Part shown: one piece after another, positions 1 through 64,000 of the stretch
Numbering within the stretch: the first letter of the stretch is position 1
Layout of the letters: every line of letters starts with the position of its first letter
Assembly (NCBI GenBank): GCA_020847735.1
Contig: JADLBL010000023.1
Coordinates: 1-64,000 of the forward strand
Direction of reading: 5' to 3'
Source: Candidatus Eisenbacteria bacterium
Lineage (GTDB): Bacteria > Eisenbacteria > RBG-16-71-46
Length of the DNA: 64,000 nucleotides
Made by a program: the position numbers and the translations under genes
Notes under the pieces: model-generated
Databases searched by the model: none
Told to the model about the DNA's origin: nothing
What the model saw: the letters and a program-made list of their open reading frames with translations, nothing else

Positions 1-259
1 ACGACAGGTTCACCTGGATCTCGCGCATCAACCGCCGCTCCGACGTGATCCCGAACAGGTGGCCGATCAGCATCGCCTTCAAGAGCTGCTCGGGTGGGAC
101 CGACGGCCGCGCCAACGGGCTGTGGAAAGGCGCCATCCGCTCGCGGATGACCTCCCGGTCGATCACGGATTCGATCGCCCGCAGCGGGTCGTCGGCCGGC
201 ACCAGCGGGTCCACGGAGGTGTAGTGGAACATCGCCGTCTGGTGGTTCGAGGCGCCCAT
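1..259 (-). CDS. IS transposase, N-terminal part (runs off the window)
   Basis: The minus strand from the ATG at 259 reads MGASNHQTAMFHYTSVDPLV, continues through RPSVPPEQLLKAMLIGHLFG and ends at the window edge after about 86 residues. The FHYTSVD opening and the RPS(V/I)PPEQLL..ML segment are typical of the N-terminal domain (DUF772 / InsH-like) of IS5/IS1182-type DDE transposases. The catalytic DDE part lies outside the window, so integrity cannot be judged. A candidate IS end lies just upstream at 322-340, which fits a 5' untranslated stretch of about 80 bp. What is visible is in frame with no stop. Confidence 0.82.
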   Translation of the reverse strand, partial: MGASNHQTAMFHYTSVDPLVPADDPLRAIESVIDREVIRERMAPFHSPLARPSVPPEQLLKAMLIGHLFGITSERRLMREIQVNLS

Positions 260-321
260 CGTGGGTCGCGGTCTCCTTCCTGGATGCTCCGCAACCTACC
301 GGGTCGCCTGGACGAAGTGCA

Positions 322-340
322 CCCTTTTTCAGCAGCCTGT
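322..340. repeat. Candidate terminal inverted repeat of the IS
   Basis: On the minus strand this reads acaggctgctgaaaaaggg, about 60 bp upstream of the transposase start. Ends of the form ggctgctgaaaaa are common on insertion sequences carrying this transposase type (recalled, not searched). The partner repeat and any target duplication lie outside the window. Confidence 0.5.
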
Positions 341-423
341 TAGACTTTTCCCGCTTCCGAAGGCGCAGCGCGCGATGCGCGGGCGCGAACCGACCTGCAC
401 GACTTCGATCGGAGAAGACACCC

Positions 424-3156
424 ATGACCCGCGTCCGCCGCCCGTTGCCGATGGCCCTGCTCGCCTGCGCCCTCGTCCTCTCGGCGACGGCGGGCGGCGC
501 GACGGCCCGGCCGATTCTCTTTCCGCCGCTTCCGAACGGCGTTCGCGAAGTCCGCGACGAGCGCGACGTGTCGCCCTACCTCGCGGCGTGGAAGGCCGCG
601 TCGCTCAGGCGCGAGCGCGCCGCGGCGCGACCGGCGACGCTCAACCAGCAGTCGTGGGACGCGCGCTGGTACGACCTGGACCTGTCGTTCGCGCCCACCA
701 CCTCGACCGTCTCCGGCACGGTGCGCATGAAGGCGACGGTCACCGCCGGCGCGGTCTCGAGCGCGGACCTCGACTTCGCCGCCGGCATGGTCGTGGACGG
801 CGCGACCTCGGGCCCCGGCGCGACGACCTGGTCGCGCGCCGGCGACGTGCTCACGCTGGATCTGGACCGGGCCTATTCGGCGGGCGAGACGTTCGACGTC
901 ACGGTGACCTATCACGGCACGCCGACGGGCGGCTATTTCGGGTTCCAGATGGTGAACGGCCGCGAGATCATCTGGAGCCTTTCCGAGGCCTACGGCGCCC
1001 GCACCTGGTGGCCGTGCAAGGACGCGCCCGAGGACAAGGCGGACTCGGTGACCGTCCATTTCACGGCGCCGCTCGGTCTGACGACGGTCTCCAACGGCAC
1101 CCTGGTGAGCACGGTGATGAACGGCCCGACGGTGACCGCGAACTGGAGCGAGCGTTATCCGATCGCGACCTACCTGGTTTCGATCGCGAGCTACCCGTAC
1201 ACCGTCACGACCGACTGGTACCGGCCCTCGCCCGCCGACTCGATGCTGCTGCGCTTCTGGAACTACCCCGAGTCGGTCGCCGGCGTCTCCGCGGTGCAGG
1301 CGAAGGTCAAGGACATGATCGCCGCCTACGCCGCGCGCATGGGCGAGTACCCGTTCCTCGCCGAGAAGTACGGCCACGCCGAGTTTCCATTCGGCGGCGG
1401 CATGGAGCACCAGACCTGCACGAGCATCGGCGCTTTCCCCGAGTTCGTGGTCGCGCACGAGCTGATGCACCAGTGGTGGGGCGACCTCGTGACCTGCCGC
1501 GACTTCCACCACATCTGGCTGAACGAGGGCTTCGCCACGTACGGCGAGGCGCTGTGGGCCGAATCGCAAGGGGGATACGCCGCCTACAAGGCCGACATGG
1601 ACCAGAACCGCTACCTGGGGCCCGGCTCGGTGTGGGTGCCCGACGCGAGCAACGAGACGCGCGTCTTCGATTCGAACCTGTCCTACAACAAGGGCTCGTG
1701 GGTGCTGCACATGCTGCGGCACGTGCTCGGCGAGCAGACGTTCTTCGACGCGCTGCTCGCCTATCGCGCGACCTGGGGATACAAGAGCGCGACGACCGAG
1801 AACTTCCGCGACGCCTGCGAAGCGGTCTCGGGCCGCGACCTCGACGCGTTTTTCCAGCAGTGGATCTACGGGGAGTACTACCCGCAGTACCGCGCGAACT
1901 GGACGAGCGCGCCGGCCGGTGGCGGCTACGACGTCACGCTGACGCTCGAGCAGACCCAGTCCTGGCAGCTCTTCACCATGCCGGTGGACGTCACCGTGAC
2001 CACGGCCGGCGGTGAAACCACCTTCGTCGTTCCCGACTCGCTCGCTTCGCAGCAGTTCGTGCTCCACGTCGCCGACGCGCCCGTGAACGTCGAGGTGGAC
2101 CGCGACGGCTGGATCCTCAAAACCATGGACCAGGTCGTCGCCAATCCGACGTTCCAGAAGTCCGTGCTGCTCGTGAACGGCGTGGACTGGGCGACCTACG
2201 GAACCGAACTCGCGAGCGCCTGCACCGACAAGGCCTTCTGGGGCGCGTACGGAATCGATTTCTGGGACACCTTCGCCGCGCCCGAGGGCGGGTATCCCGC
2301 GACTCTGCCGGCGCCGCTCGGCCACGGCTCGGTGCCGGGCGACGTGCTCGGCCAGTACCGGAACGTGATCTGGCTCGGAAACAACTACGCCGGCGACCTC
2401 TTCCACTGGCAGGACTCGCCGGTGCTCCAGTACCTGCGCGCCGGCGGCAACCTGCTGCTGCTCTCGCGGCAGGGCGAGACGTTCCTCGGCGACTCGCTGC
2501 GCGCCTACCTGGGCGTGAACTGGGCCGCGACCGGCCAGACGCTGCCCGACGCGGCGGCGACCCGGCCCGGACTGGCCGGCATGGCGCGCACGGCCACGCA
2601 GTCCGCGTGCGCCGTCTTCGACACCGCGTCGGCGACCGGCGAGACGAGCACGCTGCTGCGCACCGCCAGCGGCTTCACGCCCGCGCGTGGCATCGGCGCG
2701 ATCCGCATTCCCGCCGCGGGCGCCGGCTCGCGGCCGGCGGGCGGCCGCTTCGCGTTCGTCTCGGGCCGGCCGTACCGCTGGACGCACGCCCAACTCCAGA
2801 CGAACGTGACGGCGATCCTGTCCGCGTATTTCCTCGAGCCGGTGAACCTCGCGGACGCGGACGGCGGCGCGCCGCCCGCGCGGCTCGCATTCGCGGCGCC
2901 GGCGCCCAACCCGTCCAGCGCCACGACCGCGCTGCGCTTTTCGCTTCCGCGCCCGGGTCGCGTACGACTCGTGGTGATGGACGTGGCCGGACGCCGTGTG
3001 CGATCGCTGTTCGACGGTCCGCTCGCCGCGGGCCCGCACGAACTCGCGTGGGACGGCCGCGACGAAGCCGGCGCTTTCGCGCCCGCGGGCCTCTACTGGG
3101 CGCGGATCGAAGCGGCCGGCGAGACGGCGACGCGAAGGCTCGCGCGGGTGAGGTAG
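424..3156 (+). CDS. Secreted M1-family zinc aminopeptidase with FlgD-like C-terminal domain
   Basis: A 910-residue exported gluzincin. Residues 1-29 are a signal peptide ending near GGATARP. The N-terminal beta-domain is followed by GGGMEHQT (324-331, the GAMEN-like substrate loop), HELMH (345-349) and E368 in WLNEGFA, which together give the HExxH-x18-E zinc site. Residues of about 578-806 form a Rossmann-like segment (VIWLGNNYAGD, LRAGGNLLLLSRQG) recalling class I glutamine-amidotransferase-like domains; this is not part of a normal M1 enzyme. From about 820 the PAPNPSSATT...GLYWARIEA...ARVR tail is a FlgD-Ig-like domain of the kind used for secretion or cell-surface sorting in FCB-type bacteria. 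It should trim peptides outside the inner membrane. It sits 5' of a second secreted metallopeptidase, about 180 bp away, possibly co-expressed. Confidence 0.9.
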   Translation: MTRVRRPLPMALLACALVLSATAGGATARPILFPPLPNGVREVRDERDVSPYLAAWKAASLRRERAAARPATLNQQSWDARWYDLDLSFAPTTSTVSGTVRMKATVTAGAVSSADLDFAAGMVVDGATSGPGATTWSRAGDVLTLDLDRAYSAGETFDVTVTYHGTPTGGYFGFQMVNGREIIWSLSEAYGARTWWPCKDAPEDKADSVTVHFTAPLGLTTVSNGTLVSTVMNGPTVTANWSERYPIATYLVSIASYPYTVTTDWYRPSPADSMLLRFWNYPESVAGVSAVQAKVKDMIAAYAARMGEYPFLAEKYGHAEFPFGGGMEHQTCTSIGAFPEFVVAHELMHQWWGDLVTCRDFHHIWLNEGFATYGEALWAESQGGYAAYKADMDQNRYLGPGSVWVPDASNETRVFDSNLSYNKGSWVLHMLRHVLGEQTFFDALLAYRATWGYKSATTENFRDACEAVSGRDLDAFFQQWIYGEYYPQYRANWTSAPAGGGYDVTLTLEQTQSWQLFTMPVDVTVTTAGGETTFVVPDSLASQQFVLHVADAPVNVEVDRDGWILKTMDQVVANPTFQKSVLLVNGVDWATYGTELASACTDKAFWGAYGIDFWDTFAAPEGGYPATLPAPLGHGSVPGDVLGQYRNVIWLGNNYAGDLFHWQDSPVLQYLRAGGNLLLLSRQGETFLGDSLRAYLGVNWAATGQTLPDAAATRPGLAGMARTATQSACAVFDTASATGETSTLLRTASGFTPARGIGAIRIPAAGAGSRPAGGRFAFVSGRPYRWTHAQLQTNVTAILSAYFLEPVNLADADGGAPPARLAFAAPAPNPSSATTALRFSLPRPGRVRLVVMDVAGRRVRSLFDGPLAAGPHELAWDGRDEAGAFAPAGLYWARIEAAGETATRRLARVR

Positions 3157-3336
3157 GCGGCCGCGATCTCCCCGGCCGTCGCCGCCGATGCCGCGCCCGT
3201 CCCGCGCGGGTCGCGTCGGTCGTGCGTGCGGGCCTAGTTTGCGCGTCTCATGTTCAGCACCCGGTCTCCGGGTCACCGGCCCGAAACTCTTCCGCGTCCG
3301 GCCGGGACGCGTTCGCCCGCCAAGGAGCCGACTCCC

Positions 3337-6093
3337 ATGAAGCGCAAGTCGTTCACGACCTTCCCGATCATGCTCGGCGCGCTCGCGCTGGCCGTCCTCG
3401 TGGGCGCGGGCCCCGCCGGCGCCGCCGACAAGGACAAGGACAGGAACAAGGACCGCGGCGGCGCGACGCCGGCCGCCCCCGAGAAGCCCGAGAAGCCGTT
3501 CACGGACTGGAAGAAGCTGACCAAGGACGCCGAGGCGAAGCCGGGCTTCTTCACGCTCTGGAAGAAGCGCGACAATCTCTACCTCGAGATCTCGCCGGAC
3601 CAGCTCGGCAAACCGTTCCTGTACGTGGTCAGCATCGCGCGCGGCATCGGCGGCAACTTCGTTCTCGGCGGGCTGCCGCTCGACGACCGCATGCTGCGGT
3701 TCGAGCGCGTCGGCGACCGGGTGCTGCTGTACGACGTGAACACGCGTTTCACCGCGCCGAAGAACCTGCCGATTGATCGCGCGCTCGACCTTTCCATCCC
3801 GAACTCGGTGCTGGCGTCCTTCAAGATCGAGAGCGAACAGGATTCGACGAAGCATCTGCTGGTGGACGCGGCCGGCTGGTTCGTGAGCGACGCGACCGAC
3901 CTCGCGGAGCGCCTGAAGGGCGCGCTCGGGAACGTCTCGGTGCGCTTCGACAAGGAGCGCTCGGCGGTCACCGGGGTCAAGGCCTTCCCGCGCAACTGCG
4001 AGGTCGAGGCGCTGCTCACGTTCTCGCCCAACGATCGCTCGCGGCTGTCGGTCGAGGCGGTGCCGGACGAGCGCTACATCCCCGTGTCGGTGCACTACTC
4101 GCTGTGCGCGCTTCCCGAGACGCCGATGGCCGAGCGCTGGGCCGACAACCGCGTCGGCTACTTCCTCGGCGCGGTGAAGGACTTCAGCCGCGACGACAAG
4201 GAGAGCTTCTGGCTGCGCCACGTCAACCGCTGGCGGCTCGAGAAGAAGGATCCGACCGCGGCGGTGAGCGAGGTCGTGAAGCCGATCACCTTCTACGTGG
4301 ACTGGACGGTGCCCGAGAAGTTCCGCCCGTGGGTCAAGGAGGGCGTCGAGAATTGGCAGAAGGCCTTCGCGGCGGCCGGGCTCCAGCACGCGATCGTCGC
4401 GGTGGACGCGCCGAAGGACGACCCCGACTGGGACGCCGAGGACACGCGCTACAGCACGGTGCGCTGGATCACCTCGAACGAACCGAGCTTCGGCGCCATC
4501 GGGCCCTCGCGCGTGGACCCGCGCACGGGCGAGATCTTCGACGCCGACATCCTGTTCGAGGCGTCCATGTTCCAGAGCTACGCGAACGCCTACCGGCGCT
4601 ACGTGGACCCGCAGGCGATGGCGGCCACGCTCCTGCCCGAGTCGCGCCTGGCGGCGCTGCCGCGGGGGCTGGGCCTCGGGGACCTGTGCACGCTGGGCGA
4701 CGCGCTGTCCGAGGGCGGCTCGCTGCAGCACGTGGCGATGCTCATGGACGACGCGATCCCCCCGGGCGCGCCGATTCCCGACGCCTACCTGCACCGCGCG
4801 GTGGTCTGGGCGGTGATGCACGAGGTCGGGCACACGCTCGGCCTGCGCCACAACTTCCGCTCCAGCACCTCGACGCCCGACGACCGCCTGCAGGACAAGG
4901 CCTGGACGGAAGCGAACGGCCTCTACTCGTCGGTCATGGAGTACCCGAGCCCCAACATCGACTACACGCACCGGCAGCAGGGCGACTACTGGACGACCAC
5001 GCCCGGCACCTACGACCTGTGGGCGATCCGCTACGGCTACACGCCGTCGAACGCGACCGATCCGGACTCCGACTACGCGTTCGCGCGCCGGATCGCCGAC
5101 GAATCGCTGCAGGCCGGCCACGAGTACTCGACCGACGAGGACACCTACCCGGCGGACGCGCCCGACCCGCGTTCGAACATCTACGATCTCGGCAACGATC
5201 CGCTGCAGTTCGCGAAGGACCGCACGACCTACATCGCGGGTCTGTGGCGCAACCCGAAGCTCGAGGACCGCATCGTCGGCGGGAGCGGCGACCTGACCGC
5301 GCTGCGCCGGGCGATGGTCACGCTGCTGCAGCAGTACGGGATCGCGTCGGGCATGGCGGTCAAGTACCTCGGCGGCTCGTACCTCTCGCGCGTCGAGCGC
5401 GGCCAGCCGGGCGAGCGCGATCCGATCGTGCCGGTGCCGGCGGCGCTGCAGCGCGACGCGCTCGCGTTCCTCTCGCAGCGCGTGTGGGCGGCCGGCGCGC
5501 TCGACGCGCCGCCGGCGCTGCTCGACCGCATGGCGCCCAGCCGCTGGTCGCACTGGGGCATGGGCCCGGGCGGCGTGTTCGCGGGCCGGCAGGACTTCAA
5601 CTGGAACGACTACGTGCTCGCGGTGCAGTCGGGGCTGGTTTCGGCCGCGACCTCGCCGGCGCTGCTCGCGCGCATGCGCGAGGCCGAGAACCGCAGCGCC
5701 GACCCGTACCGCCTGAGCGAGCACTTCGACCGCCTGACGCGCGCCCTGTGGGGCGAGGTCGGCGGCGCGGCGCCGGCGGCGATGAAGGCGCTCGACGGCA
5801 CGGGCACGCGTCGCGACGTGCAGCGCGCCTACGTGGACCGGCTCGCGGCGATGGTCACCGGCGAGCTGGCGGTGAACGACGACGCGCTGTCGCTCGCGCG
5901 CCTGCAGCTCCAGCGCATTGACGCCCGCTGCGCGCGGGTGCTGGCGCTGGCGGCGCCGCTCGGCGACAACACGCGCGCGCACCTGCTCGAGGCGCGGGCG
6001 CGCATCAAGCGTGCGCTCGAGGCGGGAACCGACGTGAGTGGTGGCGCGGCCGCAGGGGCGCGCGGCCAGCGGGCGGCGGACGGGACGCGCTGA
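3337..6093 (+). CDS. Secreted zinc-dependent metalloprotease (DUF5117/DUF5118/DUF4953 type)
   Basis: A 918-residue exported protease. The ATG at 3337 is chosen because AAGGAG lies at 3322-3327 and a signal peptide (MKRKSFTTFPIMLGALALAV, cleaved near AGAA) follows; an in-frame ATG at 3250 would bury it. A Lys/Asp-rich stretch follows, then the DUF5118-like KPFTDWKKL..KPGFFTLW segment and the DUF5117 region. The metzincin site HEVGHTLGLRH (495-505) fits HExxHxxGxxH, with the Met-turn probably in YSSVMEYPSP. Length and order match the large secreted zinc metalloproteases of Bacteroidota and Acidobacteriota. The substrate is unknown. A strong hairpin at 6099-6133 ends the unit. Confidence 0.88.
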   Translation: MKRKSFTTFPIMLGALALAVLVGAGPAGAADKDKDRNKDRGGATPAAPEKPEKPFTDWKKLTKDAEAKPGFFTLWKKRDNLYLEISPDQLGKPFLYVVSIARGIGGNFVLGGLPLDDRMLRFERVGDRVLLYDVNTRFTAPKNLPIDRALDLSIPNSVLASFKIESEQDSTKHLLVDAAGWFVSDATDLAERLKGALGNVSVRFDKERSAVTGVKAFPRNCEVEALLTFSPNDRSRLSVEAVPDERYIPVSVHYSLCALPETPMAERWADNRVGYFLGAVKDFSRDDKESFWLRHVNRWRLEKKDPTAAVSEVVKPITFYVDWTVPEKFRPWVKEGVENWQKAFAAAGLQHAIVAVDAPKDDPDWDAEDTRYSTVRWITSNEPSFGAIGPSRVDPRTGEIFDADILFEASMFQSYANAYRRYVDPQAMAATLLPESRLAALPRGLGLGDLCTLGDALSEGGSLQHVAMLMDDAIPPGAPIPDAYLHRAVVWAVMHEVGHTLGLRHNFRSSTSTPDDRLQDKAWTEANGLYSSVMEYPSPNIDYTHRQQGDYWTTTPGTYDLWAIRYGYTPSNATDPDSDYAFARRIADESLQAGHEYSTDEDTYPADAPDPRSNIYDLGNDPLQFAKDRTTYIAGLWRNPKLEDRIVGGSGDLTALRRAMVTLLQQYGIASGMAVKYLGGSYLSRVERGQPGERDPIVPVPAALQRDALAFLSQRVWAAGALDAPPALLDRMAPSRWSHWGMGPGGVFAGRQDFNWNDYVLAVQSGLVSAATSPALLARMREAENRSADPYRLSEHFDRLTRALWGEVGGAAPAAMKALDGTGTRRDVQRAYVDRLAAMVTGELAVNDDALSLARLQLQRIDARCARVLALAAPLGDNTRAHLLEARARIKRALEAGTDVSGGAAAGARGQRAADGTR

Positions 6094-6098
6094 TCACG

Positions 6099-6133
6099 AC
6101 CGCCCCGGTCCGCGAGATGCGGGCCGGGGCGGT
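6099..6133 (+). terminator. Hairpin terminator after the metalloprotease gene
   Basis: A 15-bp stem (accgccccggtccgc against gcgggccggggcggt, one G-T wobble) with a GAGAT loop, 6 bp after the stop codon. There is no clear T-tract, as is usual for hairpins in this GC-rich window. Confidence 0.6.
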
Positions 6134-6165
6134 GTCGCATCGCATCGCTTCGACCGGTGGCGGCG

Positions 6166-6892
6166 TCACGCAGCACTGCTCGTCGGGGGCGGGACCTTTC
6201 GGGCGCCGGGTGGGGCGAGGCTCCGGAGGGCGTGCTTCTCACGGTCTTCGAGGGAGGCGTCGGGGAGTGCGCGGGCCGCGGCCGTTGCGGCTTCCTTCGC
6301 CTCGGCGAGGCGGAAGCGGAGCTTGCGCAGCCAGGGCATCGCTTCTTCGGCGCAGGCGCGGGCGGCTTCGTTCGCAGCGAGTTCGCGGGCGTAGGCCTCG
6401 CTTCGGGTGCGTTCGGATTCGGCGGGAAGAGGATCGGCCGGGCGGCCGCGCCGCCCGCCGGCGCCGCGAGGGCGATGACGCAGGCGAGCAGGGCTATCGG
6501 CAGCGGGCGGCGGCGAGCGTCTCGGGAACATCTGCCTCGCTTGCACCATTGGGAGCAACTAGCGCTGGCGCTAGTGAACCGTTCGACGGCTCCGGCGGCG
6601 CAAGCTGCTCCATGGCCATGGGCTGCGCCTTTGCGGCCCGCTCGGCGAGCAGCTCCTGCACCTGCCGCTTCGTCAGGCGAGCGGCGACCGCGATCAGCTC
6701 GGCCACGTTCTCCCGGGTCAGCGCCGGCGCGAGCAGGTTCACGGTCGTGAGCGTCAGCCGTCCGTCGGCGACGGCGTCGAAGAGCGCGGGGAACTCGCGT
6801 GCGGCCCGGGCGGCGTCGATGCGGCGGTAGGCGGCGTACTCGCACAGGTGCCACTCGGCGCCTGCTTTCTCGCCCCGTGAAGCCCGAGCTCT
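6166..6892 (-). pseudogene. Decayed HNH-endonuclease-family gene (DUF222-like), mosaic
   Basis: Two pieces of one family lie in different frames on the minus strand. From 6892 to 6494 the reading is EWHLCEYAAYRRIDAARAAR, then a FPALFDAVADGRLTLTTVNL-type stretch and LTRENVAELIAVAARLTKRQ. This is the N-terminal domain typical of HNH endonucleases of the DUF222 kind, and it ends in a stop at 6494. From about 6420 to 6166 another frame reads EAMPWLRKLRFRLAEAKEAA...DASLEDREKHALRSLAPPGA, which resembles the C-terminal tail of the same proteins (recognised from memory). The central part and the HNH motif itself are missing. A block similar to the 5' end of the M1 peptidase gene sits at the junction (6411-6516). 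The locus is therefore a rearranged remnant rather than a working gene. Confidence 0.7.
6411..6516 (-). repeat. Copy of the signal-peptide region of the M1 peptidase gene
   Basis: Read on the minus strand, this block encodes RRRPLPIALLACVIALAAPA followed by GGAAARPILFPP. It matches residues 5-37 of the peptidase at 424 (RRPLPMALLACALVLSATAG, GGATARPILFPP), and the nucleotides match as well (for example CCCTGCTCGCCTGCG and CGGCCCGGCCGAT-type stretches). It is about 105 bp long, inverted relative to the original at roughly 437-545, and lies inside the HNH remnant. It has no start codon or downstream frame of its own. Confidence 0.75.
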
Positions 6893-6919
6893 TTGCGCGG
6901 CGCGTCCGCCCCGCGCCCG

Positions 6920-7567
6920 CTACTTCTTGAGCACCCGGTACGCGTGCCCCCACTGCCCGGCGAGGAACCCCGGCGCGCACCAGAGGATGCAGAGCGGCTC
7001 GATCGCGCGCGCGCCCTCGACGCCGCCGATGTCCTGCCACTCCCAGCCGAACCTCGCGAGCACGTCCTGCACCTGCTTCTTGGCGCCGGCGTCGTTCCCG
7101 CACATGAACATCGTCGGCTTCTCGCCGCCGAAGTCGGGATTCACCATGTGCGCGTTGCCGACGCACGAGAACGCCTTCACGAAGTGGGCCTGCGGAGCGA
7201 GACGCTGGAGCCGCTCCATGAGCGAGTCCTCGAGCGTGGTGAAGAAGTGCAGGATTCCATTCGAGGGTGGCGCATCGGCGATTGGATTGGTGGCGTCGAT
7301 CACGGTCCGGCCCGCGAGCGATCCGGGATCCGACAGCTTCACGACCGCCTCGGCCGCCGTGCCCTTGACCGCGAGCACGACGAGATCCGCGCCCTTCACG
7401 GCCTCGGCGAACGTCGCCGTCGTCGCCCTGGGCCCGGCTTCCGCGCGCCAGCCCGCGAGCTTCTCGGGCGAACGCGAGCCGCGCACGACCTCGTCGCCAT
7501 GCTTCAGGAATCCATTCGCGAGCACTTCTCCCACCTTGCCCGAACCGAGAACCGCGACTCTTGCCAT
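6920..7567 (-). CDS. NADP-binding F420-reductase-like oxidoreductase
   Basis: A 215-residue protein with an N-terminal Rossmann fold. VAVLGSGKVGEVLANGFLKH is the GxGxxG nucleotide loop, followed by RGSRSPEKL, where the Arg/Ser residues suit binding of the NADP 2'-phosphate. TVIDATNPI and VKAFSCVGNAHMVNPDFGG are typical of the NADPH-dependent F420 reductase / YqeG-like group (F420_oxidored). The ATG at 7567 is preferred because GGGAGAG precedes it and it places the nucleotide loop at residues 4-11; upstream frame-open sequence is not conserved-looking. The window has no F420 biosynthesis genes, so the electron partner is unknown. It is transcribed divergently from the FHA phosphatase gene. Confidence 0.82.
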   Translation of the reverse strand: MARVAVLGSGKVGEVLANGFLKHGDEVVRGSRSPEKLAGWRAEAGPRATTATFAEAVKGADLVVLAVKGTAAEAVVKLSDPGSLAGRTVIDATNPIADAPPSNGILHFFTTLEDSLMERLQRLAPQAHFVKAFSCVGNAHMVNPDFGGEKPTMFMCGNDAGAKKQVQDVLARFGWEWQDIGGVEGARAIEPLCILWCAPGFLAGQWGHAYRVLKK

Positions 7568-7772
7568 GATCTCTCCCTTTCCGCCGCGCCTGCGCGGGCA
7601 CGCTGGGCGACTGTCCCGCCCGCCGCAGCCCCGCCCGCGCCGAGCCGCGATCCTGGCGGACCACCGGCTCGCAGGGGCCGGCGCCCGGAGCGCGAGTTTC
7701 GGCATCCCGGAAACGGCTCGCAAGCGATAACGCTGGCCGCCGGGCCGCCGGGCCGCGTACTCTCGCGGGCCC

Positions 7773-9389
7773 ATGACCCTCAAACTCTCCACGACGCTCA
7801 ACGGCGAGAACCGAACCTGGGCGCTCGAGGACCTGCCGGCACGCATCGGCCGCTCGTCGTCGAACTTCGTCCAGGTGCTCGATTCCAGTGTCTCGCGCGA
7901 ACACGCCGAGCTCGCGCGCGACGGCAACCGCATCACGATTCGCGACCTCGGCAGCCGGAACGGCACGCGCGTGAACGGTCAGGACGCCGCCTCGCCGGTC
8001 GAGGTCAAGCCCGGCGACACGATCGAGGTCGGGCACGTCGTGATCCGCGCCGGACTCGAGGAAAGCCCGACGCAGTGGGCGTCCTCGCCGAGCCACGCGT
8101 CGTCGCTGCGCCTCAAGGTCGCCGACGTGCTCTCGCACCCGACCGCCGACGTCCGTGATCCGAACCGCATGGTCCGGCTGCTGGCCGAGGCCGGCCAGCT
8201 GCTCGTCCTGCCCAGGCCGCTGCGCGAGACCTGCGAGGAGATCCTGCGCTTCGTCGAGCGCGCGGTGCCCGCCAATCGGCTGCTGATCCTGCTGCGCGGC
8301 AAGGACGGCGACAGCCTCGAGCAGGTGGCGGCGCGCACCCGGGGGGCGAGCGCGAAGGACCCGCTCGCGCTCTCGCAAACCATCGCCAGCGTCGTGCTCG
8401 GCGAGAACACCGCGGTGATCACGGCCGATGCCATGAACGACCCGCGTTTCGCGGGCGCGCAGAGCGTCGTGGGCAACCTCATCCACTCGGCGATGGCGGT
8501 TCCGCTCTACGACAACGCCCGGGTGCTGGGCATCCTGTACGCCGACAGCACCAATCCGACGGTCACCTACGGCGCCGAGCAGCTCGAGCTGCTCACGCTG
8601 CTCGCCAACATGGCGGCGGTCAAGATCAGCAACGCGCGCCTGCTCGAGGCCGAGCAGGCGCGGCAGCGCCTGGCGCTCGAGCTCTCGACGGCGACGCGCA
8701 TCCAGCAGAACCTGCTGCCGGAGGCGCCGACCGACGTGGCCGGCTGGTCGCTGCACGCGCTGCTGCAGACCTGCTACGAGGTGGGCGGCGATCTGTACGA
8801 CTTCTACCAGCGCGCCGACGGCCAGCTCGTCTTCCTGGTCGGCGACGTCTCGGGCAAGGGCATGGGCGCGGCGTTGCTCATGTCCTCTGCGCTCTCGTCC
8901 TCGCGGGTGCTCTACGAGGCCTTCGACAACCCGCTCGCGCTGGTCGTGCGGCTCAACGAGGTGGTCTACCGCAGCACCGACGCGCGCAACTTCATCACCC
9001 TCTTCCTCGGCTACCTCGATCCGGCCAGCGGGCGGCTGCGGTACGTGAACTGCGGCCACCCCGAGCCGCTGCTCGCCCGCGGGCAGGCGCTGCGCTCGCT
9101 CGAGGCCACCGGCGTGCCGATCGGCATGATGGCGTCGTTCCCGTGGACGATGGGCGAGACGACGGTGGAGCCGGGCGAGACCATGGCGGTCTTCAGCGAC
9201 GGCATTCCCGAGGCGCAGCGGGGCGACGAGTTCTTCGACACCGAGCGGGTCGAGCAGGCGATGCGAGAGTTGGGCGGCGAGGCCGACCTGGCGAAGCTGG
9301 CCGACGGGATGATCGCCCGCATTGACGACCACTCCGCCGGCGAGCATCGCAGCGACGACGTCACCCTCGTGCTGCTGAGACGGGCCTGA
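7773..9389 (+). CDS. FHA-GAF-SpoIIE (PP2C-type) phosphatase
   Basis: A 538-residue cytoplasmic signalling protein. Residues 1-95 form an FHA phosphothreonine-binding domain (IGRSSSNFVQV, SREHAEL, DLGSRNGTRVNG). Residues of about 145-300 are a GAF domain (RFVERAVPANRLLILLRG...AVPLYDNARVLGILYADS). A short helix (EAEQARQRLALELSTATRIQ) leads into a SpoIIE/RsbU-like PP2C domain with YEVGGDLYDFY, LVGDVSGKGMGAALLMS and VFSDGIPEAQ supplying metal-binding acidic residues. Such proteins dephosphorylate anti-anti-sigma or kinase targets. The FHA domain suggests recruitment to Thr-phosphorylated proteins, which fits the Ser/Thr kinases encoded downstream. No sigma-factor antagonist is seen next to it. 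Confidence 0.92.
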   Translation: MTLKLSTTLNGENRTWALEDLPARIGRSSSNFVQVLDSSVSREHAELARDGNRITIRDLGSRNGTRVNGQDAASPVEVKPGDTIEVGHVVIRAGLEESPTQWASSPSHASSLRLKVADVLSHPTADVRDPNRMVRLLAEAGQLLVLPRPLRETCEEILRFVERAVPANRLLILLRGKDGDSLEQVAARTRGASAKDPLALSQTIASVVLGENTAVITADAMNDPRFAGAQSVVGNLIHSAMAVPLYDNARVLGILYADSTNPTVTYGAEQLELLTLLANMAAVKISNARLLEAEQARQRLALELSTATRIQQNLLPEAPTDVAGWSLHALLQTCYEVGGDLYDFYQRADGQLVFLVGDVSGKGMGAALLMSSALSSSRVLYEAFDNPLALVVRLNEVVYRSTDARNFITLFLGYLDPASGRLRYVNCGHPEPLLARGQALRSLEATGVPIGMMASFPWTMGETTVEPGETMAVFSDGIPEAQRGDEFFDTERVEQAMRELGGEADLAKLADGMIARIDDHSAGEHRSDDVTLVLLRRA

Positions 9390-9562
9390 ACGGTCCGCTC
9401 CGGCCGCCGGCCCGCCCGTGCCCCGGCAGTCCCCGTTCCGTGGGCGGACAGCGCACGTCGGGTGGGCGGGAAAGGCCCTGAAGGGTGTTTTCCGATGGCG
9501 CCATGCCCGGCGGCCGGGATAGGGTGGCCGGACCGAGATCCGCCCCCGGAGCCGCGTCGCGC

Positions 9563-10459
9563 ATGAACAAGCCCGAACCGAATTCCGACGTCGAGGACGA
9601 GGTCGTCCCTCCGGCCCGCGTGACCGCCGACGTGGCGGCGCACAGCCACGTCGGGAACGTGCGCGAGCAGAACGAGGACTCCTACGCGATCTTCCGGCTG
9701 GGCCGCTTCCTCGAGCGCGTGGACAGCAACATCCCCGAGGAAATCTTCTCGTCGCACCGCGAGGACAGCGGCTGGCTGATGGCGGTGGCCGACGGCCTCG
9801 GCGGGCACTCGGCCGGCGAGGTGGCGAGCCGCACCGCGCTCGTCTCGATGCTGCAGCTCGTGCTGCGCTCGCCGCGCTGGGCGCTGCGGCTGGACGATCC
9901 GGCGACGCGCGAAGCCGACATCGCCGCCCTGTTCAAGCGCGTGCGCAGCTACTTCGCCGGCGTTCACGACGCCCTGCGCGCCACGTCGGCCAGCGACCGG
10001 AGCCTCGAGGGCATGGGCACGACCCTGACCTCGGGCTACTCGGTCGGCAACGACCTGTTCATCATCCACGTCGGCGACTCGCGCGCCTACCTGCTCCGCG
10101 GCGGGCAGCTGCGGCGCATCACCCACGACCACACGCTCGCGCAGTCGTACGCCGACCAGGGACTGATCCCGCAAGCCGAAGTCGAGTCGCACGAGCTGGG
10201 CCACGTGCTGACGCGCGCGATGGGCGCGGGCGAGGGCCACCCGGAGTACGACATCCACCACCTCGACCTGCAGCACGACGACCGCATCCTGCTGTGCTCC
10301 GACGGCCTTTCGCGCCACGTTCCCGAATCGGAGATCGCCACGCTGCTGCTCGCGTTCTCGGACAGCGCCGGCGCCTGCAGGGCGCTCGTGGACCGCGCCC
10401 TCGCGCAGGGCGGCACGGACAACGTCACGACCATCGTCGCCCGCTACCGCGTTCGATGA
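9563..10459 (+). CDS. PP2C-family Ser/Thr protein phosphatase
   Basis: A 298-residue soluble PPM phosphatase. The ordered motifs are NVREQNEDSYAIF, MAVADGLGGHSAGEVAS (metal-binding Asp and Gly), GMGTTLTSGYS, IHVGDSRAYLLRGGQLRRIT, LLCSDGLSRHV and GGTDNVTTIVARY with the final metal Asp. The start at 9563 (MNKPEPNS) is preferred to an in-frame ATG at 9485, whose extra 26 residues look non-coding. Together with the preceding FHA phosphatase and the downstream kinases it forms a Ser/Thr phosphorylation locus, and it probably reverses kinase signalling (inference from context). Its stop codon overlaps the next start (ATGA). Confidence 0.93.
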   Translation: MNKPEPNSDVEDEVVPPARVTADVAAHSHVGNVREQNEDSYAIFRLGRFLERVDSNIPEEIFSSHREDSGWLMAVADGLGGHSAGEVASRTALVSMLQLVLRSPRWALRLDDPATREADIAALFKRVRSYFAGVHDALRATSASDRSLEGMGTTLTSGYSVGNDLFIIHVGDSRAYLLRGGQLRRITHDHTLAQSYADQGLIPQAEVESHELGHVLTRAMGAGEGHPEYDIHHLDLQHDDRILLCSDGLSRHVPESEIATLLLAFSDSAGACRALVDRALAQGGTDNVTTIVARYRVR

Positions 10460-11640
10460 GCGACTTCGGGCGCGGGCTGCTCGGGCTGTGGCCGCTGGAC
10501 CCGTCCCTCACCTACCTGAATCACGGCACCGTGGGCGCTCCGCCGCGCCGCGTGCTGGCGGCGCAGCGGGCGATCCGCCGTGAGTTCCACCGCCGTCCCG
10601 CGCCGGTGCTGCTGCGGCAGCTCGCGGACGTGGGCCCGGTCGCGATGCGCGAGCGGCCGCGCATGCGGGTCGCGGCCGACGCCGTCGCGGCGTTCCTCGG
10701 CGCGCGCGGCGACGATCTGGTGTTCGTGGACAACGCCTCGGCCGGCGTGAACTCGGTGCTGCGCTCACTGCGTTTCGAGCCCGGCGACGAGATCGTGGTC
10801 ACGGATCACGGCTACGGGGCGGTCGCGAACGCGGTCGAGTTCGTGGCCTCGCGCACCGGCGCGCGGCTCGTGACGGCAACGCTGCCGCACCCGCTGTGGC
10901 GGGCGGACGCCATCACCGGCGCCGTGCTCGCGGCCGTCGGCCCGCGCACGAAGCTGGTGATCGTGGACCACGTGACCTCGCCGACCGCGCTGGTGCTGCC
11001 GGTCGAGGGGATCGTCGCGGGCTGTCACGCGCGCGGGGTGCCGGTGCTCGTGGACGGGGCGCACGCTCCCGGCGCGCTGGCGCTCGACATCCCGGCGCTC
11101 GGCGCCGACTGGTACACGGCCAACCTGCACAAGTGGGCGATGTCGCCGATCAGCTGCGGCATCCTGTGGGCGCCGCCCGCGCGGCAGCAGGACCTCCAGC
11201 CGCTGGTGGTGGGCTGGGGATGGGGCAGGAGCTTCACCGCCTCGTTCGACTGGCAGGGCACGCGCGATCCATCGCCGTGGCTCGCCGCCCCCGCGGGCAT
11301 CGAGTTCATGCGCGGCCTCGGGCTCGAGGCGATGCGCGCGTGGAACCACGGGCTCGCGTGGGGCTCGGCCCGCCGGCTCGCCGAGCGCTGGAAGGTCGAG
11401 TTGCCGCAGGAGGAATCCATGGTCGGAACGATGGTGGCGGTGCCGCTGCCCGAAGCGTTCGGCGCCACCGGCGACGACGCACAGCGGATCAAGGACGCGC
11501 TGCTCTTCGAGGATTCGATCGAGGTGCACCTGCAGGCGATGCACGGCCGGCTGCTGTGGCGGATTTCGGCGCAGGTCTACAACGACGAGGCCGACGTCGA
11601 ACGCGCGACGCGGGCGATCGAAAAGCGGGCGGAGGCCTGA
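10456..11640 (+). CDS. Class V PLP-dependent aminotransferase (isopenicillin-N-epimerase-like)
   Basis: A 394-residue fold-type I PLP enzyme. It opens with FGRGLLGLWPLDPSLTYLNH, the usual start of the isopenicillin N epimerase / cysteine-desulfurase-like branch. FVDNASAGVNSVLRSL forms the phosphate-binding turn, VLVDGAHAPGALALDI supplies the PLP-pyridine Asp, and K226 in NLHKWAMSP is the Schiff-base lysine. The substrate cannot be told from sequence; epimerase, desulfurase and C-S-lyase activities all occur in this branch. The ATG overlaps the phosphatase stop by 4 bp, and only 3 bp separate its stop from the kinase GTG, so the three are translationally linked. Confidence 0.88.
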   Translation: MSDFGRGLLGLWPLDPSLTYLNHGTVGAPPRRVLAAQRAIRREFHRRPAPVLLRQLADVGPVAMRERPRMRVAADAVAAFLGARGDDLVFVDNASAGVNSVLRSLRFEPGDEIVVTDHGYGAVANAVEFVASRTGARLVTATLPHPLWRADAITGAVLAAVGPRTKLVIVDHVTSPTALVLPVEGIVAGCHARGVPVLVDGAHAPGALALDIPALGADWYTANLHKWAMSPISCGILWAPPARQQDLQPLVVGWGWGRSFTASFDWQGTRDPSPWLAAPAGIEFMRGLGLEAMRAWNHGLAWGSARRLAERWKVELPQEESMVGTMVAVPLPEAFGATGDDAQRIKDALLFEDSIEVHLQAMHGRLLWRISAQVYNDEADVERATRAIEKRAEA

Positions 11641-11643
11641 CGC

Positions 11644-14295
11644 GTGGCGCTGTCCCCGGGAACGAAGCTCGGCCCCTACGAAATCACCGCGCCGCTCGGC
11701 GCCGGCGGCATGGGCGAGGTGTACCGCGCGCGCGACGGGCGGCTCGGCCGCGACGTGGCGATCAAGCTGATCCCGGACGCGTTCGCGAACGACCCCGAGC
11801 GCCTCGCGCGCTTCGAGCGCGAGGCGAAGCTGCTGGCCTCGCTGAAGCACGCGAACATCGCGGTGCTGCACGGCCTCGAGGAGGCGGGCGGGCGGCGATT
11901 CCTGGTCATGGAATGCGTCGAGGGAGAGTCGCTGGCGCAACGCCTGCGGCGCGGGACCCCGCCGCTCGGCGAGGCGCTCGAGATCGCGCGCGCCGTCGCC
12001 GCGGCGCTCGAGGCGGCGCACGAAGGGGGCATCGTCCACCGCGACCTCAAACCCGGAAACGTCATGGTGACGCCGGCGGGCGACGTGAAGGTGCTCGACT
12101 TCGGCCTCGCCAAGGGGGGCGCGGGCGGCTCGTCGGACCCGAACATGAGCGCCTCTCCGACGCTGACCTACGCGGGCACCGAGGCGGGCGTCATCCTCGG
12201 AACCGCCGCGTACATGAGCCCCGAGCAGGCGCGCGGCAAGGCCGTGGACCGGCGCACCGACATCTGGTCCTTCGGCTGCGTGCTCTTCGAACTGCTCAGC
12301 GGGCGGCAAGCGTTCACGGGCGAGACCGTCTCGGACATCGTCGCCTGCATCCTGCAGGTCGAACCGGAATGGACGGCGCTGCCCGCGGCGACGCCCGAAC
12401 GCCTGCGCGCGCTGCTGCGCCGCTGCCTCGAGAAGGACGCGAAGCGCCGCCTGCGCGACATCGGCGAGGCGCGGATCGAGATCGAGGACCTGATCGCCGC
12501 CGGACGCTCGGGCGCGCGGACCGCGCCGGCGGCCGCGGCGCGGCGGCCGTACACGCCGGGCGTGCCCGCTCTCGCCGTCGTCGCCGCGCTGGCGCTGGCC
12601 GCCGGGGCGTTCCTGCCGCGGCTCATCGTGCGCACGCCGCCACCGGAACCCGCCCGCTTCGAGGTGGCGGCCCCGCCCGGACCAACGTTCTACCCCGACG
12701 CGCAGTTCGTCTCGCTCTCACCGGACGGCCGCACGCTCGCGTTCGTCGTCCCGGACTCCGCCGGCGTCACCCGTCTCTGGATCCGGCGGCTCGACTCGAT
12801 CACGCCCAGCGAACTGCCGGGGACCGAGGGCGCGCTGATCATGTTCTGGTCTCCCGACAGCCGCACGCTGGCGTACTTCGCCTCCGACGAGCGGCTCATG
12901 CGCGTCGCGCTCGAGGGCGGCACACCCGAGAAGATCTGCGACACCAAGGCCGCGCGGGGCGGAAGCTGGAATCGCGACGGCGTGATCGTGCTCGCGCCGT
13001 ATCCCAACGGCGGCATCTACAAGGTTTCCGCCGCGGGCGGCCCGCTGGTCCAGCTCACGCACCCGGACTCGGCGCACGGCGTGACCGGCCATCGCTTCCC
13101 GGTGTTCCTGCCGGACGGCAGGCACTTCCTGTTCAGCGCCATTCCCGCCGGGCCGGATGGCAAGGGCGGGGTGTGCGTGGGGTCGCTCGATGGCGGGCCG
13201 ACGCGGGAGATCGCCCGTGGCGAGACCGGGCCGGTGTTCGTTGCGCCGGGCTGGCTTCTCACGACGCGCAACGCGCGGATCGTCGCGCTGCCGTTCGATG
13301 CGCGCGCGGCACGCATGCGCGGAGAGCCGGTCGTGATCGGCGACGTGACCACGGGCACGCAGTTCGCCGGCGGCCCCGTGGTCAGCGCCTCGCGGGACGG
13401 TTCGCTGGCCTATCTCGAGCCCGCGGAAACCCGGAACCGGCTCGCCTGGCTGGACCTCGCGGGACGCGAGACCAGTGCGCCGCCCGTGCCGCCGGGGGAC
13501 TACGTCCGCCTTGCGGTCGCTCCCGACGGACGGCGCGCGCTGCTCGTCGTGCAGACGGAGCCGACACGTTCCGACCTGGTGCTCGTGGACCTCGAGCGTG
13601 GCGCGCGCCAGCGATTGACCCAGTCGCCGGAGAACGCGGTCCAGATGAGGTGGTCGCCCGACGGGACACAGATTGCCTGGCTCGACGACACGCGACAGAG
13701 CCTCCACGTGCTCTCGCTCGCCGACGGTAGCCGGCGCGATCTCCTCGCGGGCGACCATGGCTACAAGCGCCTCGACCAGTGGACGCCCGACGGCCGCTCG
13801 CTGCTGATCGAGCGGCTGGACCCCGTGACCCGCTGGGACCTGTGGTTGCTGCCGGTCGATGGCGGGCCGCCCACGCCATGCGTGCGAACGCCGACCAACG
13901 ACCAGGCCGGACAGGTCTCCCCCGATGGTCGCTGGGTCGCCTTCCAGAACGACGAATCGGGAACGGTCAACGTCTACATCCAGCCCCTCGCCGGAGCGGG
14001 GGCGCGCTACCAGGTGACGCTCGGCGGCGGCGTCGGAGCATGGTCGCCCGACGGCCGGCGGTATCTGTTCTCGAACGCCGACGAGCCCGGCGTCATTCAC
14101 CAGGCCGAAGTGCGCGCCGGCCCGCCGTTCTCGCTGGGACCCGCGACGGTCCTCTCCCGGCTTCCGGCGAATGTCGTGGACCTGGACATGGCCCGGGACG
14201 GCAGGCGCTGGCTGGTGCTGCTCGCGGCCGGAAACGCGCGACCGCCGGCAGCGGTCGTGCTCCAGAACTGGCAGGCGGCGCTTCGCAGGCATTGA
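11644..14295 (+). CDS. Membrane Ser/Thr protein kinase with TolB/WD40-like propeller sensor
   Basis: An 883-residue PknB-type receptor kinase. The GTG start is used because the kinase domain begins at once. Its parts are the glycine loop [14 protein letters not shown] (18-31), K41, HRDLKPGNV (132-140) and DFG (152-154), with the activation loop ending in [14 protein letters not shown] single membrane helix lies at about 308-325 ([20 protein letters not shown]). The outer 550 residues are repeated SPDGRTLAF / [12 protein letters not shown] / [12 protein letters not shown] blades of a TolB/DPP-IV-like beta-propeller. Cytoplasmic phosphorylation would therefore respond to an extracytoplasmic ligand or protein. 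The same architecture recurs at 17070. The two phosphatases just upstream are likely antagonists (inference). Confidence 0.93.
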
Positions 14296-14443
14296 GGCGC
14301 GGCTTCGGGCGCCTCGGCCCCGGAACTGGACGCGGCCCTCGCCGGTCGTGCACAATCGCCCGCCGCAGTCGCAGTGGCGAGGCCTTCCGTGGGCCGTTGA
14401 CCCGCTCCGGACGCCCACCCGCAACCCCAGCAAGGATTCACCG

Positions 14444-15001
14444 ATGATCGCAGCCACCCAGATCCGCGTCGGCAACCTGATCCTCTACAACGGCAAGCCG
14501 CATCGCGTCGCCCAGATGGTGCATCGCACGCCCGGAAACCTGCGCGGCTTCGTGCAGGCGAAGCTGGTCAACATCGAGAACGGCTCGAATCAGGAAGTGC
14601 GCTTCTCGTCGGAGGAAAAGGTCGAGAAGGCGCAGCTCGACGAACACTCGCTGCAGTTCAGCTACAAGGCGGGCGACGAGTTCCACTTCATGAACACCGA
14701 GTCCTACGAGATGATCTCGCTCGACAAGGGCGTGCTCGGCGAGGCCGCCGGCTACCTGACGGACGGCATGGTGATCTCGGCCAGCTACTGGCAGGGCAAG
14801 GTGGTCGGCATCGAGCCGCCGATGTTCGTCGAGCTTGAGGTCGTCGAGACGACCCCGAACATCAAGGGCGCGGCGGTCCAGAACACGAACAAGCCGGCGA
14901 TCCTCTCGACCGGGCTCGAGATCAAGGTTCCCCCCTACATCGAGCAGGGCAACAAGGTGCGCATCGACACGCGCACGGGCGAGTTCGTCGAGCGGGTCTG
15001 A
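14444..15001 (+). CDS. efp: Translation elongation factor P
   Basis: A 185-residue EF-P with the usual three beta-barrel domains: a KOW-like N-domain, a central OB domain (FMNTESYEMISLDKGVLGEA), and a C-terminal OB domain ending LEIKVPPYIEQGNKVRIDTR-TGEFVERV. EF-P enters the ribosomal E site and relieves stalling at polyproline. The tip loop of domain I reads TPGNLRGFV, so the position of the modified Lys (Bacillus K32, E. coli K34) or Arg (Pseudomonas) is N32; an Arg follows two residues later. No EpmA, EarP or YmfI gene is seen in the window. It is probably a single-gene unit ended by the hairpin at 15027-15052. Confidence 0.96.
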   Translation: MIAATQIRVGNLILYNGKPHRVAQMVHRTPGNLRGFVQAKLVNIENGSNQEVRFSSEEKVEKAQLDEHSLQFSYKAGDEFHFMNTESYEMISLDKGVLGEAAGYLTDGMVISASYWQGKVVGIEPPMFVELEVVETTPNIKGAAVQNTNKPAILSTGLEIKVPPYIEQGNKVRIDTRTGEFVERV

Positions 15002-15026
15002 CGCGGGGAGGCCAAGTGGCGTCGGC

Positions 15027-15052
15027 GCGCCGCGGGCTCGCTCCCGCGGCGC
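15027..15052 (+). terminator. Hairpin terminator after efp
   Basis: A perfect 10-bp stem (gcgccgcggg / cccgcggcgc) with a six-base loop, followed by ttcgtcgttc. It lies 25 bp after the efp stop. Confidence 0.7.
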
Positions 15053-15079
15053 TTCGTCGTTCGGGTAGCATGCCGGGCC

Positions 15080-16261
15080 GTGCCCGCCCCGTTCCTGACG
15101 CTCGTCCTGCTCGCCGTCCTCGGAGCCACCGGTCTCCCGGGCGCGGCGAGCGCCGCCGTCGCGGACTTCTGGAGCACGCCGCGGCGGGGCGCCAACCTGT
15201 TCAACGCGCGCGAGAGCGGCGAGCGGCTGCGCGCCGCCGCGGCGGCGGGTGTCGAATGGGTGCGCCTCGCGCCGGACAAGTGGGAGGGCGAGGGGAGGGA
15301 CTTCCTGATGGGCGACGCGGATTCCTTCACCGCGATCCCCCCGCGCGACCTCGCCCGGCTCCGGGCCGTGCTCGACAGCGCCGAGGTCGCGGGCGTCAAG
15401 GTCGCGCTCGTGATGCTGAGCCTTCCCGGCGCGCGCTGGCGCCAGCACAACGGCGACCGCTCCGACTTCCGGCTCTACCGCGAGGAGCGCGCGCTCGCCG
15501 CCGCGGAACGCCTCTGGGGCGGGGTCGCGAGATCGCTGCGCGGCCATCCGGCGCTCGTCGCCTACGACCTGCTCAACGAACCGCATCCCGACCGCGCGCG
15601 CGACGTGGCGCCCGGGCGGCTCGCCGAGGTGCAGCGGCGGCTGCTCGCCGCCGTACGCGCCGCGGACCCGGACGTGCCGGTGATCCTGGAGGGCGCGGCG
15701 TTCGCTTCGCCGGCGGGGATCGAGGCGATGGCGGTGCCCGACGATCCGCGTGTGCTCTACTCGTTCCACTTCTACGAGCCGTGGGCCTACGTGAATCACC
15801 GGCAGGCCGGACGCTGGCGCTACCCCGGCGACCTTCCGGCCGACGACGACACGACCCGGCTCGAGCGCTGGGACGCGGCGCGCCTCGAAGCGGAGCTCGC
15901 GCCGGTCGTCGCGTGGCAGGCGCGGCACGGCGTCCCTTCATCGCGCGTCGTCTGCGCCGAGTTCGGCGTGCCGCGCACGCACCCGGGCGCCGGCGCGTGG
16001 CTGGCGGACGTCCTTCGGGCCTGCGAGCGGCGCGGCTGGCACTGGGCGTTCTACGCGTTTCGCGAGGACACCTGGCACGCGATGGACTACGAGCTGGGCG
16101 CGGGGGCGCTGCCGCGTGGCTACTGGCGGGCGGTCGAAGCGGGCCGGCCGCCGACCCTGCCCCGGGGCCCGAACCCGCTCTGGGACGTGATCCGGCGTGG
16201 GCTCGCGGGGGACACGACCGCGGCGGGCCGGCCCGGTGTCTTGGGAGGGCGCGCGAGATGA
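15080..16261 (+). CDS. Secreted glycoside hydrolase family 5 (cellulase-like)
   Basis: A 393-residue protein starting at GTG with a signal peptide cleaved near PGAASAAVA. A TIM-barrel follows: GANLFNA...GVEWVRLAPDKW, VKVALVMLSLPG and AYDLLNEPHPD, with the acid/base E167. FHFYEPWAYVNHRQ comes next, and CAEFGVPR carries the nucleophile E294. The LNEP and AEFG pair is the GH5 signature. The true substrate (beta-glucan, mannan or other) is not predictable. The stop overlaps the ATG of the HD-domain gene (ATGA), so the two are translationally coupled, although no functional link is evident. Confidence 0.88.
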   Translation: MPAPFLTLVLLAVLGATGLPGAASAAVADFWSTPRRGANLFNARESGERLRAAAAAGVEWVRLAPDKWEGEGRDFLMGDADSFTAIPPRDLARLRAVLDSAEVAGVKVALVMLSLPGARWRQHNGDRSDFRLYREERALAAAERLWGGVARSLRGHPALVAYDLLNEPHPDRARDVAPGRLAEVQRRLLAAVRAADPDVPVILEGAAFASPAGIEAMAVPDDPRVLYSFHFYEPWAYVNHRQAGRWRYPGDLPADDDTTRLERWDAARLEAELAPVVAWQARHGVPSSRVVCAEFGVPRTHPGAGAWLADVLRACERRGWHWAFYAFREDTWHAMDYELGAGALPRGYWRAVEAGRPPTLPRGPNPLWDVIRRGLAGDTTAAGRPGVLGGRAR

Positions 16262-16950
16262 CACGCGACGACCTGCTCGACCGCATCGCCCCGGACCCGG
16301 CGCTCGCGACGCTGCTCGCCGAGGCGCGGGCGCGGGAGGCCGCGCTCGAGACGCCGGACCCGACGCACGACACGGCGCACCTGCTGCGCGTGGCCGCTTG
16401 GACGCTGCGTCTGGGTGGCGATCCGGTGGACTTCCGCGAGGCGGTCGCCGCCGCACTGCTCCACGACGCGGTTCATGTTCCGAAGAACTCGCCCGGGCGC
16501 GCGGGCGCGAGCGTTCTGGCCGCGGCGCACGCGACGGAGCGCGCCGTGGCGCTCGGCTTTCCGCCCGAGGCCGTGACGCGCATCGCCGACGCGGTGCGCG
16601 ACCACAGCTTCTCGCGCGGTGCGGTGCCGGCGACGCCGCTCGGCCGCGCCCTGCAGGACGCCGACCGGCTCGAAGCGCTGGGCGCGATCGGGCTTCTGCG
16701 CACGATCGCGACCGGCGTGCGCATGGGCGCGGACTGGTTTCACGCGGAGGACCCCTTCGCCCGCGCGCGCCCGCTCGAGGACGCGCGCTACTCGGTGGAC
16801 CACTTCTTCACGAAGCTGCTGGGCCTGCCCGCGACGATGCGCACGGAGGCCGGCCGCGCCGAGGCGGAGCGCCGCGTGCAGGTGCTGCGGGCGTTCCTCG
16901 ACGCGCTCGCGGACGAACTCGGGGAAGCGCCGCCCGGAACGAGCCGCTGA
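16258..16950 (+). CDS. HD-domain phosphohydrolase
   Basis: A 230-residue soluble protein. The metal-binding HD pattern is visible as H in THDTAHLLRV, HD in AALLHDAVHVPKN, and the last Asp in LQDADRLEALGAIG. The spacing and the DADRL-ALGA ending match the YpgQ / uncharacterised-metal-dependent HD family, whose members hydrolyse nucleotides or related phosphoesters. The order H-HD-D is complete, so the protein is likely active. It is coupled to the GH5 gene by a 4-bp overlap. Confidence 0.85.
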   Translation: MTRDDLLDRIAPDPALATLLAEARAREAALETPDPTHDTAHLLRVAAWTLRLGGDPVDFREAVAAALLHDAVHVPKNSPGRAGASVLAAAHATERAVALGFPPEAVTRIADAVRDHSFSRGAVPATPLGRALQDADRLEALGAIGLLRTIATGVRMGADWFHAEDPFARARPLEDARYSVDHFFTKLLGLPATMRTEAGRAEAERRVQVLRAFLDALADELGEAPPGTSR

Positions 16951-17069
16951 GATCCTGAGCCCCGGGTACGCGGGCAAGGAGTCCGGCGCGTTCGATGTGG
17001 CGGTGCGGGACGCGCGCACGCTACCCTGCCGCGTCCCTTCTGCCTGCCGATCCTCCCCACGGAGCCTCC

Positions 17070-19826
17070 ATGGCGCTCGCGCCCGGCGAAAAGGTCGGTC
17101 CCTTCGAAGTCACCGGCCCGCTGGGGGCCGGTGGCATGGGCGAGGTGTGGCGGGCGCGCGATGCGCGCCTGGGCCGCGACGTCGCGATCAAGGTGCTGCC
17201 CGCGGCCGTCGCGGGCGACCCGGAGCGCCGGGCCCGTTTCGAACGCGAGTGCCGGCTGCTGGCCTCGCTGAACCATCCGCATATCGCGGCGGTGCTCGGG
17301 CTCGAGGATGCGGGCGGCGCCCCGGCGCTGGTGATGGAGCTGGTCGAGGGCCCGACGCTGGCCGAGCGGCTCGAACAGGACGGCGCGCTGTCGCTGCCCG
17401 AGGCTCTGGGCTTCGCGCGGCAGATCGCCGAGGCGGTCGAGTACGCGCACGAGCGCGGCATCGTGCACCGGGACCTCAAGCCGGGGAACGTGAAGCTGAC
17501 GCCCGAGGGGGCGGTCAAGGTGCTCGACTTCGGGCTCGCCAAGGCGCTCGCGCCCGAAGAAGCGTCGTCCTCGTCGCCGCAGCTCACGCAGTCGCCGACG
17601 ATGAGCGTCGGCACGCAGGCGGGCGTGCTGCTCGGGACCGCGGCCTACATGGCGCCCGAGCAGGCGCGCGGCAGGAGCGTGGACCGGCGCGCCGACATCT
17701 GGGCGTTCGGCGTGATGCTGTTCGAGATGCTCACCGGACGGCAGCTGTTCGCGGGCGAGACCGTGAGCGACACGATCGCGCGCATCCTCGAGCGCGCGCC
17801 GGACTGGGGCGGCCTGCCCGCGCGCACGCCGGCGCGCGTTCGCGAGCTGCTGCGGCGCTGCCTCGAGAAGGACGCGAAACAGCGCCTTCGCGACATGGGC
17901 GACGCGCGGCTCGAACTGGAGGCTGCGATCGCCGCCCTGGCGTCCGGCAGGACCGAGGCGCCGGCCGGCGCGACGTCCGCGGTCCGCGCCCGCAGCGCCG
18001 CCCTGCTCGTCGGCCTGGCGCTCGTCACGCTCGCCGGCGGCTGGTGGCTGCACGCACGCTGGGATTCGAACCACGAGGCGTCCCTGCGGCTCTCGGCCGT
18101 TCCGCCCGACGACCTGGTCGTGACCACCATGATGCTCGCGCGGGACCGGGACCAGGTGGTCCTGTTCGCGTCGGGCACGCCGCGCGGCGCCGCCTCGAGC
18201 TCGGCGAGCGCGGTGTACCGCCGAGCGCTGGACAGCTTCGAGTGGACCCGGGTCGCCGGCAGTGAGGGAAAGGTGAGCTGGGACCTTTCCGACGACGGGC
18301 GCTGGCTCTACGCGGTCCGCCCGGTGGCCGAAGGCGCGCGCGAGCTCGAACTGCAACGCATCGCGACCGACGGATCGTCCCCGCCCACGAAGGTGATGCC
18401 ATGGGGCCCCGACTGGTTGGGGTGGGAATTGCTGCCCGACGGCCGGATCGTCGTCGTCGAACAGGGATTCAAGCGATTCGCGGTCGTGACGCCCGTCGCG
18501 AAGGGCGCTCCCTCGTGGAGGCCGCTCTCGTTCGAGCACACGATCGGCAGACTCACCCTGGAAGAGACGAACCCGGACGGGCGCACCGTGCTCATCACGG
18601 TGGGCTACTACGATTCGACCGGCTGGGTGGTGAGCGCGGGCACACTCGACCTGGAGGGCGGGCGACTCTCGATCTTCGAGCCGAACGCCGGCTCGCCGCG
18701 GCTCATGCCCGGCAATCGCATGCTGATGTCGCGGAACGGCACGCTGCTGGCCGCGGAGTGGGACCCCGCGCATCGCCGACTGGCAAGTCCTCCGGTCGCG
18801 GTCATGCAGGGCCTTCGCGCCGGCATGTCGTGGGATCACTCCCAGCTGCGGGTGTCGCCCCGGGGAGACCTCGGCATCGTGCTCGGCGGCGCGGCCGCCC
18901 AGCAGCGCAGTCTCGCGATCGTCCATCGGGATGGCCGCGTCGAATCCTGGAACGAGGAGCGCCGCCTCTTCGAAGGCGCGCCTTCCGTCTCAGCCGACGG
19001 CCGGTTCGCGGCGGTGGTCAGCCTGCCGCCGGGAGAGAGCGAATTCGAGGTTCTGGTTCTCGAGCGGGGTCGGCCGGGTGCGCGAAGGTTCGCGTTTGCG
19101 GAAGGGGAGGACTGCCGCGACGCGCATTTTTCACCGGATGGCGCCACCGTCGTGTGGACCCTTCAGGGCGGAGACTCGACCGGAGGCCTCTACCGGCAGC
19201 CGCTCGACGGAAGCGCGCCGGCCCGCAGGTTCCTGCCCGCCCGCAGCCTGGAATCCAGCGATCAGGTCGAATGCTGGTTCCCGGATGGCCGGTCGGTGCT
19301 GGTGAGGAGCTATGACGGACGGCACGGCTGGCTGCGGCGGGCGAGCTTCGTTGGCGACTCGGTCGTTCTGGCCGACGTCATTCGCGAGCCGTTCAACACC
19401 TGGTCGGGGGTGATCTCGCCGGACGGTCGCCGGATCGCCTACCTCTCGGACGAGGGCGGCCAGCCCGAGGTGTTCGTCGCCCTGCTTCAGCCCGGCGGTC
19501 GTGCCGGCGCCGCGGTGCCCGTTTCGCGGGACTACGGCGTGCGCCCGCAATGGATCGAGGGGGGCAACGCGCTGCTCTGGGCGACGCGCTCGAGCGTCAT
19601 CATGACCGCGCGCGTCTCGCCCGCCCTCGACGTGTCGGTCCCCGAGAAACGGCTCGACCTGTCGCCGTGGGTCGCCGACCGCGAGGACTTCACGGCGCTG
19701 CCCGGCGGCGATCTGCTGGTGACCCGCAAGGGCGACGGCGAGGGCGAGATCCGCCGCTTCGACATCGTGCTGAACTACGGCCCCGAGCTCGAGCGGCAGA
19801 TGCTGCGCGCCCGCGAAGGCCGTTAG
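17070..19826 (+). CDS. Membrane Ser/Thr protein kinase with propeller-like sensor, paralogue of 11644
   Basis: A 918-residue kinase. The ATG at 17070 is preferred to the in-frame ATG at 16995 because GGAG precedes it and the start aligns with the other kinase ([20 protein letters not shown]). It has K41, HRDLKPGN (133-140), D153FG, an activation segment ending [13 protein letters not shown], and a membrane helix at about 310-328 ([18 protein letters not shown]). The outer part ([11 protein letters not shown]...[19 protein letters not shown]) is propeller-like but diverges strongly from the first kinase, while the kinase halves are close. The pair therefore probably arose by duplication followed by replacement or rapid change of the sensor. 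It converges with rho, 21 bp away. Confidence 0.92.
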
Positions 19827-19847
19827 CTTTCGTTCGGCAACTCGCCG

Positions 19848-21164
19848 CTAGCTCTCGCCGACCCTCACCAGGTTGAAGAACTCCTGGTTCGTCTTCGTCT
19901 TGCCCAGGCGGTCGGTGAGCTTGAGCATCGCCTCCTGCGGCGGCATCTGCACGAGGATGCGGCGCAGCGCCTGGAACGTGTTGAGCAGGTCCGGGGCGAT
20001 GAGCTTTTCCTCCTTGCGCGTGCCGCTCCTGGGGATGTCGATCGCCGGGTAGATGCGCCGCTCGGCCAGCTCGCGCGACAGGAAGATCTCGGAGTTTCCG
20101 GTGCCCTTGAACTCCTCGAAGATGATCTGGTCCATGCGCGAGCCGGTGTCCACCAGCGCGGTGCCGATGATCGTCAGCGAGCCGCCGTTCTCGATCTTGC
20201 GCGCGGCGCCGAAGATCTGCCGCGGCGCCTGCATGGCGTTCGAGTCGAGGCCGCCCGACATCGTGCGTCCGCTGTTGCCGGCCGCGGCGTTGTAGGCGCG
20301 GGCGAGCCGCGTGATGGAGTCGAGCAGCAGCACGACGTCCTTGCCCTCGATGACCTGCTGGGCGACCTGCTCCATGGCCCGCTCGGCGGTCTCGATGTGC
20401 TCGTCCACGGTCATGTCGCTCGAGGCGGCGATGACCTCGGCGGGAGTGTTGCGCTTGAAGTCGGTGACTTCCTCGGGGCGTTCGTCCACGAGCAGCGCGT
20501 ACACCTTCACGTCCGGGTGGTTGTGCGCGACCGAGGCGGCGATGGCCTGCAGGATGCGCGTCTTGCCCGCCTTGGGCGGAGCGACGAGCAGGCAGCGCTG
20601 CCCGCGCCCGATCGGAGCGATGAGATCTATGGCGCGCCCGGTGATGCGGTCACCGTAGGGCGGGTCGCCCTGGCCCGCGGGCAGTTCGAGGACCAGCCGC
20701 TCGTAAGGATCGAGCGCCGCGCCGCGCTGCTGCAGATCCTTCAGGATCTCGAGGCCGCCGCGCCGGCGCTGCTGCTGCTGGCCGCCTCCGCCGCCGCGCT
20801 GGCGGCGGCGGCGCCCTCCGCGCCGGTCCTGGCCGTTCATGTTCTGCTGGGCGTAGCCACCGCCCTGTTGCTGGCCCTGCGGCTGGCCGGGCCCGCCCGG
20901 TCTCTGGCCGCTGCGCCCGCGCCGGCGCCGCCGGCGGCGGCCCTGGCGATAGTCCCCCTGCGGCTCCGCGCCGCCTTCCTCGCCGCCCGTCATACCCTGC
21001 GGCTCGCCGGCCGGTTCGTGCATCCCGGGCGCTCCTTCGGTGTCTCCACTCATTTCCTGCTGCTCCTGGTACTCGTTCAAGTTCGAGTCTCCGGACTGCG
21101 CTTCGGGGGCGGCGCCCGGGGTTTCGGGACGCGGGCCGCGCGGACGGCGACGGCGTGGTCTCAT
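19848..21164 (-). CDS. rho: Transcription termination factor Rho with RG/Q-rich N-terminus, no cold-shock domain
   Basis: 438 residues. The ATPase core is typical: ERLVLELPAG, DLIAPIGRGQRCLLVAPPKA, Walker A APPKAGKT (195-202), LLVDERPEEVTDFKR, VVLLLDSITRLARAYN, the NGGSLTIIGTALVDTGSRMD Q/R-loop region, and the C-terminal FQALRRIL...LTDRLGKTKTNQEFF. The first 136 residues are low-complexity, with RPRRRRPRG, GRRRRRRRGRSGQRPGGPGQ, GQQQGGGYAQQN and RRGGRRRRQRGGGGGQQQQR runs. The OB-fold/cold-shock domain that forms the primary RNA site in E. coli Rho (about residues 48-130) is not there. The ATG at 21164 is preferred over GTG at 21185 because GGAAGGA is correctly spaced. The basic RG tract may bind RNA instead (inference). 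Confidence 0.95.
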   Translation of the reverse strand: MRPRRRRPRGPRPETPGAAPEAQSGDSNLNEYQEQQEMSGDTEGAPGMHEPAGEPQGMTGGEEGGAEPQGDYRQGRRRRRRRGRSGQRPGGPGQPQGQQQGGGYAQQNMNGQDRRGGRRRRQRGGGGGQQQQRRRGGLEILKDLQQRGAALDPYERLVLELPAGQGDPPYGDRITGRAIDLIAPIGRGQRCLLVAPPKAGKTRILQAIAASVAHNHPDVKVYALLVDERPEEVTDFKRNTPAEVIAASSDMTVDEHIETAERAMEQVAQQVIEGKDVVLLLDSITRLARAYNAAAGNSGRTMSGGLDSNAMQAPRQIFGAARKIENGGSLTIIGTALVDTGSRMDQIIFEEFKGTGNSEIFLSRELAERRIYPAIDIPRSGTRKEEKLIAPDLLNTFQALRRILVQMPPQEAMLKLTDRLGKTKTNQEFFNLVRVGES

Positions 21165-21888
21165 CGAGGATCCTTCCGCGCGCACGTCGCCGTGCGCCGG
21201 GGGTTGGACTGCCGCGGCCCGGACGCACTTCCGCCACGGGTGCCGCGTGTGAATGCCGGCGGGCGCATCCGTCGCGTGCGGGGCCGCGCATCGCGCGGCC
21301 GGCCGCTCTCGCGTCCGGCTTCAAGGGTTCCTGCGCCCGACCATCTCGAAGTCGGAAGGACCGCCGAAGCTCCCAACCGTCGCGCCCGTCGAGCGGACCG
21401 GGAGGACGGGAATGGCCGGGAACCTGCCCGCGTCACCGCGGGCTCGTGAGGCGCGACGCCGCGCCCCACCGGCTTCCTTCGCTTCTTTCTTCGTCTTCTC
21501 TTCCGCGCGCGAAGTCATCGCCAGCGTGCGCGCGGCATCCATTGGGAACTACCGCCCCGGGGCGTTCCAGGGCCCGCGCGTCTCCGTCACGGTGCCGCGC
21601 GAGCGGCCGCCCTGCAAGTCGTTCGTCGTCCCGGCTCCGGCGCCCGCCGTGCGGGCTTCACGAAGCCCGTCCGGTTTTCGGCATCGCGGCGGCAGACCTT
21701 TTCCTTCTTTCCGGCGCGCTCGAGGAGCGCGAATCCCGCGCTCGACGCCGGTTCGCGATCACCCGCCGGGGTCTCGAACGACCCGGCCCAGGGCAACCGC
21801 CTGTCACTGCGTTTCGTGTCTCCCGCAATCGCGATCGTGCTCCCGCCCGTTCCGTTTCCGGATCCGGCGGGGCCCGTCCACACCGCCC
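21165..21888. other. Long leader/intergenic region upstream of rho
   Basis: 724 bp with no convincing gene: open frames on both strands have unnatural composition (Arg/Pro/Ser-rich) and no ribosome binding sites. On the rho strand it would form a long 5' leader containing a purine-rich stretch (gaagagaagacgaagaaag and its continuation, about 21490-21530) and small hairpins such as cgggcttc/gaagcccg near 21655. It may serve rho autoregulation, as the long rho leader does in E. coli, but no element is recognised. Confidence 0.4.
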
Positions 21889-22011
21889 TCACCCGAACAG
21901 CTTCGCGTCGGCGATGTCGGGCGCATCGGGCGCCAGCGACACGGCGACGGCGAGGAGGACGTTGCGGGAGGAGAAACCGGGCGCGTCAGCGACGCGCCGC
22001 TTCCGGTGCAT
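21889..22011 (-). CDS. Possible 40-residue small protein
   Basis: ATG at 22011, preceded 5-6 bases upstream by GGAGGAG, one of the best ribosome binding sites in the window. The frame begins MHRKRRVADAPGFSSRNVLL, continues AVAVSLAPDAPDIADAKLFG and stops at 21889. It is basic at the N-terminus with a short hydrophobic middle. It lies 86 bp downstream of the cobalamin adenosyltransferase stop and 724 bp upstream of rho, on the same strand as both. No family is recognised. It could be a real small protein, a leader peptide, or the tail of a lost gene. Confidence 0.35.
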   Translation of the reverse strand: MHRKRRVADAPGFSSRNVLLAVAVSLAPDAPDIADAKLFG

Positions 22012-22096
22012 GTAGCACTCCTCCAGACAGGGCAGGCTTGCGGGCCGGATTATGGGCACGGTCGCGGCCGAAAGGCAAGGGCCGAAGTTGGCGCGT

Positions 22097-22651
22097 TCAT
22101 TCCCCGCCGCCGCCCGACCAGGTCGTCTCCTCGCGGCCTTCGCGCCGGTTCACCCAGCGCGCCATCACGAACAACAGGTCGGCAAGCCGGTTCAGCCAGC
22201 GCACGAGGCGCGGCTCGACGTGCTGGCGTTCGACGAGCGCGGTGACGCGACGCTCGGCACGCCGGCAGACGGTGCGCGCGAGGTGCAGTTGCGACGCCAG
22301 CGGCGAGCCGCCGGGCAGGATGAACTTCGTGAGCGGCGCCAGCTCGGCTTCGAGCGCGTCAATCAGCCGTTCGATCGAGAGGATGTCGTCGTCGGAGACG
22401 CGGTGGAGCGAGGCGAGCGCCCGTTCGTCCACGGCCGCCAGCTCGGCGCCCACCTGGAAAAGGGCCGACTGCAGTTTCGCCAGGTGCGCGTCCACGAGCC
22501 GGCCCCCGTCGAGCGCACGCGCGACGCCGAGGACCGCGTTGAGCTCGTCCACGCTGCCGCAGGCTTCGACGCGCGGGTCGTGCTTCGGGACGCGGCCGGC
22601 GCCGATCAGTCCGGTGGTGCCGTCGTCGCCGGTGCGGGTGTAGATCTTCAT
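22097..22651 (-). CDS. Cob(I)alamin adenosyltransferase, PduO type
   Basis: 184 residues, starting MKIYTRTGDDGTTGLIGAGR, the ATP-binding N-terminal loop of PduO-type ATP:corrinoid adenosyltransferases. VEACGSVDELNAVLGVAR follows, and then FILPGGSPLASQLHLARTVC-RRAERRV, which carries the conserved Arg/Glu of the active site. The length equals the family norm for the trimeric five-helix bundle. It transfers the adenosyl group of ATP to cob(I)alamin, making coenzyme B12. No cobalamin synthesis gene or B12-dependent enzyme is nearby, so it probably serves salvage (inference). It is transcribed divergently from greA, with 178 bp between the starts. Confidence 0.95.
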   Translation of the reverse strand: MKIYTRTGDDGTTGLIGAGRVPKHDPRVEACGSVDELNAVLGVARALDGGRLVDAHLAKLQSALFQVGAELAAVDERALASLHRVSDDDILSIERLIDALEAELAPLTKFILPGGSPLASQLHLARTVCRRAERRVTALVERQHVEPRLVRWLNRLADLLFVMARWVNRREGREETTWSGGGGE

Positions 22652-22829
22652 CGCGTCGCGCAGCGTAGCCGCGCGCCCACGAGGCGTGCAATGCCGGCGT
22701 CCGGCGCGGGTCCGCCGCGGCGCCGTCGTCGGGCGGCGCGCGCCCCGCGCGGCTTGCGCGCCCGCGGCGCGTGCGCGATATTTCCACCCCTTTCGCCGCC
22801 CGACCTCGTCCTTCAGCCCTCGAGGCGTC

Positions 22830-25541
22830 ATGCCCGTTCGCGACGTCCTGCCCGCCGTCCTCCGGGGGGAACTCGGCTCCGAGCTGTCCCCGGCCACCCG
22901 CGAAAAGCTGGAGAGCGTCGCCCACGACGCACAGGCCGAGAAGAAGCTCGTGTCCGTTCGCGACGAGCTGGGAAACCGGCTCAAGCAGCCCGAAGCGGCG
23001 TGGGGCGTGTACTACCTGCTCGCGGCGGTGTGCGCGCTGCATGGCGAGGTGGAGCGGGCGCAGCAGACACTGCTCCAGCTCGGCGAGAAGGTCGCGGCGA
23101 AGGAGCAATGGGAGCCGCTGGCCGCGATCGCCGAACGGTCGCTGGCGCTGCTGCAGACGCACGCCGCGGCGAGGTTGCTCGTGCAGGCGCACGAGGGGCT
23201 GGGCCAGGATCCCGAGCGGATTGACGCGCTCTCGCGCGCGTGGGCGATCAACCCCGACGATCTCGAGCTCGCGCTGCTGCTCGCCAGGCGCCTCGGCGAC
23301 GCGAAGCAGGACGACGATCGTCGCGCGCTGCTCGCCGAACTGGCGCCGCGTTTCGCCGCCGAGCAGCGCTGGAGCGGGATCGAGGAGGCGGCCCTCGAGT
23401 TCGTCGAGCACGACGACGACGAGGGGCTCGTGCAGGTCGCGCAGACCCTGCCCGCGGTCGCGACGCAGGGCGCCTTCAAGGAGGCGAAATCGCTCGCCGA
23501 CATCGTGGTCGGCGGTCTGGCGAAGCGCGCTTCCGCCGGCAGCGCGCTCGAACCGCTGCGCCGGGTCATCGCGACCGCCGCCGCCGCGAAGGGCCCCGAG
23601 GCCGCCGAGCCGTTCCGGGCGGCGATCACCGAGGCGCTCCGCCAGGGTCCCGGCGCGACGATGCCGGACGCGGCCGCGGCCATCGAACAGTGCGGGCTCG
23701 GCGATCCCGACACGCCGCTCGCGAAGGCGGTCGAGGCGTTCGACGCGGTCGCTGCGCTGGCGCCGGGCCGCGGCGTGCTGCACGACGGATTCGGCCCGGG
23801 CCGGATCGTCTCGAACGACACCGAGACGGTCGTCGTGGACTTCACGAAGGTGAAGGGCCAGAAGATGCCGTACGCCGCCGCGAAGCGCACGCTCACGCCG
23901 GTCGCCGAGGACGATCTGCGGCTGCTGCGATTCTCGAACCCGGCCGAGGTGAAGCGCCTGATGGCCGAGGAACACGGCTCGATGGTCGTCGGCGCGCTCA
24001 AGGCGCTCGGCGGGCAGGCGGACGCGAACCGGCTCAAGCTGTTCCTGATCAGCGCCGACCTCGTCCCGGCCAGGGACTGGACGGTGTTCTGGCGGAAGGC
24101 GAAGCCGGCCTGCGAGAAGGATCCGCGCATTGACCATTCGCGGGCGTTCGAGCAGGTCTACCGGCTCGCGCCCGAGGGCGCGGGCGCAGCGGCCGCCGGC
24201 CGGGCGCCGCTGCCGCCCTTCGAAGTGCGCAAGCCCGCGCGCTACAACCTCGGCGTCATCAAGAAATTCCTCGCCCAGCACCCGAAGCTCGAGGAGCCCC
24301 TCAAGGGCCGCTTCGGCCGCTTCATCGAGAGGACGATGAAGGACGACGAAGGCGAACGGGCCGATCGCGCCCGCGCCGGGCTGTACTTCGCGCGCTGGTA
24401 TCCGGCCCGCCGGGACGAGTGGGTCGGCACGCTGCGCGAGCTGTGGACGCGCGAGTTGGGGATTTCGGATCTCGCGACCGAGGACGAACAGCTCGCGCTG
24501 CTCGCCGACTCCCGCGAGGCCGGCGTCGAGGCCGAGGCGATCCTGTCGGCGCTCGATTCCCGGTTCGCCGCGGTTCGCGAGGAGGCGGAAAAGGACCGCG
24601 CGCAGCTCGACGAGACCGGCGCGGCGAAACTGCGCCGGGCGCTGCTCGACCACGCGATCCAGTACCCGGCCGCGGTCCTGCGCCTGATCGAGGACGACCT
24701 CGGCGGGGAGTCGCCCCCCGACGACGCCTGGCGGCTGCTCTTCGCGGCGCTGCAGCTCATCGAGGAGCGGCCCAAGCCCTCGACCGCCGAAAAGGTGCTG
24801 CGCTGGCTCGAGCCCGACGGCGCGCTCGAACGACTGCTCGCGCTCGTGCCCATCCGCAACGAGGACATCCTCAAGCTCCGCGTGCTCATGCGGCAGTGGC
24901 GTTCCAGCGACCGCTACCTGTTCCCGGTGCTCGACGCGATCGCGCGCTTCGGCCTTCCCGAGGAGAAGCACTGGGTGCTCGACCAGCGGCAGAAGAAGAA
25001 CGAAAAGCTCTTCAGCCAGGTCGGCACGCAGGCCGACGCGTTCGACGTGCCGGTCATGACCCGCGCGACCTGGCAGAAGCTGCACTCGGAACTCGAGGGC
25101 ATCGAGCGCGAGCTCAAGACCACGATACCGCGCACCATCCAGAAGGCGCGCGAGCTCGGCGACCTCAAGGAGAACGCCGAGTACCATTCGGCCAAGCTCA
25201 AGCAGGCGAACGCCCAGAAGCAGGCCGCCTCGCTGCAGCTGCGGCTCACGCGCGCGCGCTTCGTGGAGGACGCCGAGTACCGCGAGGGCGTCGTCGGGCT
25301 CGGCACGGAGGTCGTGATCGCCGCGGGCGGCGAGCGCAAGTCGTTCTGGATCCTCGGTGACGGCGAACATCACCTGGGAGAGAACGTCATCTCCTTCCAG
25401 GCGCCGATCGGCAAGGCGTTGTTCGGTCGCCGCGTCGGCGAGGAGGTCGAGCTGACGGGAGAAGCCGGCCGCCACTGGCGCGTCGAGACGATCGCGCGGC
25501 GGTTGCCGCCGGCGAGCGAGGCGGCGACGAGCCTCTCGTAA
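22830..25541 (+). CDS. greA: Long-form GreA: TPR / CarD-like / GreA transcript cleavage factor
   Basis: 903 residues, against about 158 for E. coli GreA. Residues 1-300 are helical, TPR-like (AWGVYYLLAAVCALHGEVER, HEGLGQDPERIDALSRAWAI). About 313-365 form a small beta-barrel resembling CarD/Tudor RNA-polymerase-interacting domains (GVLHDGFGPGRIVSNDTETV, VVDFTKVKGQKM). A second helical block spans 370-735. The GreA module fills about 740-903: a coiled coil with the tip ARELGDLKENAEYHSAKLKQ, keeping the acidic pair D778/E781 that binds the catalytic Mg in the polymerase channel, then the FKBP-like C-domain (GTEVVIAAGGERKSFWILGD...SFQAPIGKALFGRRVGEEVE). Long GreA forms are known from Chlamydia and Borrelia. 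It rescues backtracked RNA polymerase. The ATG at 22830 is chosen over an upstream in-frame start in non-coding-like sequence. Confidence 0.9.
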   Translation: MPVRDVLPAVLRGELGSELSPATREKLESVAHDAQAEKKLVSVRDELGNRLKQPEAAWGVYYLLAAVCALHGEVERAQQTLLQLGEKVAAKEQWEPLAAIAERSLALLQTHAAARLLVQAHEGLGQDPERIDALSRAWAINPDDLELALLLARRLGDAKQDDDRRALLAELAPRFAAEQRWSGIEEAALEFVEHDDDEGLVQVAQTLPAVATQGAFKEAKSLADIVVGGLAKRASAGSALEPLRRVIATAAAAKGPEAAEPFRAAITEALRQGPGATMPDAAAAIEQCGLGDPDTPLAKAVEAFDAVAALAPGRGVLHDGFGPGRIVSNDTETVVVDFTKVKGQKMPYAAAKRTLTPVAEDDLRLLRFSNPAEVKRLMAEEHGSMVVGALKALGGQADANRLKLFLISADLVPARDWTVFWRKAKPACEKDPRIDHSRAFEQVYRLAPEGAGAAAAGRAPLPPFEVRKPARYNLGVIKKFLAQHPKLEEPLKGRFGRFIERTMKDDEGERADRARAGLYFARWYPARRDEWVGTLRELWTRELGISDLATEDEQLALLADSREAGVEAEAILSALDSRFAAVREEAEKDRAQLDETGAAKLRRALLDHAIQYPAAVLRLIEDDLGGESPPDDAWRLLFAALQLIEERPKPSTAEKVLRWLEPDGALERLLALVPIRNEDILKLRVLMRQWRSSDRYLFPVLDAIARFGLPEEKHWVLDQRQKKNEKLFSQVGTQADAFDVPVMTRATWQKLHSELEGIERELKTTIPRTIQKARELGDLKENAEYHSAKLKQANAQKQAASLQLRLTRARFVEDAEYREGVVGLGTEVVIAAGGERKSFWILGDGEHHLGENVISFQAPIGKALFGRRVGEEVELTGEAGRHWRVETIARRLPPASEAATSLS

Positions 25542-25572
25542 CGCCATCCCGCACTCGCGCACGCATGACGCA

Positions 25573-25598
25573 AACGCCGTCCCCGCAGGGGCGGCGTT
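25573..25598 (+). terminator. Hairpin terminator after greA
   Basis: aacgccg-t-cccc / gggg-cggcgtt with a GCA loop and one bulged T, 32 bp after the greA stop. The arms contain the only A/T at the base, with no long T-tract. Confidence 0.65.
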
Positions 25599-26084
25599 CG
25601 CGTTTCACGCAGCGCGGCGGGGTTTCGTGTCACGTGCATCGCGCGTCGGCACCGATCCTGCGTCGGCGCGCGTCGCCGCGATCGCGTTCGACGCGGCGAC
25701 AGGCGCGCGTGATTTTGTCCGCGCGTTCGGAGGAATCTCTTGCGCGCCCCGCGAACTGCGCCTATGGTGCGCGCACGTTTCACCGCGCGCTGCGAATCAC
25801 ATCGAGCAACAGTCGCAGCGTTGACGCTGGCAGGTGCGTGCGCGTCTGGCCTCGCGCGCGACCTCTCGATCGGACTCGGGTGCCGGCGGGCGGCGATGAC
25901 ATGAGTTTAGGCCGCAATGATGGGACGGCGTCCGCGTCGATCCCGCGCATTGGGTCGGAAAGGGAATTCCCGCCGCCCGCACTCGAGACTATGGTCACCG
26001 GCTCCTCCGCCGGGTCGCGCCGGACGCGCGACGCACCGCGCGGAGGCGATCCGGCTTCGCGAGTGCGGCCAACAGGAGGTGCCG
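25599..26084. other. Intergenic region upstream of the B3/B4-domain gene
   Basis: About 490 bp. The open frames across it lack ribosome binding sites and recognisable protein. It contains a plausible promoter (25740-25768) and ends in AGGAGG at 26074-26079. Nothing else is seen. Confidence 0.4.
25740..25768 (+). promoter_or_regulatory. Candidate sigma-70-type promoter
   Basis: TTGCGC (25740-25745) and TATGGT (25763-25768) are separated by exactly 17 bp in a locally AT-richer stretch. It faces the B3/B4-domain gene about 315 bp downstream. It is a sequence match only. Confidence 0.35.
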
Positions 26085-26768
26085 GTGTCCCTCGCGCGCA
26101 CGTCCGGCACCGTTCTCGAGATCGACGAGGCGCTGCGTGGCGCGCTGACGCTCGGCTGGCTCGAAGCCGATGGCGTGCGCCACGAGCCGCTGCCGGAGGC
26201 GTTTCTCGCGGAGCGTGACGAGGCGGTCGCCCGCATGCGCGCCCGCTACGGCGGCCGCCAGGCCGGCGACATTCCCGGCGTCGCCGAGAACCGCTCGATG
26301 TTCCACCGCCTCGGCGTGGACCCGACCAAGACGCGGCCTTCGAGCGAGGCGCTGCTGCGCCGCGTGCTCAAGGGTCAGGAACTGCCCTCGATCCACCCGG
26401 TGGTGGATGTCTGCAACCTGGCGTCCTTCGAGTACCAGTTGCCGCTCGGACTGTACGACCGGTTGGAGATGCGCGGCCCCGTCTTCGCCCGGCTCGGGCG
26501 AAAAGGCGAGGGCTACGATGGAATTCGCAAGGCGCACGTGAACCTGACCGGGCGGCCCCTGCTGGCCGACGACGACGGGGCATTCGGCGCACCCACCTCG
26601 GACTCCGCCCGCACGCAGGTGACGGACGCCACCAAGGCGTTGCTGGTCATCGTGTACCGGCCGCTCGCGCGGCCGGGCGAGGACCTCTCGTCCATGCTCG
26701 CCCGGGTCGCCGACCTGCTCGCCCGCTACTGCGGGGCGACGGTACGGGTCGTGCAGACGCTCCGCTGA
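26085..26768 (+). CDS. B3/B4 tRNA-binding-domain protein
   Basis: 227 residues from GTG, set by AGGAGG five bases upstream. The body (RSMFHRLGVDPTKTRPSSEA, LLRRVLKGQELPSIHPVVDV-CNLASFEYQLPLGLYD, TDATKALLVIVYRPLA) matches the free-standing B3/4 domain of the phenylalanyl-tRNA synthetase beta chain, which in that enzyme edits mischarged tRNA. Stand-alone copies are widespread, and their role is not settled; some may edit or bind aminoacyl-tRNA. Everything before residue 1 in the longer open frame is out of character. Gene context gives no clue. Confidence 0.85.
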   Translation: MSLARTSGTVLEIDEALRGALTLGWLEADGVRHEPLPEAFLAERDEAVARMRARYGGRQAGDIPGVAENRSMFHRLGVDPTKTRPSSEALLRRVLKGQELPSIHPVVDVCNLASFEYQLPLGLYDRLEMRGPVFARLGRKGEGYDGIRKAHVNLTGRPLLADDDGAFGAPTSDSARTQVTDATKALLVIVYRPLARPGEDLSSMLARVADLLARYCGATVRVVQTLR

Positions 26769-26890
26769 CTCCCCGGGCAACTCGGACCTTGTCGCGCCGT
26801 GAGGCGCGCACGTACCTTGCGCGCGCCCCCGGTGACGGATCCCACGGCGGCCGACAGGCGCGGCCCCACACCACGAGGAGGAACCTCGTC

Positions 26891-27427
26891 ATGAAGCGTT
26901 TGATCGTGCTCACGCTCGCGCTGCTCGCCGGATCGGCCGGCGTCGCGGGCGCGGCCGGCATCGGCCTCGGCGCCTTCGCCGGCATGAGCTTTCCGGTCGT
27001 CCAGGACGACGCGGCGCAGGGCTCGATGCTGGGTCTGCGTCTGCCCGTCTCGGTCGTGCCGCTGCTCACCGTCGAGCCGTACTGGGCGTCCAGCGCGCTC
27101 GGCGACAAGGACGTGACGATCAACGACGTCACGTACACGCGCGAAGGCTTCGACACGAACGCCTTCGGCCTGAACGCCATGCTGACGACCGGCGGCCCGG
27201 TCCAGTTCTACCCGTTCGCCGGCATCGGCCGCACGAAACTCGAACGTCCCGGCAACGACGCGAGCCTGACGACCTACAACGCCGGCTTCGGCGTCGGCTT
27301 CGCGCCCATCCCGAAGCTGTCCGTCCACGTCCGCGGCGAGTTCCAGATGGCCGTGGACGGCGAGGCCTCACGCAAGTTCGGCAATGTCACCCTCGGCGCG
27401 TCCTACGCGCTGTTCAGCCTGCCCTGA
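26891..27427 (+). CDS. Outer-membrane beta-barrel protein
   Basis: 178 residues. A signal peptide (MKRLIVLTLALLAGSAGVAG, cut after AGA) is followed by alternating hydrophobic strands separated by short turns: IGLGAFAGMSFPVV, GLRLPVSVVPLLTVEPYWAS, VQFYPFAGIGRTKLE, YNAGFGVGFAPIPKLSVHVR and ending FGNVTLGASYALFSLP. The aromatic C-terminal strand and the length suit an eight-stranded barrel of the OmpA/OmpW-like size. The start follows GAGGAGGAACCTCGTC. The next gene, a lipoprotein, begins 17 bp after the stop, so the two form an envelope operon ended at 28014-28041. Confidence 0.8.
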   Translation: MKRLIVLTLALLAGSAGVAGAAGIGLGAFAGMSFPVVQDDAAQGSMLGLRLPVSVVPLLTVEPYWASSALGDKDVTINDVTYTREGFDTNAFGLNAMLTTGGPVQFYPFAGIGRTKLERPGNDASLTTYNAGFGVGFAPIPKLSVHVRGEFQMAVDGEASRKFGNVTLGASYALFSLP

Positions 27428-27444
27428 GAGGAGACGCAACTCCC

Positions 27445-27996
27445 ATGAACAAGCTTCGTCTCTCGATGGCGATCGCGGGCCTCGCGGCCCTGATGGCGAC
27501 GGGCTGCGTGCTCATCTCGGGCCAGTTCGTCGTGACGGCGGCGTTCTCGACGTTCGGCCTCGATCCGGTCACGGTGGACTCGCCGACGACGCTCGCGGGT
27601 GTCCCGGTGGATCTGAACGAGGTGAGCGAGTACGCCGACCACAAGGACGAGCTCAAGGGCGTCGTGGACCTGGCGCTGGTCGGGACGGTCACCAACCTCA
27701 CCGCGAACCCGACCTCGGTCGAGGTCTGGATGGTCGCGAACCCCGGCGCGCCGCTGACGACCGAGACGGCGGTGAAGTCCGCCGGCACGAAGGTCTGGGG
27801 TTCGCTGCCCGTGCCCGGCAACGGTTCGGTCAAGGTGGACTGGAACAAGTCGGCGGGACTGTTCGTCGGCCGGCAGGCGCTGGTCTCGGAGATCAAGGGC
27901 GACGGCCGCTTCGACCTGTACGCGATCGGCACGGGCGCCTACGCGTTCCGTCTCGACAAGGGCGCGCTCATCGCGGTCGTCTCCGCCGGCAAGTAG
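27445..27996 (+). CDS. Envelope lipoprotein of unknown function
   Basis: 183 residues. A type II signal peptide, MNKLRLSMAIAGLAALMATG-C21, gives a clear lipobox. The mature part (VVTAAFSTFGLDPVTVDSPT, VDLNEVSEYADHKDELKGVV, VGTVTNLTANPTSVEVWMVA) is predicted beta-rich and resembles late-embryogenesis / Ig-like beta-sandwich proteins, but I do not assign a family. GAGAGGAG is the ribosome binding site, which overlaps the end of the barrel gene region, so co-translation with it is likely. Confidence 0.75.
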   Translation: MNKLRLSMAIAGLAALMATGCVLISGQFVVTAAFSTFGLDPVTVDSPTTLAGVPVDLNEVSEYADHKDELKGVVDLALVGTVTNLTANPTSVEVWMVANPGAPLTTETAVKSAGTKVWGSLPVPGNGSVKVDWNKSAGLFVGRQALVSEIKGDGRFDLYAIGTGAYAFRLDKGALIAVVSAGK

Positions 27997-28013
27997 CCCT
28001 TCGTGGCTCGCGG

Positions 28014-28041
28014 CGCCCGGTCCCGTTCGCGGGACCGGGCG
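28014..28041 (+). terminator. Hairpin terminator with TTCG loop
   Basis: A perfect 12-bp stem (cgcccggtcccg / cgggaccgggcg) closed by the very stable TTCG tetraloop and followed by ttcgtgctt, 17 bp after the lipoprotein stop. It also sits downstream of nadE on the other strand, so it may act for both. Confidence 0.8.
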
Positions 28042-28085
28042 TTCGTGCTTCACGGACCGGCTCGGGGCTTCGCCTCGCGGGCGGG

Positions 28086-29813
28086 TCAGCCCCGCCAGCG
28101 ATTCGTGATCGGCAGGCGGCGGTCCTTGCCGAAGGCGCGGGTCGTGATCTTGATCCCGGGCGGGCTCTGGCGGCGCTTGTACTCGGCCCGGTCCACGAGC
28201 CGGACGACACGGCGGGTGACCTCCTCCGGGTGTCCGTGCTTGACGATGTCGGGCACCGAGCGGTCCTCCTCCACGTACAGCCGCAGGATCGCGTCGAGCA
28301 CGTCGTAGGGCGGCAGCGAGTCCTGGTCGGTCTGGTTCGGGCGCAGCTCGGCGCTCGGGGCGCGCGTCAGGGTTTCCTCGGGGATCACCGCGTCACGGGA
28401 GTTGCGCCAGCGCGACAGCTCGTAGACCTGCGACTTGTAGACGTCCTTGAGGACCGCGAAGCCGCCGGCGGTGTCGCCGTAGAGCGTGCTGTAGCCGACC
28501 GAGGTCTCGCTCTTGTTGCCGGTGGTGATCGTCATCCAGCCGAACTTGTTCGACAGGGCCATCAGATAGTTGCCGCGAATGCGCGCCTGCAGGTTTTCCT
28601 CGGTGGTGTCCGCGGGTCGGCCCGCGAAGACGTCCGCCAGCGCGCGTTCGTAGCCGTCCACGACGTCGCGAATCGGCACCGTGAGCAGCCGCATGCCGAG
28701 CCGGCGGGCCAGCTCGTCGGCGCCCGAAAGCGACTCGTGCGAGGTGTACTCGGACGGCATCGAGACGCCGACGACGTGCGCGGCTCCGAGCGCGTCGGCC
28801 GCCACGCAGGCGGTGAGCGCCGAATCAATCCCGCCCGAAAGCCCGAGCACCACGGTCTCGAAGCCGTTCTTGCGTACGTAGTCGCGGGTGCCGAGCACGA
28901 GCGCGCGGTAAATCTCCTCGATGTCCGGGAGTTCGCGCGGCGCCGGGCGCGGCGCGAGCGGCGGCTTCGCGGCCGCGGGCGGAACGGGCGGCAGGTCCAC
29001 GCACGGCAGATCCTCCTCCTCGGCGAGCTGGCGCTCCTTGCGCAGGCGCGTGTCGTGCAGCCGGGCGTTGAAGACCTCGTCGAGATCGAGGTCGGCGACG
29101 ACCATGTCCTCCTCGAACAGCGCGCCCTCGGCCAGCACGCGTCCGCGCTCGTCGAGGATCAGGCTCGCGCCGTCGAACAGCACCTCGTCCTGTCCGCCGA
29201 CCAGGTTCACGTAGGCGACGATCGCGAGGTTGTCCGTCGCCCGCGTCGCGATCATGCGCCGCCGGTCGTCGGCCTTGTTGGCGTGGTAGGGCGATGCGCT
29301 CAGGTTGAGGATCACCTCGGCGCCGCCGCGCACCGCCTGCTCCTCGGCGGGACCGCCCGCGATCCAGATGTCCTCGCAGACGTTGACGCCGAAGACCATT
29401 TCGCCGCGGCGGAAGACCTTCGTTTCTCGCTCGGGCGTGAAGTAGCGGTTCTCGTCGAACACGCCGTAGTTGGGCAGGTAGCGCTTGCGTGCGGTGCCCA
29501 CCCACTGGCCGTCGTGCATCACGACCGCGGCGTTGTACAGGTCCACGTCGCGCTCGACGCTGCCGACGACGACGGTGATCCCGCGGGTGTGCGGCAGCAG
29601 GTCGCGCGTGCGCTGGATCACCGCGGAGAGGAACGAGGGCTTGAGCAGCAGGTCCTCGGGCGGGTAGCCCGGCAGCACCATCTCGGGGAAGGCGAGCAGG
29701 TCCACGGCCTGGTCGCGCGCGGCCTCGATGGCGCGAACGACCTTCTGGAAGTTGCCGTCGAGGTCGCCGACGACCGGATTGAGCTGGGAAAGGCCGATGC
29801 GGATCGCGCGCAT
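28086..29813 (-). CDS. nadE: Glutamine-dependent NAD+ synthetase
   Basis: 575 residues. The N-terminal nitrilase-type glutaminase domain (1-270) shows the Glu-Lys-Cys triad: E in LLAFPEMVLPGYPPED, K in TARKRYLPNYGVFDE and C in VNVCEDIWIAGG. A linker rich in Pro follows. The C-terminal synthetase (about 300-575) has the ATP-pyrophosphatase loop LGLSGGIDSALTACVA, GNKSETSVGYSTLYGD and a closing RRQSPPGIKITTRAFGKDRR. It amidates deamido-NAD with glutamine ammonia and ATP. The ATG at 29813 aligns the nitrilase start (MRAIRIGLSQLNPVVGDLDG); the frame is open further upstream but is not protein-like. A terminator-like hairpin lies 74 bp upstream on the same strand, which could attenuate the gene. 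Confidence 0.95.
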   Translation of the reverse strand: MRAIRIGLSQLNPVVGDLDGNFQKVVRAIEAARDQAVDLLAFPEMVLPGYPPEDLLLKPSFLSAVIQRTRDLLPHTRGITVVVGSVERDVDLYNAAVVMHDGQWVGTARKRYLPNYGVFDENRYFTPERETKVFRRGEMVFGVNVCEDIWIAGGPAEEQAVRGGAEVILNLSASPYHANKADDRRRMIATRATDNLAIVAYVNLVGGQDEVLFDGASLILDERGRVLAEGALFEEDMVVADLDLDEVFNARLHDTRLRKERQLAEEEDLPCVDLPPVPPAAAKPPLAPRPAPRELPDIEEIYRALVLGTRDYVRKNGFETVVLGLSGGIDSALTACVAADALGAAHVVGVSMPSEYTSHESLSGADELARRLGMRLLTVPIRDVVDGYERALADVFAGRPADTTEENLQARIRGNYLMALSNKFGWMTITTGNKSETSVGYSTLYGDTAGGFAVLKDVYKSQVYELSRWRNSRDAVIPEETLTRAPSAELRPNQTDQDSLPPYDVLDAILRLYVEEDRSVPDIVKHGHPEEVTRRVVRLVDRAEYKRRQSPPGIKITTRAFGKDRRLPITNRWRG

Positions 29814-29886
29814 GTGGACGGCAGTCTGGGGTCGGTGGAGGAGGCGTGCAAGCGGGGCGGCGCATCGCGCCGGGAGCAAACGAAAG

Positions 29887-29907
29887 CGCCCGGCCAAGGG
29901 CCGGGCG
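29887..29907 (-). terminator. Terminator-like hairpin in the nadE leader
   Basis: A perfect 9-bp stem (cgcccggcc / ggccgggcg) with a 3-base loop. On the minus strand it is followed by CTTTCGTTT. It lies 74 bp upstream of the nadE start and 435 bp downstream of the MFS stop. Confidence 0.55.
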
Positions 29908-30277
29908 ATCCCGTTCATTGCGGAGGGATTCGTGCGAATCCGACCGCCTGCGCGAGAGGGATCGGGGCGACGGGCGCTTGGTGCCCGGTTTCCGTTTCCG
30001 ACCCGGCATCGCGACGGGGGTCTCGCCGGACCCTCCACTTTACGCGTCGCACGCGGGCTCTCGCCGCAACTGGAAGAGCCGGCTCACGGGCCGGCCAACA
30101 TCTACGGCAGGTCGCAAGGACCGTTCCTCACGGCTTGCCGCCTTCCAGACTGGCGCAAGTGATTGTGAGACCGCCGCCCTGCACGGGACAAGGATCTTTT
30201 TTCGGTTTGCCGGCCGGGCGGGACTGCAACGGCGAGTGGCGGAATGCCACGACGCCGGTGCGAAACGAGCCGGGTCC

Positions 30278-30304
30278 GCCGGAAGTCACTTTGTGACTTC
30301 CGGC
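30278..30304 (-). terminator. Perfect 12-bp palindrome, probable terminator of the ABC/MFS operon
   Basis: GCCGGAAGTCAC and GTGACTTCCGGC are separated by a three-base loop, 37 bp beyond the MFS stop. It has no T-tract. Position suggests a terminator or RNA 3'-end stabiliser; a protein-binding operator cannot be excluded. Confidence 0.5.
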
Positions 30305-30341
30305 ACGAGCCGGGCGCCGCTCGTTCGGCCCCGCGGCCCCG

Positions 30342-31772
30342 TCAGCTTGCGGCGACGGCCCTGCCCCGAGGCATCGCCGCCAGCAGCGTGCCGAGCAGGC
30401 CGATGACGGTGAGCGCGACGAACGCGTCATGCGAGGCGGCGACGAACGCGATGCGGTCCACCGGCGTGCTTCCGCCCTCGAGCACGCGGCCGGCGTGCGC
30501 GAGGTAGCGCGAAGCGAGCGCTGCGCCGACGAACGCCGCGCCGCCGGACAGGCCGAGGTTCCGGGTCGTCCCCTGGAGCCCCGAGGCGATGCCGAGTTGC
30601 TCGTGCGGCACGAGCGAAAGGAGCGCGCTGGCGTTCGGAACCGAGAACAGCCCCTGCCCGGCGCCCACCAGCAGCAGCCCGACGGGGAGCGGCCACGCCA
30701 TCGTCGTGCGCAACCCGGCGAGGACCGCGAGCCCGGCGGCCGTGGCTCCCATGCCGATGGCGGTCAGCAGCCGCGCGCCGAAGCGGTCGGCGAGCTGGCC
30801 GGCGGCGGGCGCGAGCAGGAGCGCCGCGAGCGGCAGGATCGCCACCCACAGACCCGTGCGCTGGGCGTCGTAACCGAGCACCTCCTCGAGGTAGAGCGGC
30901 ACCTGCAGACCGACGCTCACGGTCACGGCCTGGCCGATCAGCGTGAGTGAGACGGCGGCGCCGAGCGGACCGAACAGGATCTTCAGCGGCAGCATGGGGT
31001 GCGACGAGCGGGCCTCGGCGGCCGAGAAAAGAACGAGCAGCAGCCCGGCGGCGATGAACAGGCCGACCACGGCGGTCGCGGCCCAGCCGGACTCCGGCCC
31101 GCGCGAAAGTGCCAGCATCAGCGAGGCGAGCGCGCCGCACCACAGGGCCGCCGCGACCAGATCGAGCGGCGGCGCCGCCGGCGCGGGCCGGTCCGCGGGC
31201 ACGCGCGCGAACAGCAACGCCAGCGCCAGCGCCCCGAGCGGCGCGTTGACGAGGAAGATCCAGCGCCACGACCCGTGCGCGATCATCAGGCCGCCGAGCG
31301 GCGCCCCCAGCGCGAGCCCGACACCGACCATCGCCCCGAACGCCCCGAGCGCGCGACCGCGCTCCTCGAGCGGAAACGCCGAGACGAGCAGCGCCGAGCC
31401 GTTCGCGGACACCAGCGCACCGCCGACGCCCTGCAGGACGCGGGCCGCGATCAGCACGTGCACCGACGGCGAGAGCCCGCACAGGAGCGAGGCGAGCGTG
31501 AACAGGACGAGGCCGGTGGCGTACACCCCGCGCCGTCCGCGCAGGTCCGCGAGCCGGCCCGCGCTCAGCATCAGGCCGGTGATCGTGACCGTGTAGGCGA
31601 GCACCACCCACTCGATGGTCGTGAACGGCACCGCGAAGCGCCGCTGCAGGGTGGGCAGCGCGATGTTGACCACCATCGCGTCGAGCGCCGCCATCACCAC
31701 GCCGAGGGCGATGGGCGGGAAGACGCGCCACCGCGGGTACGGCAGGCCGGCGAGCGGCGCCCGCACCGTCAT
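30342..31772 (-). CDS. MFS drug/proton antiporter, DHA2 (14-helix) type
   Basis: 476 residues, nearly all membrane helices. It opens with WRVFPPIALGVVMAALDAMV-VNIALPTLQ, the DHA2 start with motif D1 (LDxTVVNVALP). Motif A is GRLADLRGRRGVYATG, and motif C-like glycines occur in GVGLALGAPLGG. About 14 helices can be counted, as in EmrB/QacA. It exports lipophilic or cationic compounds by proton exchange. The ATG overlaps the stop of the ABC permease gene (ATGA), placing it third in an exporter operon (ATPase-permease-MFS) ended by the palindrome at 30278-30304. Confidence 0.9.
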   Translation of the reverse strand: MTVRAPLAGLPYPRWRVFPPIALGVVMAALDAMVVNIALPTLQRRFAVPFTTIEWVVLAYTVTITGLMLSAGRLADLRGRRGVYATGLVLFTLASLLCGLSPSVHVLIAARVLQGVGGALVSANGSALLVSAFPLEERGRALGAFGAMVGVGLALGAPLGGLMIAHGSWRWIFLVNAPLGALALALLFARVPADRPAPAAPPLDLVAAALWCGALASLMLALSRGPESGWAATAVVGLFIAAGLLLVLFSAAEARSSHPMLPLKILFGPLGAAVSLTLIGQAVTVSVGLQVPLYLEEVLGYDAQRTGLWVAILPLAALLLAPAAGQLADRFGARLLTAIGMGATAAGLAVLAGLRTTMAWPLPVGLLLVGAGQGLFSVPNASALLSLVPHEQLGIASGLQGTTRNLGLSGGAAFVGAALASRYLAHAGRVLEGGSTPVDRIAFVAASHDAFVALTVIGLLGTLLAAMPRGRAVAAS

Positions 31773-33088
31773 TTCTGGCGCAGGATCTTGAGGATCTCCG
31801 GCAGGTTGGGCGTCTTGCCGTAGAGCAGCAGGCCGAGGCGGAACAGCTTCGCGGACAGCACGAGCGCGGCCAGCGACGTCAGCACGAGCAGTCCGAGCGA
31901 CGCGGCGATCTGCCAGGCGGGGACGGCGGCGCCGGTGATCGTGCCCACGGCGAGCCGCATCATCATCGTCGTCGGCGCGGTGGGCGGGAAGAGCGACATG
32001 CCGATGGTGATCTGCGAACCGGGGTTGTTGAGGATCTTGGTCAGGCCGTAGAACGGCAGGAAGTTCATCATCGTGAAGACGATGGCCAGCTGCTGCGCCT
32101 CGCGCAGGTTGTTCGCGATCGCGCCGATGCCGGTCATCAGGCTCGCGTAGAACAGGTAGCCGAACAGGAAATAGAGGATGGCGAGAATCACCAGCATCGG
32201 CGACACGTCGATCGGTCCGATGGCGAGCGAGGCGCTGGCGGCCAGAATGCCGAACGTCAGCCAGACGCCGACCAGGGTCAGGCCCGCGCCGCCGAGCCCG
32301 ATCAGCTTGCCGACCATGAGGTCGTTGGGCGTGACCGTGCACAGCAGCGACTCGAGGATGCGCGATTCCTTCTCCTCGGCGACGCCCTGCAGCAGGTACT
32401 GGCCGCCGCTCACGATGGCCAGCCCGAGCAGCAGCGCGAGCGCGAACGGCATCAGGAAGGCGACCAGCTCCCGGGTATCGTCCTTCACCGCGTACCGGCC
32501 GCCGCGGTCCGGCACCAGCAGCTCGGTGGTCGCGCCGAGCCCGATGACGCGATCAATGCGGGTGGAATCCACGCCCGCGCTCAGCAGCGAACGCGTGAGC
32601 CAGACCCTCAGCATGCGGTCGTCGGCCGAAGCCGTGAACGCCCGCGTGTCGTGCTCGTAGCGCCGGAGGCGGCCGCTGCGCAGGAAGTCCCCGGCGACGA
32701 CCAGCACGGTGTTGACCGTTCCGGCGTCGAGCGAGTCGAGCGCCGTCTGCTGGTCCGCGAAACGGCGCGCCGTGATCGGCACCACTTCGGGCTTCGGGGC
32801 GGTGACCGGCGCGGCGCGCCGCGCGGACGCGGGGGCGGGTCCGACCGGCACGACGTAGTCCCAGCGCAGCGGGGCGGTCGAGAAGACGCCGGAGGAGTCC
32901 ACCAAGGCGACGATGCGCGACTGGCGGGCGTGCGCGCGGACGTCGTCGCTTCCCGACTTGGACAGCATCACCGACAGGAACATGAGCGCCGGCGTGAGCA
33001 GCACGGAGAAGATGAACGCCTTGCGGCGGACGGTCGTCAGGTACTCGCGCCGCGCGATGATGAACGCCCGCTCGAACGAGGTCTTCAT
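31769..33088 (-). CDS. ABC-2 type permease (NatB-like)
   Basis: 439 residues. An N-terminal amphipathic start (FERAFIIARREYLTTVRRKA) leads into the first helix FIFSVLLTPALMFLSVML. A long extracytoplasmic loop (about 50-215) follows, then a cluster of helices: FLMPFALALLLGLAIVSGGQ, GLGGAGLTLVGVWLTFGILA, SPMLVILAILYFLFGYLFYA and IAASLGLLVLTSLAALVLSA. QYLLQGVAEEKESRILESLL is the coupling-helix signature of the NatB/YhaP group of ABC exporters (COG1668). The substrate is unknown; sodium or antibiotic efflux is known for relatives. Four-base overlaps on both sides couple it to the ATPase and the MFS gene. Confidence 0.88.
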   Translation of the reverse strand: MKTSFERAFIIARREYLTTVRRKAFIFSVLLTPALMFLSVMLSKSGSDDVRAHARQSRIVALVDSSGVFSTAPLRWDYVVPVGPAPASARRAAPVTAPKPEVVPITARRFADQQTALDSLDAGTVNTVLVVAGDFLRSGRLRRYEHDTRAFTASADDRMLRVWLTRSLLSAGVDSTRIDRVIGLGATTELLVPDRGGRYAVKDDTRELVAFLMPFALALLLGLAIVSGGQYLLQGVAEEKESRILESLLCTVTPNDLMVGKLIGLGGAGLTLVGVWLTFGILAASASLAIGPIDVSPMLVILAILYFLFGYLFYASLMTGIGAIANNLREAQQLAIVFTMMNFLPFYGLTKILNNPGSQITIGMSLFPPTAPTTMMMRLAVGTITGAAVPAWQIAASLGLLVLTSLAALVLSAKLFRLGLLLYGKTPNLPEILKILRQK

Positions 33089-34038
33089 CGCACGCCTCCG
33101 AGCTGCGGGTCGAGGTCCACGGTGGGCGGGCCGCTGCGGCCCTTGTCGAGGCCGACCCCGGCGGTGACCACGTGGACGAAGATGTCCTCGAGCGGGGGGA
33201 TGACGCGGCTGAACGACTCGATCGCGACCTTTCGCTCGAGCAGCGCGGCGAGCAGCGACGCTGGCGTGGCCGAGCCGTCGAGCGTGACGCGCGTGGCGCC
33301 GTTCACCTTCTCCCGGGAGCGCACTCCCGGCAGTCCGCCGGGGATCTCGCCGCCCTCGATGTCGAACGCGTGCTCGGCGTGCTGGCGGCGGATGTCGCCG
33401 ACGCGGCCGTAAAGCACCATGTGGCCGCGATTGATCATCAGCGCCCGGTCGCACTGCTGTTCGACCTTGTTCATCTGGTGCGTCGAAAGGAGCACGGTGG
33501 TGCCCTGCTGGCGGCGGCGGCGAAGCACGTCCTCGAGCAGCGCGACGTTGACCGGATCGAGCCCGGTGAAGGGCTCGTCGAGGATGAGCAACTGCGGGTT
33601 GCCGATGAGGGCGCTGCACAACTGCAGCTTCTGCTGCATGCCCTTGCTGAGCGCGGTCACCTGCTTCTTCGCCCAGCCGGCCAGCTCGAACTCCTCGAGC
33701 AGCGCCACCGCCGCCTGGCGCGCGCCGCGCGCGCCGAGCCCGTTGAGCTCGCCGTAGTAGGACAGCGCTTCGAGCACGGGAACCTTCTTGTAGATCCCCC
33801 GCTCCTCGGGCAGGTAGGCGATGCGCGGCCTGCCGGGGTCGCCGGCGGGCTTGCCGGCCAGCGTGATGGCGCCGCCGTCGGGCTTGATGATGTCGGTGAT
33901 CATCCGGATGAGCGTCGTCTTGCCCGCGCCGTTGGGTCCGAGCAGCGCGAAGATCTCGCCTTGCGGAACCTCGAACGTGACGTCGTTCACGACGATTCGA
34001 TCGTCGTAGATCTTCCGGACACTGCTGACCTGGAGCAT
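33085..34038 (-). CDS. ABC transporter ATPase (NatA-like)
   Basis: 317 residues. Walker A LLGPNGAGKTTLIRMI, Q-loop YLPEERGIYKKVPVLEALSY, signature ALSKGMQQKLQLCSALIGNP (LSKGM in place of LSGGQ, usual for COG4152 proteins), Walker B LLILDEPFTGLDPVN and H-loop LLSTHQMNKVE are all present. A C-terminal 90-residue extension resembles the regulatory tail of NatA-type exporter ATPases. It is the first gene of the exporter operon, starting 412 bp from the divergent lipoprotein gene. It energises the NatB-like permease encoded next. Confidence 0.93.
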   Translation of the reverse strand: MLQVSSVRKIYDDRIVVNDVTFEVPQGEIFALLGPNGAGKTTLIRMITDIIKPDGGAITLAGKPAGDPGRPRIAYLPEERGIYKKVPVLEALSYYGELNGLGARGARQAAVALLEEFELAGWAKKQVTALSKGMQQKLQLCSALIGNPQLLILDEPFTGLDPVNVALLEDVLRRRRQQGTTVLLSTHQMNKVEQQCDRALMINRGHMVLYGRVGDIRRQHAEHAFDIEGGEIPGGLPGVRSREKVNGATRVTLDGSATPASLLAALLERKVAIESFSRVIPPLEDIFVHVVTAGVGLDKGRSGPPTVDLDPQLGGVR

Positions 34039-34450
34039 GGATCCTTCCCGGGGCGGGCGCGGCGGGTGTGGGGCGGCGCGGGTGGTTCGCCCGCGCCGGC
34101 GACGCGGCGGGTCCCGGCCCGGGCAGCCCGTCTGCTGCGTCGCGGCCCGCTACGGTAGCGGCGATGCGAGTGGCGCTCAAGCCCCGGACCGCGAACCCCG
34201 CCCCGCGCCCCTGCGGGCCCGCCCGGGCTCGCCCCGCGGGGGACCGGCGCGCCCGGGAACGCGGGCGGCACGGCGCCCGGGGCGGGGCAGGCCGCAGTCG
34301 GGGGGCCCGGAACGTGACATCATGCCGGGCGCCTGCCCTGCCGATAACGACCGCACACCGACATCTGGAAGGCCCCGCGCCGGTCCGGCCGGCGGCGGTG
34401 GCGCCCGCGAGGGCGCCGGGTCTTCCGCAACTTCGGGGGATTCCCGCGCC
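34039..34450. other. Divergent intergenic region, ABC operon / YCF48 lipoprotein
   Basis: 412 bp, extremely GC-rich, without a credible gene. A small palindrome cgctac-g-gtagcg (34148-34160) is the only symmetric element; in a divergent promoter region it could be an operator. Promoter boxes are not clear. Confidence 0.35.
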
Positions 34451-35710
34451 ATGCCCATCGCTCGTTTCATCCGGGCCGCCCTTCGGCGCCCGTTCGTGCT
34501 CGCGGTTCTGGCCCTCGCGGCCGCGGGCTGCAGCAGCAAGACGGTCGCACCGCCTCCGCCGCTTCCGCCGCTCTCGCGCGTCGAGCTGGTGCCGACGGGC
34601 GATTCGCTCGCCGTCGGTGGCTCGCGGCTGTTCACGGCGACCGCCTACGACACGAACGACGTCGCCGTCTCGGGTGCGTCGTTCATCTGGACGTCCACGA
34701 ACAACGGCGTGATCACGGCCGGCAGCAACGGCCTGGCCACCGCGCAGGGAGAGGGCACGGCCTGGATCGTCGCTTCGGCGGGCGGCAAGTCGGATTCCGC
34801 GCGCGTGTTCGTCTACACGCAGAACGGCTGGTACGCGCAGACGAGCAACACGACCCGAAACCTGAACGGTGTCTTCTTCCTGCCCGACGGACGCACGGGA
34901 TTCGCGGTCGGCGCGCTGGGCACGGTGGTGCGCACGCTCGACGCGGGCGCGACCTGGGCGACGATCACGAGCGGCACGACGAACGACCTGCAGAGCGTCT
35001 GGTTCACGTCGTCGAGCAACGGCTGGATCGCGGGCGACGCGGGCGTGGTGCTCAAGACATCGAACGGCGGCACGACCTGGACGCGCGATCTGACGGTGGG
35101 CGCTTCCGAGAACCTGATGTGCGTCCGCTTCGCCGACGCCAGCCACGGCTGGTTCGTGGGCTCGAGCGGCGTCGTGGTGCGCACCGCCAACGGTGGCGCG
35201 ACGTGGACGCGTACGCATCCGACGGCGAATCAGCTGAGCGGAGTCTCCTTCGCGGACACTTCGAACGGCTGGGCGGTCGGCAACACGGGCACGATTCTCG
35301 GCACCCACGACGGCGGCCGGAGCTGGTACGTGGTGCAGCCGTCGGTGACGGCGCTGACGCTGGAAGCGGTCTGGCGCAACAGCAACACGCTGGCGTGGGG
35401 CGCGGGCGCCGCGGGCGCGCGTGTCAGCACGGCGGCGACCTCCGACTCGCTGGCCTGGAGCTCCGGATCGTTCGGCGCGGCGAACGACCTGCGCGGGCTG
35501 ATGTTCGTGTCGGACCAGACCGGCTACGCGGTGGGATCGAACGGCGGCGGGGTGGTGCTCAAGACGCTCAACGGCGGCGGCACCTGGGCCGCGCAGACCT
35601 CGAACAGCGCGCAGGCACTGAACGACGTCTACTTCGTGGACGGGTTGCGCGGGTGGGCGGTGGGCGATGCGGGGCGGATCGTGCACACGTCGAGGGGCGG
35701 AAACCAGTAG
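34451..35710 (+). CDS. Lipoprotein with Ig-like domain and YCF48/BNR-like propeller
   Basis: 419 residues. A lipoprotein signal (PFVLAVLALAAAG-C27, then SSK) and a short Pro linker are followed by a bacterial Ig-like (BIG2) domain (VELVPTGDSLAVGGSRLFTA, ...GLATAQGEGTAWIVAS). Repeats of about 42 residues come next, with the pattern GWxVGxxGxVLxTxDGGxTW: GFAVGALGTVVRTLDAGATW, GWIAGDAGVVLKTSNGGTTW, GWFVGSSGVVVRTANGGATW, GWAVGNTGTILGTHDGGRSW and GWAVGDAGRIVHTSRGGNQ. These blades match the YCF48-type photosystem assembly / BNR propellers found in many secreted proteins. The start at 34451 fits the lipobox; the longer open frame is not coding-like. The function outside the cell is unknown. Confidence 0.85.
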   Translation: MPIARFIRAALRRPFVLAVLALAAAGCSSKTVAPPPPLPPLSRVELVPTGDSLAVGGSRLFTATAYDTNDVAVSGASFIWTSTNNGVITAGSNGLATAQGEGTAWIVASAGGKSDSARVFVYTQNGWYAQTSNTTRNLNGVFFLPDGRTGFAVGALGTVVRTLDAGATWATITSGTTNDLQSVWFTSSSNGWIAGDAGVVLKTSNGGTTWTRDLTVGASENLMCVRFADASHGWFVGSSGVVVRTANGGATWTRTHPTANQLSGVSFADTSNGWAVGNTGTILGTHDGGRSWYVVQPSVTALTLEAVWRNSNTLAWGAGAAGARVSTAATSDSLAWSSGSFGAANDLRGLMFVSDQTGYAVGSNGGGVVLKTLNGGGTWAAQTSNSAQALNDVYFVDGLRGWAVGDAGRIVHTSRGGNQ

Positions 35711-35784
35711 GGGCGTTCCCTGCGCGGGCGAAACCTGGCGGCGCGTTCGCGGAGTACGCGGACGCGCCGCGGTCGTTTTCCGGC

Positions 35785-36000
35785 GGCGGTCCGTTGCGCG
35801 TCCGGGGGGGGCGCGCATCGGCGGAGGCTCGCCTCGGGCGGCGGTCCGTTGCGCGTCCGGGGGGCACGCATCGGCGGAGGCTCGTCTCGGGCGGCGGGCC
35901 GCTGCGTGACTGAGGGGGCGCGCATCGGCGGACGCTTGCCTCGGGCGGCGGTCCGCTGCGCGTCCAGGAGGCGCGCATCGGCGGACGCTCGCCTCGGGCA
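35785..36000. repeat. Four tandem copies of a 53-55 bp repeat
   Basis: Copies begin at 35785, 35840, 35893 and 35947. The unit reads ggcggtccgttgcgcgtccg, then a G-run, then cgcgcatcggcgga, then a (g/c)ctcgcctcggg-type end. Differences are point changes and the length of the G-run. The repeat lies in the 480-bp gap between the YCF48 lipoprotein and the NYN gene. Frames through it are Arg/Pro-rich and have no start signals, so it is not coding. Confidence 0.85.
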
Positions 36001-36066
36001 TCCTGCCCTCGGCTCGCTAGGCGTTCGGCCTTCTTCGCCATCCATGGCTCTCGAAGGCCTCTCGAC

Positions 36067-36102
36067 TCCGCCGATGCGCGCCCCCCGGACGCGCAACGGA
36101 CC
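36067..36102. repeat. Inverted copy of the 54-bp repeat core
   Basis: The reverse complement of this stretch reads ggtccgttgcgcgtccgggg followed by ggcgcgcatcggcgga, matching the core of the tandem copies apart from the G-run length. It is separated from the last direct copy by about 66 bp, so RNA or single-stranded DNA could fold into a long stem of about 35 bp. Confidence 0.8.
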
Positions 36103-36189
36103 TGCGGCGCGGGGGTGCGGGCGGCGCGGGGGGCTCGTGCCGGGGCGCCGGGTATTGACGGGGTGCGAGGGATGCCGGAGGGTTCGGGC

Positions 36190-36708
36190 ATGTCGGAGCG
36201 GGTGATCATTCTGGATGGCTACAACATCGTGCACCGGTCGCCGCAGTTGAAGCCGGGGCCGGGGCGGACCTTGCGTGAGGCGCGCGAGAAGCTCGTCAAC
36301 CTGCTGTCGTGGATGATGGGCGGCGAGGCGGCCCGCTTTCTGGTGGTCTGGGACGGGGCGGACGGCGGAGGGCGCGACGGGGCTTCGGGGCGGATCGAGG
36401 AGCGGTTCTCGCGCCCGCCCGAGAAGGCCGACGACCTGATCCGCCGGCTGGTGGAGCAGGAGGTCGAACGCGTGGACCGGGTGACGGTCGTGACCGCGGA
36501 CCTCGAGGTGGCGCGGCATGCCCGGGCGATGGGCGCCGACGTGTCGATCTCCGATCTGTTCCTCGCGAGCGCGCTCGGCGCGGGCGCCCGCTCGGGCGAT
36601 GACGGCGACTCGGGCGAGCCCGAGAAGCCGGCCTCGCTCAGCAAGGCCGAGATCGAGGCCTGGGCGAAGCTGTTCCAGGAGCAGCGCGAGAAGCGGCGCG
36701 AGGATTGA
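36190..36708 (+). CDS. NYN-domain (YacP-like) putative ribonuclease
   Basis: 172 residues. It starts MSERVIILDGYNIVHRSPQL, the DGYN motif that opens the PIN-like NYN domain. ARFLVVWDGADGG and ADDLIRRLVEQEV supply further acidic residues, followed by RVTVVTADLEVARHARAMGA with D. The C-terminal 45 residues are charged and probably helical. The family (YacP/Rae1-like) includes ribosome-associated mRNA endonucleases in Bacillus; activity here is inferred. The start is the ATG nearest the conserved motif. It converges with the lipoprotein at 36814; both end at the hairpin 36764-36798. Confidence 0.82.
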   Translation: MSERVIILDGYNIVHRSPQLKPGPGRTLREAREKLVNLLSWMMGGEAARFLVVWDGADGGGRDGASGRIEERFSRPPEKADDLIRRLVEQEVERVDRVTVVTADLEVARHARAMGADVSISDLFLASALGAGARSGDDGDSGEPEKPASLSKAEIEAWAKLFQEQREKRRED

Positions 36709-36763
36709 AGGGCGACGCGAGGCGCTGGCGGGCACTCCGCGCGAGCCGGCGGTGACGAACGAA

Positions 36764-36798
36764 ATCGGGCGGCCCGTCGTGCAGACGGGCCGCCCGAT
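36764..36798. terminator. Bidirectional terminator, perfect 15-bp stem
   Basis: atcgggcggcccgtc / gacgggccgcccgat with a GTGCA loop, between convergent genes ending at 36708 and 36814. On the minus strand it is followed by TTTCGTTCG. Confidence 0.85.
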
Positions 36799-36813
36799 CG
36801 TTCGAGCCCCGGA

Positions 36814-37725
36814 TCAGCCGCCGAGGTGATCGTCGGCGTCGTGAACGACGAACGGGAAAATCCACGCCTGCGAGTCGTAGGGCGCGGCGTCGTCGTACAG
36901 CGTGCCGTGCGAGAGCGCGTTGACACCGAAATGGCGAAGGCCACCGTCGTTGCCCGTGGTCCAGCGAATGGTGTACTGGCCGCCGCCGTCGTTGTGGAAG
37001 CGGGCCCGGTGCATCCAGCGGTAGAGCAGGACGACGTCGTTGTCGCGGGTGGTTTTCACCGTGAGGACGACCTGGGTGCCGGTGGGAATGTGCAGCACCC
37101 GGCGCAGACGGTGCATCTCGAGCGGCGCGGTGATGGTCGTGTCGAGCACGCCGGCCTGGACGCGGACGCTCTGGATGTGCGTGCCGGCCTCCGCCGACGT
37201 GACCTTCACGCCGCTCGTTCCGACGAGCCGCCAGATGACGATGCCGGTGCTGTCGTTCCGCGGCTCACGCCGCAGGAGCAGCCGGCGCTCCCAGCGGTCG
37301 TCGAGCGGCTTGCGGACGAGCGAGGACGGGACCGCCGTCGAGTCGCCGGCCAGGATGTGGAATCCGCCGAGCAGGCGCTTGTGGATCGTGACCACCGCCA
37401 GCAGCGGCCGTCCGGTGGAGTCGGGGTTCGTGTACGCGACGTCGTAGGACCGCGTGACGGAGCGGATCGTGCGCCACCAGTAGAGCGGGCGGATCGCCGC
37501 CATGCCGGAGCCGTCCGCGTCGAGCTGCATCGGGTCGTTGCTCTCGTAGACGTTCTCGTCCACGTACTCGGGGCTTGCGGCGACGGCGTCGTTGACCTGC
37601 GCGATGTCCTGCGGGGTCGGGGTGGCGGTGAGTTCCTGGGGCTGGCTCGGGTTGCTCTTGCCGCATCCGGCGGCGAGCGCCGCGACGAGCGCGAGACCCA
37701 GGGCGATCGGGACGAGCTTCTTCAT
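36814..37725 (-). CDS. Lipoprotein of unknown function
   Basis: 303 residues. The lipobox is LVAALAAG-C21. The mature part has no family I recognise. It contains PLYWWRTIRSVTRSYDVAYT, which recurs in style in lipoproteins of this kind of genome, several beta-strand-like segments (RVQAGVLDTTITAPLEMHRL, GTQVVLTVKTTRDNDVVLLY), and a C-terminal stretch with many aromatic residues and Asp (DSQAWIFPFVVHDADDHLGG). GGATCC lies a few bases before the ATG. It is probably an envelope-anchored beta-sandwich protein. Confidence 0.75.
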   Translation of the reverse strand: MKKLVPIALGLALVAALAAGCGKSNPSQPQELTATPTPQDIAQVNDAVAASPEYVDENVYESNDPMQLDADGSGMAAIRPLYWWRTIRSVTRSYDVAYTNPDSTGRPLLAVVTIHKRLLGGFHILAGDSTAVPSSLVRKPLDDRWERRLLLRREPRNDSTGIVIWRLVGTSGVKVTSAEAGTHIQSVRVQAGVLDTTITAPLEMHRLRRVLHIPTGTQVVLTVKTTRDNDVVLLYRWMHRARFHNDGGGQYTIRWTTGNDGGLRHFGVNALSHGTLYDDAAPYDSQAWIFPFVVHDADDHLGG

Positions 37726-37991
37726 GGATCCTCCAGTGATGCGGCCGGCGTGCGGCCGGCAAGGTCACCCAGGGCAGGGGTCGGTTTCGGGATACGGGGG
37801 CGTGACCAGCACTGGACATGCCACCGCGGACGAAGCGCCAACGCCTTGCGCCGCAACCGGGGTGCCGGGGCCGGCCGCCGGGGGGTGTACCGCCGCGGCC
37901 ACACGGCCGCGACCGGCAGTACGCCCGGGGACAGCGCGGCGCGGCCCCCGGAAGGGAACCGCGCCGCGGACTGCGCCCCGAAAACGTCGGG

Positions 37992-38777
37992 CTAGAGTTT
38001 GACCTTCGTGTCGGTGTCCACGTGGAAGACCAGTTCCTGGCCCTGCTTGACCTCGACCTGGAAGCCCTTCGAGGCGGCCACCGCGCCGGTCGCGGCCGCG
38101 CCACCGAGCACGCCGCCGATGAGCGCGCCCTTGCCGCTGCCGCCGATGGCCTTGCCCAGCAGCGCACCGGCCGCCGCGCCGCCGGCGATGGCGCCGACGT
38201 TCCGCTTGGTCGTCGAGCCCGCGATCATGCTGTCGGCGGTGGCGCCGATCTCGTGCGTTCGACCGTTCGCCTCGATCGAAGTGATGCGCAGCACGAAGAA
38301 GGCGCGCGAACCCTTCTCGGCGGACTTCACGGCCGAGACGACGCCATGCACGACGCTGCCCGCCGGGAAGGGCGCGGACGAGCCGATCGTGACCGCTTCC
38401 TTCACGGTGCCGCTCCAGGGATCGCCGGCGTGCGCCGTCTCGGTGTTGAGCGCGACGTCCACGCCGATCTTGATGGGCGTTCCGCCGGGCACGGTGGTGG
38501 TCGCCGCCGCCGCGGGCGACGTCGCCGGCTTCTTCGTGAGCGGGGGCGCCGGCTTCTTCGCGGGCGCGGGCGCCGGCGTCTGCGCGGGCGTCGGCTCGGG
38601 CTGCACGCCGGCCTGCGGTTCGAGGCCTCCCTGCGGCTGCTCGATGGGGCTGGTCGCGAGCAGGCTGTCGCTGGTGGCGGAGCTCGCGGACTGGTCGGAC
38701 TTCTGGCCACAGCCAGAGGAGACCGCGGCGAGGGCGAGGAGCAGGGCGAGAGCGACGAGGGTTCGGCGGAGCATCAT
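37992..38777 (-). CDS. Lipoprotein with Pro/Ala linker and glycine-zipper domain
   Basis: 261 residues from the first of two ATGs, with GGAGGAACC just upstream. A lipobox (LAAVSSG-C23) is followed by a Gln/Pro/Ala/Lys-rich linker (about 45-95). A small beta domain (GTPIKIGVDVALNTETAHAG, VVHGVVSAVKSAEKGSRAFF) leads to a glycine-zipper segment (GAIAGGAAAGALLGKAIGGS, GKGALIGGVLGGAAATGA) able to insert in or associate with membranes. It closes with VEVKQGQELVFHVDTDTKVK. Similar proteins are described only as YMGG-like or glycine-zipper lipoproteins. The role is unknown. Confidence 0.78.
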   Translation of the reverse strand: MMLRRTLVALALLLALAAVSSGCGQKSDQSASSATSDSLLATSPIEQPQGGLEPQAGVQPEPTPAQTPAPAPAKKPAPPLTKKPATSPAAAATTTVPGGTPIKIGVDVALNTETAHAGDPWSGTVKEAVTIGSSAPFPAGSVVHGVVSAVKSAEKGSRAFFVLRITSIEANGRTHEIGATADSMIAGSTTKRNVGAIAGGAAAGALLGKAIGGSGKGALIGGVLGGAAATGAVAASKGFQVEVKQGQELVFHVDTDTKVKL

Positions 38778-39036
38778 GGTTCCTCCATGGCGACGGCAAC
38801 GGCATCCGTGCCGCTGCGGGTGGCTGGGCGACGGGGAGTCGGCGACCGGCGCGTAGATTGCCGGGCACGGACGCCTCGCGCAAGCGGGCCCGACGCCTCC
38901 CGGGGGACGGCGAGCCCGCGAGGCGTTCGGGAACGCGGCCACGCGCCGCCGTGCACGCGGACGCACCCGGGCGGTAAGGTCGGCGCTCCGTGACAACGCG
39001 GCACGCCACGATTCTTCCAAGAGGAGACCTCCCGAC

Positions 39037-40539
39037 ATGATCGTCACCTTTCGCAAGTCCTCGCTCGCGACGCGCGCGGCCGACCTGCTGGCCGTCGCCG
39101 TGAGCCCGGGTGCGCGCCTGGTGGGCGCGGCGCTCGCGCTCGACCGCGCCACGCGCGGCGCCGTGACCGCCGTGCTGCGAACGGGCGACTTCCGGGGGCG
39201 TGCCGGTGAGACCGCCCTGCTCTATCCGCGCGGCGTGAAGGCGAAGCGGGTTCTGCTCGTGGGGCTGGGGGCGCGCGGCGCGGGCGGGACCGGGCGGATC
39301 CTGACGGCCGCCGCGCAGGCGGCACGGCGGGCGCGCGAACTGGGCGCGAAGTCGTTCGCCTTCGCCTGCGAGGACGCCGGGGAGTTCGGGGCCGGCGAAG
39401 CCCAGGCCGTCGGCGAAGGTCTCGTGCTCGGCCACTACCGCCACACGGCCTATCGGCGCGAAGCGAAAGCCGCCCTCAAGCGAGCCGAGGTCCTGCTCGC
39501 CTTGCCGCCGGCGCGCCCGCTCGCGGACGCGCTCGCCCGCGGTGTCGCGATCGGCGAAGCGGTGTGCATGGCTCGCGACCTCGCCAACACGCCGGCGCAG
39601 GATCTCGTGCCCGCGCAGCTCGCCGCGCGCGCGACCGAGGTCGCGCGCGCGGTGGGGGCGAAGGCGACCGTGCTCGATCCGCCCGCCATGGAACGGCTGG
39701 GAATGGGATGCGTGCTGTCGGTCGGGCGAGGCAGCGCGCACCCGCCGCGTTTCGTCGTGCTCGAGAAGGAGCCGGGCGCGCCCGGGCGCCGGCGCGACGG
39801 GCGGAAGCTGCCGACCGTCGTGGTGATCGGCAAGGGCGTCACGTTCGACACGGGCGGCTATTCGCTCAAGCCGCGCGAGGGCATGAGCAAGATGAAATAC
39901 GACATGTCCGGGGCCGCCGCCGTGATCGGGCTGTTCGCCGCGAGCGCCGTGCTCGAGCTGCCGTTCCGGCTCGTCGGGCTGATCCCCAGCGCGGAAAACA
40001 TGGTGAGCGACCGCGCGCTCAAGCCGGGCGACGTGATCCGCGCGCTCGACGGCACCACGATCGAGGTGACGAACACCGACGCGGAGGGCAGGCTGCTGCT
40101 CGCCGACGCCCTCGGCTACGCGCGGCGCTTCGAGCCCGAATGCGTCGTGGATCTCGCGACGCTCACCGGCGCGATCTCGATCGCGCTGGGGCGCGCGGCG
40201 GCGGGGCTCTTCACGGACGACGAAGCGCTGGCCACGCAGCTCGCCGCCGCCGGCGAGGCGACGGGCGAGAGGCTCTGGCGCATGCCGCTCTGGGACGACT
40301 ACCTCACCGAGATGCGGGGCGAGACCGCCGACCTGGTGAACTCGTCCGAGAAGCGCGAGGGCGCCGCCTGCACCGCGGCCGCGTTCCTGGCGCACTTCGC
40401 GAAGGGCCTGCGCTGGGCGCACCTCGACATCGCCAGCACGGCATGGACCTACGGCGAGCGTCCCGACTCTCCCCGCGGGGCCAACGCCTTCGGCGTGCGA
40501 CTGCTCGCGGCCTGGCTCCAGGCCCGCGCGGGCGAATGA
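39037..40539 (+). CDS. pepA: Leucyl aminopeptidase (M17)
   Basis: 500 residues, the family's usual length. The N-terminal macro-like domain is followed by the dizinc catalytic domain: K266 and D271 in VIGKGVTFDTGGYSLKPREG, D289 in KYDMSGAAAV, and D348/E350 in the signature NTDAEGRLLLADAL, with Arg352 for the bicarbonate. All metal and catalytic residues are present. It is a hexameric cytosolic exopeptidase releasing N-terminal residues; E. coli PepA also binds DNA at cer/carAB. The start is set by AAGAGGAG. It is a single-gene unit closed by the hairpin at 40582-40608. Confidence 0.95.
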   Translation: MIVTFRKSSLATRAADLLAVAVSPGARLVGAALALDRATRGAVTAVLRTGDFRGRAGETALLYPRGVKAKRVLLVGLGARGAGGTGRILTAAAQAARRARELGAKSFAFACEDAGEFGAGEAQAVGEGLVLGHYRHTAYRREAKAALKRAEVLLALPPARPLADALARGVAIGEAVCMARDLANTPAQDLVPAQLAARATEVARAVGAKATVLDPPAMERLGMGCVLSVGRGSAHPPRFVVLEKEPGAPGRRRDGRKLPTVVVIGKGVTFDTGGYSLKPREGMSKMKYDMSGAAAVIGLFAASAVLELPFRLVGLIPSAENMVSDRALKPGDVIRALDGTTIEVTNTDAEGRLLLADALGYARRFEPECVVDLATLTGAISIALGRAAAGLFTDDEALATQLAAAGEATGERLWRMPLWDDYLTEMRGETADLVNSSEKREGAACTAAAFLAHFAKGLRWAHLDIASTAWTYGERPDSPRGANAFGVRLLAAWLQARAGE

Positions 40540-40581
40540 GCCCGGGCCAGTCCCGGCCGGAGCTGCCCCGGAAAAGAGCCG

Positions 40582-40608
40582 GCCCGGGAGCCAACAACGC
40601 TCCCGGGC
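40582..40608 (+). terminator. Hairpin terminator after pepA
   Basis: A perfect 10-bp stem (gcccgggagc / gctcccgggc) with loop caacaac, 43 bp after the stop. No T-tract. Confidence 0.75.
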
Positions 40609-41019
40609 GGTCAGCGCCGACCTTTCCCCCGAAATGGTCGGACACACCTCTCTCGCATGGGACCCACGGACCCGCGGCGCGCCCGCGTCCGATGGAGGAA
40701 GAACGCGGCCGCGCGACCCCGAGGGAGTGCGGGTGGTGGGTCTCGTCAATGAGGTCGCCGGACGGGGCTCCGTATGACGGGTCCGGAGTGAAATTCCTCG
40801 CGGGGATCGTCCGGGGAGGGGCGGGGGCGTCACATTTCGGCCGGCCGGGCGACCTCCTGTATATGGAAGCGATCCGAAGCATTGCTTGCCCCATCGCGGG
40901 ACGAAGCCTAGGCTTCTCGCGGTCCCCCCGGCCCTTCGAAACGGCTCCCCTCCGGCTCCCCCCGGTGTTGGGTTGCGCGCCCGTCTGCGATTTCAGGCCC
41001 AACCCCAGCGAAGGCAGAA
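40609..41019. other. Upstream region of the sigma/anti-sigma/CHAT operon
   Basis: 411 bp without a gene. It becomes AT-richer towards 40850-40920, including tgtatatgg (40858-40866), a possible -10-like element, and a perfect 14-bp palindrome at 40903-40916. The operon's promoter most likely lies here. Confidence 0.45.
40903..40916. promoter_or_regulatory. 14-bp palindrome, possible operator
   Basis: GAAGCCTAGGCTTC is perfectly symmetric, 104 bp upstream of the sigma-factor start. It contains CCTAGG, which is rare in such DNA. It would suit a dimeric regulator; no binder is known. Confidence 0.35.
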
Positions 41020-41580
41020 GTGTCCGCCCCCCGAGACCCCGCGCCGTCACCATTGGACTGGAACGACCTGCGCGCCTCCGTGCGCCGTCGGGTCTCGAGC
41101 CTGCTGCGCGGATGGTCCTCCGAGGACATCGAGGACATCACACAGGACGTTTTCGAGAAGCTCCTGAAGTTCACGAGTCGATCCGGTCCCCCGGACGATC
41201 ACGAGGCGCTGCTCACGGTGATCGCGCGGCGCACGGTGGTGAGCCGCATTCGCAAGCGCGCGCGGCGACCGGCGCACGAACCGATCACCGAGAGCCTGCC
41301 GGCGCCGGATGAAGCTGAAGGGGAGGAGCTCGCCGAGCTCGAAGCGCTGACCGAGTGGCGGGCGCTGCTGGTGATCGAGTTCTTCCGCGCGGGGCCGGGC
41401 GATTGTCTCGACCTCGCGGAAGCCCGACGGCAGGGAATTGACTTCAAGCAGCTCCCGACGAAGCGGCCGGGAGACACGCATCAGGCGAAGCTGCAGAGAT
41501 GGGCCCGTTGCAGGCGGAGCCTTCGCGCCGCCATCGCGGCGGGAAAGCTGCCCTGGAACGGACCCGGGAAACGGCCATGA
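41020..41580 (+). CDS. Divergent ECF-like sigma factor, first gene of the CHAT operon
   Basis: 186 residues from GTG. Region 2 is recognisable: VRRRVSSLLRGWSSEDIEDI-TQDVFEKLLKF, then HEALLTVIARRTVVSRIRKR, the -10-binding part. Region 4 is unusual. After ALTEWRALLVIEFFRAGPGD it reads CLDLAEARRQGIDFKQLPTK, RPGDTHQAKLQRWARCRRSL, so a helix-turn-helix is plausible but the common EIAxxLGxSxGTVKxRLxRA pattern is absent and the turn is lengthened. It may recognise an atypical -35 element. Its stop overlaps the anti-sigma ATG (ATGA), which supports a sigma/anti-sigma pair. Confidence 0.78.
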   Translation: MSAPRDPAPSPLDWNDLRASVRRRVSSLLRGWSSEDIEDITQDVFEKLLKFTSRSGPPDDHEALLTVIARRTVVSRIRKRARRPAHEPITESLPAPDEAEGEELAELEALTEWRALLVIEFFRAGPGDCLDLAEARRQGIDFKQLPTKRPGDTHQAKLQRWARCRRSLRAAIAAGKLPWNGPGKRP

Positions 41581-42488
41581 GCGATTCGATCCACCACGAA
41601 CACGAATGGTTTCGCCGGCACCTGCCGGACCACCTGCTCGACCTGCTCGTCGAAGGCGAACAGAAGCGCTTCGACTCGCACGCCCGCCGGTGCGCCACGT
41701 GCGCAAGGCTGCTCGCCCGCGCGCTCGGCGCCAGGCCGGACTGGTGGGACGACGCCGGGCATGCGCCGGTCGCCGTGCTTCTCGAGTGGGATCCGGCGGC
41801 GCGCGGCGAGCCGACGCACGAGGCGGTGCGGGCGCACCTCGCGCACTGCGAGGACTGCCGGCGCGACCTCGAGGAGTTGCGTGGAGCCGGGGTCGCGGGC
41901 CAGGTGGAACCGGCCCCGACCGTTTCGTCGCAACCCTCGCGCGCGGCGGCGCGCCGTGCGCCGGCCTGGCGCGGACTCGTCGCGGCAGGCGGAACCGCGG
42001 CGGTCGTCGTGGCCGCGGTCCTGCTCTGGCCGCGCCCGATCCTGCACGCACCGGCGCCGCCGGCCAGCTCCCCCGTGACGCCATTGACCGGCGCGCCTTC
42101 CACCGGGCCGGCCCCGGACGCACCGCGGAACTCGGTGCCCGAACCGGGCCGCACGGCCGAGCCCGTCGCGCTCGCCACCAGCGACCGGGGTGCTGCGGCA
42201 GCCATGACCGAAATACGAATCGCTCCCGGTGTGACGATCGTGCCCCTGACGCTGCCGGCGCTTCCGGTCGCCGACGACGCGATGCTGGTCGCCGAACTGC
42301 GCGATCACACCGGCGCCCTGGTTCACCGGCAGGTCCTGGTCGCGCGCCGTGCGCTCATGCCGGGCGGCGTCGAACTTCCGGTCGAAGGCCTGGGCGAGGG
42401 GCGCTGCACGCTCACGGTCCGCTATGTGGATCCGGCCCTCGGGGAATCGTCGCGCGAGTTCACACTCGATGTGAGAATATCGCGCTAG
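41577..42488 (+). CDS. Membrane anti-sigma factor with two zinc-finger motifs
   Basis: 303 residues. The cytoplasmic part carries two HxxxCxxC motifs, H35-C39-C42 in SHARRCATCARL and H87-C91-C94 in RAHLAHCEDCRRDL, like duplicated zinc-containing anti-sigma domains. A Pro/Ala/Arg linker precedes one membrane helix at about 131-151 (WRGLVAAGGTAAVVVAAVLL). The extracytoplasmic part is a Pro/Ser/Thr-rich stretch (152-200) followed by a beta-sandwich-like domain (215-303: VTIVPLTLPALPVADDAMLV, HRQVLVARRALMPGGVELPV, ending FTLDVRISR). It would hold the upstream sigma factor at the membrane until proteolysis or a signal acts on the outer domain. Only 2 bp separate it from the protease gene. Confidence 0.8.
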   Translation: MSDSIHHEHEWFRRHLPDHLLDLLVEGEQKRFDSHARRCATCARLLARALGARPDWWDDAGHAPVAVLLEWDPAARGEPTHEAVRAHLAHCEDCRRDLEELRGAGVAGQVEPAPTVSSQPSRAAARRAPAWRGLVAAGGTAAVVVAAVLLWPRPILHAPAPPASSPVTPLTGAPSTGPAPDAPRNSVPEPGRTAEPVALATSDRGAAAAMTEIRIAPGVTIVPLTLPALPVADDAMLVAELRDHTGALVHRQVLVARRALMPGGVELPVEGLGEGRCTLTVRYVDPALGESSREFTLDVRISR

Positions 42489-42490
42489 CA

Positions 42491-45400
42491 ATGTCTCCAC
42501 CGGGAGGCGGCAATCAGGCCGTCGTCCTGCGACTGGCCGTCCTCGCGATCGTCTGCGCCGGCCTCGGCGCGGCCGCCCCCGCGCGAGCGGACGCCCTCGC
42601 ACGCGATGGCGAAGCGCGATCCGCGCTGGCCGAAGCCGGGAAGCTGGCTGGCGCAGGCCGCTTCGGCGCGGCCGAGAGCCTGCTCGCCACGCTGCCCCCG
42701 GCGCCGCCGGACAGCGCGGCGGTGCTCGACCGCGAGCAGGCACGCCTCGAGCGTGCGCGACTGGGCGTGCGGACGGAAGCGCCGGGGCTTTGCCGCCCGG
42801 ACTGGGCTTGGCGCCCGGTGCGGCTTGTCGCCGCGCTCGAGCGGCTGGGCGAGCAGCCGGTGCCGCTCGCGGGCGTGTGGACCGATCGCGCGCGGGTCGA
42901 ATATCGCATGGGTCGCTGGCGGGAAGCCGCGGCGAGCGCCCGGTACGCGCTCGCGCTGCTCGATCGCGCCCGCTCGCGCGACCCGCTGCCGCGCTATCGC
43001 GCCCGCCTCGCCCTCGCCGAAGCGCTCGTCACCGAGGATCAGCTGGCCGCCGCGGTGCAGGTCGCGATCGCGGACTCGCTGGCGCACGAACTGGGCGCGC
43101 TGGCCGGCGCCGACCAACCCCGGCACCTGCGCATCGCCGGGGCCGTCGCGCTGATGGGCGGCCGCTTCGGCGAGGCCGTGCGAATCTTCTCGGAATGCGT
43201 CTCGGCGGCGGACGCGCGCACTCCGCCGAACGACGCCGAGGCGGGGCTCGGGCTGCTGTGGCGGGGCTACGCCGAAGGCTTCACCGGAGACCCCCTCGCC
43301 GAGACGCGTCGAACGCAGGCGCGCGAGCGGCTGCTGGCGACCCTCGGGCTCGGTGACGAACGGACGCTGCTCGTGATCTGGCGTTCGTTCGCGACCGTGC
43401 GCGATCCCGCCGTGCTGCCCGCGGCGGCGGCGTTGCTCGAGCGTGCGCAGACCTGGTTGCGCGCGAACGGTCTGTCGGAGATGGCCTGCGCCTGGGACGT
43501 GGACTATGCGCAGAGCCGCGTGAAGATCCAGCTCGAGCGCTTCGACGAGTCGCAGGCCCTGCTGCGACACGCGCTCGAGGTCAGCCGGCGCTGGAACGGA
43601 CGCGACAACCTTCGCGAGTACCTCGCGCTCGTGGACATCGGCATCGTCCACTGGCTGCAGAAGGACACGCTCGCCTGCGTGCAGACCGAGCGGCAGGCGC
43701 TCGAGATCAGCGCGAAGCATCCGATCTCGCTCGTCAACGACCCGAACTTCCCGCTCAACTACCTCGCGACCGAGCATGCGGCCGGCGGCCGCCTCGCCGA
43801 GGCGCGCGAGGAGTACGCGAAGATGTGGGAGGTCTACCGGGTCCTTTACGGCGACACGGTCCGGCTCGCGAGCATTCCCGCCGCGCGCGCCGGACGGGCC
43901 TCGCGCGGACTCGGCGACACGCTCGCCGCCGAGATGTGGTTCCAGCGCGCCCTGCTGCCGTTCGCACGGCACGGTGGCGGTTCGCGCGAGGAGTTCGCGG
44001 AGCTGAAGTCGAGCTACGCGCTCTTCCTCTACTGGAGCGGACAGAACCGCCGCGCGTTCGACATCATGCTCGACAACACGCGGCTGCGGCGCAAGGTCGT
44101 GAACGAGACCGTGCCGTGGTTCGCCGAGAACGACGGCGTGAGGTTCGCGAACAATCGCCGCTGGGATATCGAGATCCTCCTGTCCATCGCGCTCTGGACC
44201 CCGGGGGCCGACGCGCAGGTGCGCTCGGACACCTGGACCGAAATGGCGCTGGGGCGCGGGCTCGTCCTCGAGGCGCTGCTGAGCCGGGCGCACGGTGCGG
44301 GCGATGCGGCGGGCGGCACGACCGGGTTGCGGCGCGAACTGGCGACGCGCGTGCTCGCCTCGCTGCGATCACCCGACTCACCGGCGACGGAGCGCGGTCT
44401 CGACAGCCTGCGCGCGGAGATTTCCCGTCGCGAAAGCGCTCCGAGGGAGCCGGGCGACTCCGCGGCCCCAGGGCCCGATCTCACCCCGGCGGCCGTCGCA
44501 CGCCGCCTCGGCCGGGGAGCGCTCGTCAGCTACGTGCGCAGCGAGTTGTTCGAGCGAAAGGATGCGGTCGGCGACGTCGTGTGGTGGCCGCGCGAGTACT
44601 ACATGGCGTTCGTTCTCGCGCCGGGCGACACCGCGCCGCGCCTCCTGCTGCTCGGCGCGGCGGACTCCGTGGACGCGGCGGTGGCCCGCTGGCGCGCGCA
44701 GGCGTTCGCGAGTCCCCCGGGGGCGCGCGCCTTCGAAGACGGCGAGCGGCTCCGCCGGCTCGTCTGGGACCCGGTGGTGGCGCTGCTGCCCGCCGGCGCG
44801 CCGGTGTGGATGGTTCCCGACGGAGAGCTGCAGAAGGTGAACTTCTACGCCCTGCCGGCCTCGCCCGGGCGCTGGCTGGTCGAGCAGCCGCGCGTGCTGC
44901 ACCGGATCGGCTCCGAGCGCGACCTGCTCGCCGCGCAGGATGCGGGTGAGGCGGCGCACGGCGCGCTCGTGTTCGGAGGCGTGGACTACGATCGCTCGAG
45001 CGAGACGGTGGATTCCACCGGAGTCGGAGCGCCGCGGATGGCGGCGAATGGGACCGTCGCTGACGGCGGAGCCGCGGCGCGCGCGAACTCGAGGACCGCG
45101 GCGCCCGGGCCGCCCGCCTGTCGCGGACTGCTCGGTCAGCATTTCGATCCTCTGCCCGCGACCCGGGGCGAAGCCGCGGCGATCGCCTCGCTCGCGGGTG
45201 CGCTCGCGGGCGCCTCGGGCGGCGTCGCCCCCATCGCCCTGTCCGGTCCCGAGGCGGACGAAGCGGCCTTCAAGCGTCTCGCCCCGGGCCGGCGCGTCAT
45301 CCACCTCGCGACGCACAGCTATTTCCTGGGCACCGAGTGCGCCAGCGGTTCGCCGGCGGCGCGGGTGCTGGCGCAGAACCCTTTGGTCTTCTCGGGCATC

Positions 45401-45811
45401 GTCCTTGCCGGCGCGAATCGCTGGCAGCAGGCGCGCGAACGTCACGAAGCGGACGACGGCCTTCTCACCGCCGAGGAACTCGCCGGGCTGGACCTGCGCG
45501 GCGCCGAGTGGCTCGTGCTCTCGGGATGCGAAAGCGGGCTGGGCCAGGTGAAATCGTGGGAGGGGGTGTTCGGGCTGCCGCGGGCCGGCCGCCGCGCCGG
45601 CGTGCGCACCCTGATCATGAGCCTCGCACCGGTGGACGACGACGCCAGCAGCCTGTGGATGCGCTCGCTCTACGACGCGCGGTTCGTCCGCGGCGAGGAA
45701 ACCGCGTTCGCCGTTCGCACGGCGTCGCGCCGGGTGATCGAGTGGCTGCGCCGCCACGGCCGCGCGCCGGAGCCGCGCCTGTGGGGTGCGTTCGTGGCGC
45801 TCGGGGAGTAG
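42491..45811 (+). CDS. Exported TPR-CHAT caspase-like protease
   Basis: 1106 residues. An N-terminal signal peptide (VVLRLAVLAIVCAGLGAAAP, cut near ARADA) indicates export. Residues of about 40-620 are helical TPR-like repeats (ALAEAGKLAGAGRFGAAESL, RMGRWREAAASARYALALLD, ERFDESQALLRHALEVSRRW, ALGDTLAAEMWFQRAL-type units). The C-terminal CHAT domain (about 680-1106) contains DGELQKVNFYALP, then H942 in RRVIHLATHSYFLG and C1013 in EWLVLSGCESGLGQ, the caspase/separase-type dyad, and a VFGLPRAGRRAGVRTLIMSL segment. All catalytic residues are present. It is the third gene of the sigma/anti-sigma operon; the periplasmic domain of the anti-sigma factor is an obvious candidate substrate (inference). 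Confidence 0.87.
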   Translation: MSPPGGGNQAVVLRLAVLAIVCAGLGAAAPARADALARDGEARSALAEAGKLAGAGRFGAAESLLATLPPAPPDSAAVLDREQARLERARLGVRTEAPGLCRPDWAWRPVRLVAALERLGEQPVPLAGVWTDRARVEYRMGRWREAAASARYALALLDRARSRDPLPRYRARLALAEALVTEDQLAAAVQVAIADSLAHELGALAGADQPRHLRIAGAVALMGGRFGEAVRIFSECVSAADARTPPNDAEAGLGLLWRGYAEGFTGDPLAETRRTQARERLLATLGLGDERTLLVIWRSFATVRDPAVLPAAAALLERAQTWLRANGLSEMACAWDVDYAQSRVKIQLERFDESQALLRHALEVSRRWNGRDNLREYLALVDIGIVHWLQKDTLACVQTERQALEISAKHPISLVNDPNFPLNYLATEHAAGGRLAEAREEYAKMWEVYRVLYGDTVRLASIPAARAGRASRGLGDTLAAEMWFQRALLPFARHGGGSREEFAELKSSYALFLYWSGQNRRAFDIMLDNTRLRRKVVNETVPWFAENDGVRFANNRRWDIEILLSIALWTPGADAQVRSDTWTEMALGRGLVLEALLSRAHGAGDAAGGTTGLRRELATRVLASLRSPDSPATERGLDSLRAEISRRESAPREPGDSAAPGPDLTPAAVARRLGRGALVSYVRSELFERKDAVGDVVWWPREYYMAFVLAPGDTAPRLLLLGAADSVDAAVARWRAQAFASPPGARAFEDGERLRRLVWDPVVALLPAGAPVWMVPDGELQKVNFYALPASPGRWLVEQPRVLHRIGSERDLLAAQDAGEAAHGALVFGGVDYDRSSETVDSTGVGAPRMAANGTVADGGAAARANSRTAAPGPPACRGLLGQHFDPLPATRGEAAAIASLAGALAGASGGVAPIALSGPEADEAAFKRLAPGRRVIHLATHSYFLGTECASGSPAARVLAQNPLVFSGIVLAGANRWQQARERHEADDGLLTAEELAGLDLRGAEWLVLSGCESGLGQVKSWEGVFGLPRAGRRAGVRTLIMSLAPVDDDASSLWMRSLYDARFVRGEETAFAVRTASRRVIEWLRRHGRAPEPRLWGAFVALGE

Positions 45812-45941
45812 CGCGTCGTACGCGGCGCCCGCGGCCCCGCCTCGCGATCGATCGTCCGGCGCGGGCCCACGCGTGCGCAGCCGGCCGGGCTCCGATCGCC
45901 GAACGATTGTGCCACCTCCGCGACTTCGCTAGCTTCGATAC

Positions 45942-46538
45942 ATGACGAGCTCGGATCCTCCACCCCGCGAACGGTCCGCCGGTGAACCCGCCGCGGACCC
46001 CTCGCACAAGGGCACCGATACCTTCGTCCAGCAGGTCTACGACGAGCTGCGCGCGATCGCCCGCTCCCGGCTGCGCGGCGAGCACGGGCACGTCACGCTC
46101 CAGTCCACCGAGCTCGTCCACGAGGCGTACCTGCGTCTCGGTCCCGCGGACGGTTCGCGCTGGGAGAGTCGCGGTCAGTTCTTCGCGGCGGCGGCCGAGG
46201 CCATGCGGCGCATCCTGATCGACCGTGCACGGTCGCGCGGCCGCCAGAAGCGCGGCGGCGATGCCGACGGGCGGCCGGCGCCGAAACTTTCGCTCGATCT
46301 CGCCGAGGTCGCGGCGCTCGCCGCCGACGACGATCCCGGGACCGTGCTGGCGCTCGACGAGGCCATCGAACGCCTCCGGGATCAGGACGCACGCGTGGCG
46401 GAAATCGTGCGCCTGCGCTTCTACGCCGGGCTCAGCGTCGAGGAGGTGGCCGAAGTGCTCGGGACCTCGACGCGCACGGTGCTGCGCGATTGGGCCTTCG
46501 CTCGGGCCTGGCTCTACGGCGAGCTGACGAAGGGGTAG
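45942..46538 (+). CDS. ECF sigma factor (Sigma70_ECF, TIGR02999-like)
   Basis: 198 residues. VQQVYDELRAIARSRLRGEH-GHVTLQSTELVHEAYLRLG is the diagnostic region-2 pattern of this sub-family. WESRGQFFAAAAEAMRRILI-DRARSRGRQKRGG follows, then region 4 (ALDEAIERLRDQDARVAEIV-RLRFYAGLSVEEVAEVLGTS, TRTVLRDWAFARAWLYGEL). This group usually has no anti-sigma gene and sits beside a Ser/Thr kinase, as seen here. In the related EcfP-PknT pair of Vibrio the kinase phosphorylates and activates the sigma factor. Its 3' end overlaps the kinase gene, on the other strand, by 25 bp. Confidence 0.93.
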   Translation: MTSSDPPPRERSAGEPAADPSHKGTDTFVQQVYDELRAIARSRLRGEHGHVTLQSTELVHEAYLRLGPADGSRWESRGQFFAAAAEAMRRILIDRARSRGRQKRGGDADGRPAPKLSLDLAEVAALAADDDPGTVLALDEAIERLRDQDARVAEIVRLRFYAGLSVEEVAEVLGTSTRTVLRDWAFARAWLYGELTKG

Positions 46539-49366
46539 TCAGGCCGGGAGCGCGCGGCCAGCAGCCTCGGGAAGCGCTCGACGTCCTTCACGGTGGCTCC
46601 GCTGCGCCGAGCCTTGGCGAGCAGCGCGATCGCCGCATCCCGCCTGCCGGTCTCCCAGCTCACTTCGGCCATGCAGAACCACGTATCGAGCATCTGAGGA
46701 TCGCTTTCCTCAAGACCGCCGCGGCACAATCGAAGCGCGATCGCCGCGAGCGCCTCGGCTTCCGCCGCGCGGCCCTGCCGGGCCGCGACGCGCGCGCGGC
46801 CGAACAGGTCGTCTCCGCAGTAGGAGCGCAGCGCCGCGTTCGACGAGTCGAGGCCGGTCCACGCGCTCACGAACAGGCTCTCGGCTTCGGAGTGGCGCTC
46901 GAGATCGAGACACAGGTTGCCGTAGCCGATCCGCGCGGTGGGCAGCACGAGCGTTTCGTCGCGGTTGGCCACGAGCACCGCGATCGCCCGGCGGTAATGC
47001 GCGTCGGCCGCCCTCGTCTGCCCTGCCTGGAATTCTTGTCCCGCGAGGTTGGCCAGGGCCTCGCCGACGCGGGCGTGGTCGGGTCCGTAGACTTCGCGGT
47101 AGATCTCGAGCGCTTCCTTCGTCAGGCGGATTCCTTCGTCGAGTTGCCCTGCCGACCTGTGGATGCTGCCGAGTGTCGCCAGCTCGAACGCGAGCGCGTC
47201 GTTTCGCGCCCCCCTGGCGCGCAGGATACGGACGGCCTCCTCTTCCGCGGCGATCGCCTCGGGGTACCTCCCGCGCGCCACCTGGACGTCGGCGAGCCGA
47301 CCGAGCGCGATCGCGACCGAACGGTGATCCGGTGCCCAGAGCCGCCGGGCCATGTCCACGCCGATCCGGGCGTGCGCCAGGGCCGAGTCGAGCCTGCCCA
47401 GATGGAGGAAATCGGAGGCGATCATGGACTGGAGCCCGGGCTCTTGCAGCGGCTCGTTCGCTTCAATCGCGTACGCGAGTGCGCTCCTGCCCTCCTCGAG
47501 CGCCGTGTCGTGACGCGAGCGCCACGAGGCGAGCGTCGAGCGACTGGAGTGGACCCGCGTGAGCACGCTGGCGTCCGGCTTCGGAGAGCGGTTTGCGCTG
47601 GCGATCGCAAGTGCGAGCAGCGAATCGGCCTGGTCGAGCGCCTGAGCATCCATTTGCAGGCGCGCTTTTCGGTAGTAACTCATGGCCAGCAGCGTGGGAT
47701 CGCCGGTGCGGCTTCGGGCGAGCAGTCCGATCGCACGGTCGACGAGCGGCGGAATGCTGTCCCTGCGCCCCGCCATGCTGTATCCGTTCGCGAGCTTGTC
47801 CAGATAGCGCCCGACTTCGACTTCGTCACGCGGTCGTGCCGCATCCACGGCGGCCAGCGCGGCGCGCGCCGCCCGTAGACCCGATTCGAAATCGCCGAGA
47901 TTGAGATACGAGTCGCTGATTGCGCCGAGCAGCCGGGCGCGCACGAGAGGATCCGCGGGAGGCGCGGTCGCGTCCTGCTCGAACCCGCGTTCGAGAAGCG
48001 CCCGCACGGTGAGCGAATCGGGGTTTCCGCCCGGACCCGAGGCGTGGAAGAGCCCGACCATGAACTGGGCCACCTGCTTCGCCGACTCGGCCTCGCGGCG
48101 CGCGACTCGCTCGGCCTGGACCGCGCGGCGGAAGCCGATGCCTGTGGCGATGCCGCCGACCACGAGCGCGAGCAGCACGATTCCGGCCGCTGCGACCCCC
48201 ACGGCGTGCCGGCGCGCGAACTTCTTCCAGCGGTAGAGCGCTCCGGGCGCCGCCGCGAGTACGGGCTCGTTCGCGAGGTAACGCCGGATGTCCGCGGCCA
48301 GCTCGGAGGCCGAGGCGTAGCGGCGCTCGGGGTCACGCTCCATCGCCTTCAGTGTGATCCATTGCATCTCGCCCTTGAGCGATCGGATCAGGGTGCGCGC
48401 GTCGGTCGAGCGCTTGCCTGCCCGCTCGCCCGTGTCGGAGCGCGCGGCCCGCTCGGCCGGCGTCGGCGGATCGGAGAGCACGATCTGCATGGCATCGGGC
48501 CACGAGGCGTTCCGGAGGCGATCGCGGTCAAACGGCAGGTCGCCTACGAGCAGCTCGTAGAGGAGCACGCCGAGCGAGTAGATGTCCGAGCGCGTATCCA
48601 CGGGGGCGCGGATCGCGCCGAGCTGCTCGGGGCTCATGTAGCCCGCGGTGCCGATGATGACCCCTTCGCGCGTCATCGCCGGTCCGCCCAGCGACGTCTC
48701 GCCCGTGGCCTTCGCGACGCCGAAGTCGATCACCTTCAGCACCGCCGTCTCGCCGCGGGCCACGAGGACGTTCGACGGCTTGATGTCGCGGTGGATCACG
48801 CCCTTCTGGTGCGCGTGCTGGATCGCATCGCACACCTGCAGGAACAGCTTCAGTCGCTCGCGCAGCGTCAACTGCGCGGCGTCCGAGAAGCTGGTGATGG
48901 GGACGCCGGGCACGTTCTCCATGGCGAAATAGGGTCGGCCTGCTTCGGTTTCGCCGGCGTCGAAGACCTGGGCGATGCCCGGATGGTCCATCAGCGCGAG
49001 AGCCTGGCGTTCGGCTTCGAAGCGTGCGATCACCTGTTTCGAGTCCATGCCCGGCTTGATGAGCTTGAGGGCCACGCGGCGGCGGATCGGCTGCTGTTGT
49101 TCGGCGAGGTAGACGACGGCGAAGCCGCCCTCGCCGATCGGTTCGATCAGGCGATACGGCCCGACGAGCGTGCCGGCGGCGGGCGCCGGCCGGTCGGCGA
49201 GGAATCCGGAGGCCGCGTCGTGCGCCTTCAGCAGCGCATGGACTTCGTCACGTAGCGCGGGGTCGAGGCCCGGGTCCGCGTCGAGTGCCTCGTGCCGCGC
49301 GACGGCGGGCAGGTCGCGAACACGGTCGAACAACTCCCGCAACCTGGACCATCGTTCGTCGGCCAT
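46514..49366 (-). CDS. Ser/Thr protein kinase with membrane helix and C-terminal TPR domain
   Basis: 950 residues. A short N-terminal helical region (WSRLRELFDRVRDLPAVARH) typical of ECF-linked kinases leads into the kinase domain: loop IGEGGFAVVYLAEQ (77-90), K101, HRDIKPSNVL (192-201), D214FG, and an activation segment ending GTAGYMSPEQ. A membrane helix lies at about 385-408 (VGVAAAGIVLLALVVGGIAT). The outer part holds TPR units (ALAHARIGVDMARRLWAPDH, GIRLTKEALEIYREVYGPDH, ADAHYRRAIAVLVANR). This ECF-STPK-TPR set is common in Planctomycetota, Acidobacteriota and Gemmatimonadota. It probably controls the convergent ECF sigma factor. Length and motifs are complete, so it should be active. 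Confidence 0.93.
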   Translation of the reverse strand: MADERWSRLRELFDRVRDLPAVARHEALDADPGLDPALRDEVHALLKAHDAASGFLADRPAPAAGTLVGPYRLIEPIGEGGFAVVYLAEQQQPIRRRVALKLIKPGMDSKQVIARFEAERQALALMDHPGIAQVFDAGETEAGRPYFAMENVPGVPITSFSDAAQLTLRERLKLFLQVCDAIQHAHQKGVIHRDIKPSNVLVARGETAVLKVIDFGVAKATGETSLGGPAMTREGVIIGTAGYMSPEQLGAIRAPVDTRSDIYSLGVLLYELLVGDLPFDRDRLRNASWPDAMQIVLSDPPTPAERAARSDTGERAGKRSTDARTLIRSLKGEMQWITLKAMERDPERRYASASELAADIRRYLANEPVLAAAPGALYRWKKFARRHAVGVAAAGIVLLALVVGGIATGIGFRRAVQAERVARREAESAKQVAQFMVGLFHASGPGGNPDSLTVRALLERGFEQDATAPPADPLVRARLLGAISDSYLNLGDFESGLRAARAALAAVDAARPRDEVEVGRYLDKLANGYSMAGRRDSIPPLVDRAIGLLARSRTGDPTLLAMSYYRKARLQMDAQALDQADSLLALAIASANRSPKPDASVLTRVHSSRSTLASWRSRHDTALEEGRSALAYAIEANEPLQEPGLQSMIASDFLHLGRLDSALAHARIGVDMARRLWAPDHRSVAIALGRLADVQVARGRYPEAIAAEEEAVRILRARGARNDALAFELATLGSIHRSAGQLDEGIRLTKEALEIYREVYGPDHARVGEALANLAGQEFQAGQTRAADAHYRRAIAVLVANRDETLVLPTARIGYGNLCLDLERHSEAESLFVSAWTGLDSSNAALRSYCGDDLFGRARVAARQGRAAEAEALAAIALRLCRGGLEESDPQMLDTWFCMAEVSWETGRRDAAIALLAKARRSGATVKDVERFPRLLAARSRPDYPFVSSP

Positions 49367-49676
49367 GGCCTCTCCCCGGGTGAGACTGCCCGCTCGGCTG
49401 GGATTCTAGGCTCCCGCCAACCGCGCCCACCATGTCTCGTTCCATGCCATGCGACAAAACGAACCGGGATGTGACAGGCGGGCAAGCCGAGGCGGCAAAG
49501 CGCCGCCGCCGGGGCGTTCTCGGGGTTCGTGGGGCGCCGCATGTCACTTCGCGGGCGGTTTTGGCGCACGAGGTATTGACGGGCGGACATCGCCCGGTGG
49601 GCCGCGCTGTTCCGGACGTGAGGCCGAGGCCCGGCCAGTTCCTGGGGATCCACGAACCAACCCTGCGGAGGTGAAT
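49367..49676. other. Divergent intergenic region between the TPR-kinase and fibre-like genes
   Basis: 310 bp. It holds TGTGACA (49471-49477) and TGTCAC (49542-49547) in inverted orientation and ends in GGAGG before the ATG at 49677. No promoter is clear enough to call. Confidence 0.35.
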
Positions 49677-50777
49677 ATGTCGAAGCGTCACTCGATCCAC
49701 GAGCTGCTTGCCGCATTGCTGCTCGTCGTGCCCGGCCTTGCGCCGGCGACGACGCTCGGACACGGTTTCAGCTACCAGGGCCAGCTCAGTCGGTCCGGCG
49801 TGCCCGTCCAGGGCAACGTGGCGCTTCGCTTCAGCCTCTGGGATGCCGCCGGATCGGGCGATCCCCCGACCGGGGGCAACCAGGTCGGCACGGTTCAGAC
49901 GCTGACGAGCGTGCCGGTCTCGGGCGGCATTTTCTCCGTGGTCCTGAACGCGGGCAACGAGTTCGGATCGCAGGCGTTCAACGGCGAGGCGCGCTGGCTC
50001 CAGGTCGAGGTGTGCGCTGACACCACCTGTTCGGCGGTGACGGTGCTGGGGCCGCGGCAGGCAATCACCGGCGCTCCCTACGCGCTCGGGCCCTGGCAGA
50101 TGAACGGGACGAACCTCGGCTACCTCGGCGGAAACGTCGGCATCGGCACGGCGACGCCCGGCCGCCCCCTCCACATCAGGGCCAACCAGCCCGCGATGGT
50201 CCTGGAGGACAGCGCGGCTCCGTTGCAGCAGTCGGGATTCATCTCATTCCAGAACGCGACGACCGAGACCGGATGGATGGGTTACGGCTCCGCGGGCAGC
50301 CCGGACATGACCTTCGCCAACGCGCGCCCCGGCGGCGACATGGTGTTCTGGGACAACGGCGAGAAGATGCGGGTGGACACCGGCGGCAACGTCGGCATCG
50401 GCACCTCGGCGCCGACGAGCAAGCTCGAAGTCCGCGGCGACATTCGAATGGGCGCGTCGGGCCAGTGGCTCGCCCCCGCGAGCGAAGAGGCGCTGCGGAT
50501 CGTGCGGGGCGAGGTGCTGGCCGCAGGCTCGATCAACGAGGGATCCGGTTTCAGGGTGACGCACCCGGCCACGGGCATCTACAACATCATCTTCGACACC
50601 CCGTTCCTCGCCACCCACCACACGACCCTTTCGGTGACCCCGGTGGCGAACAGCGGAACCCTGATCGCGATGGCGTCGTCGCTTCCGGGCCCGGCGCTCG
50701 TCGCCCTGCGTATCGTCAACGGCTCCGGCACGGCGACCGACGGCGCGTTCAGCTTCACCGTGATTGGTGTGCGATGA
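49677..50777 (+). CDS. Secreted protein with tail-fibre-like head repeats
   Basis: 366 residues. A signal peptide (IHELLAALLLVVPGLAPATT) is followed by a beta-rich domain opening FSYQGQLSRSGVPVQGNVAL, common in secreted proteins of this group. NGTNLGYLGGNVGIGTATPG-RPLHIRA, and again GNVGIGTSAPTSKLEVRGDI, are the (N)VGIGTxxPxxxLxVxG repeats found in trimeric fibre and adhesin-like proteins, often ahead of an intramolecular chaperone domain; no such domain is seen here. The C-terminus (FRVTHPATGIYNIIFDTPFL...SFTVIGVR) is a small beta domain. The stop overlaps the next ATG (ATGA). It is probably a surface or extracellular filament component. Confidence 0.8.
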   Translation: MSKRHSIHELLAALLLVVPGLAPATTLGHGFSYQGQLSRSGVPVQGNVALRFSLWDAAGSGDPPTGGNQVGTVQTLTSVPVSGGIFSVVLNAGNEFGSQAFNGEARWLQVEVCADTTCSAVTVLGPRQAITGAPYALGPWQMNGTNLGYLGGNVGIGTATPGRPLHIRANQPAMVLEDSAAPLQQSGFISFQNATTETGWMGYGSAGSPDMTFANARPGGDMVFWDNGEKMRVDTGGNVGIGTSAPTSKLEVRGDIRMGASGQWLAPASEEALRIVRGEVLAAGSINEGSGFRVTHPATGIYNIIFDTPFLATHHTTLSVTPVANSGTLIAMASSLPGPALVALRIVNGSGTATDGAFSFTVIGVR

Positions 50778-51325
50778 ACGCTCGGCGGATGATGTTTGTC
50801 GCCGCGGCCGCGACGCTGGCCGTCGCTGGTGGGGTAGGCAGTGCCGGCGCTTACGATGCACTCGCCTGGCGCGCGCTCGAGGGCGGCGGCACGGCGTTCG
50901 TGTCCGCCGGCGGTTACGTGCTCGGCGGAACGATCGGACAGCACGATGCCGGCACGCTGGCCGCGGCGGCGTACGCGCTGCAGGGCGGGTTCTGGATCGG
51001 CGGGGCGCCGGGCTGGGTCGACGTTCCGCAAGTGCCTCCGCTCGTGCGTCCGTTCCGCTTCCTTCCGACGCGGCCGAACCCGGTTCTCGGACATTCGCTC
51101 GCGGCCTTCGATCTGCCCCGAGCCTCGCGGGTCACGCTGGCGCTGTTCGACGTCTCGGGTCGGGCGGTGCGCCGCTGGGATCTCGGGCTGCTCCCGGCCG
51201 GGCACCAGGAGCGCGAATGGAGCGCCGTGGATGGCGGCGGGCGTTGGCTCGCGAGCGGCGTCTACTTCCTTCGGCTCGACACGGCGCGCGAGTGGGCCGT
51301 GAACAAGGTGCTTGTACTTCGATGA
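50774..51325 (+). CDS. Secreted protein with FlgD-like C-terminal sorting domain
   Basis: 183 residues. A signal peptide (MMFVAAAATLAVAGGVGSAG) leads to a short domain (AWRALEGGGTAFVSAGGYVL-GGTIGQHDAGTL...GGFWIGG), the common small beta module ending in GGFWxG. A FlgD-Ig-like tail follows (FLPTRPNPVLGHSLAAFDLP, VTLALFDVSGRAVRRWDLGL-LPAGHQEREWSAVDGGGRWL, ASGVYFLRLDT...KVLVLR). The tail is of the same type as in the M1 peptidase at 424, suggesting a shared surface-sorting route. The ATGA overlap with the fibre-like gene suggests that the two products are made in step and may be assembled together. Confidence 0.82.
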   Translation: MNARRMMFVAAAATLAVAGGVGSAGAYDALAWRALEGGGTAFVSAGGYVLGGTIGQHDAGTLAAAAYALQGGFWIGGAPGWVDVPQVPPLVRPFRFLPTRPNPVLGHSLAAFDLPRASRVTLALFDVSGRAVRRWDLGLLPAGHQEREWSAVDGGGRWLASGVYFLRLDTAREWAVNKVLVLR

Positions 51326-51413
51326 GCGGGACCAGCGGTGATCCAGGAGCCCTGCTTCCGGCAGTGGAGGGGCCGAGGCCCCGCGTGATTCTCCCGCCGC
51401 GCGAGCCGGCGGA

Positions 51414-52193
51414 TCATTGGCGCCGCGATCGCTCCGCCGCCCGGCGCTTCCCCTTCGCCGCGGGCTCTTCGCGCAGCACCTCGAGGCCGCTCGCCCCGTG
51501 CAGCAGGCGGAGCATGTGGCCCTCGGGCGAGACCCACGCGACGAACGTGCCGCTCTCGTCGGTGAGCGTGTAGCGCCGGGTGATCATCCGCTTGCCGGCC
51601 CAGCGGATCGTGTCCGTTCCCGCGGCCGCCAGGGTCGCCTGCCCGGTGCCCGCCGGCTCGCCCAGGGTCACCAGTTCCACCGGCCGGCTCGGAAGCGACC
51701 GCATGCTCGCGTGACGGCAGATGACGTCGAAGAGCGAGAACAGGGGCGGGTCCATGACGAACAGCCGCCCCGGCGGCTGCTCGAGGCGTTCGGCGGTGCC
51801 GGCGCCATCGCGTTCGGTGTACACGGTCATGGCCGTGTCTCCGGGCACGACGCCCTTCACGGTCAGGTCCGTGCCCACCTCGAGGTTCGACGTGTATCCC
51901 CGCAGGCCGAAATCCCGGCCATCCACCACCAGGCTGAACCTCTTCACCCACTTGACGGTCGAACCGTCCGGGTTGCGCACCGTGCGCGTGTGCGCACCGC
52001 TGACGAGGATCGAATCGGCGCGGCGCTCGTAGGCGAAGTCCTCGTATCCCACCGGGGTGCCCCGCTCGAGGACGATCAGGCGACCGCTGTCGAGGCTGGC
52101 GGGTGAGCCCTCCTGAGCGCGTGACGAGGGTGCGGCGAGCGGGGCGAGAAGGACCGCGGCGAGGGCCAGCGGACGCAGGGCGGGGTGGTTCAT
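51414..52193 (-). CDS. Secreted protein of unknown function
   Basis: 259 residues with a signal peptide (LALAAVLLAPLAAPSSRAQE). The mature part (GRLIVLERGTPVGYEDFAYE, RTVRNPDGSTVKWVKRFSLV, TDTIRWAGKRMITRRYTLTD, VAWVSPEGHMLRLLHGASGL) looks like an all-beta protein with a repeated strand-turn pattern, similar in style to DUF6134/DUF3108-like periplasmic proteins, but I cannot assign it firmly. The C-terminus is Lys/Arg-rich (PAAKGKRRAAERSRRQ). It stands alone between the convergent FlgD-tailed gene and rlmD. Confidence 0.65.
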   Translation of the reverse strand: MNHPALRPLALAAVLLAPLAAPSSRAQEGSPASLDSGRLIVLERGTPVGYEDFAYERRADSILVSGAHTRTVRNPDGSTVKWVKRFSLVVDGRDFGLRGYTSNLEVGTDLTVKGVVPGDTAMTVYTERDGAGTAERLEQPPGRLFVMDPPLFSLFDVICRHASMRSLPSRPVELVTLGEPAGTGQATLAAAGTDTIRWAGKRMITRRYTLTDESGTFVAWVSPEGHMLRLLHGASGLEVLREEPAAKGKRRAAERSRRQ

Positions 52194-52277
52194 GGGCAAC
52201 GAGGGTAGCACGCGCGCGCTCGGCTCCGGGCAGGGCAATTTGCAACGGAAGGCGCCGGGCGCCGGAGTTCCGTCAGG

Positions 52278-53654
52278 TCAGGCGTTCGTCCGCTCGAGGC
52301 GCGCGACGCATTCGATGTGCGGCGTGTGCGGGAACATGTCCACCGGCGTGACCTCGGCGGGCGTGTAGCCGAGCGGCGCGAAGTCCTTGAGGTCGCGGGC
52401 CAGCGTGGCCGGATTGCACGAGACGTAGACGATGCGCTTCGGTGCGAGTTCGGCCGCGCGGAAGACGACGCGCGGATGCAGTCCCGCGCGCGGCGGGTCC
52501 ACCACGACGAGGTCGGGCTTCACCGCGCCCTCGCGCCTGCCCTGCGCCCACTCGCGCAGCACCTGCCGGGCCTCGCCGCATTCGAAGCGAGCCCCGCCGA
52601 GGCCGTTGCGGACGGCGTTGCGGCGCGCGCGCTCGACGGCCTCCGGCACGCTCTCGACCCCCACCGCGTGTCGCGCGACTCGCGCGAACAGCAGCGTCAG
52701 CGTGCCGGCGCCGCAGTACAGGTCGAGAACGGTCTCGCCGCCCTCGATGCGCGCGGCGTCGAGCGCGGCCTGGTAGAGCCGCCCGGCCTGGGCGCTGTTG
52801 GTCTGCAGGAAGGCGTTGCCGACGACCTCGAACTCGAGGCCGAGCAGCCGCTCGACGATCGCGCCCGTTCCGTGCAGCACGATCTCGCTTTCCATGACCG
52901 CGACGTTCGCGCGCGATCCGTTCAGGCCCAGCGTCACGGTCTTCACCGCGGGCGAGAGCGCGGCGACCGCCGCGGCCCATTCGCGCAATCCCGCGAGCCG
53001 GTCGGACACCGCGATGAGGTGCACGGCGCACTCGTCGGTGAGCGGCAGGTGCCGGATCATCAGGAAGCGCGCGATTCCGTCGTGGCGCGAGGGATGGTAG
53101 GCGGGCCATTGCCGCTCGCGGGCGAATCGCTGGGTGAGCCGCAGGATCTCGACCACGAGCGGCGAGGGCAGATGGCACTCGCGCACCTCGAAGACCCGGT
53201 CGAAGGTTCCGCGCTCGTGCAGGCCGAGCACCGGAGCGCCCTGCGCGTCCTGCATGAAGCTGAACTCCATCTTGTTGCGGTACTGCCAGGGCGAAGGCGC
53301 GGGGATGAGCGCGCGCACGGGCGGCTCGGCGATGCCGCCGAGATGGCGGAGCGCCTCGACGACCTGGCGCTCCTTGAGCCTGCACTGCGCCTCGTAGGGC
53401 AGCTCCTGAAGCCGGCAGCCGCCGCATTGCCCGGCGTGCGCGCAGCGCGCCGAGGTCCGCTCGGGACCGGGCGCTTCGACCGCCTCGAGCCGCGCCTCGG
53501 CGAAGGTGCGCTTGACCTTCGTGAGCCGCGCGCGCACGCGGTCGCCCGGCAGGCCGCGATCCACGAACACGACCCGGCCCTCGTGACGGGCGAGCGCCTT
53601 GCCGCCGAGGGCGATGTCCTCCACGGCGAGCGTTAACACGTCTCTGACTTTCAT
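52278..53654 (-). CDS. rlmD: 23S rRNA (uracil-C5)-methyltransferase, RlmD/RumA type
   Basis: 458 residues. An N-terminal TRAM domain (VEDIALGGKALARHEGRVVF-VDRGLPGD) is followed by the [4Fe-4S] ligands C71, C77, C80 (CAHAGQCGGC) and C160. The SAM-binding domain has LDLYCGAGTLTLLFA, DPPRAGLHPR, and the catalytic nucleophile C413 in IVYVSCNPATLARDL, with a final HIECVARLER. The family methylates U1939 (RlmD), U747 (RlmC) or tRNA U54 (TrmFO-independent TrmA-like); RlmD is favoured by the TRAM and cluster motifs, but the exact target is not certain. It lies divergent from the PDZ gene. Confidence 0.88.
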   Translation of the reverse strand: MKVRDVLTLAVEDIALGGKALARHEGRVVFVDRGLPGDRVRARLTKVKRTFAEARLEAVEAPGPERTSARCAHAGQCGGCRLQELPYEAQCRLKERQVVEALRHLGGIAEPPVRALIPAPSPWQYRNKMEFSFMQDAQGAPVLGLHERGTFDRVFEVRECHLPSPLVVEILRLTQRFARERQWPAYHPSRHDGIARFLMIRHLPLTDECAVHLIAVSDRLAGLREWAAAVAALSPAVKTVTLGLNGSRANVAVMESEIVLHGTGAIVERLLGLEFEVVGNAFLQTNSAQAGRLYQAALDAARIEGGETVLDLYCGAGTLTLLFARVARHAVGVESVPEAVERARRNAVRNGLGGARFECGEARQVLREWAQGRREGAVKPDLVVVDPPRAGLHPRVVFRAAELAPKRIVYVSCNPATLARDLKDFAPLGYTPAEVTPVDMFPHTPHIECVARLERTNA

Positions 53655-53785
53655 GGGATTGCGGGCGCCGATCGCGGCAGGGCGTGGAGGAACTTCGTGG
53701 AACCAAATGGGCGATCGCTCTGTCTAACCCCACAGCAGGACGCGATCCCCGCCCAGGATCCGGACGCTAACACAGGGGGAAGTTC

Positions 53786-54829
53786 ATGCGTAGAACGACG
53801 CCAGTTCGCTGGCTCGTGCTCTCCGCCTCGTTGCTCATGCTCACGCTGCCGGCACTCGCGTCGGCCCGGGCATGGCTGGGCGTGTACACGCAGGAGGTCA
53901 CGAGCGACCTGCGCGAGGCACTCGACCTTTCGGCGGACGGCGCGCTCGTCTCGAGCGTCGTGCCCGACAGCCCGGCCGATCGCGCCGGGCTGCGCAAGGG
54001 TGACGTGATCGTGTCGGTGGACCGCCGCGACATCTCCTCGCCGGAGGATCTGACCGAGCGCATCGGCGGTTCACGCGAAGGGGACAGCGTGTCGCTCGGC
54101 CTGGTGCGCAAGGGGCAGCGCCTGACGCTGGCCGTGCGGCTCGCAGAGCGGCCGCAGGACGACGACATCGCGCCGCCGGCGCCTCCCGCGCCGCCGGAGC
54201 CGCACGCGGCCCCGGCTCCGCGGGTGGAGAAGGAGGTTCGCCGCCACCCGGGCAACGCGCCGGACGCCGACGAGATTCGGGACCACGTTCGCGAGTCCCT
54301 TCGCGACTTCGACGTTCGCCGGCTGCCCGGCGGCGGCGGGATGATGTGGATGGGCACCGCGGGACGCGGCCGTCTGGGGGTGCGCATCGAGGCGCTGAAC
54401 GAGGATCTCGCGTCGGCGCTCGGCGCTTCCGGCACCCGGGGCGCGCTGGTCGTCGAGGTGCTCGAGAAGACGCCCGCCGAGCGGGCCGGCATCCGCGCCG
54501 GCGACATCATCACGGCGGTGAACGGCACCGCGGTGTACGACACGGACGACCTGATCAAGGCGCTCGCGGACGAGAGCGGGGACGTGTCAGTCACGCTCGT
54601 GCGCCGCGGCGGGAAGCAGACCGTGCAGGCCGCACTGGAGGACTCCCCGCGCGTGTTTCGCCTGCGCGACGGGAAGGGACCCATGGGGCTCGGCCGAATG
54701 GGGGACGACAGGAAACTCGACATCCGCATCAAGGGGAATGCGGACGACGAGGACCTGCGCCAGCAGCTGCAGGACCTGCGCGAGCAGCTCCAGCAGTTGC
54801 GACGGGAACTGCAGGAGAACCGTCGCTAG
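53786..54829 (+). CDS. Exported protein with two PDZ domains and C-terminal coiled coil
   Basis: 347 residues. A signal peptide (LVLSASLLMLTLPALASARA) precedes PDZ 1 (about 28-115: AWLGVYTQEVTSDLREALDL, VVPDSPADRAGLRKGDVIVS). A Pro/Ala linker rich in acidic and His residues follows. PDZ 2 spans about 190-285 (GRLGVRIEALNEDLASALGA, VLEKTPAERAGIRAGDIITA-VNGTAVYD). The last 45 residues form a heptad-patterned coiled coil (EDLRQQLQDLREQLQQLRRE). No protease domain is present, so it resembles the PDZ part of HtrA without its catalytic half, probably a periplasmic scaffold or adaptor. Confidence 0.83.
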   Translation: MRRTTPVRWLVLSASLLMLTLPALASARAWLGVYTQEVTSDLREALDLSADGALVSSVVPDSPADRAGLRKGDVIVSVDRRDISSPEDLTERIGGSREGDSVSLGLVRKGQRLTLAVRLAERPQDDDIAPPAPPAPPEPHAAPAPRVEKEVRRHPGNAPDADEIRDHVRESLRDFDVRRLPGGGGMMWMGTAGRGRLGVRIEALNEDLASALGASGTRGALVVEVLEKTPAERAGIRAGDIITAVNGTAVYDTDDLIKALADESGDVSVTLVRRGGKQTVQAALEDSPRVFRLRDGKGPMGLGRMGDDRKLDIRIKGNADDEDLRQQLQDLREQLQQLRRELQENRR

Positions 54830-54923
54830 CGGGTGGCAGGATCCGCAGGGCAATCCACGGAGTCATCGCGCGGAGCGGTCCGCCGCGCGCGGGAGTCGCA
54901 TCGGGGGGCGTCGACCGACCGCC

Positions 54924-54939
54924 GGCGCCGAAAGGCGCC
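54924..54939 (+). other. GAAA-capped hairpin in the 3' region
   Basis: ggcgcc-gaaa-ggcgcc, a perfect 6-bp stem with a GNRA loop, 95 bp after the PDZ gene. Together with the terminator at 55006-55034 it gives a structured 3' tail or small RNA; no known RNA family is recognised. Confidence 0.35.
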
Positions 54940-55005
54940 AAGCATGGGGCGAAGTAACGGCGGAACGGTGCAGCGCGGCGCCCCCTCGATGTGACGCAGC
55001 ACGGA

Positions 55006-55034
55006 CGGCCGGACCCGGGGATCGGGTCCGGCCG
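55006..55034 (+). terminator. Intrinsic terminator between the PDZ and Nudix genes
   Basis: A perfect 12-bp stem (cggccggacccg / cgggtccggccg) with a 5-base loop, followed by cttcgttttcg, the most T-rich tail in the window. It lies 177 bp after the PDZ stop and 58 bp before the Nudix start. Confidence 0.85.
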
Positions 55035-55091
55035 CTTCGTTTTCGCGCCCCGGATGCCGACTCGGGGAAAGTCGTTTACGCTGCGCGGTCC

Positions 55092-55595
55092 ATGTCCCTC
55101 TTCGACCCGAGCTTCTGTCCCCGCTGCGCCACGGCCCTCGAGCCGCGCGACGAGCATGGCACCCTTCGCCCGACCTGCCCGGCGTGCGGTTTCATCTGGT
55201 ACCGCAATCCGGTGCCCGCTGCCGGCGTGCTGCTCGTCGAGAACGGCCGCGTGCTGCTCGTGCGCCGCAAGTACGACCCGCGCGCCGGCGAGTGGTGCAT
55301 CCCGGCCGGGTTCATGGAGGCGGGCGAGACGCCGGAACAGTCCGCCGTGCGGGAGCTGCGCGAGGAAACGGGACTCGACGCGGTGCTGACCGGGTTGTTC
55401 GGCGTCTACGCCGGCTTCGACGATCCGCGCGTGCGCGCCGTCCTCATCCTCTACATCGGCACGGGCGACGGCGGGCGGCTGACGCCCGGCGACGACGCGC
55501 TCGACGCGGAATGGTTCCCGCTCGAGGACCTGCCGCACGACATCGCCTTCGCCGCCCACCGCCAGGCGCTCGCCGAGCTGCGCGCGAAGCGCTGA
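55092..55595 (+). CDS. Nudix hydrolase with N-terminal zinc ribbon
   Basis: 167 residues. Cys 9, 12, 29 and 32 (FCPRCA...PTCPACG) form a zinc ribbon followed by FIWYRNPVPAAGVLLVENGR. The Nudix box GFMEAGETPEQSAVRELREE-TGL occupies 73-95 with every conserved residue of GX5EX7REUXEEXGU. The zinc ribbon plus Nudix order recalls NudC (NADH pyrophosphatase / RNA de-NADding), but the NudC signature after the Nudix box (SQPWPFPxS) is absent. The substrate, some nucleoside diphosphate derivative, is therefore undetermined. It is transcribed just after the terminator at 55006-55034. Confidence 0.9.
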   Translation: MSLFDPSFCPRCATALEPRDEHGTLRPTCPACGFIWYRNPVPAAGVLLVENGRVLLVRRKYDPRAGEWCIPAGFMEAGETPEQSAVRELREETGLDAVLTGLFGVYAGFDDPRVRAVLILYIGTGDGGRLTPGDDALDAEWFPLEDLPHDIAFAAHRQALAELRAKR

Positions 55596-55619
55596 GCCGT
55601 CCGCCGTTCCGCGAGGACG

Positions 55620-56984
55620 CTACGCCGCCTTCGCGCGCGCGCCCGGCGCGCTCTCGCCGATCGCGAGCGCGAGCACGCTGCCCGCGAGCTGGGCCCGGGT
55701 CAGGTCACGCTCCGAGAACGGCTCGCCGTCGCGCTTGTTGCTCAGGTTGAGCACCCCGACGATGCGGTTGCGGTGCACGAGCGGCATCGAGATGAACGAG
55801 TCCGAGTTGTACTCGTCCACTCCCGTCGGCGGGACCGGCGTCTCGTCCTCGCGCTCGCGCATGAACACCGGCTGGCGGTTGTGCGCGACCCAGCCCGCGA
55901 CACCCGCGCCCATCGGCACCCGCACCTGGCCCGCGAGCGCCGGGTCGAGACCGCGGTGCGCGAAGATGCGCAGGTCGCCGTGCGCGTCGTCCACGCGCAT
56001 GACGCTGCAGCGCCCGACGTCGAAGTGCTCGCAGCACCACGCGACCAGCGAGCGCGTGAGCGACACCGCGTCGTCCGAGCCCGACAGCGCCGAGAACGCG
56101 CGCTGCACGAGCAGCAGCGTGTCCTGCAGCTCCTGGTTGATCGCCTGCGTGCGGGCGAGCTGCGCGTAGGCCTCGTTCAGGTGCTGCGCCGCGGCCGCCG
56201 ACTGTTCCTCGAGCGCGCTCGTGATGCGTGCGGTGGCGACGCGCTCGTTGTGGCGCGCGTCGGCTTCGCCCCGCAGCGACTCGACCTCGCGCATGAGCGA
56301 CTCGAGCGTCGCGGCCTTGGCGAGATTTTCGGCCTCCAGCGCCTCCGACTGCCGCTGCAGCTCCTGCACGCGCCCCTGCATGAGCAGCGCGGCGCGGCGG
56401 GCCGCCTCGGTGGCGCCGCGCGATTCGCCGGAGGGCGCTTCGGTGACGTTCATGCGCCGCGCGAGCGCCAGCGACGCCATGCCCCGCAGGGCGCCCAGTT
56501 CCTCGGCCACGGCGTTCGGGAACGCCTTGGCCTGCGGGCTCACGATCACGATCAGCCCGAGCAGGCGGTCATGGTCGTTGAGCGGCAGGCAGACGCACGA
56601 CCGCCAGCCGACCGGGGCCGTCAGGGGCTGGACCTGCGGGCCTTCGAAACGGTCCGGTTCGTAGGTCGGGCTCGACTGGAAGAGCTTCGCCAGCAGCGAG
56701 CGCCGGTCGTCGCCATTGAAGAATGCACTGGGCCGGATGAACTTTCGCACGAACCGGGCCGGCAGGTGGTCCACGGGCAGGACCAGGTCGCGCCGGTCGA
56801 GCCGGCCGCGCTCGCGCTGCCAGACGCGGTGGAAGACCTCGCGCGAGGAGTCGTAGAGCGCCACCGTCGGGTGCCATTCCGCCTGCTGGGGCCGCAGATA
56901 GGCGAGCAGCGTGTCCAGGCAGCTCTCGAGATCGGGGGCGTTGGCGAGCCGTTCGGCGATGTCGCGGAGCGGAAGTCTGGACAT
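55620..56984 (-). CDS. Two-GAF-domain coiled-coil signalling protein
   Basis: 454 residues, no membrane segment. GAF 1 spans about 15-175 (LESCLDTLLAYLRPQQAEWH, GWRSCVCLPLNDHDRLLGLI-VIVS). A long helical coiled coil follows at about 190-285 (RVQELQRQSEALEAENLAKA, ATLESLMREVESLRGEADAR). GAF 2 spans about 290-445 (SLVAWCCEHFDVGRCSVMRV, DSFISMPLVHRNRIVGVLNL-SNKRDGEPFSERD). There is no output domain, so it may dimerise and pass a small-molecule signal to a partner. The start is set by CAGGAGGTGGCCC. No partner gene is adjacent. Confidence 0.85.
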   Translation of the reverse strand: MSRLPLRDIAERLANAPDLESCLDTLLAYLRPQQAEWHPTVALYDSSREVFHRVWQRERGRLDRRDLVLPVDHLPARFVRKFIRPSAFFNGDDRRSLLAKLFQSSPTYEPDRFEGPQVQPLTAPVGWRSCVCLPLNDHDRLLGLIVIVSPQAKAFPNAVAEELGALRGMASLALARRMNVTEAPSGESRGATEAARRAALLMQGRVQELQRQSEALEAENLAKAATLESLMREVESLRGEADARHNERVATARITSALEEQSAAAAQHLNEAYAQLARTQAINQELQDTLLLVQRAFSALSGSDDAVSLTRSLVAWCCEHFDVGRCSVMRVDDAHGDLRIFAHRGLDPALAGQVRVPMGAGVAGWVAHNRQPVFMREREDETPVPPTGVDEYNSDSFISMPLVHRNRIVGVLNLSNKRDGEPFSERDLTRAQLAGSVLALAIGESAPGARAKAA

Positions 56985-57202
56985 GGGCCACCTCCTGGTG
57001 TCGGTGCGTGGGTGCGTGCGGGTCCACGGGCGAGGCAACGCCCGTGCCGTGCGCGCGCGTGCGAAATGCGCGGCGCTGCCGAATCGCGCCCACCCGGGCA
57101 CGGCACGCGCGGCGCACATCCGGGGTTGGAACCGGCGCGCTCCGGCGGCTACATTCCGCGCGCCGAATGGATCCGCCCCGTCGTCCTTCCCGGAGCCCGC
57201 CG

Positions 57203-58408
57203 ATGCCCCAGTTGATCGCCGACCGCCCCGTCCTGCACGCGACCTCCGATCTCGCCCGGGTGATGGCCGCCGCGAAGGCGCGGGAGAAGGCCGGCGAGCG
57301 CATCCTGCACCTCGAACGCGGCGAACCCGACTTCGACACCCCCCCGCACATCGTCGAAGCGCTCGCGAAGGCGGCCCGCGATGGCGCGACGCACTACCCG
57401 GACCAGCGCGGCGATGTCGGCCTGCGCGAGGCGCTGGTCGCGAAGCTCGAACGCGAGAACCGCATGACCGCCCACCCCGACGACATCGTCGTCACGGCCG
57501 GCGGAACGCACGGTTTGTTCCTCGCCATGCAGGCGCTGCTGTCGGCCGGCGACGAGCTGCTCGTGCTCTCGCCGCACTGGATGGCGCTGCCCAAGCTCGT
57601 CGGCTTCGCCACCGGCGCCTCGATGCGATCGCTGCCCGTGTACCTCGAGCTCGGCCCGGGAGGCTGGTCGCCCGCGGAGTTCGCCGACCGGCTGCGCGCG
57701 GCGCTCGCGCCGAACACGAAGGGCATCTACCTCAACACGCCGAACAACCCGACGGGCGTGGTGCTCGGACGCGCGCACCTCGAAGCGCTCGCGGCGGTCG
57801 CCGGCGAGCGCGACCTGTGGATCATCAGCGACGAAGCGTACGAGCACCTGCTCTACGACGGCGCGAAACACGTGAGCTTCGCGTCGCTGCCCGGCATGGC
57901 CGAGCGGACGCTCAGCGTTTACACGTTCTCCAAGTCGTACGCCATGACGGGCTGGCGGGTGGGGTACGTGGTGGCGCCGCCCGCGATGCGCGCGGTCTTC
58001 GGCCCGCTGCTCGCCTTCTACACGACGCACGGCGTGTTCCCCGCGACCCAGCTCGCGGCGCTCGCGGCGGTGGCCGGACCGCAGGACTGCGTCGAGGCGA
58101 TGCGTTCCGCCTACGACGAACGCCGCCGGCTGCTGCTGGGAGGGCTGCGCGACTGCGCGGCGATCCACACGCCGGTGCCGCTCGGCGCGTTCTACGCGTT
58201 CGCGAACATTCGCGAGGCGCGCGGCGACGGAGACGTCTGGGCGCTCGTCGAGCAGTGGCTCGCGATCGGGGTCGCGGCGCTGCCGGGCACCGCGTTCGGC
58301 GAGGCGTTCGGCGACTGGGTGCGGCTGGCGATGTGCACGCGGCGCGAGGACGTCGAGGAGGCCGCCCGGCGCCTCGCCGCGCACCACGCGGCGCCGGCGC
58401 GGACCTGA
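57203..58408 (+). CDS. Class I/II PLP-dependent aminotransferase
   Basis: 401 residues. ILHLERGEPDFDTPPHIVEA is the aspartate-aminotransferase-Ib start. HYPDQRGDVGLREAL, TAGGTHGLFLAMQALLSAGD, KGIYLNTPNNPTGVVLGR (PNNPTG), WIISDEAYEHLLYD and K244 in VYTFSKSYAMTGWRVGYV (Schiff base), with a closing WVRLAMC substrate Arg, are all present. It belongs with the AAT/pyruvate-aminotransferase-like enzymes; specificity is unclear. It begins a short operon with the DUF2007-like gene 5 bp downstream. Confidence 0.92.
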   Translation: MPQLIADRPVLHATSDLARVMAAAKAREKAGERILHLERGEPDFDTPPHIVEALAKAARDGATHYPDQRGDVGLREALVAKLERENRMTAHPDDIVVTAGGTHGLFLAMQALLSAGDELLVLSPHWMALPKLVGFATGASMRSLPVYLELGPGGWSPAEFADRLRAALAPNTKGIYLNTPNNPTGVVLGRAHLEALAAVAGERDLWIISDEAYEHLLYDGAKHVSFASLPGMAERTLSVYTFSKSYAMTGWRVGYVVAPPAMRAVFGPLLAFYTTHGVFPATQLAALAAVAGPQDCVEAMRSAYDERRRLLLGGLRDCAAIHTPVPLGAFYAFANIREARGDGDVWALVEQWLAIGVAALPGTAFGEAFGDWVRLAMCTRREDVEEAARRLAAHHAAPART

Positions 58409-58413
58409 CCGCC

Positions 58414-58794
58414 GTGCCCTGGTGCCCGGAGTGCGGAACCGAATACGGGCCCGAGACGGTCGCCTGCCCGGACTGCCGCGTCACGCTGGCGGACGAGCCC
58501 CCGCGGGATCCCGGCGACGTCCTGGTGGTTCACCGGGTGCCCGACGCCGCATCGGGCGCGCTGCTGCGCGGAGTTCTCGAGAACAACGGCGTGACCGCGG
58601 TGCTGCGCAGCACGAGCCTGCCGGGTTACGGCGACGTGCGGCGCGACTGGTCCACCTCCGCCTGGGGCGAGATCCTGGTCGCCGGGCGCGACTTCGACGA
58701 GGCGCGCGAGATCCTCGACGACTATCTCGAGGCGATTGATCGGGGCGGAGCGGTTCGCGACGAGGACGTCGAGGGCACGGGCGAGGAACCGTAA
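58414..58794 (+). CDS. Zinc-ribbon protein with DUF2007-like domain
   Basis: 126 residues from GTG, 5 bp after the aminotransferase stop. Two CxxC pairs (WCPECGTEYGPETVACPDCR) form a zinc ribbon. The rest (VLVVHRVPDAASGALLRGVL-ENNGVTAVLRSTS, WGEILVAGRDFDEAREILDD-YLEAID) matches the DUF2007 signal-transducing fold: an LxxxGIxAxL-type helix and strand, then a DxxxAxxxL helix. DUF2007 domains may bind ligands, but their role is unknown. The C-terminus is acidic. Confidence 0.8.
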   Translation: MPWCPECGTEYGPETVACPDCRVTLADEPPRDPGDVLVVHRVPDAASGALLRGVLENNGVTAVLRSTSLPGYGDVRRDWSTSAWGEILVAGRDFDEAREILDDYLEAIDRGGAVRDEDVEGTGEEP

Positions 58795-58855
58795 CCACGC
58801 CGGTCGGCGGCCCCGCGACGGGCACGCGCTCCACGCCGATCGGCCGGACGCTTCG

Positions 58856-60658
58856 CTACTCGTCCTCGTCGTCCACCAGGATGCGGCGGCGGCCGGTCTC
58901 GGTCAGGTCCGCCGGGCGTTCCTCCCCGGCCGGCTCCTCTCCCGGGATCACGAACTGCGAACCGACGCGCTGCGGCACGATGACGCGGGACAGGGCGAGG
59001 TCGAACACCTGGTCCATGGAATCCACCGGAACCAGCTCGAGCCGTGACCGCACGTCGGCCGGAATGTCGGCAAGATCCTTCACGTTGGCGGCCGGAAAGA
59101 TCAGCATGCGGATGCCCGCGCGGTAGGCCGCCAGCGCCTTCTCGCGCATGCCGCCCACCACGAGCACTTTGCCGCGCAGGCTCACCTCGCCGGTGAGCGC
59201 CACGTCGTGCCGGATCGGCCGGTCGCTCAGGACCGAGGCGATGACGAGCCCGACGGTCATGCCCGCCGAGGGGCCGTCCTTCGGCACGCCGCCGGCGGGG
59301 AAATGAATGTGGATGTCGCTGCCGCTGAACGCCTCGGCCTCGATCTCGAGGTCGTCCGCCCGCGAGCGCACGTACGAGTGCGCGGCCTGCACCGACTCGC
59401 GCATCACTTCGCCGAGCTGCCCGGTGAGCGTCACCCGGCCGGCGCCCGGCATGCGCAACGCCTCGACGACGAGGATCTCGCCGCCGGCCGCCGTCCACGC
59501 CAGCCCCATCGCCACGCCGACCTCGTCGTCCTTGCCGGCCATCTCGGGCTGGAACAACCGGCTGCCGAGATAGCCCTCGAGCTTCGGCGGCGTCACGAGA
59601 TGGCGCCGGCCCTGTCCCATGACGCGCGCGCGCGCGACCTTCCGGCAGACCGTCGCCAGCTGGCGCACGAGCCCGCGCACGCCGGCCTCCAGCGTCCAGT
59701 GGCGGATCATCGCGCGCAGCGCATCCTCCTGGATCACCAGATCGCGCGGCGCGAGGCCGTGCTCGACGAGCTGGCGGGGAATCAGGAAGCGGCGCGCGAT
59801 CTCGATCTTTTCGTCCTCGCTGTAGCCGGGAACCTCGATGACCTCGATGCGCTCCTGCAGCGCGTCGGGCACCTGCTCGAGGTGGTTCGCGCACAGCAGC
59901 AGGATCGCGTGCGACAGGTCGATGGGAAGCCCGAGGTAGTGGTCGGTGAAGTGGGCGCTCGATTCGGGGTCGAGCAGTTCGAGCAGCACTTCGGCGACTC
60001 CGAGCCCGCCTTCGCCGACGAGGCGATCCATGCCGTCGATCATCAGCACCGGATTGCGCGCGCCCGCCTCGCGCAACGCACGGACGATCTTGCCCGGCTG
60101 CGCGCCGGGCGCCGAGCGGGCGTCGCCGATCAGCTCGGCCGCGTCGCTGGTGCCCGAGACGCTGATGCGCGCGAACGGCCGCGCGAGCGCGCGCGCGACG
60201 GTCGCGCCGATGGACGACTTGCCGGTGCCGGGCGGGCCGACAAGGCACAGCGCCGGCCCGGGCAGGTCGGGCTTGAGCCGCCGCACCGCGAGGTACTCGA
60301 CGATCCGCTCCTTGGCCTTGTGCATGCCGAGCTGGTCGTGGTCGAGCACGGACTCGACGTGCGGCAGGTCGGCCTCCTCGGAAACCAGCGACTCCCACGG
60401 CATGGACCACAGCCATTGCAGGTAGGTGCGGATCTGTCCCGCTTCGGGCGCGCCGGCGGGCAGGCGGCGCAGGCGGTCCAGCTCGCGCTGCGACTGGCGC
60501 GCGACCTCGGCCGGCAGCGCCGAAGCGGGCGCCTGACCCGCTCCCGCACGCGGCGCCTCGCGCTCGCGCGAAAGCGGAGCATCGAGCGCGCTCGTGGCGC
60601 GCAGGGCGCGTGGCGGGCGTTTCGCCTGCAGGGTCCGGTTGCGGGCGGGACGCGGCAT
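58856..60658 (-). CDS. Shortened, divergent Lon protease
   Basis: 600 residues, against 780-810 for Lon. The N-terminal LON substrate domain is missing and is replaced by a basic, Ala/Pro-rich 50-residue lead. The ATPase has Walker A GPPGTGKS (141-148), but the Walker B is VLMIDGMD (204-211): G209 stands where Lon has the catalytic Glu. The pore-loop aromatic (TY(I/V)G in Lon) is replaced by A183-P184-G185. The Arg finger (R270 in QERIEVIEVPGYSED) and sensor 2 are kept. The protease domain is intact, with S464 in PKDGPSAG and K507 in VVGGMREKALAAYRAG. It looks like a Lon paralogue able to cut peptides but poor at ATP-driven unfolding (inference). Confidence 0.9.
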   Translation of the reverse strand: MPRPARNRTLQAKRPPRALRATSALDAPLSREREAPRAGAGQAPASALPAEVARQSQRELDRLRRLPAGAPEAGQIRTYLQWLWSMPWESLVSEEADLPHVESVLDHDQLGMHKAKERIVEYLAVRRLKPDLPGPALCLVGPPGTGKSSIGATVARALARPFARISVSGTSDAAELIGDARSAPGAQPGKIVRALREAGARNPVLMIDGMDRLVGEGGLGVAEVLLELLDPESSAHFTDHYLGLPIDLSHAILLLCANHLEQVPDALQERIEVIEVPGYSEDEKIEIARRFLIPRQLVEHGLAPRDLVIQEDALRAMIRHWTLEAGVRGLVRQLATVCRKVARARVMGQGRRHLVTPPKLEGYLGSRLFQPEMAGKDDEVGVAMGLAWTAAGGEILVVEALRMPGAGRVTLTGQLGEVMRESVQAAHSYVRSRADDLEIEAEAFSGSDIHIHFPAGGVPKDGPSAGMTVGLVIASVLSDRPIRHDVALTGEVSLRGKVLVVGGMREKALAAYRAGIRMLIFPAANVKDLADIPADVRSRLELVPVDSMDQVFDLALSRVIVPQRVGSQFVIPGEEPAGEERPADLTETGRRRILVDDEDE

Positions 60659-60830
60659 GGAGGACTCCGTGTCGTGGGGAGAGCGAAGTCGTTTCGGCTC
60701 CGGCGGACGGCGCCGCCGCTCGGGGGGTTCCCCCTGCAAATCGGCTGCTGCTGCGTCGTTCTGAAGCGTCCTCTCGGCCCGCCGCGCAAGCGCCCCGGGC
60801 GCAGGCCCTTGGCGGCGCCAGCGTGGAAAG

Positions 60831-60863
60831 CCGAAACCCCGCCCGGGTCGGGCGGGGTTTCGG
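60831..60863 (-). terminator. Perfect 15-bp hairpin terminator
   Basis: ccgaaaccccgcccg / cgggcggggtttcgg with a 3-base loop, 31 bp beyond the stop of the lamin-tail gene. It has A/T-rich stem bases. Confidence 0.85.
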
Positions 60864-60893
60864 TGCTGCGAGCGAAGCGTCGTGCTTCGGGTA

Positions 60894-61589
60894 CTAGCGG
60901 TAAATGGACTTCAGCGCGCCCCAGGTGCCCTTCATGGACGGGGTCGCGAGGCAGGCCGCGTTCGCGCCCGAAGCCGCGTTGTGCATGATCGGGCCGGCGG
61001 CGACGGGGGCGAAGTCGGCGCCATTCTCGTCGGTGTCCGTCAGGCCGCCGTTGGCGCGCACCGCCACCGTCGTGTTGGTCAGCGCGCCGCACGCAGCCGC
61101 GCCTTCCCAGCAGTTGGCCGTGCCGTACGAGACCTTGTCCACCGTGACGCCCGCGGGAACCGACGTGCACGCGACGTTCGCCTGCAGCGCCGTGAACAGG
61201 CCGATCTTGCCGTTCGTCTGACCGGCGTTGATCGAAGCGGTGACGAGGTCCGGCGTCACCGGAAGCGCCTCGCCGGCGGTGCCGGCCGAGCCGGTCTGGA
61301 TCAGCAGATAGGAGCAGGGCTGGATGATCGTGCCGGCCGGCAGGACGAAGTAGTTGCCCGACGAGCTGCCCCAGTTGCCGGTCGCCGAGCCGTATTCCAG
61401 CGCCCAGCCGCTCATGTCCACGGGAACGGCGCTCGAGTTGAAGAGCTCGACGTAATCGTTGGTGTAGGTGCCGCTGCCGCCGCCGCCGCCATAGACCTGG
61501 CTGATGCGCACGGCGCTGGCCGCGAACGAGGCGGTCGCCACGAGGGCGACGGCCGCGACCGTGAGGAGCGTGGTCACAAGCTTCTTCAT
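60894..61589 (-). CDS. Secreted lamin-tail-domain protein
   Basis: 231 residues. A signal peptide (LVTTLLTVAAVALVATASFA) precedes a lamin tail domain (27-150): VRISQVYGGGGGSGTYTNDY-VELFNSS, MSGWALEYGSATGNW and YLLIQTGSAGTAG. VDKVSYGTANCWEGAAACGA and a closing WGALKSIYR follow. The SQVYGGGGNSGATYTNDFIE-LFN-type start is common to secreted LTD proteins and nucleases of many phyla. There is no nuclease or sorting domain, so it is a stand-alone secreted LTD of unknown role. The start follows GGAGATCCCCG. A candidate promoter on the minus strand (TTGAGT, 15-bp spacer, TATCAG) lies at about 61706-61732. Confidence 0.87.
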   Translation of the reverse strand: MKKLVTTLLTVAAVALVATASFAASAVRISQVYGGGGGSGTYTNDYVELFNSSAVPVDMSGWALEYGSATGNWGSSSGNYFVLPAGTIIQPCSYLLIQTGSAGTAGEALPVTPDLVTASINAGQTNGKIGLFTALQANVACTSVPAGVTVDKVSYGTANCWEGAAACGALTNTTVAVRANGGLTDTDENGADFAPVAAGPIMHNAASGANAACLATPSMKGTWGALKSIYR

Positions 61590-61869
61590 CGGGGATCTCC
61601 TGTGGGCTGCGATGCGAGATGCGATCCCGTTGGGGTGGGCGCACTCGGGGGGTGGCCGACGTCCCGCGCCGGATGTGCGTGGCCGGGGCCGCGCACGCTG
61701 TGACTGATACGAAGGTTGTAACGGACTCAAGGATAGGCCACGGGGCGGCCCTGCCTCAAGGCCAAGTCTTGCGAACGCAACGATGTTCATGCCCCGAAAA
61801 CGAGGTCGAGTCCGGGCAAACTGCACGACGCTTCCCGGCCCGCCGGAAGGGGCGGCCTCCCGACCCCGG

Positions 61870-62643
61870 CTAACCCCTCGCGCGGGCGACCCGCGCCCAG
61901 GTCTGGACCGCGTTCGCGAGCAGGAAGACCGCGAAAGCGCGCGCCAGCACCGCCTGCGGCAGCCGCAGGGCGAGGGCGGAAGCCAGCGGCGCCCCGACGA
62001 TCGCGCCCAGCGCCAGCCACGGCACCAGGCGGGGCACGACGTTGCCGTGGCGGTGGTGTTCGATGGCGCCGACCGGCGCGGTGGCGAGGATCAGCGCGAG
62101 GGAGGTGCCCTGCGCCGTCTGCTGGGGGGCGCCGAAGAGCAGCGCGAGGGCCGGCACCGCGAGCAGCCCGCCACCCACGCCCATGAAGCCGGAAAGCAGC
62201 CCGACGGCCGCGCCCACGAGCATGGCGACCAGCGCGCCCGCCACCCCCGCGAGCAGCGGAGCACCCGTGTGCATGGGCGTACGCCAGAACAGCCGCGCGG
62301 CGACGATCGCGAGCAGCACCGCGAAGGCCCGCGTGAGCGCCACGCGACTCGTCCGTGCCGCGAGGCGCGCGCCCAGGCGCGCGCACAGCACGCTCGTGAC
62401 CGCCATGATCGCGCCGATCACCCATGCGACGTGGCCGCCGGCCGCGTAGACGATCAGGCCCGCGACCGCGGTCGCGCCGACTGCGGCGAGCGAGGTGCCG
62501 TGCGCCTCGTGCTGGGTCAGCGAGAACAGGCCGGTCAGCATCGGCACGAGCACGATGCCGCCGCCGACGCCGAACAGTCCGCCGGCCAGCCCGGCCGCGA
62601 GCCCCGTGAGGATCCCGCGCCAGCGCTCGCCGGACGGCGTCAC
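61870..62643 (-). CDS. TauE/SafE-family (TSUP) anion exporter
   Basis: 257 residues from GTG, one base after the carboxypeptidase stop. About eight helices are arranged as two similar halves, each with the family motif: GLFGVGGGIVLVPMLTGLFS in the first and GLLSGFMGVGGGLLAVPALA in the second. These proteins move sulfite, sulfoacetate or related organic anions. The ligand is not known. Its tight spacing to the D-Ala-D-Ala carboxypeptidase means a shared transcript, with no obvious functional tie. Confidence 0.88.
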   Translation of the reverse strand: MTPSGERWRGILTGLAAGLAGGLFGVGGGIVLVPMLTGLFSLTQHEAHGTSLAAVGATAVAGLIVYAAGGHVAWVIGAIMAVTSVLCARLGARLAARTSRVALTRAFAVLLAIVAARLFWRTPMHTGAPLLAGVAGALVAMLVGAAVGLLSGFMGVGGGLLAVPALALLFGAPQQTAQGTSLALILATAPVGAIEHHRHGNVVPRLVPWLALGAIVGAPLASALALRLPQAVLARAFAVFLLANAVQTWARVARARG

Positions 62644-62644
62644 G

Positions 62645-63580
62645 TCACGTGCCGGCGTGGGCGCCGGCCGGGGCGGTGGACTTCTGCAGCAGCCGCACCG
62701 TGTCGGCGAATCGCGTGGCGTTCGTCGGCGCGCCGAGGACAACCGCGATCAGGTCGCGGCCCTGGGTGCGCACCCAGGTCGCGAAGCAGTAGCCCGCCTC
62801 GAGGATGAAGCCCGTCTTGCCGCCGAGGATCTCGTAGCGGCCGTAAAGCATGCGGTTCGTGTTGTGAACGGCGTGCATGCGGCGGCCGGTCGCGAACTGG
62901 TACTGCCGCGTCGTGGTGATTTCCTGGATCAGCGGTTCGTGGGCCGCCGCGTGCAGGAGCCGCGCGACGTCGGCCGCGGTCGAGACGTTGCGCTCGTCGA
63001 GGCCCGTGAACTCGACGAACCGCGTGTCCTGCAGTCCGAGCTCGGCCGCCTTGCGGTTCATGCGCGCGACGAACTCGCCGGCCGTCAGGCCCGCCTCGCG
63101 CGCGAGCACGCGCGTCGCGACGTTGTCCGAGGACATGAGGCTCATGTGCAGCAGGTCGCCGAGCGCCACGCGGTCGCCGCGGCGCAGCTGGGTGTGGCCC
63201 GCGCCGTCGAGCTCGACCGCCGTCACCTCGACCTCGCGATCGAGCGCCGGCTTCTGCTCTAGGAAGACGAGCGCGGTCATGAGCTTCGTCAGGCTGGCGA
63301 TGGGCACCTGCCGGTCGCTGTTCTTGGCGAACAGGACTTCTCCCGTTCCCGGATCCACGAGAATGGCGTTGCGCGCGTAGACACCGCCCGGCGGCGGGCG
63401 CCGGGCACGGCGGCGAACCCGCCGCTTGGTCGCACGGGCCGCGGATTTCGCGGTGGCGGTCAGGCTCGTCTGTCCGGAGCGGGTGGTCTGACGGGTGGCG
63501 GCGTCGGCCATCGTGGCCGTGCCGGCCAGCAGGGCGAGCAGGAACGACACGCCCAGCATGCGCAGCGCGCGGAACATCAT
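62645..63580 (-). CDS. D-alanyl-D-alanine carboxypeptidase (S11)
   Basis: 311 residues from the first of two ATGs, placed by AGGAGCTC. A signal peptide (LRMLGVSFLLALLAGTATMA) is followed by an Arg/Lys-rich linker (31-62). The penicillin-binding fold has SxxK as S96-L-T-K99, SxN as S151-D-N153, and K255-T-G in ILGGKTGFILEAGYC. The enzyme trims terminal D-Ala from peptidoglycan stem peptides. It lacks the C-terminal beta domain and membrane-anchoring helix of DacA/PBP5 (403 residues), so it is closer to the short DacD/DD-peptidase forms; anchorage may depend on an uncleaved signal or the basic linker. It is first gene of the pair with the TSUP transporter. Confidence 0.92.
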   Translation of the reverse strand: MMFRALRMLGVSFLLALLAGTATMADAATRQTTRSGQTSLTATAKSAARATKRRVRRRARRPPPGGVYARNAILVDPGTGEVLFAKNSDRQVPIASLTKLMTALVFLEQKPALDREVEVTAVELDGAGHTQLRRGDRVALGDLLHMSLMSSDNVATRVLAREAGLTAGEFVARMNRKAAELGLQDTRFVEFTGLDERNVSTAADVARLLHAAAHEPLIQEITTTRQYQFATGRRMHAVHNTNRMLYGRYEILGGKTGFILEAGYCFATWVRTQGRDLIAVVLGAPTNATRFADTVRLLQKSTAPAGAHAGT

Positions 63581-63708
63581 GAGCTCCTCCTGAATCTCCC
63601 CTCGCGGGGAGGGCACCGATTCCGTCCATGGTATCGGAGACTTCAACGTCGAAACTTAGGGGCGGACGCGGGACGCGTCAACGCATTTGCCGGCCGGCGC
63701 GTGAAATT

Positions 63709-64000
63709 TCAGTCGCCCGCACCGGCACCGGCGCGTTCCTCGCGCAGGAATCGCACGAATCGCCCGCAGGCCGCGATCGCGAGCGAATCGGCCTCGACGA
63801 GGTCGGCTTCCCGCGAGGGCTCGCGGCAGGCCGCGAGCCGCGCGGGAAGGGCGCGCAGCGAGTCCATCGCGGCACGCCAGGGCGCCGCGAGGGACTCGGC
63901 GACGGCCGCGTTGGCGACCGGAAGGGCGCGCAGCGTGACGCGCGCGGCGCGCAGCACTTCGGGCAGCGCGCGCATCCGCCGCGTGGCGTGGCGCGTGCGC
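63709..64000 (-). CDS. Unknown protein, C-terminal part (runs off the window)
   Basis: The minus-strand frame is open from the window edge to a stop at 63709, at least 97 residues. It reads RHATRRMRALPEVLRAARVT, then LRALPVANAAVAESLAAPWR, and later READLVEADSLAIAACGRFV and RFLREERAGAGAGD. It is Ala/Arg/Leu-rich, probably helical, and has a regular hydrophobic pattern better than the shadow frames around it. The VRxTLRALPxANAAVAESLA-type stretch resembles the C-terminal region of DUF885-like helical peptidases, but the fragment is too short to assign. An internal ATG at 63975 is not necessarily the start. Confidence 0.55.
   Translation of the reverse strand, partial: RTRHATRRMRALPEVLRAARVTLRALPVANAAVAESLAAPWRAAMDSLRALPARLAACREPSREADLVEADSLAIAACGRFVRFLREERAGAGAGD

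Follow-up and report, generated by a model that had tools for sequence, protein, structure and literature searches.

A sigma factor, a zinc-finger anti-sigma factor and a predicted exported TPR-CHAT protease encoded side by side in Candidatus Eisenbacteria: a candidate module for protease-controlled transcription

The window, the 64,000-nucleotide stretch of DNA analysed here, belongs to a Candidatus Eisenbacteria genome (G000; 3.66 Mb, 27 contigs, 99.6% complete). It carries three genes on the same strand in the order sigma factor, anti-sigma factor and TPR-CHAT protein (Table 1). The first two genes overlap by 4 bp (ATGA) and the last two are separated by a 2-bp gap; all three reading frames lie where the first-pass annotation had placed them. 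A promoter scan found none, and Rfam gave no match in the window. Directly 3' of the trio lies a second, ordinary ECF sigma gene (TIGR02999 type), which shares 25 bp with a convergent Ser/Thr kinase-TPR gene (45942-49366). On the other side of the trio, GC-rich direct repeats, spaced about 53-54 bases apart, occupy 35779-35999 and are not CRISPR-like.

Table 1. Features of the three-gene locus, with positions in the window.
Feature	Position	Strand	Evidence
ECF sigma factor of 186 aa; region 4 probably diverged (RWARC signature)	41020..41580	+	Sigma70_r2 above cut-off; orthologues 46-49% identical (L044, L045)
Putative anti-sigma factor of 303 aa with two zinc fingers, a single TM helix, a linker and an outer beta domain	41577..42488	+	zf-HC2 twice; invariant H35-C39-C42 and H87-C91-C94
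Zinc-binding motif 1, HARRCATC, residues 35-42	41679..41702	+	H and both C invariant, 7 homologues
Zinc-binding motif 2, HLAHCEDC, residues 87-94	41835..41858	+	H and both C invariant, 7 homologues
Single TM helix of anti-sigma factor, residues about 133-151	41973..42029	+	Hydropathy; same position in orthologues
Predicted outer beta-sandwich domain, anti-sigma residues about 190-301	42144..42479	+	AlphaFold2 model; Ig/FN3-like matches
Predicted exported TPR-CHAT caspase-like protease, 1106 aa	42491..45811	+	CHAT 751-1106, TPR_12, N-terminal signal peptide; orthologues 47-48% identical
Signal peptide region (MSPPGGGNQAVVLRLAVLAIVCAGLGAAAPARA)	42491..42589	+	Hydropathy maximum at residues 10-28; signal peptides in orthologues too
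CHAT protease domain	44741..45808	+	Pfam PF12770, 163 bits
Catalytic His942	45314..45316	+	His in 69/71 sigma-linked CHAT genes and 79/79 others
Catalytic Cys1013	45527..45529	+	Cys in 70/71 sigma-linked CHAT genes and 79/79 others

The sigma factor matches Sigma70_r2 with 29.5 bits (Pfam cut-off 24), one of 21 sigma-70 region-2 matches in the 3.66 Mb of the genome, and its GTG start is supported by alignment with two orthologues. Region 4 has no Pfam match in the window protein. Homologue alignments revealed a conserved helix-turn-helix-like stretch with the signature RWxRC at the C-terminal end, and the closest sigma homologue outside the genus (L177) gives a weak Sigma70_r4 match (E 0.033). 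Region 4 has thus probably diverged rather than been lost, in agreement with the earlier description of a divergent ECF sigma factor. Long imperfect inverted repeats lie 5' of the orthologous sigma genes (L044:10340-10420 with 39-nt arms; L045:6908-6966 with 27-nt arms), the core in L044 being GTATGACAG..CTGTCATAC. Only traces of this repeat are seen in the window, near 40837; it is a possible operator.

The second gene product matches zf-HC2 in two stretches (28.9 bits) and combines the H-x3-C-x2-C motif and a single membrane helix with a gene position directly 3' of the sigma gene. It can therefore be classed, by its sequence features, as a ZAS-type membrane anti-sigma factor and putative sigma inhibitor. 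A proline/alanine-rich linker follows the helix and leads to a predicted outer beta sandwich, modelled by AlphaFold2 with a pLDDT of about 85 (mostly 76-91) and with Ig/FN3-like structural matches; a zinc finger, the helix and the outer beta domain had all been noted at first reading. The most strongly kept stretch in the variable linker of three orthologous anti-sigma factors is EPxAxxxxxRG, with E195, P196, A198, R204 and G205 invariant. It is a pure guess that this stretch might be a cut site; an arginine before the cut would suit separase-like proteases. A 450-aa protein encoded at L075:6626-7978 unites sigma region 2 with a zinc-finger membrane anti-sigma factor; its gene has no CHAT neighbour.

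The third gene product belongs to the CHAT family (PF12770), as judged by a profile match above the curated cut-off together with the His/Cys dyad, and hydropathy analysis indicated one N-terminal hydrophobic segment. Both catalytic residues are retained in 69 of the 71 sigma-linked CHAT genes, a sign that catalysis is under selection. The signal peptide and the intact dyad noted at first reading are conserved in the orthologues and in nearly all relatives, respectively. The AlphaFold2 model of the protein was too poor for use (mean pLDDT 52) and its Foldseek matches were set aside, but two DdvA entries among them prompted a profile search. A sequence search of the PDB with the full CHAT protein gave no match. 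In contrast, a profile built from 29 trio CHAT domains found DdvA as its best PDB relative (8rot/8rw5, E 5.6e-15), followed by Csx29 (about 1e-9) and separase (1.5e-4). Both DdvA entries carry the title "transmembrane anti-sigma factor DdvA" and the protein name "CHAT domain-containing protein", and the His and Cys are retained in the CHAT of DdvA.

Two further species of the genus carry the trio with order and strand unchanged. The orthologues in L044 have 186, 304 and 1073 aa; those in L045 have 186, 297 and 911+ aa, the CHAT protein being cut by the contig end. Identities to the window proteins are 46-49% for the sigma factor, 37-38% for the anti-sigma factor and 47-48% for the CHAT protein. 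The records L213 and L214 hold the same sequences, and the closest named relatives with the trio are Candidatus Eisenbacteria metagenome assemblies. The conserved order in both species places the trio far from chance. Nor is it a one-off arrangement: five of the six CHAT genes in the genome belong to sets of sigma, regulator and CHAT. Besides the window trio, these are sigma, kinase-like membrane protein and CHAT (L039), CHAT, sigma and anti-sigma (L041, L042), and sigma, anti-sigma and CHAT (L043, whose sigma gene was missed by the gene-calling script and identified separately).

We surveyed 114 non-redundant CHAT neighbourhoods of the class, with genes called by an in-house script. A same-strand sigma gene was found at gene offset -2 of CHAT in 33/87 cases and at +1 in 19/107, as opposed to 2/245 at offsets 4-5 (Fisher 3e-18, kinship ignored). 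Sigma-linked CHAT genes were present in 18 of the 30 surveyed genomes with CHAT, from seven families of the class; many other CHAT genes of the class have no adjoining sigma gene. Among 40 loci outside the class, a same-strand sigma gene occupied offset -2 in 10/37. The first-pass annotation had named a neighbourhood not conserved in relatives as grounds for giving up its proposal, and the neighbourhood proved to be strongly conserved, across seven families and into other phyla. Two side observations come from outside the class: L178:5000-14932 carries two complete sigma/anti-sigma/CHAT trios in tandem, and G093:C1:1390078-1421392 carries at least five CHAT genes within about 31 kb.

These counts bear on the idea that the genes are chance neighbours, or products of lineage-specific gene crowding, with no functional link. 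Eisenbacteria are indeed rich in CHAT and ECF genes. However, the offset profile contradicts this idea, since sigma genes sit at two exact offsets and are nearly absent four or five genes away, and the same layout recurs in other phyla and even as a gene fusion, which makes such an origin very improbable. Shared descent was considered as well. On the CHAT-domain tree, at least 11 changes of gene order and at least seven changes of regulator type took place with the partners still linked, and CHAT distances correlate with both sigma distances (r 0.64) and regulator distances (r 0.65). Because the partners remain together through changes of order and regulator, kinship does not account for the linkage.

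The middle gene of the sets is of three types. Two encode zinc-finger proteins, one with a TM helix and either a beta or a TPR domain outside, the other soluble, about 200 aa long and equipped with a beta domain. The third encodes a Ser/Thr kinase with a TM helix and an outer DUF4384 domain. The kinase type replaces the anti-sigma factor beside CHAT in L084, L086 and other sets with a regulator of 570-612 aa. These sister sets, which place a kinase, TM helix and DUF4384 by the same type of CHAT, are reminiscent of known pairs of ECF sigma factors and Ser/Thr kinases, from which the window trio differs by its zinc-finger anti-sigma factor.

We next compared the predicted compartments of CHAT and regulator, scoring a signal-peptide-like segment for each CHAT (alternative starts allowed) and TM helices for each regulator. 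The signal-peptide cut-off of 1.6 was picked after the scores had been seen, and L144 was assigned as soluble by hand. States in other phyla were read by hand, overriding the raw score for L188 and L191, and L171, cut by its contig, was omitted. With these assignments the compartments agree in 54/55 sets of the class, and in 69/70 once 15 sets of other phyla are included. The 70 sets comprise 54 with a TM regulator and a signal peptide, 15 with neither, none with TM but no signal peptide, and one soluble regulator with a signal peptide. Hence, a membrane regulator goes with an exported CHAT in 54/54 sets and a soluble regulator with an unexported CHAT in 15/16; the sole mismatch, L049, has a divergent arrangement. 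Among unlinked complete CHATs, 42/48 carry a signal peptide, so export is the usual state of CHAT and unexported CHATs concentrate beside soluble regulators. The CHAT tree contains just two independent compartment switches, both concerted and together too few for a significant sign test. We therefore set aside a naive Fisher value of 2e-14 as inflated by kinship and regard the compartment match as suggestive rather than as proof. It is consistent with the earlier proposal that the exported CHAT and the outer half of the anti-sigma factor would share one compartment. As a further observation, the sigma-linked CHAT proteins of L085, L124 and L140 resemble lipoproteins, with a Cys closing the signal peptide; these proteases would be kept near a membrane. 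In L053, L054 and L058, TPR-CHAT genes adjoin those for a small protein of 70-142 aa and a radical SAM enzyme, the latter confirmed by Pfam in L053; such sets might be CHAT systems that modify peptides.

The main rival explanation takes CHAT as an output of the pair. Sigma and anti-sigma factor would sense envelope stress by themselves or through DegS-like proteases, and CHAT would merely be driven by sigma and act on envelope proteins. The compartments would then agree because envelope functions are governed by membrane anti-sigma factors and cytoplasmic functions by soluble ones. Auto-regulation alone explains the operon adjacency, and a CHAT that is a mere sigma target gives the same adjacency; on the same side we count the sets of CHAT-sigma-regulator order and the divergent or convergent sets, in which transcription of the pair does not run on into CHAT. 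In another genus, the closest sigma/anti-sigma pair (L074) likewise has other exported proteins in the CHAT slot, from which we conclude that CHAT is optional rather than obligatory for such pairs. Nevertheless, the linkage persists with unrelated regulators, zinc-finger proteins and kinases, that share only an outer domain in the compartment of CHAT. Moreover, fusions of anti-sigma factor and TPR-CHAT (L199 and DdvA) put both in one chain, which would be needless for an output gene. We consider the output explanation unlikely, although it is the strongest competitor to the proposal that CHAT acts on the anti-sigma factor.

The fusion outside the class lies at L199:6411-10510, where a 170-aa sigma gene is followed after 11 bp by a single ORF of 1191 aa encoding zf-HC2 (7-40), another H-x3-C-x2-C motif (92), a TM helix (142), TPR and CHAT (848-1189). 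A second candidate, from another species (G390, L216), with halves 41% identical and in one frame, was rejected as an intact fusion of this type since a TGA lies between the TM helix and the TPR; a wider search found no other complete fusion of the L199 type. The same combination of anti-sigma part, TM, TPR and CHAT in one chain characterizes DdvA of Myxococcus xanthus (PDB 8rot, 8rw5), and is divided between two separate genes in the window. DdvS/DdvA resembles the trio in joining an ECF sigma factor to a one-membrane-pass anti-sigma factor linked to CHAT. As its CHAT is the best PDB match of the trio profile, with His and Cys kept, we view DdvA as a solved single-chain relative. It differs in being one polypeptide, whereas the window CHAT is a separate, predicted exported protein and the window anti-sigma factor has zinc fingers and a beta domain of its own. 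DdvS controls an antiphage island (PMC12288465, review).

These single chains also lend themselves to a second rival explanation, in which CHAT would be a non-proteolytic or only self-cutting sensor, a detached DdvA-like module whose binding to the outer domain would change, by conformation, how the anti-sigma factor holds sigma. In DdvA and L199 the TPR-CHAT part belongs to the anti-sigma factor itself, and TPR is the usual binding module. Yet the dyad kept in 69/71 sigma-linked CHATs points to selection on catalysis, and we judge a sensor without proteolysis to be less probable again than CHAT as an output. Taken together, the recurrence, the compartment match and the fusions make it very likely that CHAT and the anti-sigma factor share one mechanism and meet in one compartment. 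Within it, the simplest account is that CHAT would cleave the regulator to free sigma; it draws on the Csx29-Csx30 precedent, the conserved dyad and a site-2 protease homologue in the genome, and we give it roughly even odds.

The other closest known system is Csx29/Csx30/CASP-sigma of type III-E CRISPR (Craspase), which likewise holds a TPR-CHAT protease, a sigma inhibitor and an ECF-type sigma factor at one locus. Csx29 cuts the sigma inhibitor Csx30 and thereby relieves inhibition (PMC10028731). It was the precedent put forward in the first-pass annotation and holds up as the second-best PDB match of the trio profile; it is not the sole precedent, since DdvA is closer in architecture and membrane topology. 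Csx29 is activated by target RNA while in complex with Cas7-11, and Csx30 has not been described as an anti-sigma factor of the zinc-finger membrane type. The Csx29 system keeps its CHAT protease in the cytoplasm, whereas the window CHAT and its orthologues carry a signal peptide. The absence of a CRISPR link was borne out at this locus: positions 30000-60000 of the window contain no CRISPR-like repeat array, and PADLOC gave no match to the three trio proteins. A further likeness is to RseA/DegS/RseP and RsiW-type proteolysis, where a one-pass membrane anti-sigma factor has a cytoplasmic sigma-binding part. The genome encodes an M50 site-2 protease homologue (matches above cut-off), and the difference is that the proposed first protease here would be an operon-encoded clan CD cysteine protease instead of the serine protease DegS or PrsW. 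The parts and the principle are thus already known, given the cleavage of a sigma inhibitor by Csx29 and the single chain of anti-sigma factor and CHAT in DdvA; for the separate three-gene form, its spread and its parallel exported and cytoplasmic versions, we found no account in the literature searched, most subscription papers being beyond reach.

We therefore propose, with a probability of about 0.52, that the three genes form a self-contained module in which the exported CHAT cuts the outer part of the anti-sigma factor and frees sigma. Gene linkage, recurrence, compartment match, conserved dyad, natural fusion and M50 homologue form its observed basis. The zinc-finger part of the anti-sigma factor would hold the ECF sigma factor at the inner face of the cytoplasmic membrane, and the single helix and linker would present the beta domain outside. 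TPR-CHAT, exported into the same outer compartment, could bind a trigger (a ligand, damaged envelope or a foreign protein) with its TPR solenoid, turning on the His/Cys protease, which would then cut the outer part of the anti-sigma factor. An M50/RseP-type site-2 protease and cytoplasmic proteases may complete the breakdown, and the freed sigma factor would transcribe its regulon. In the cytoplasmic version, a CHAT lacking a signal peptide would act directly on a soluble anti-sigma factor and cleave it, in the manner of Csx29 and Csx30. The steps that we infer are physical contact, cleavage, the trigger and the release of sigma.

A broader reading, which we hold tentatively and at somewhat less than even odds, is that CHAT (separase/caspase-like) proteases may be general, phylum-crossing first-step proteases for sigma release. 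Their partners, zinc-finger anti-sigma factors or kinases, could lie to either side of the membrane, with CHAT exported or kept inside to match. The Csx29 and DdvA branches would then be special cases of an older non-CRISPR module. Bacterial caspase-like proteases are usually seen as effectors of cell death or defence with unknown substrates; the operon of sigma factor, its restraint and CHAT would assign many of them a specific substrate that can be tested and make them receivers of signals. The Csx29-Csx30 mechanism would then rest on an older regulatory theme free of CRISPR, which would also suggest why DdvA has a CHAT domain. Dozens of small three-gene systems, some of them cytoplasmic and easy to purify, would be at hand for testing transcription controlled by a caspase-like protease.
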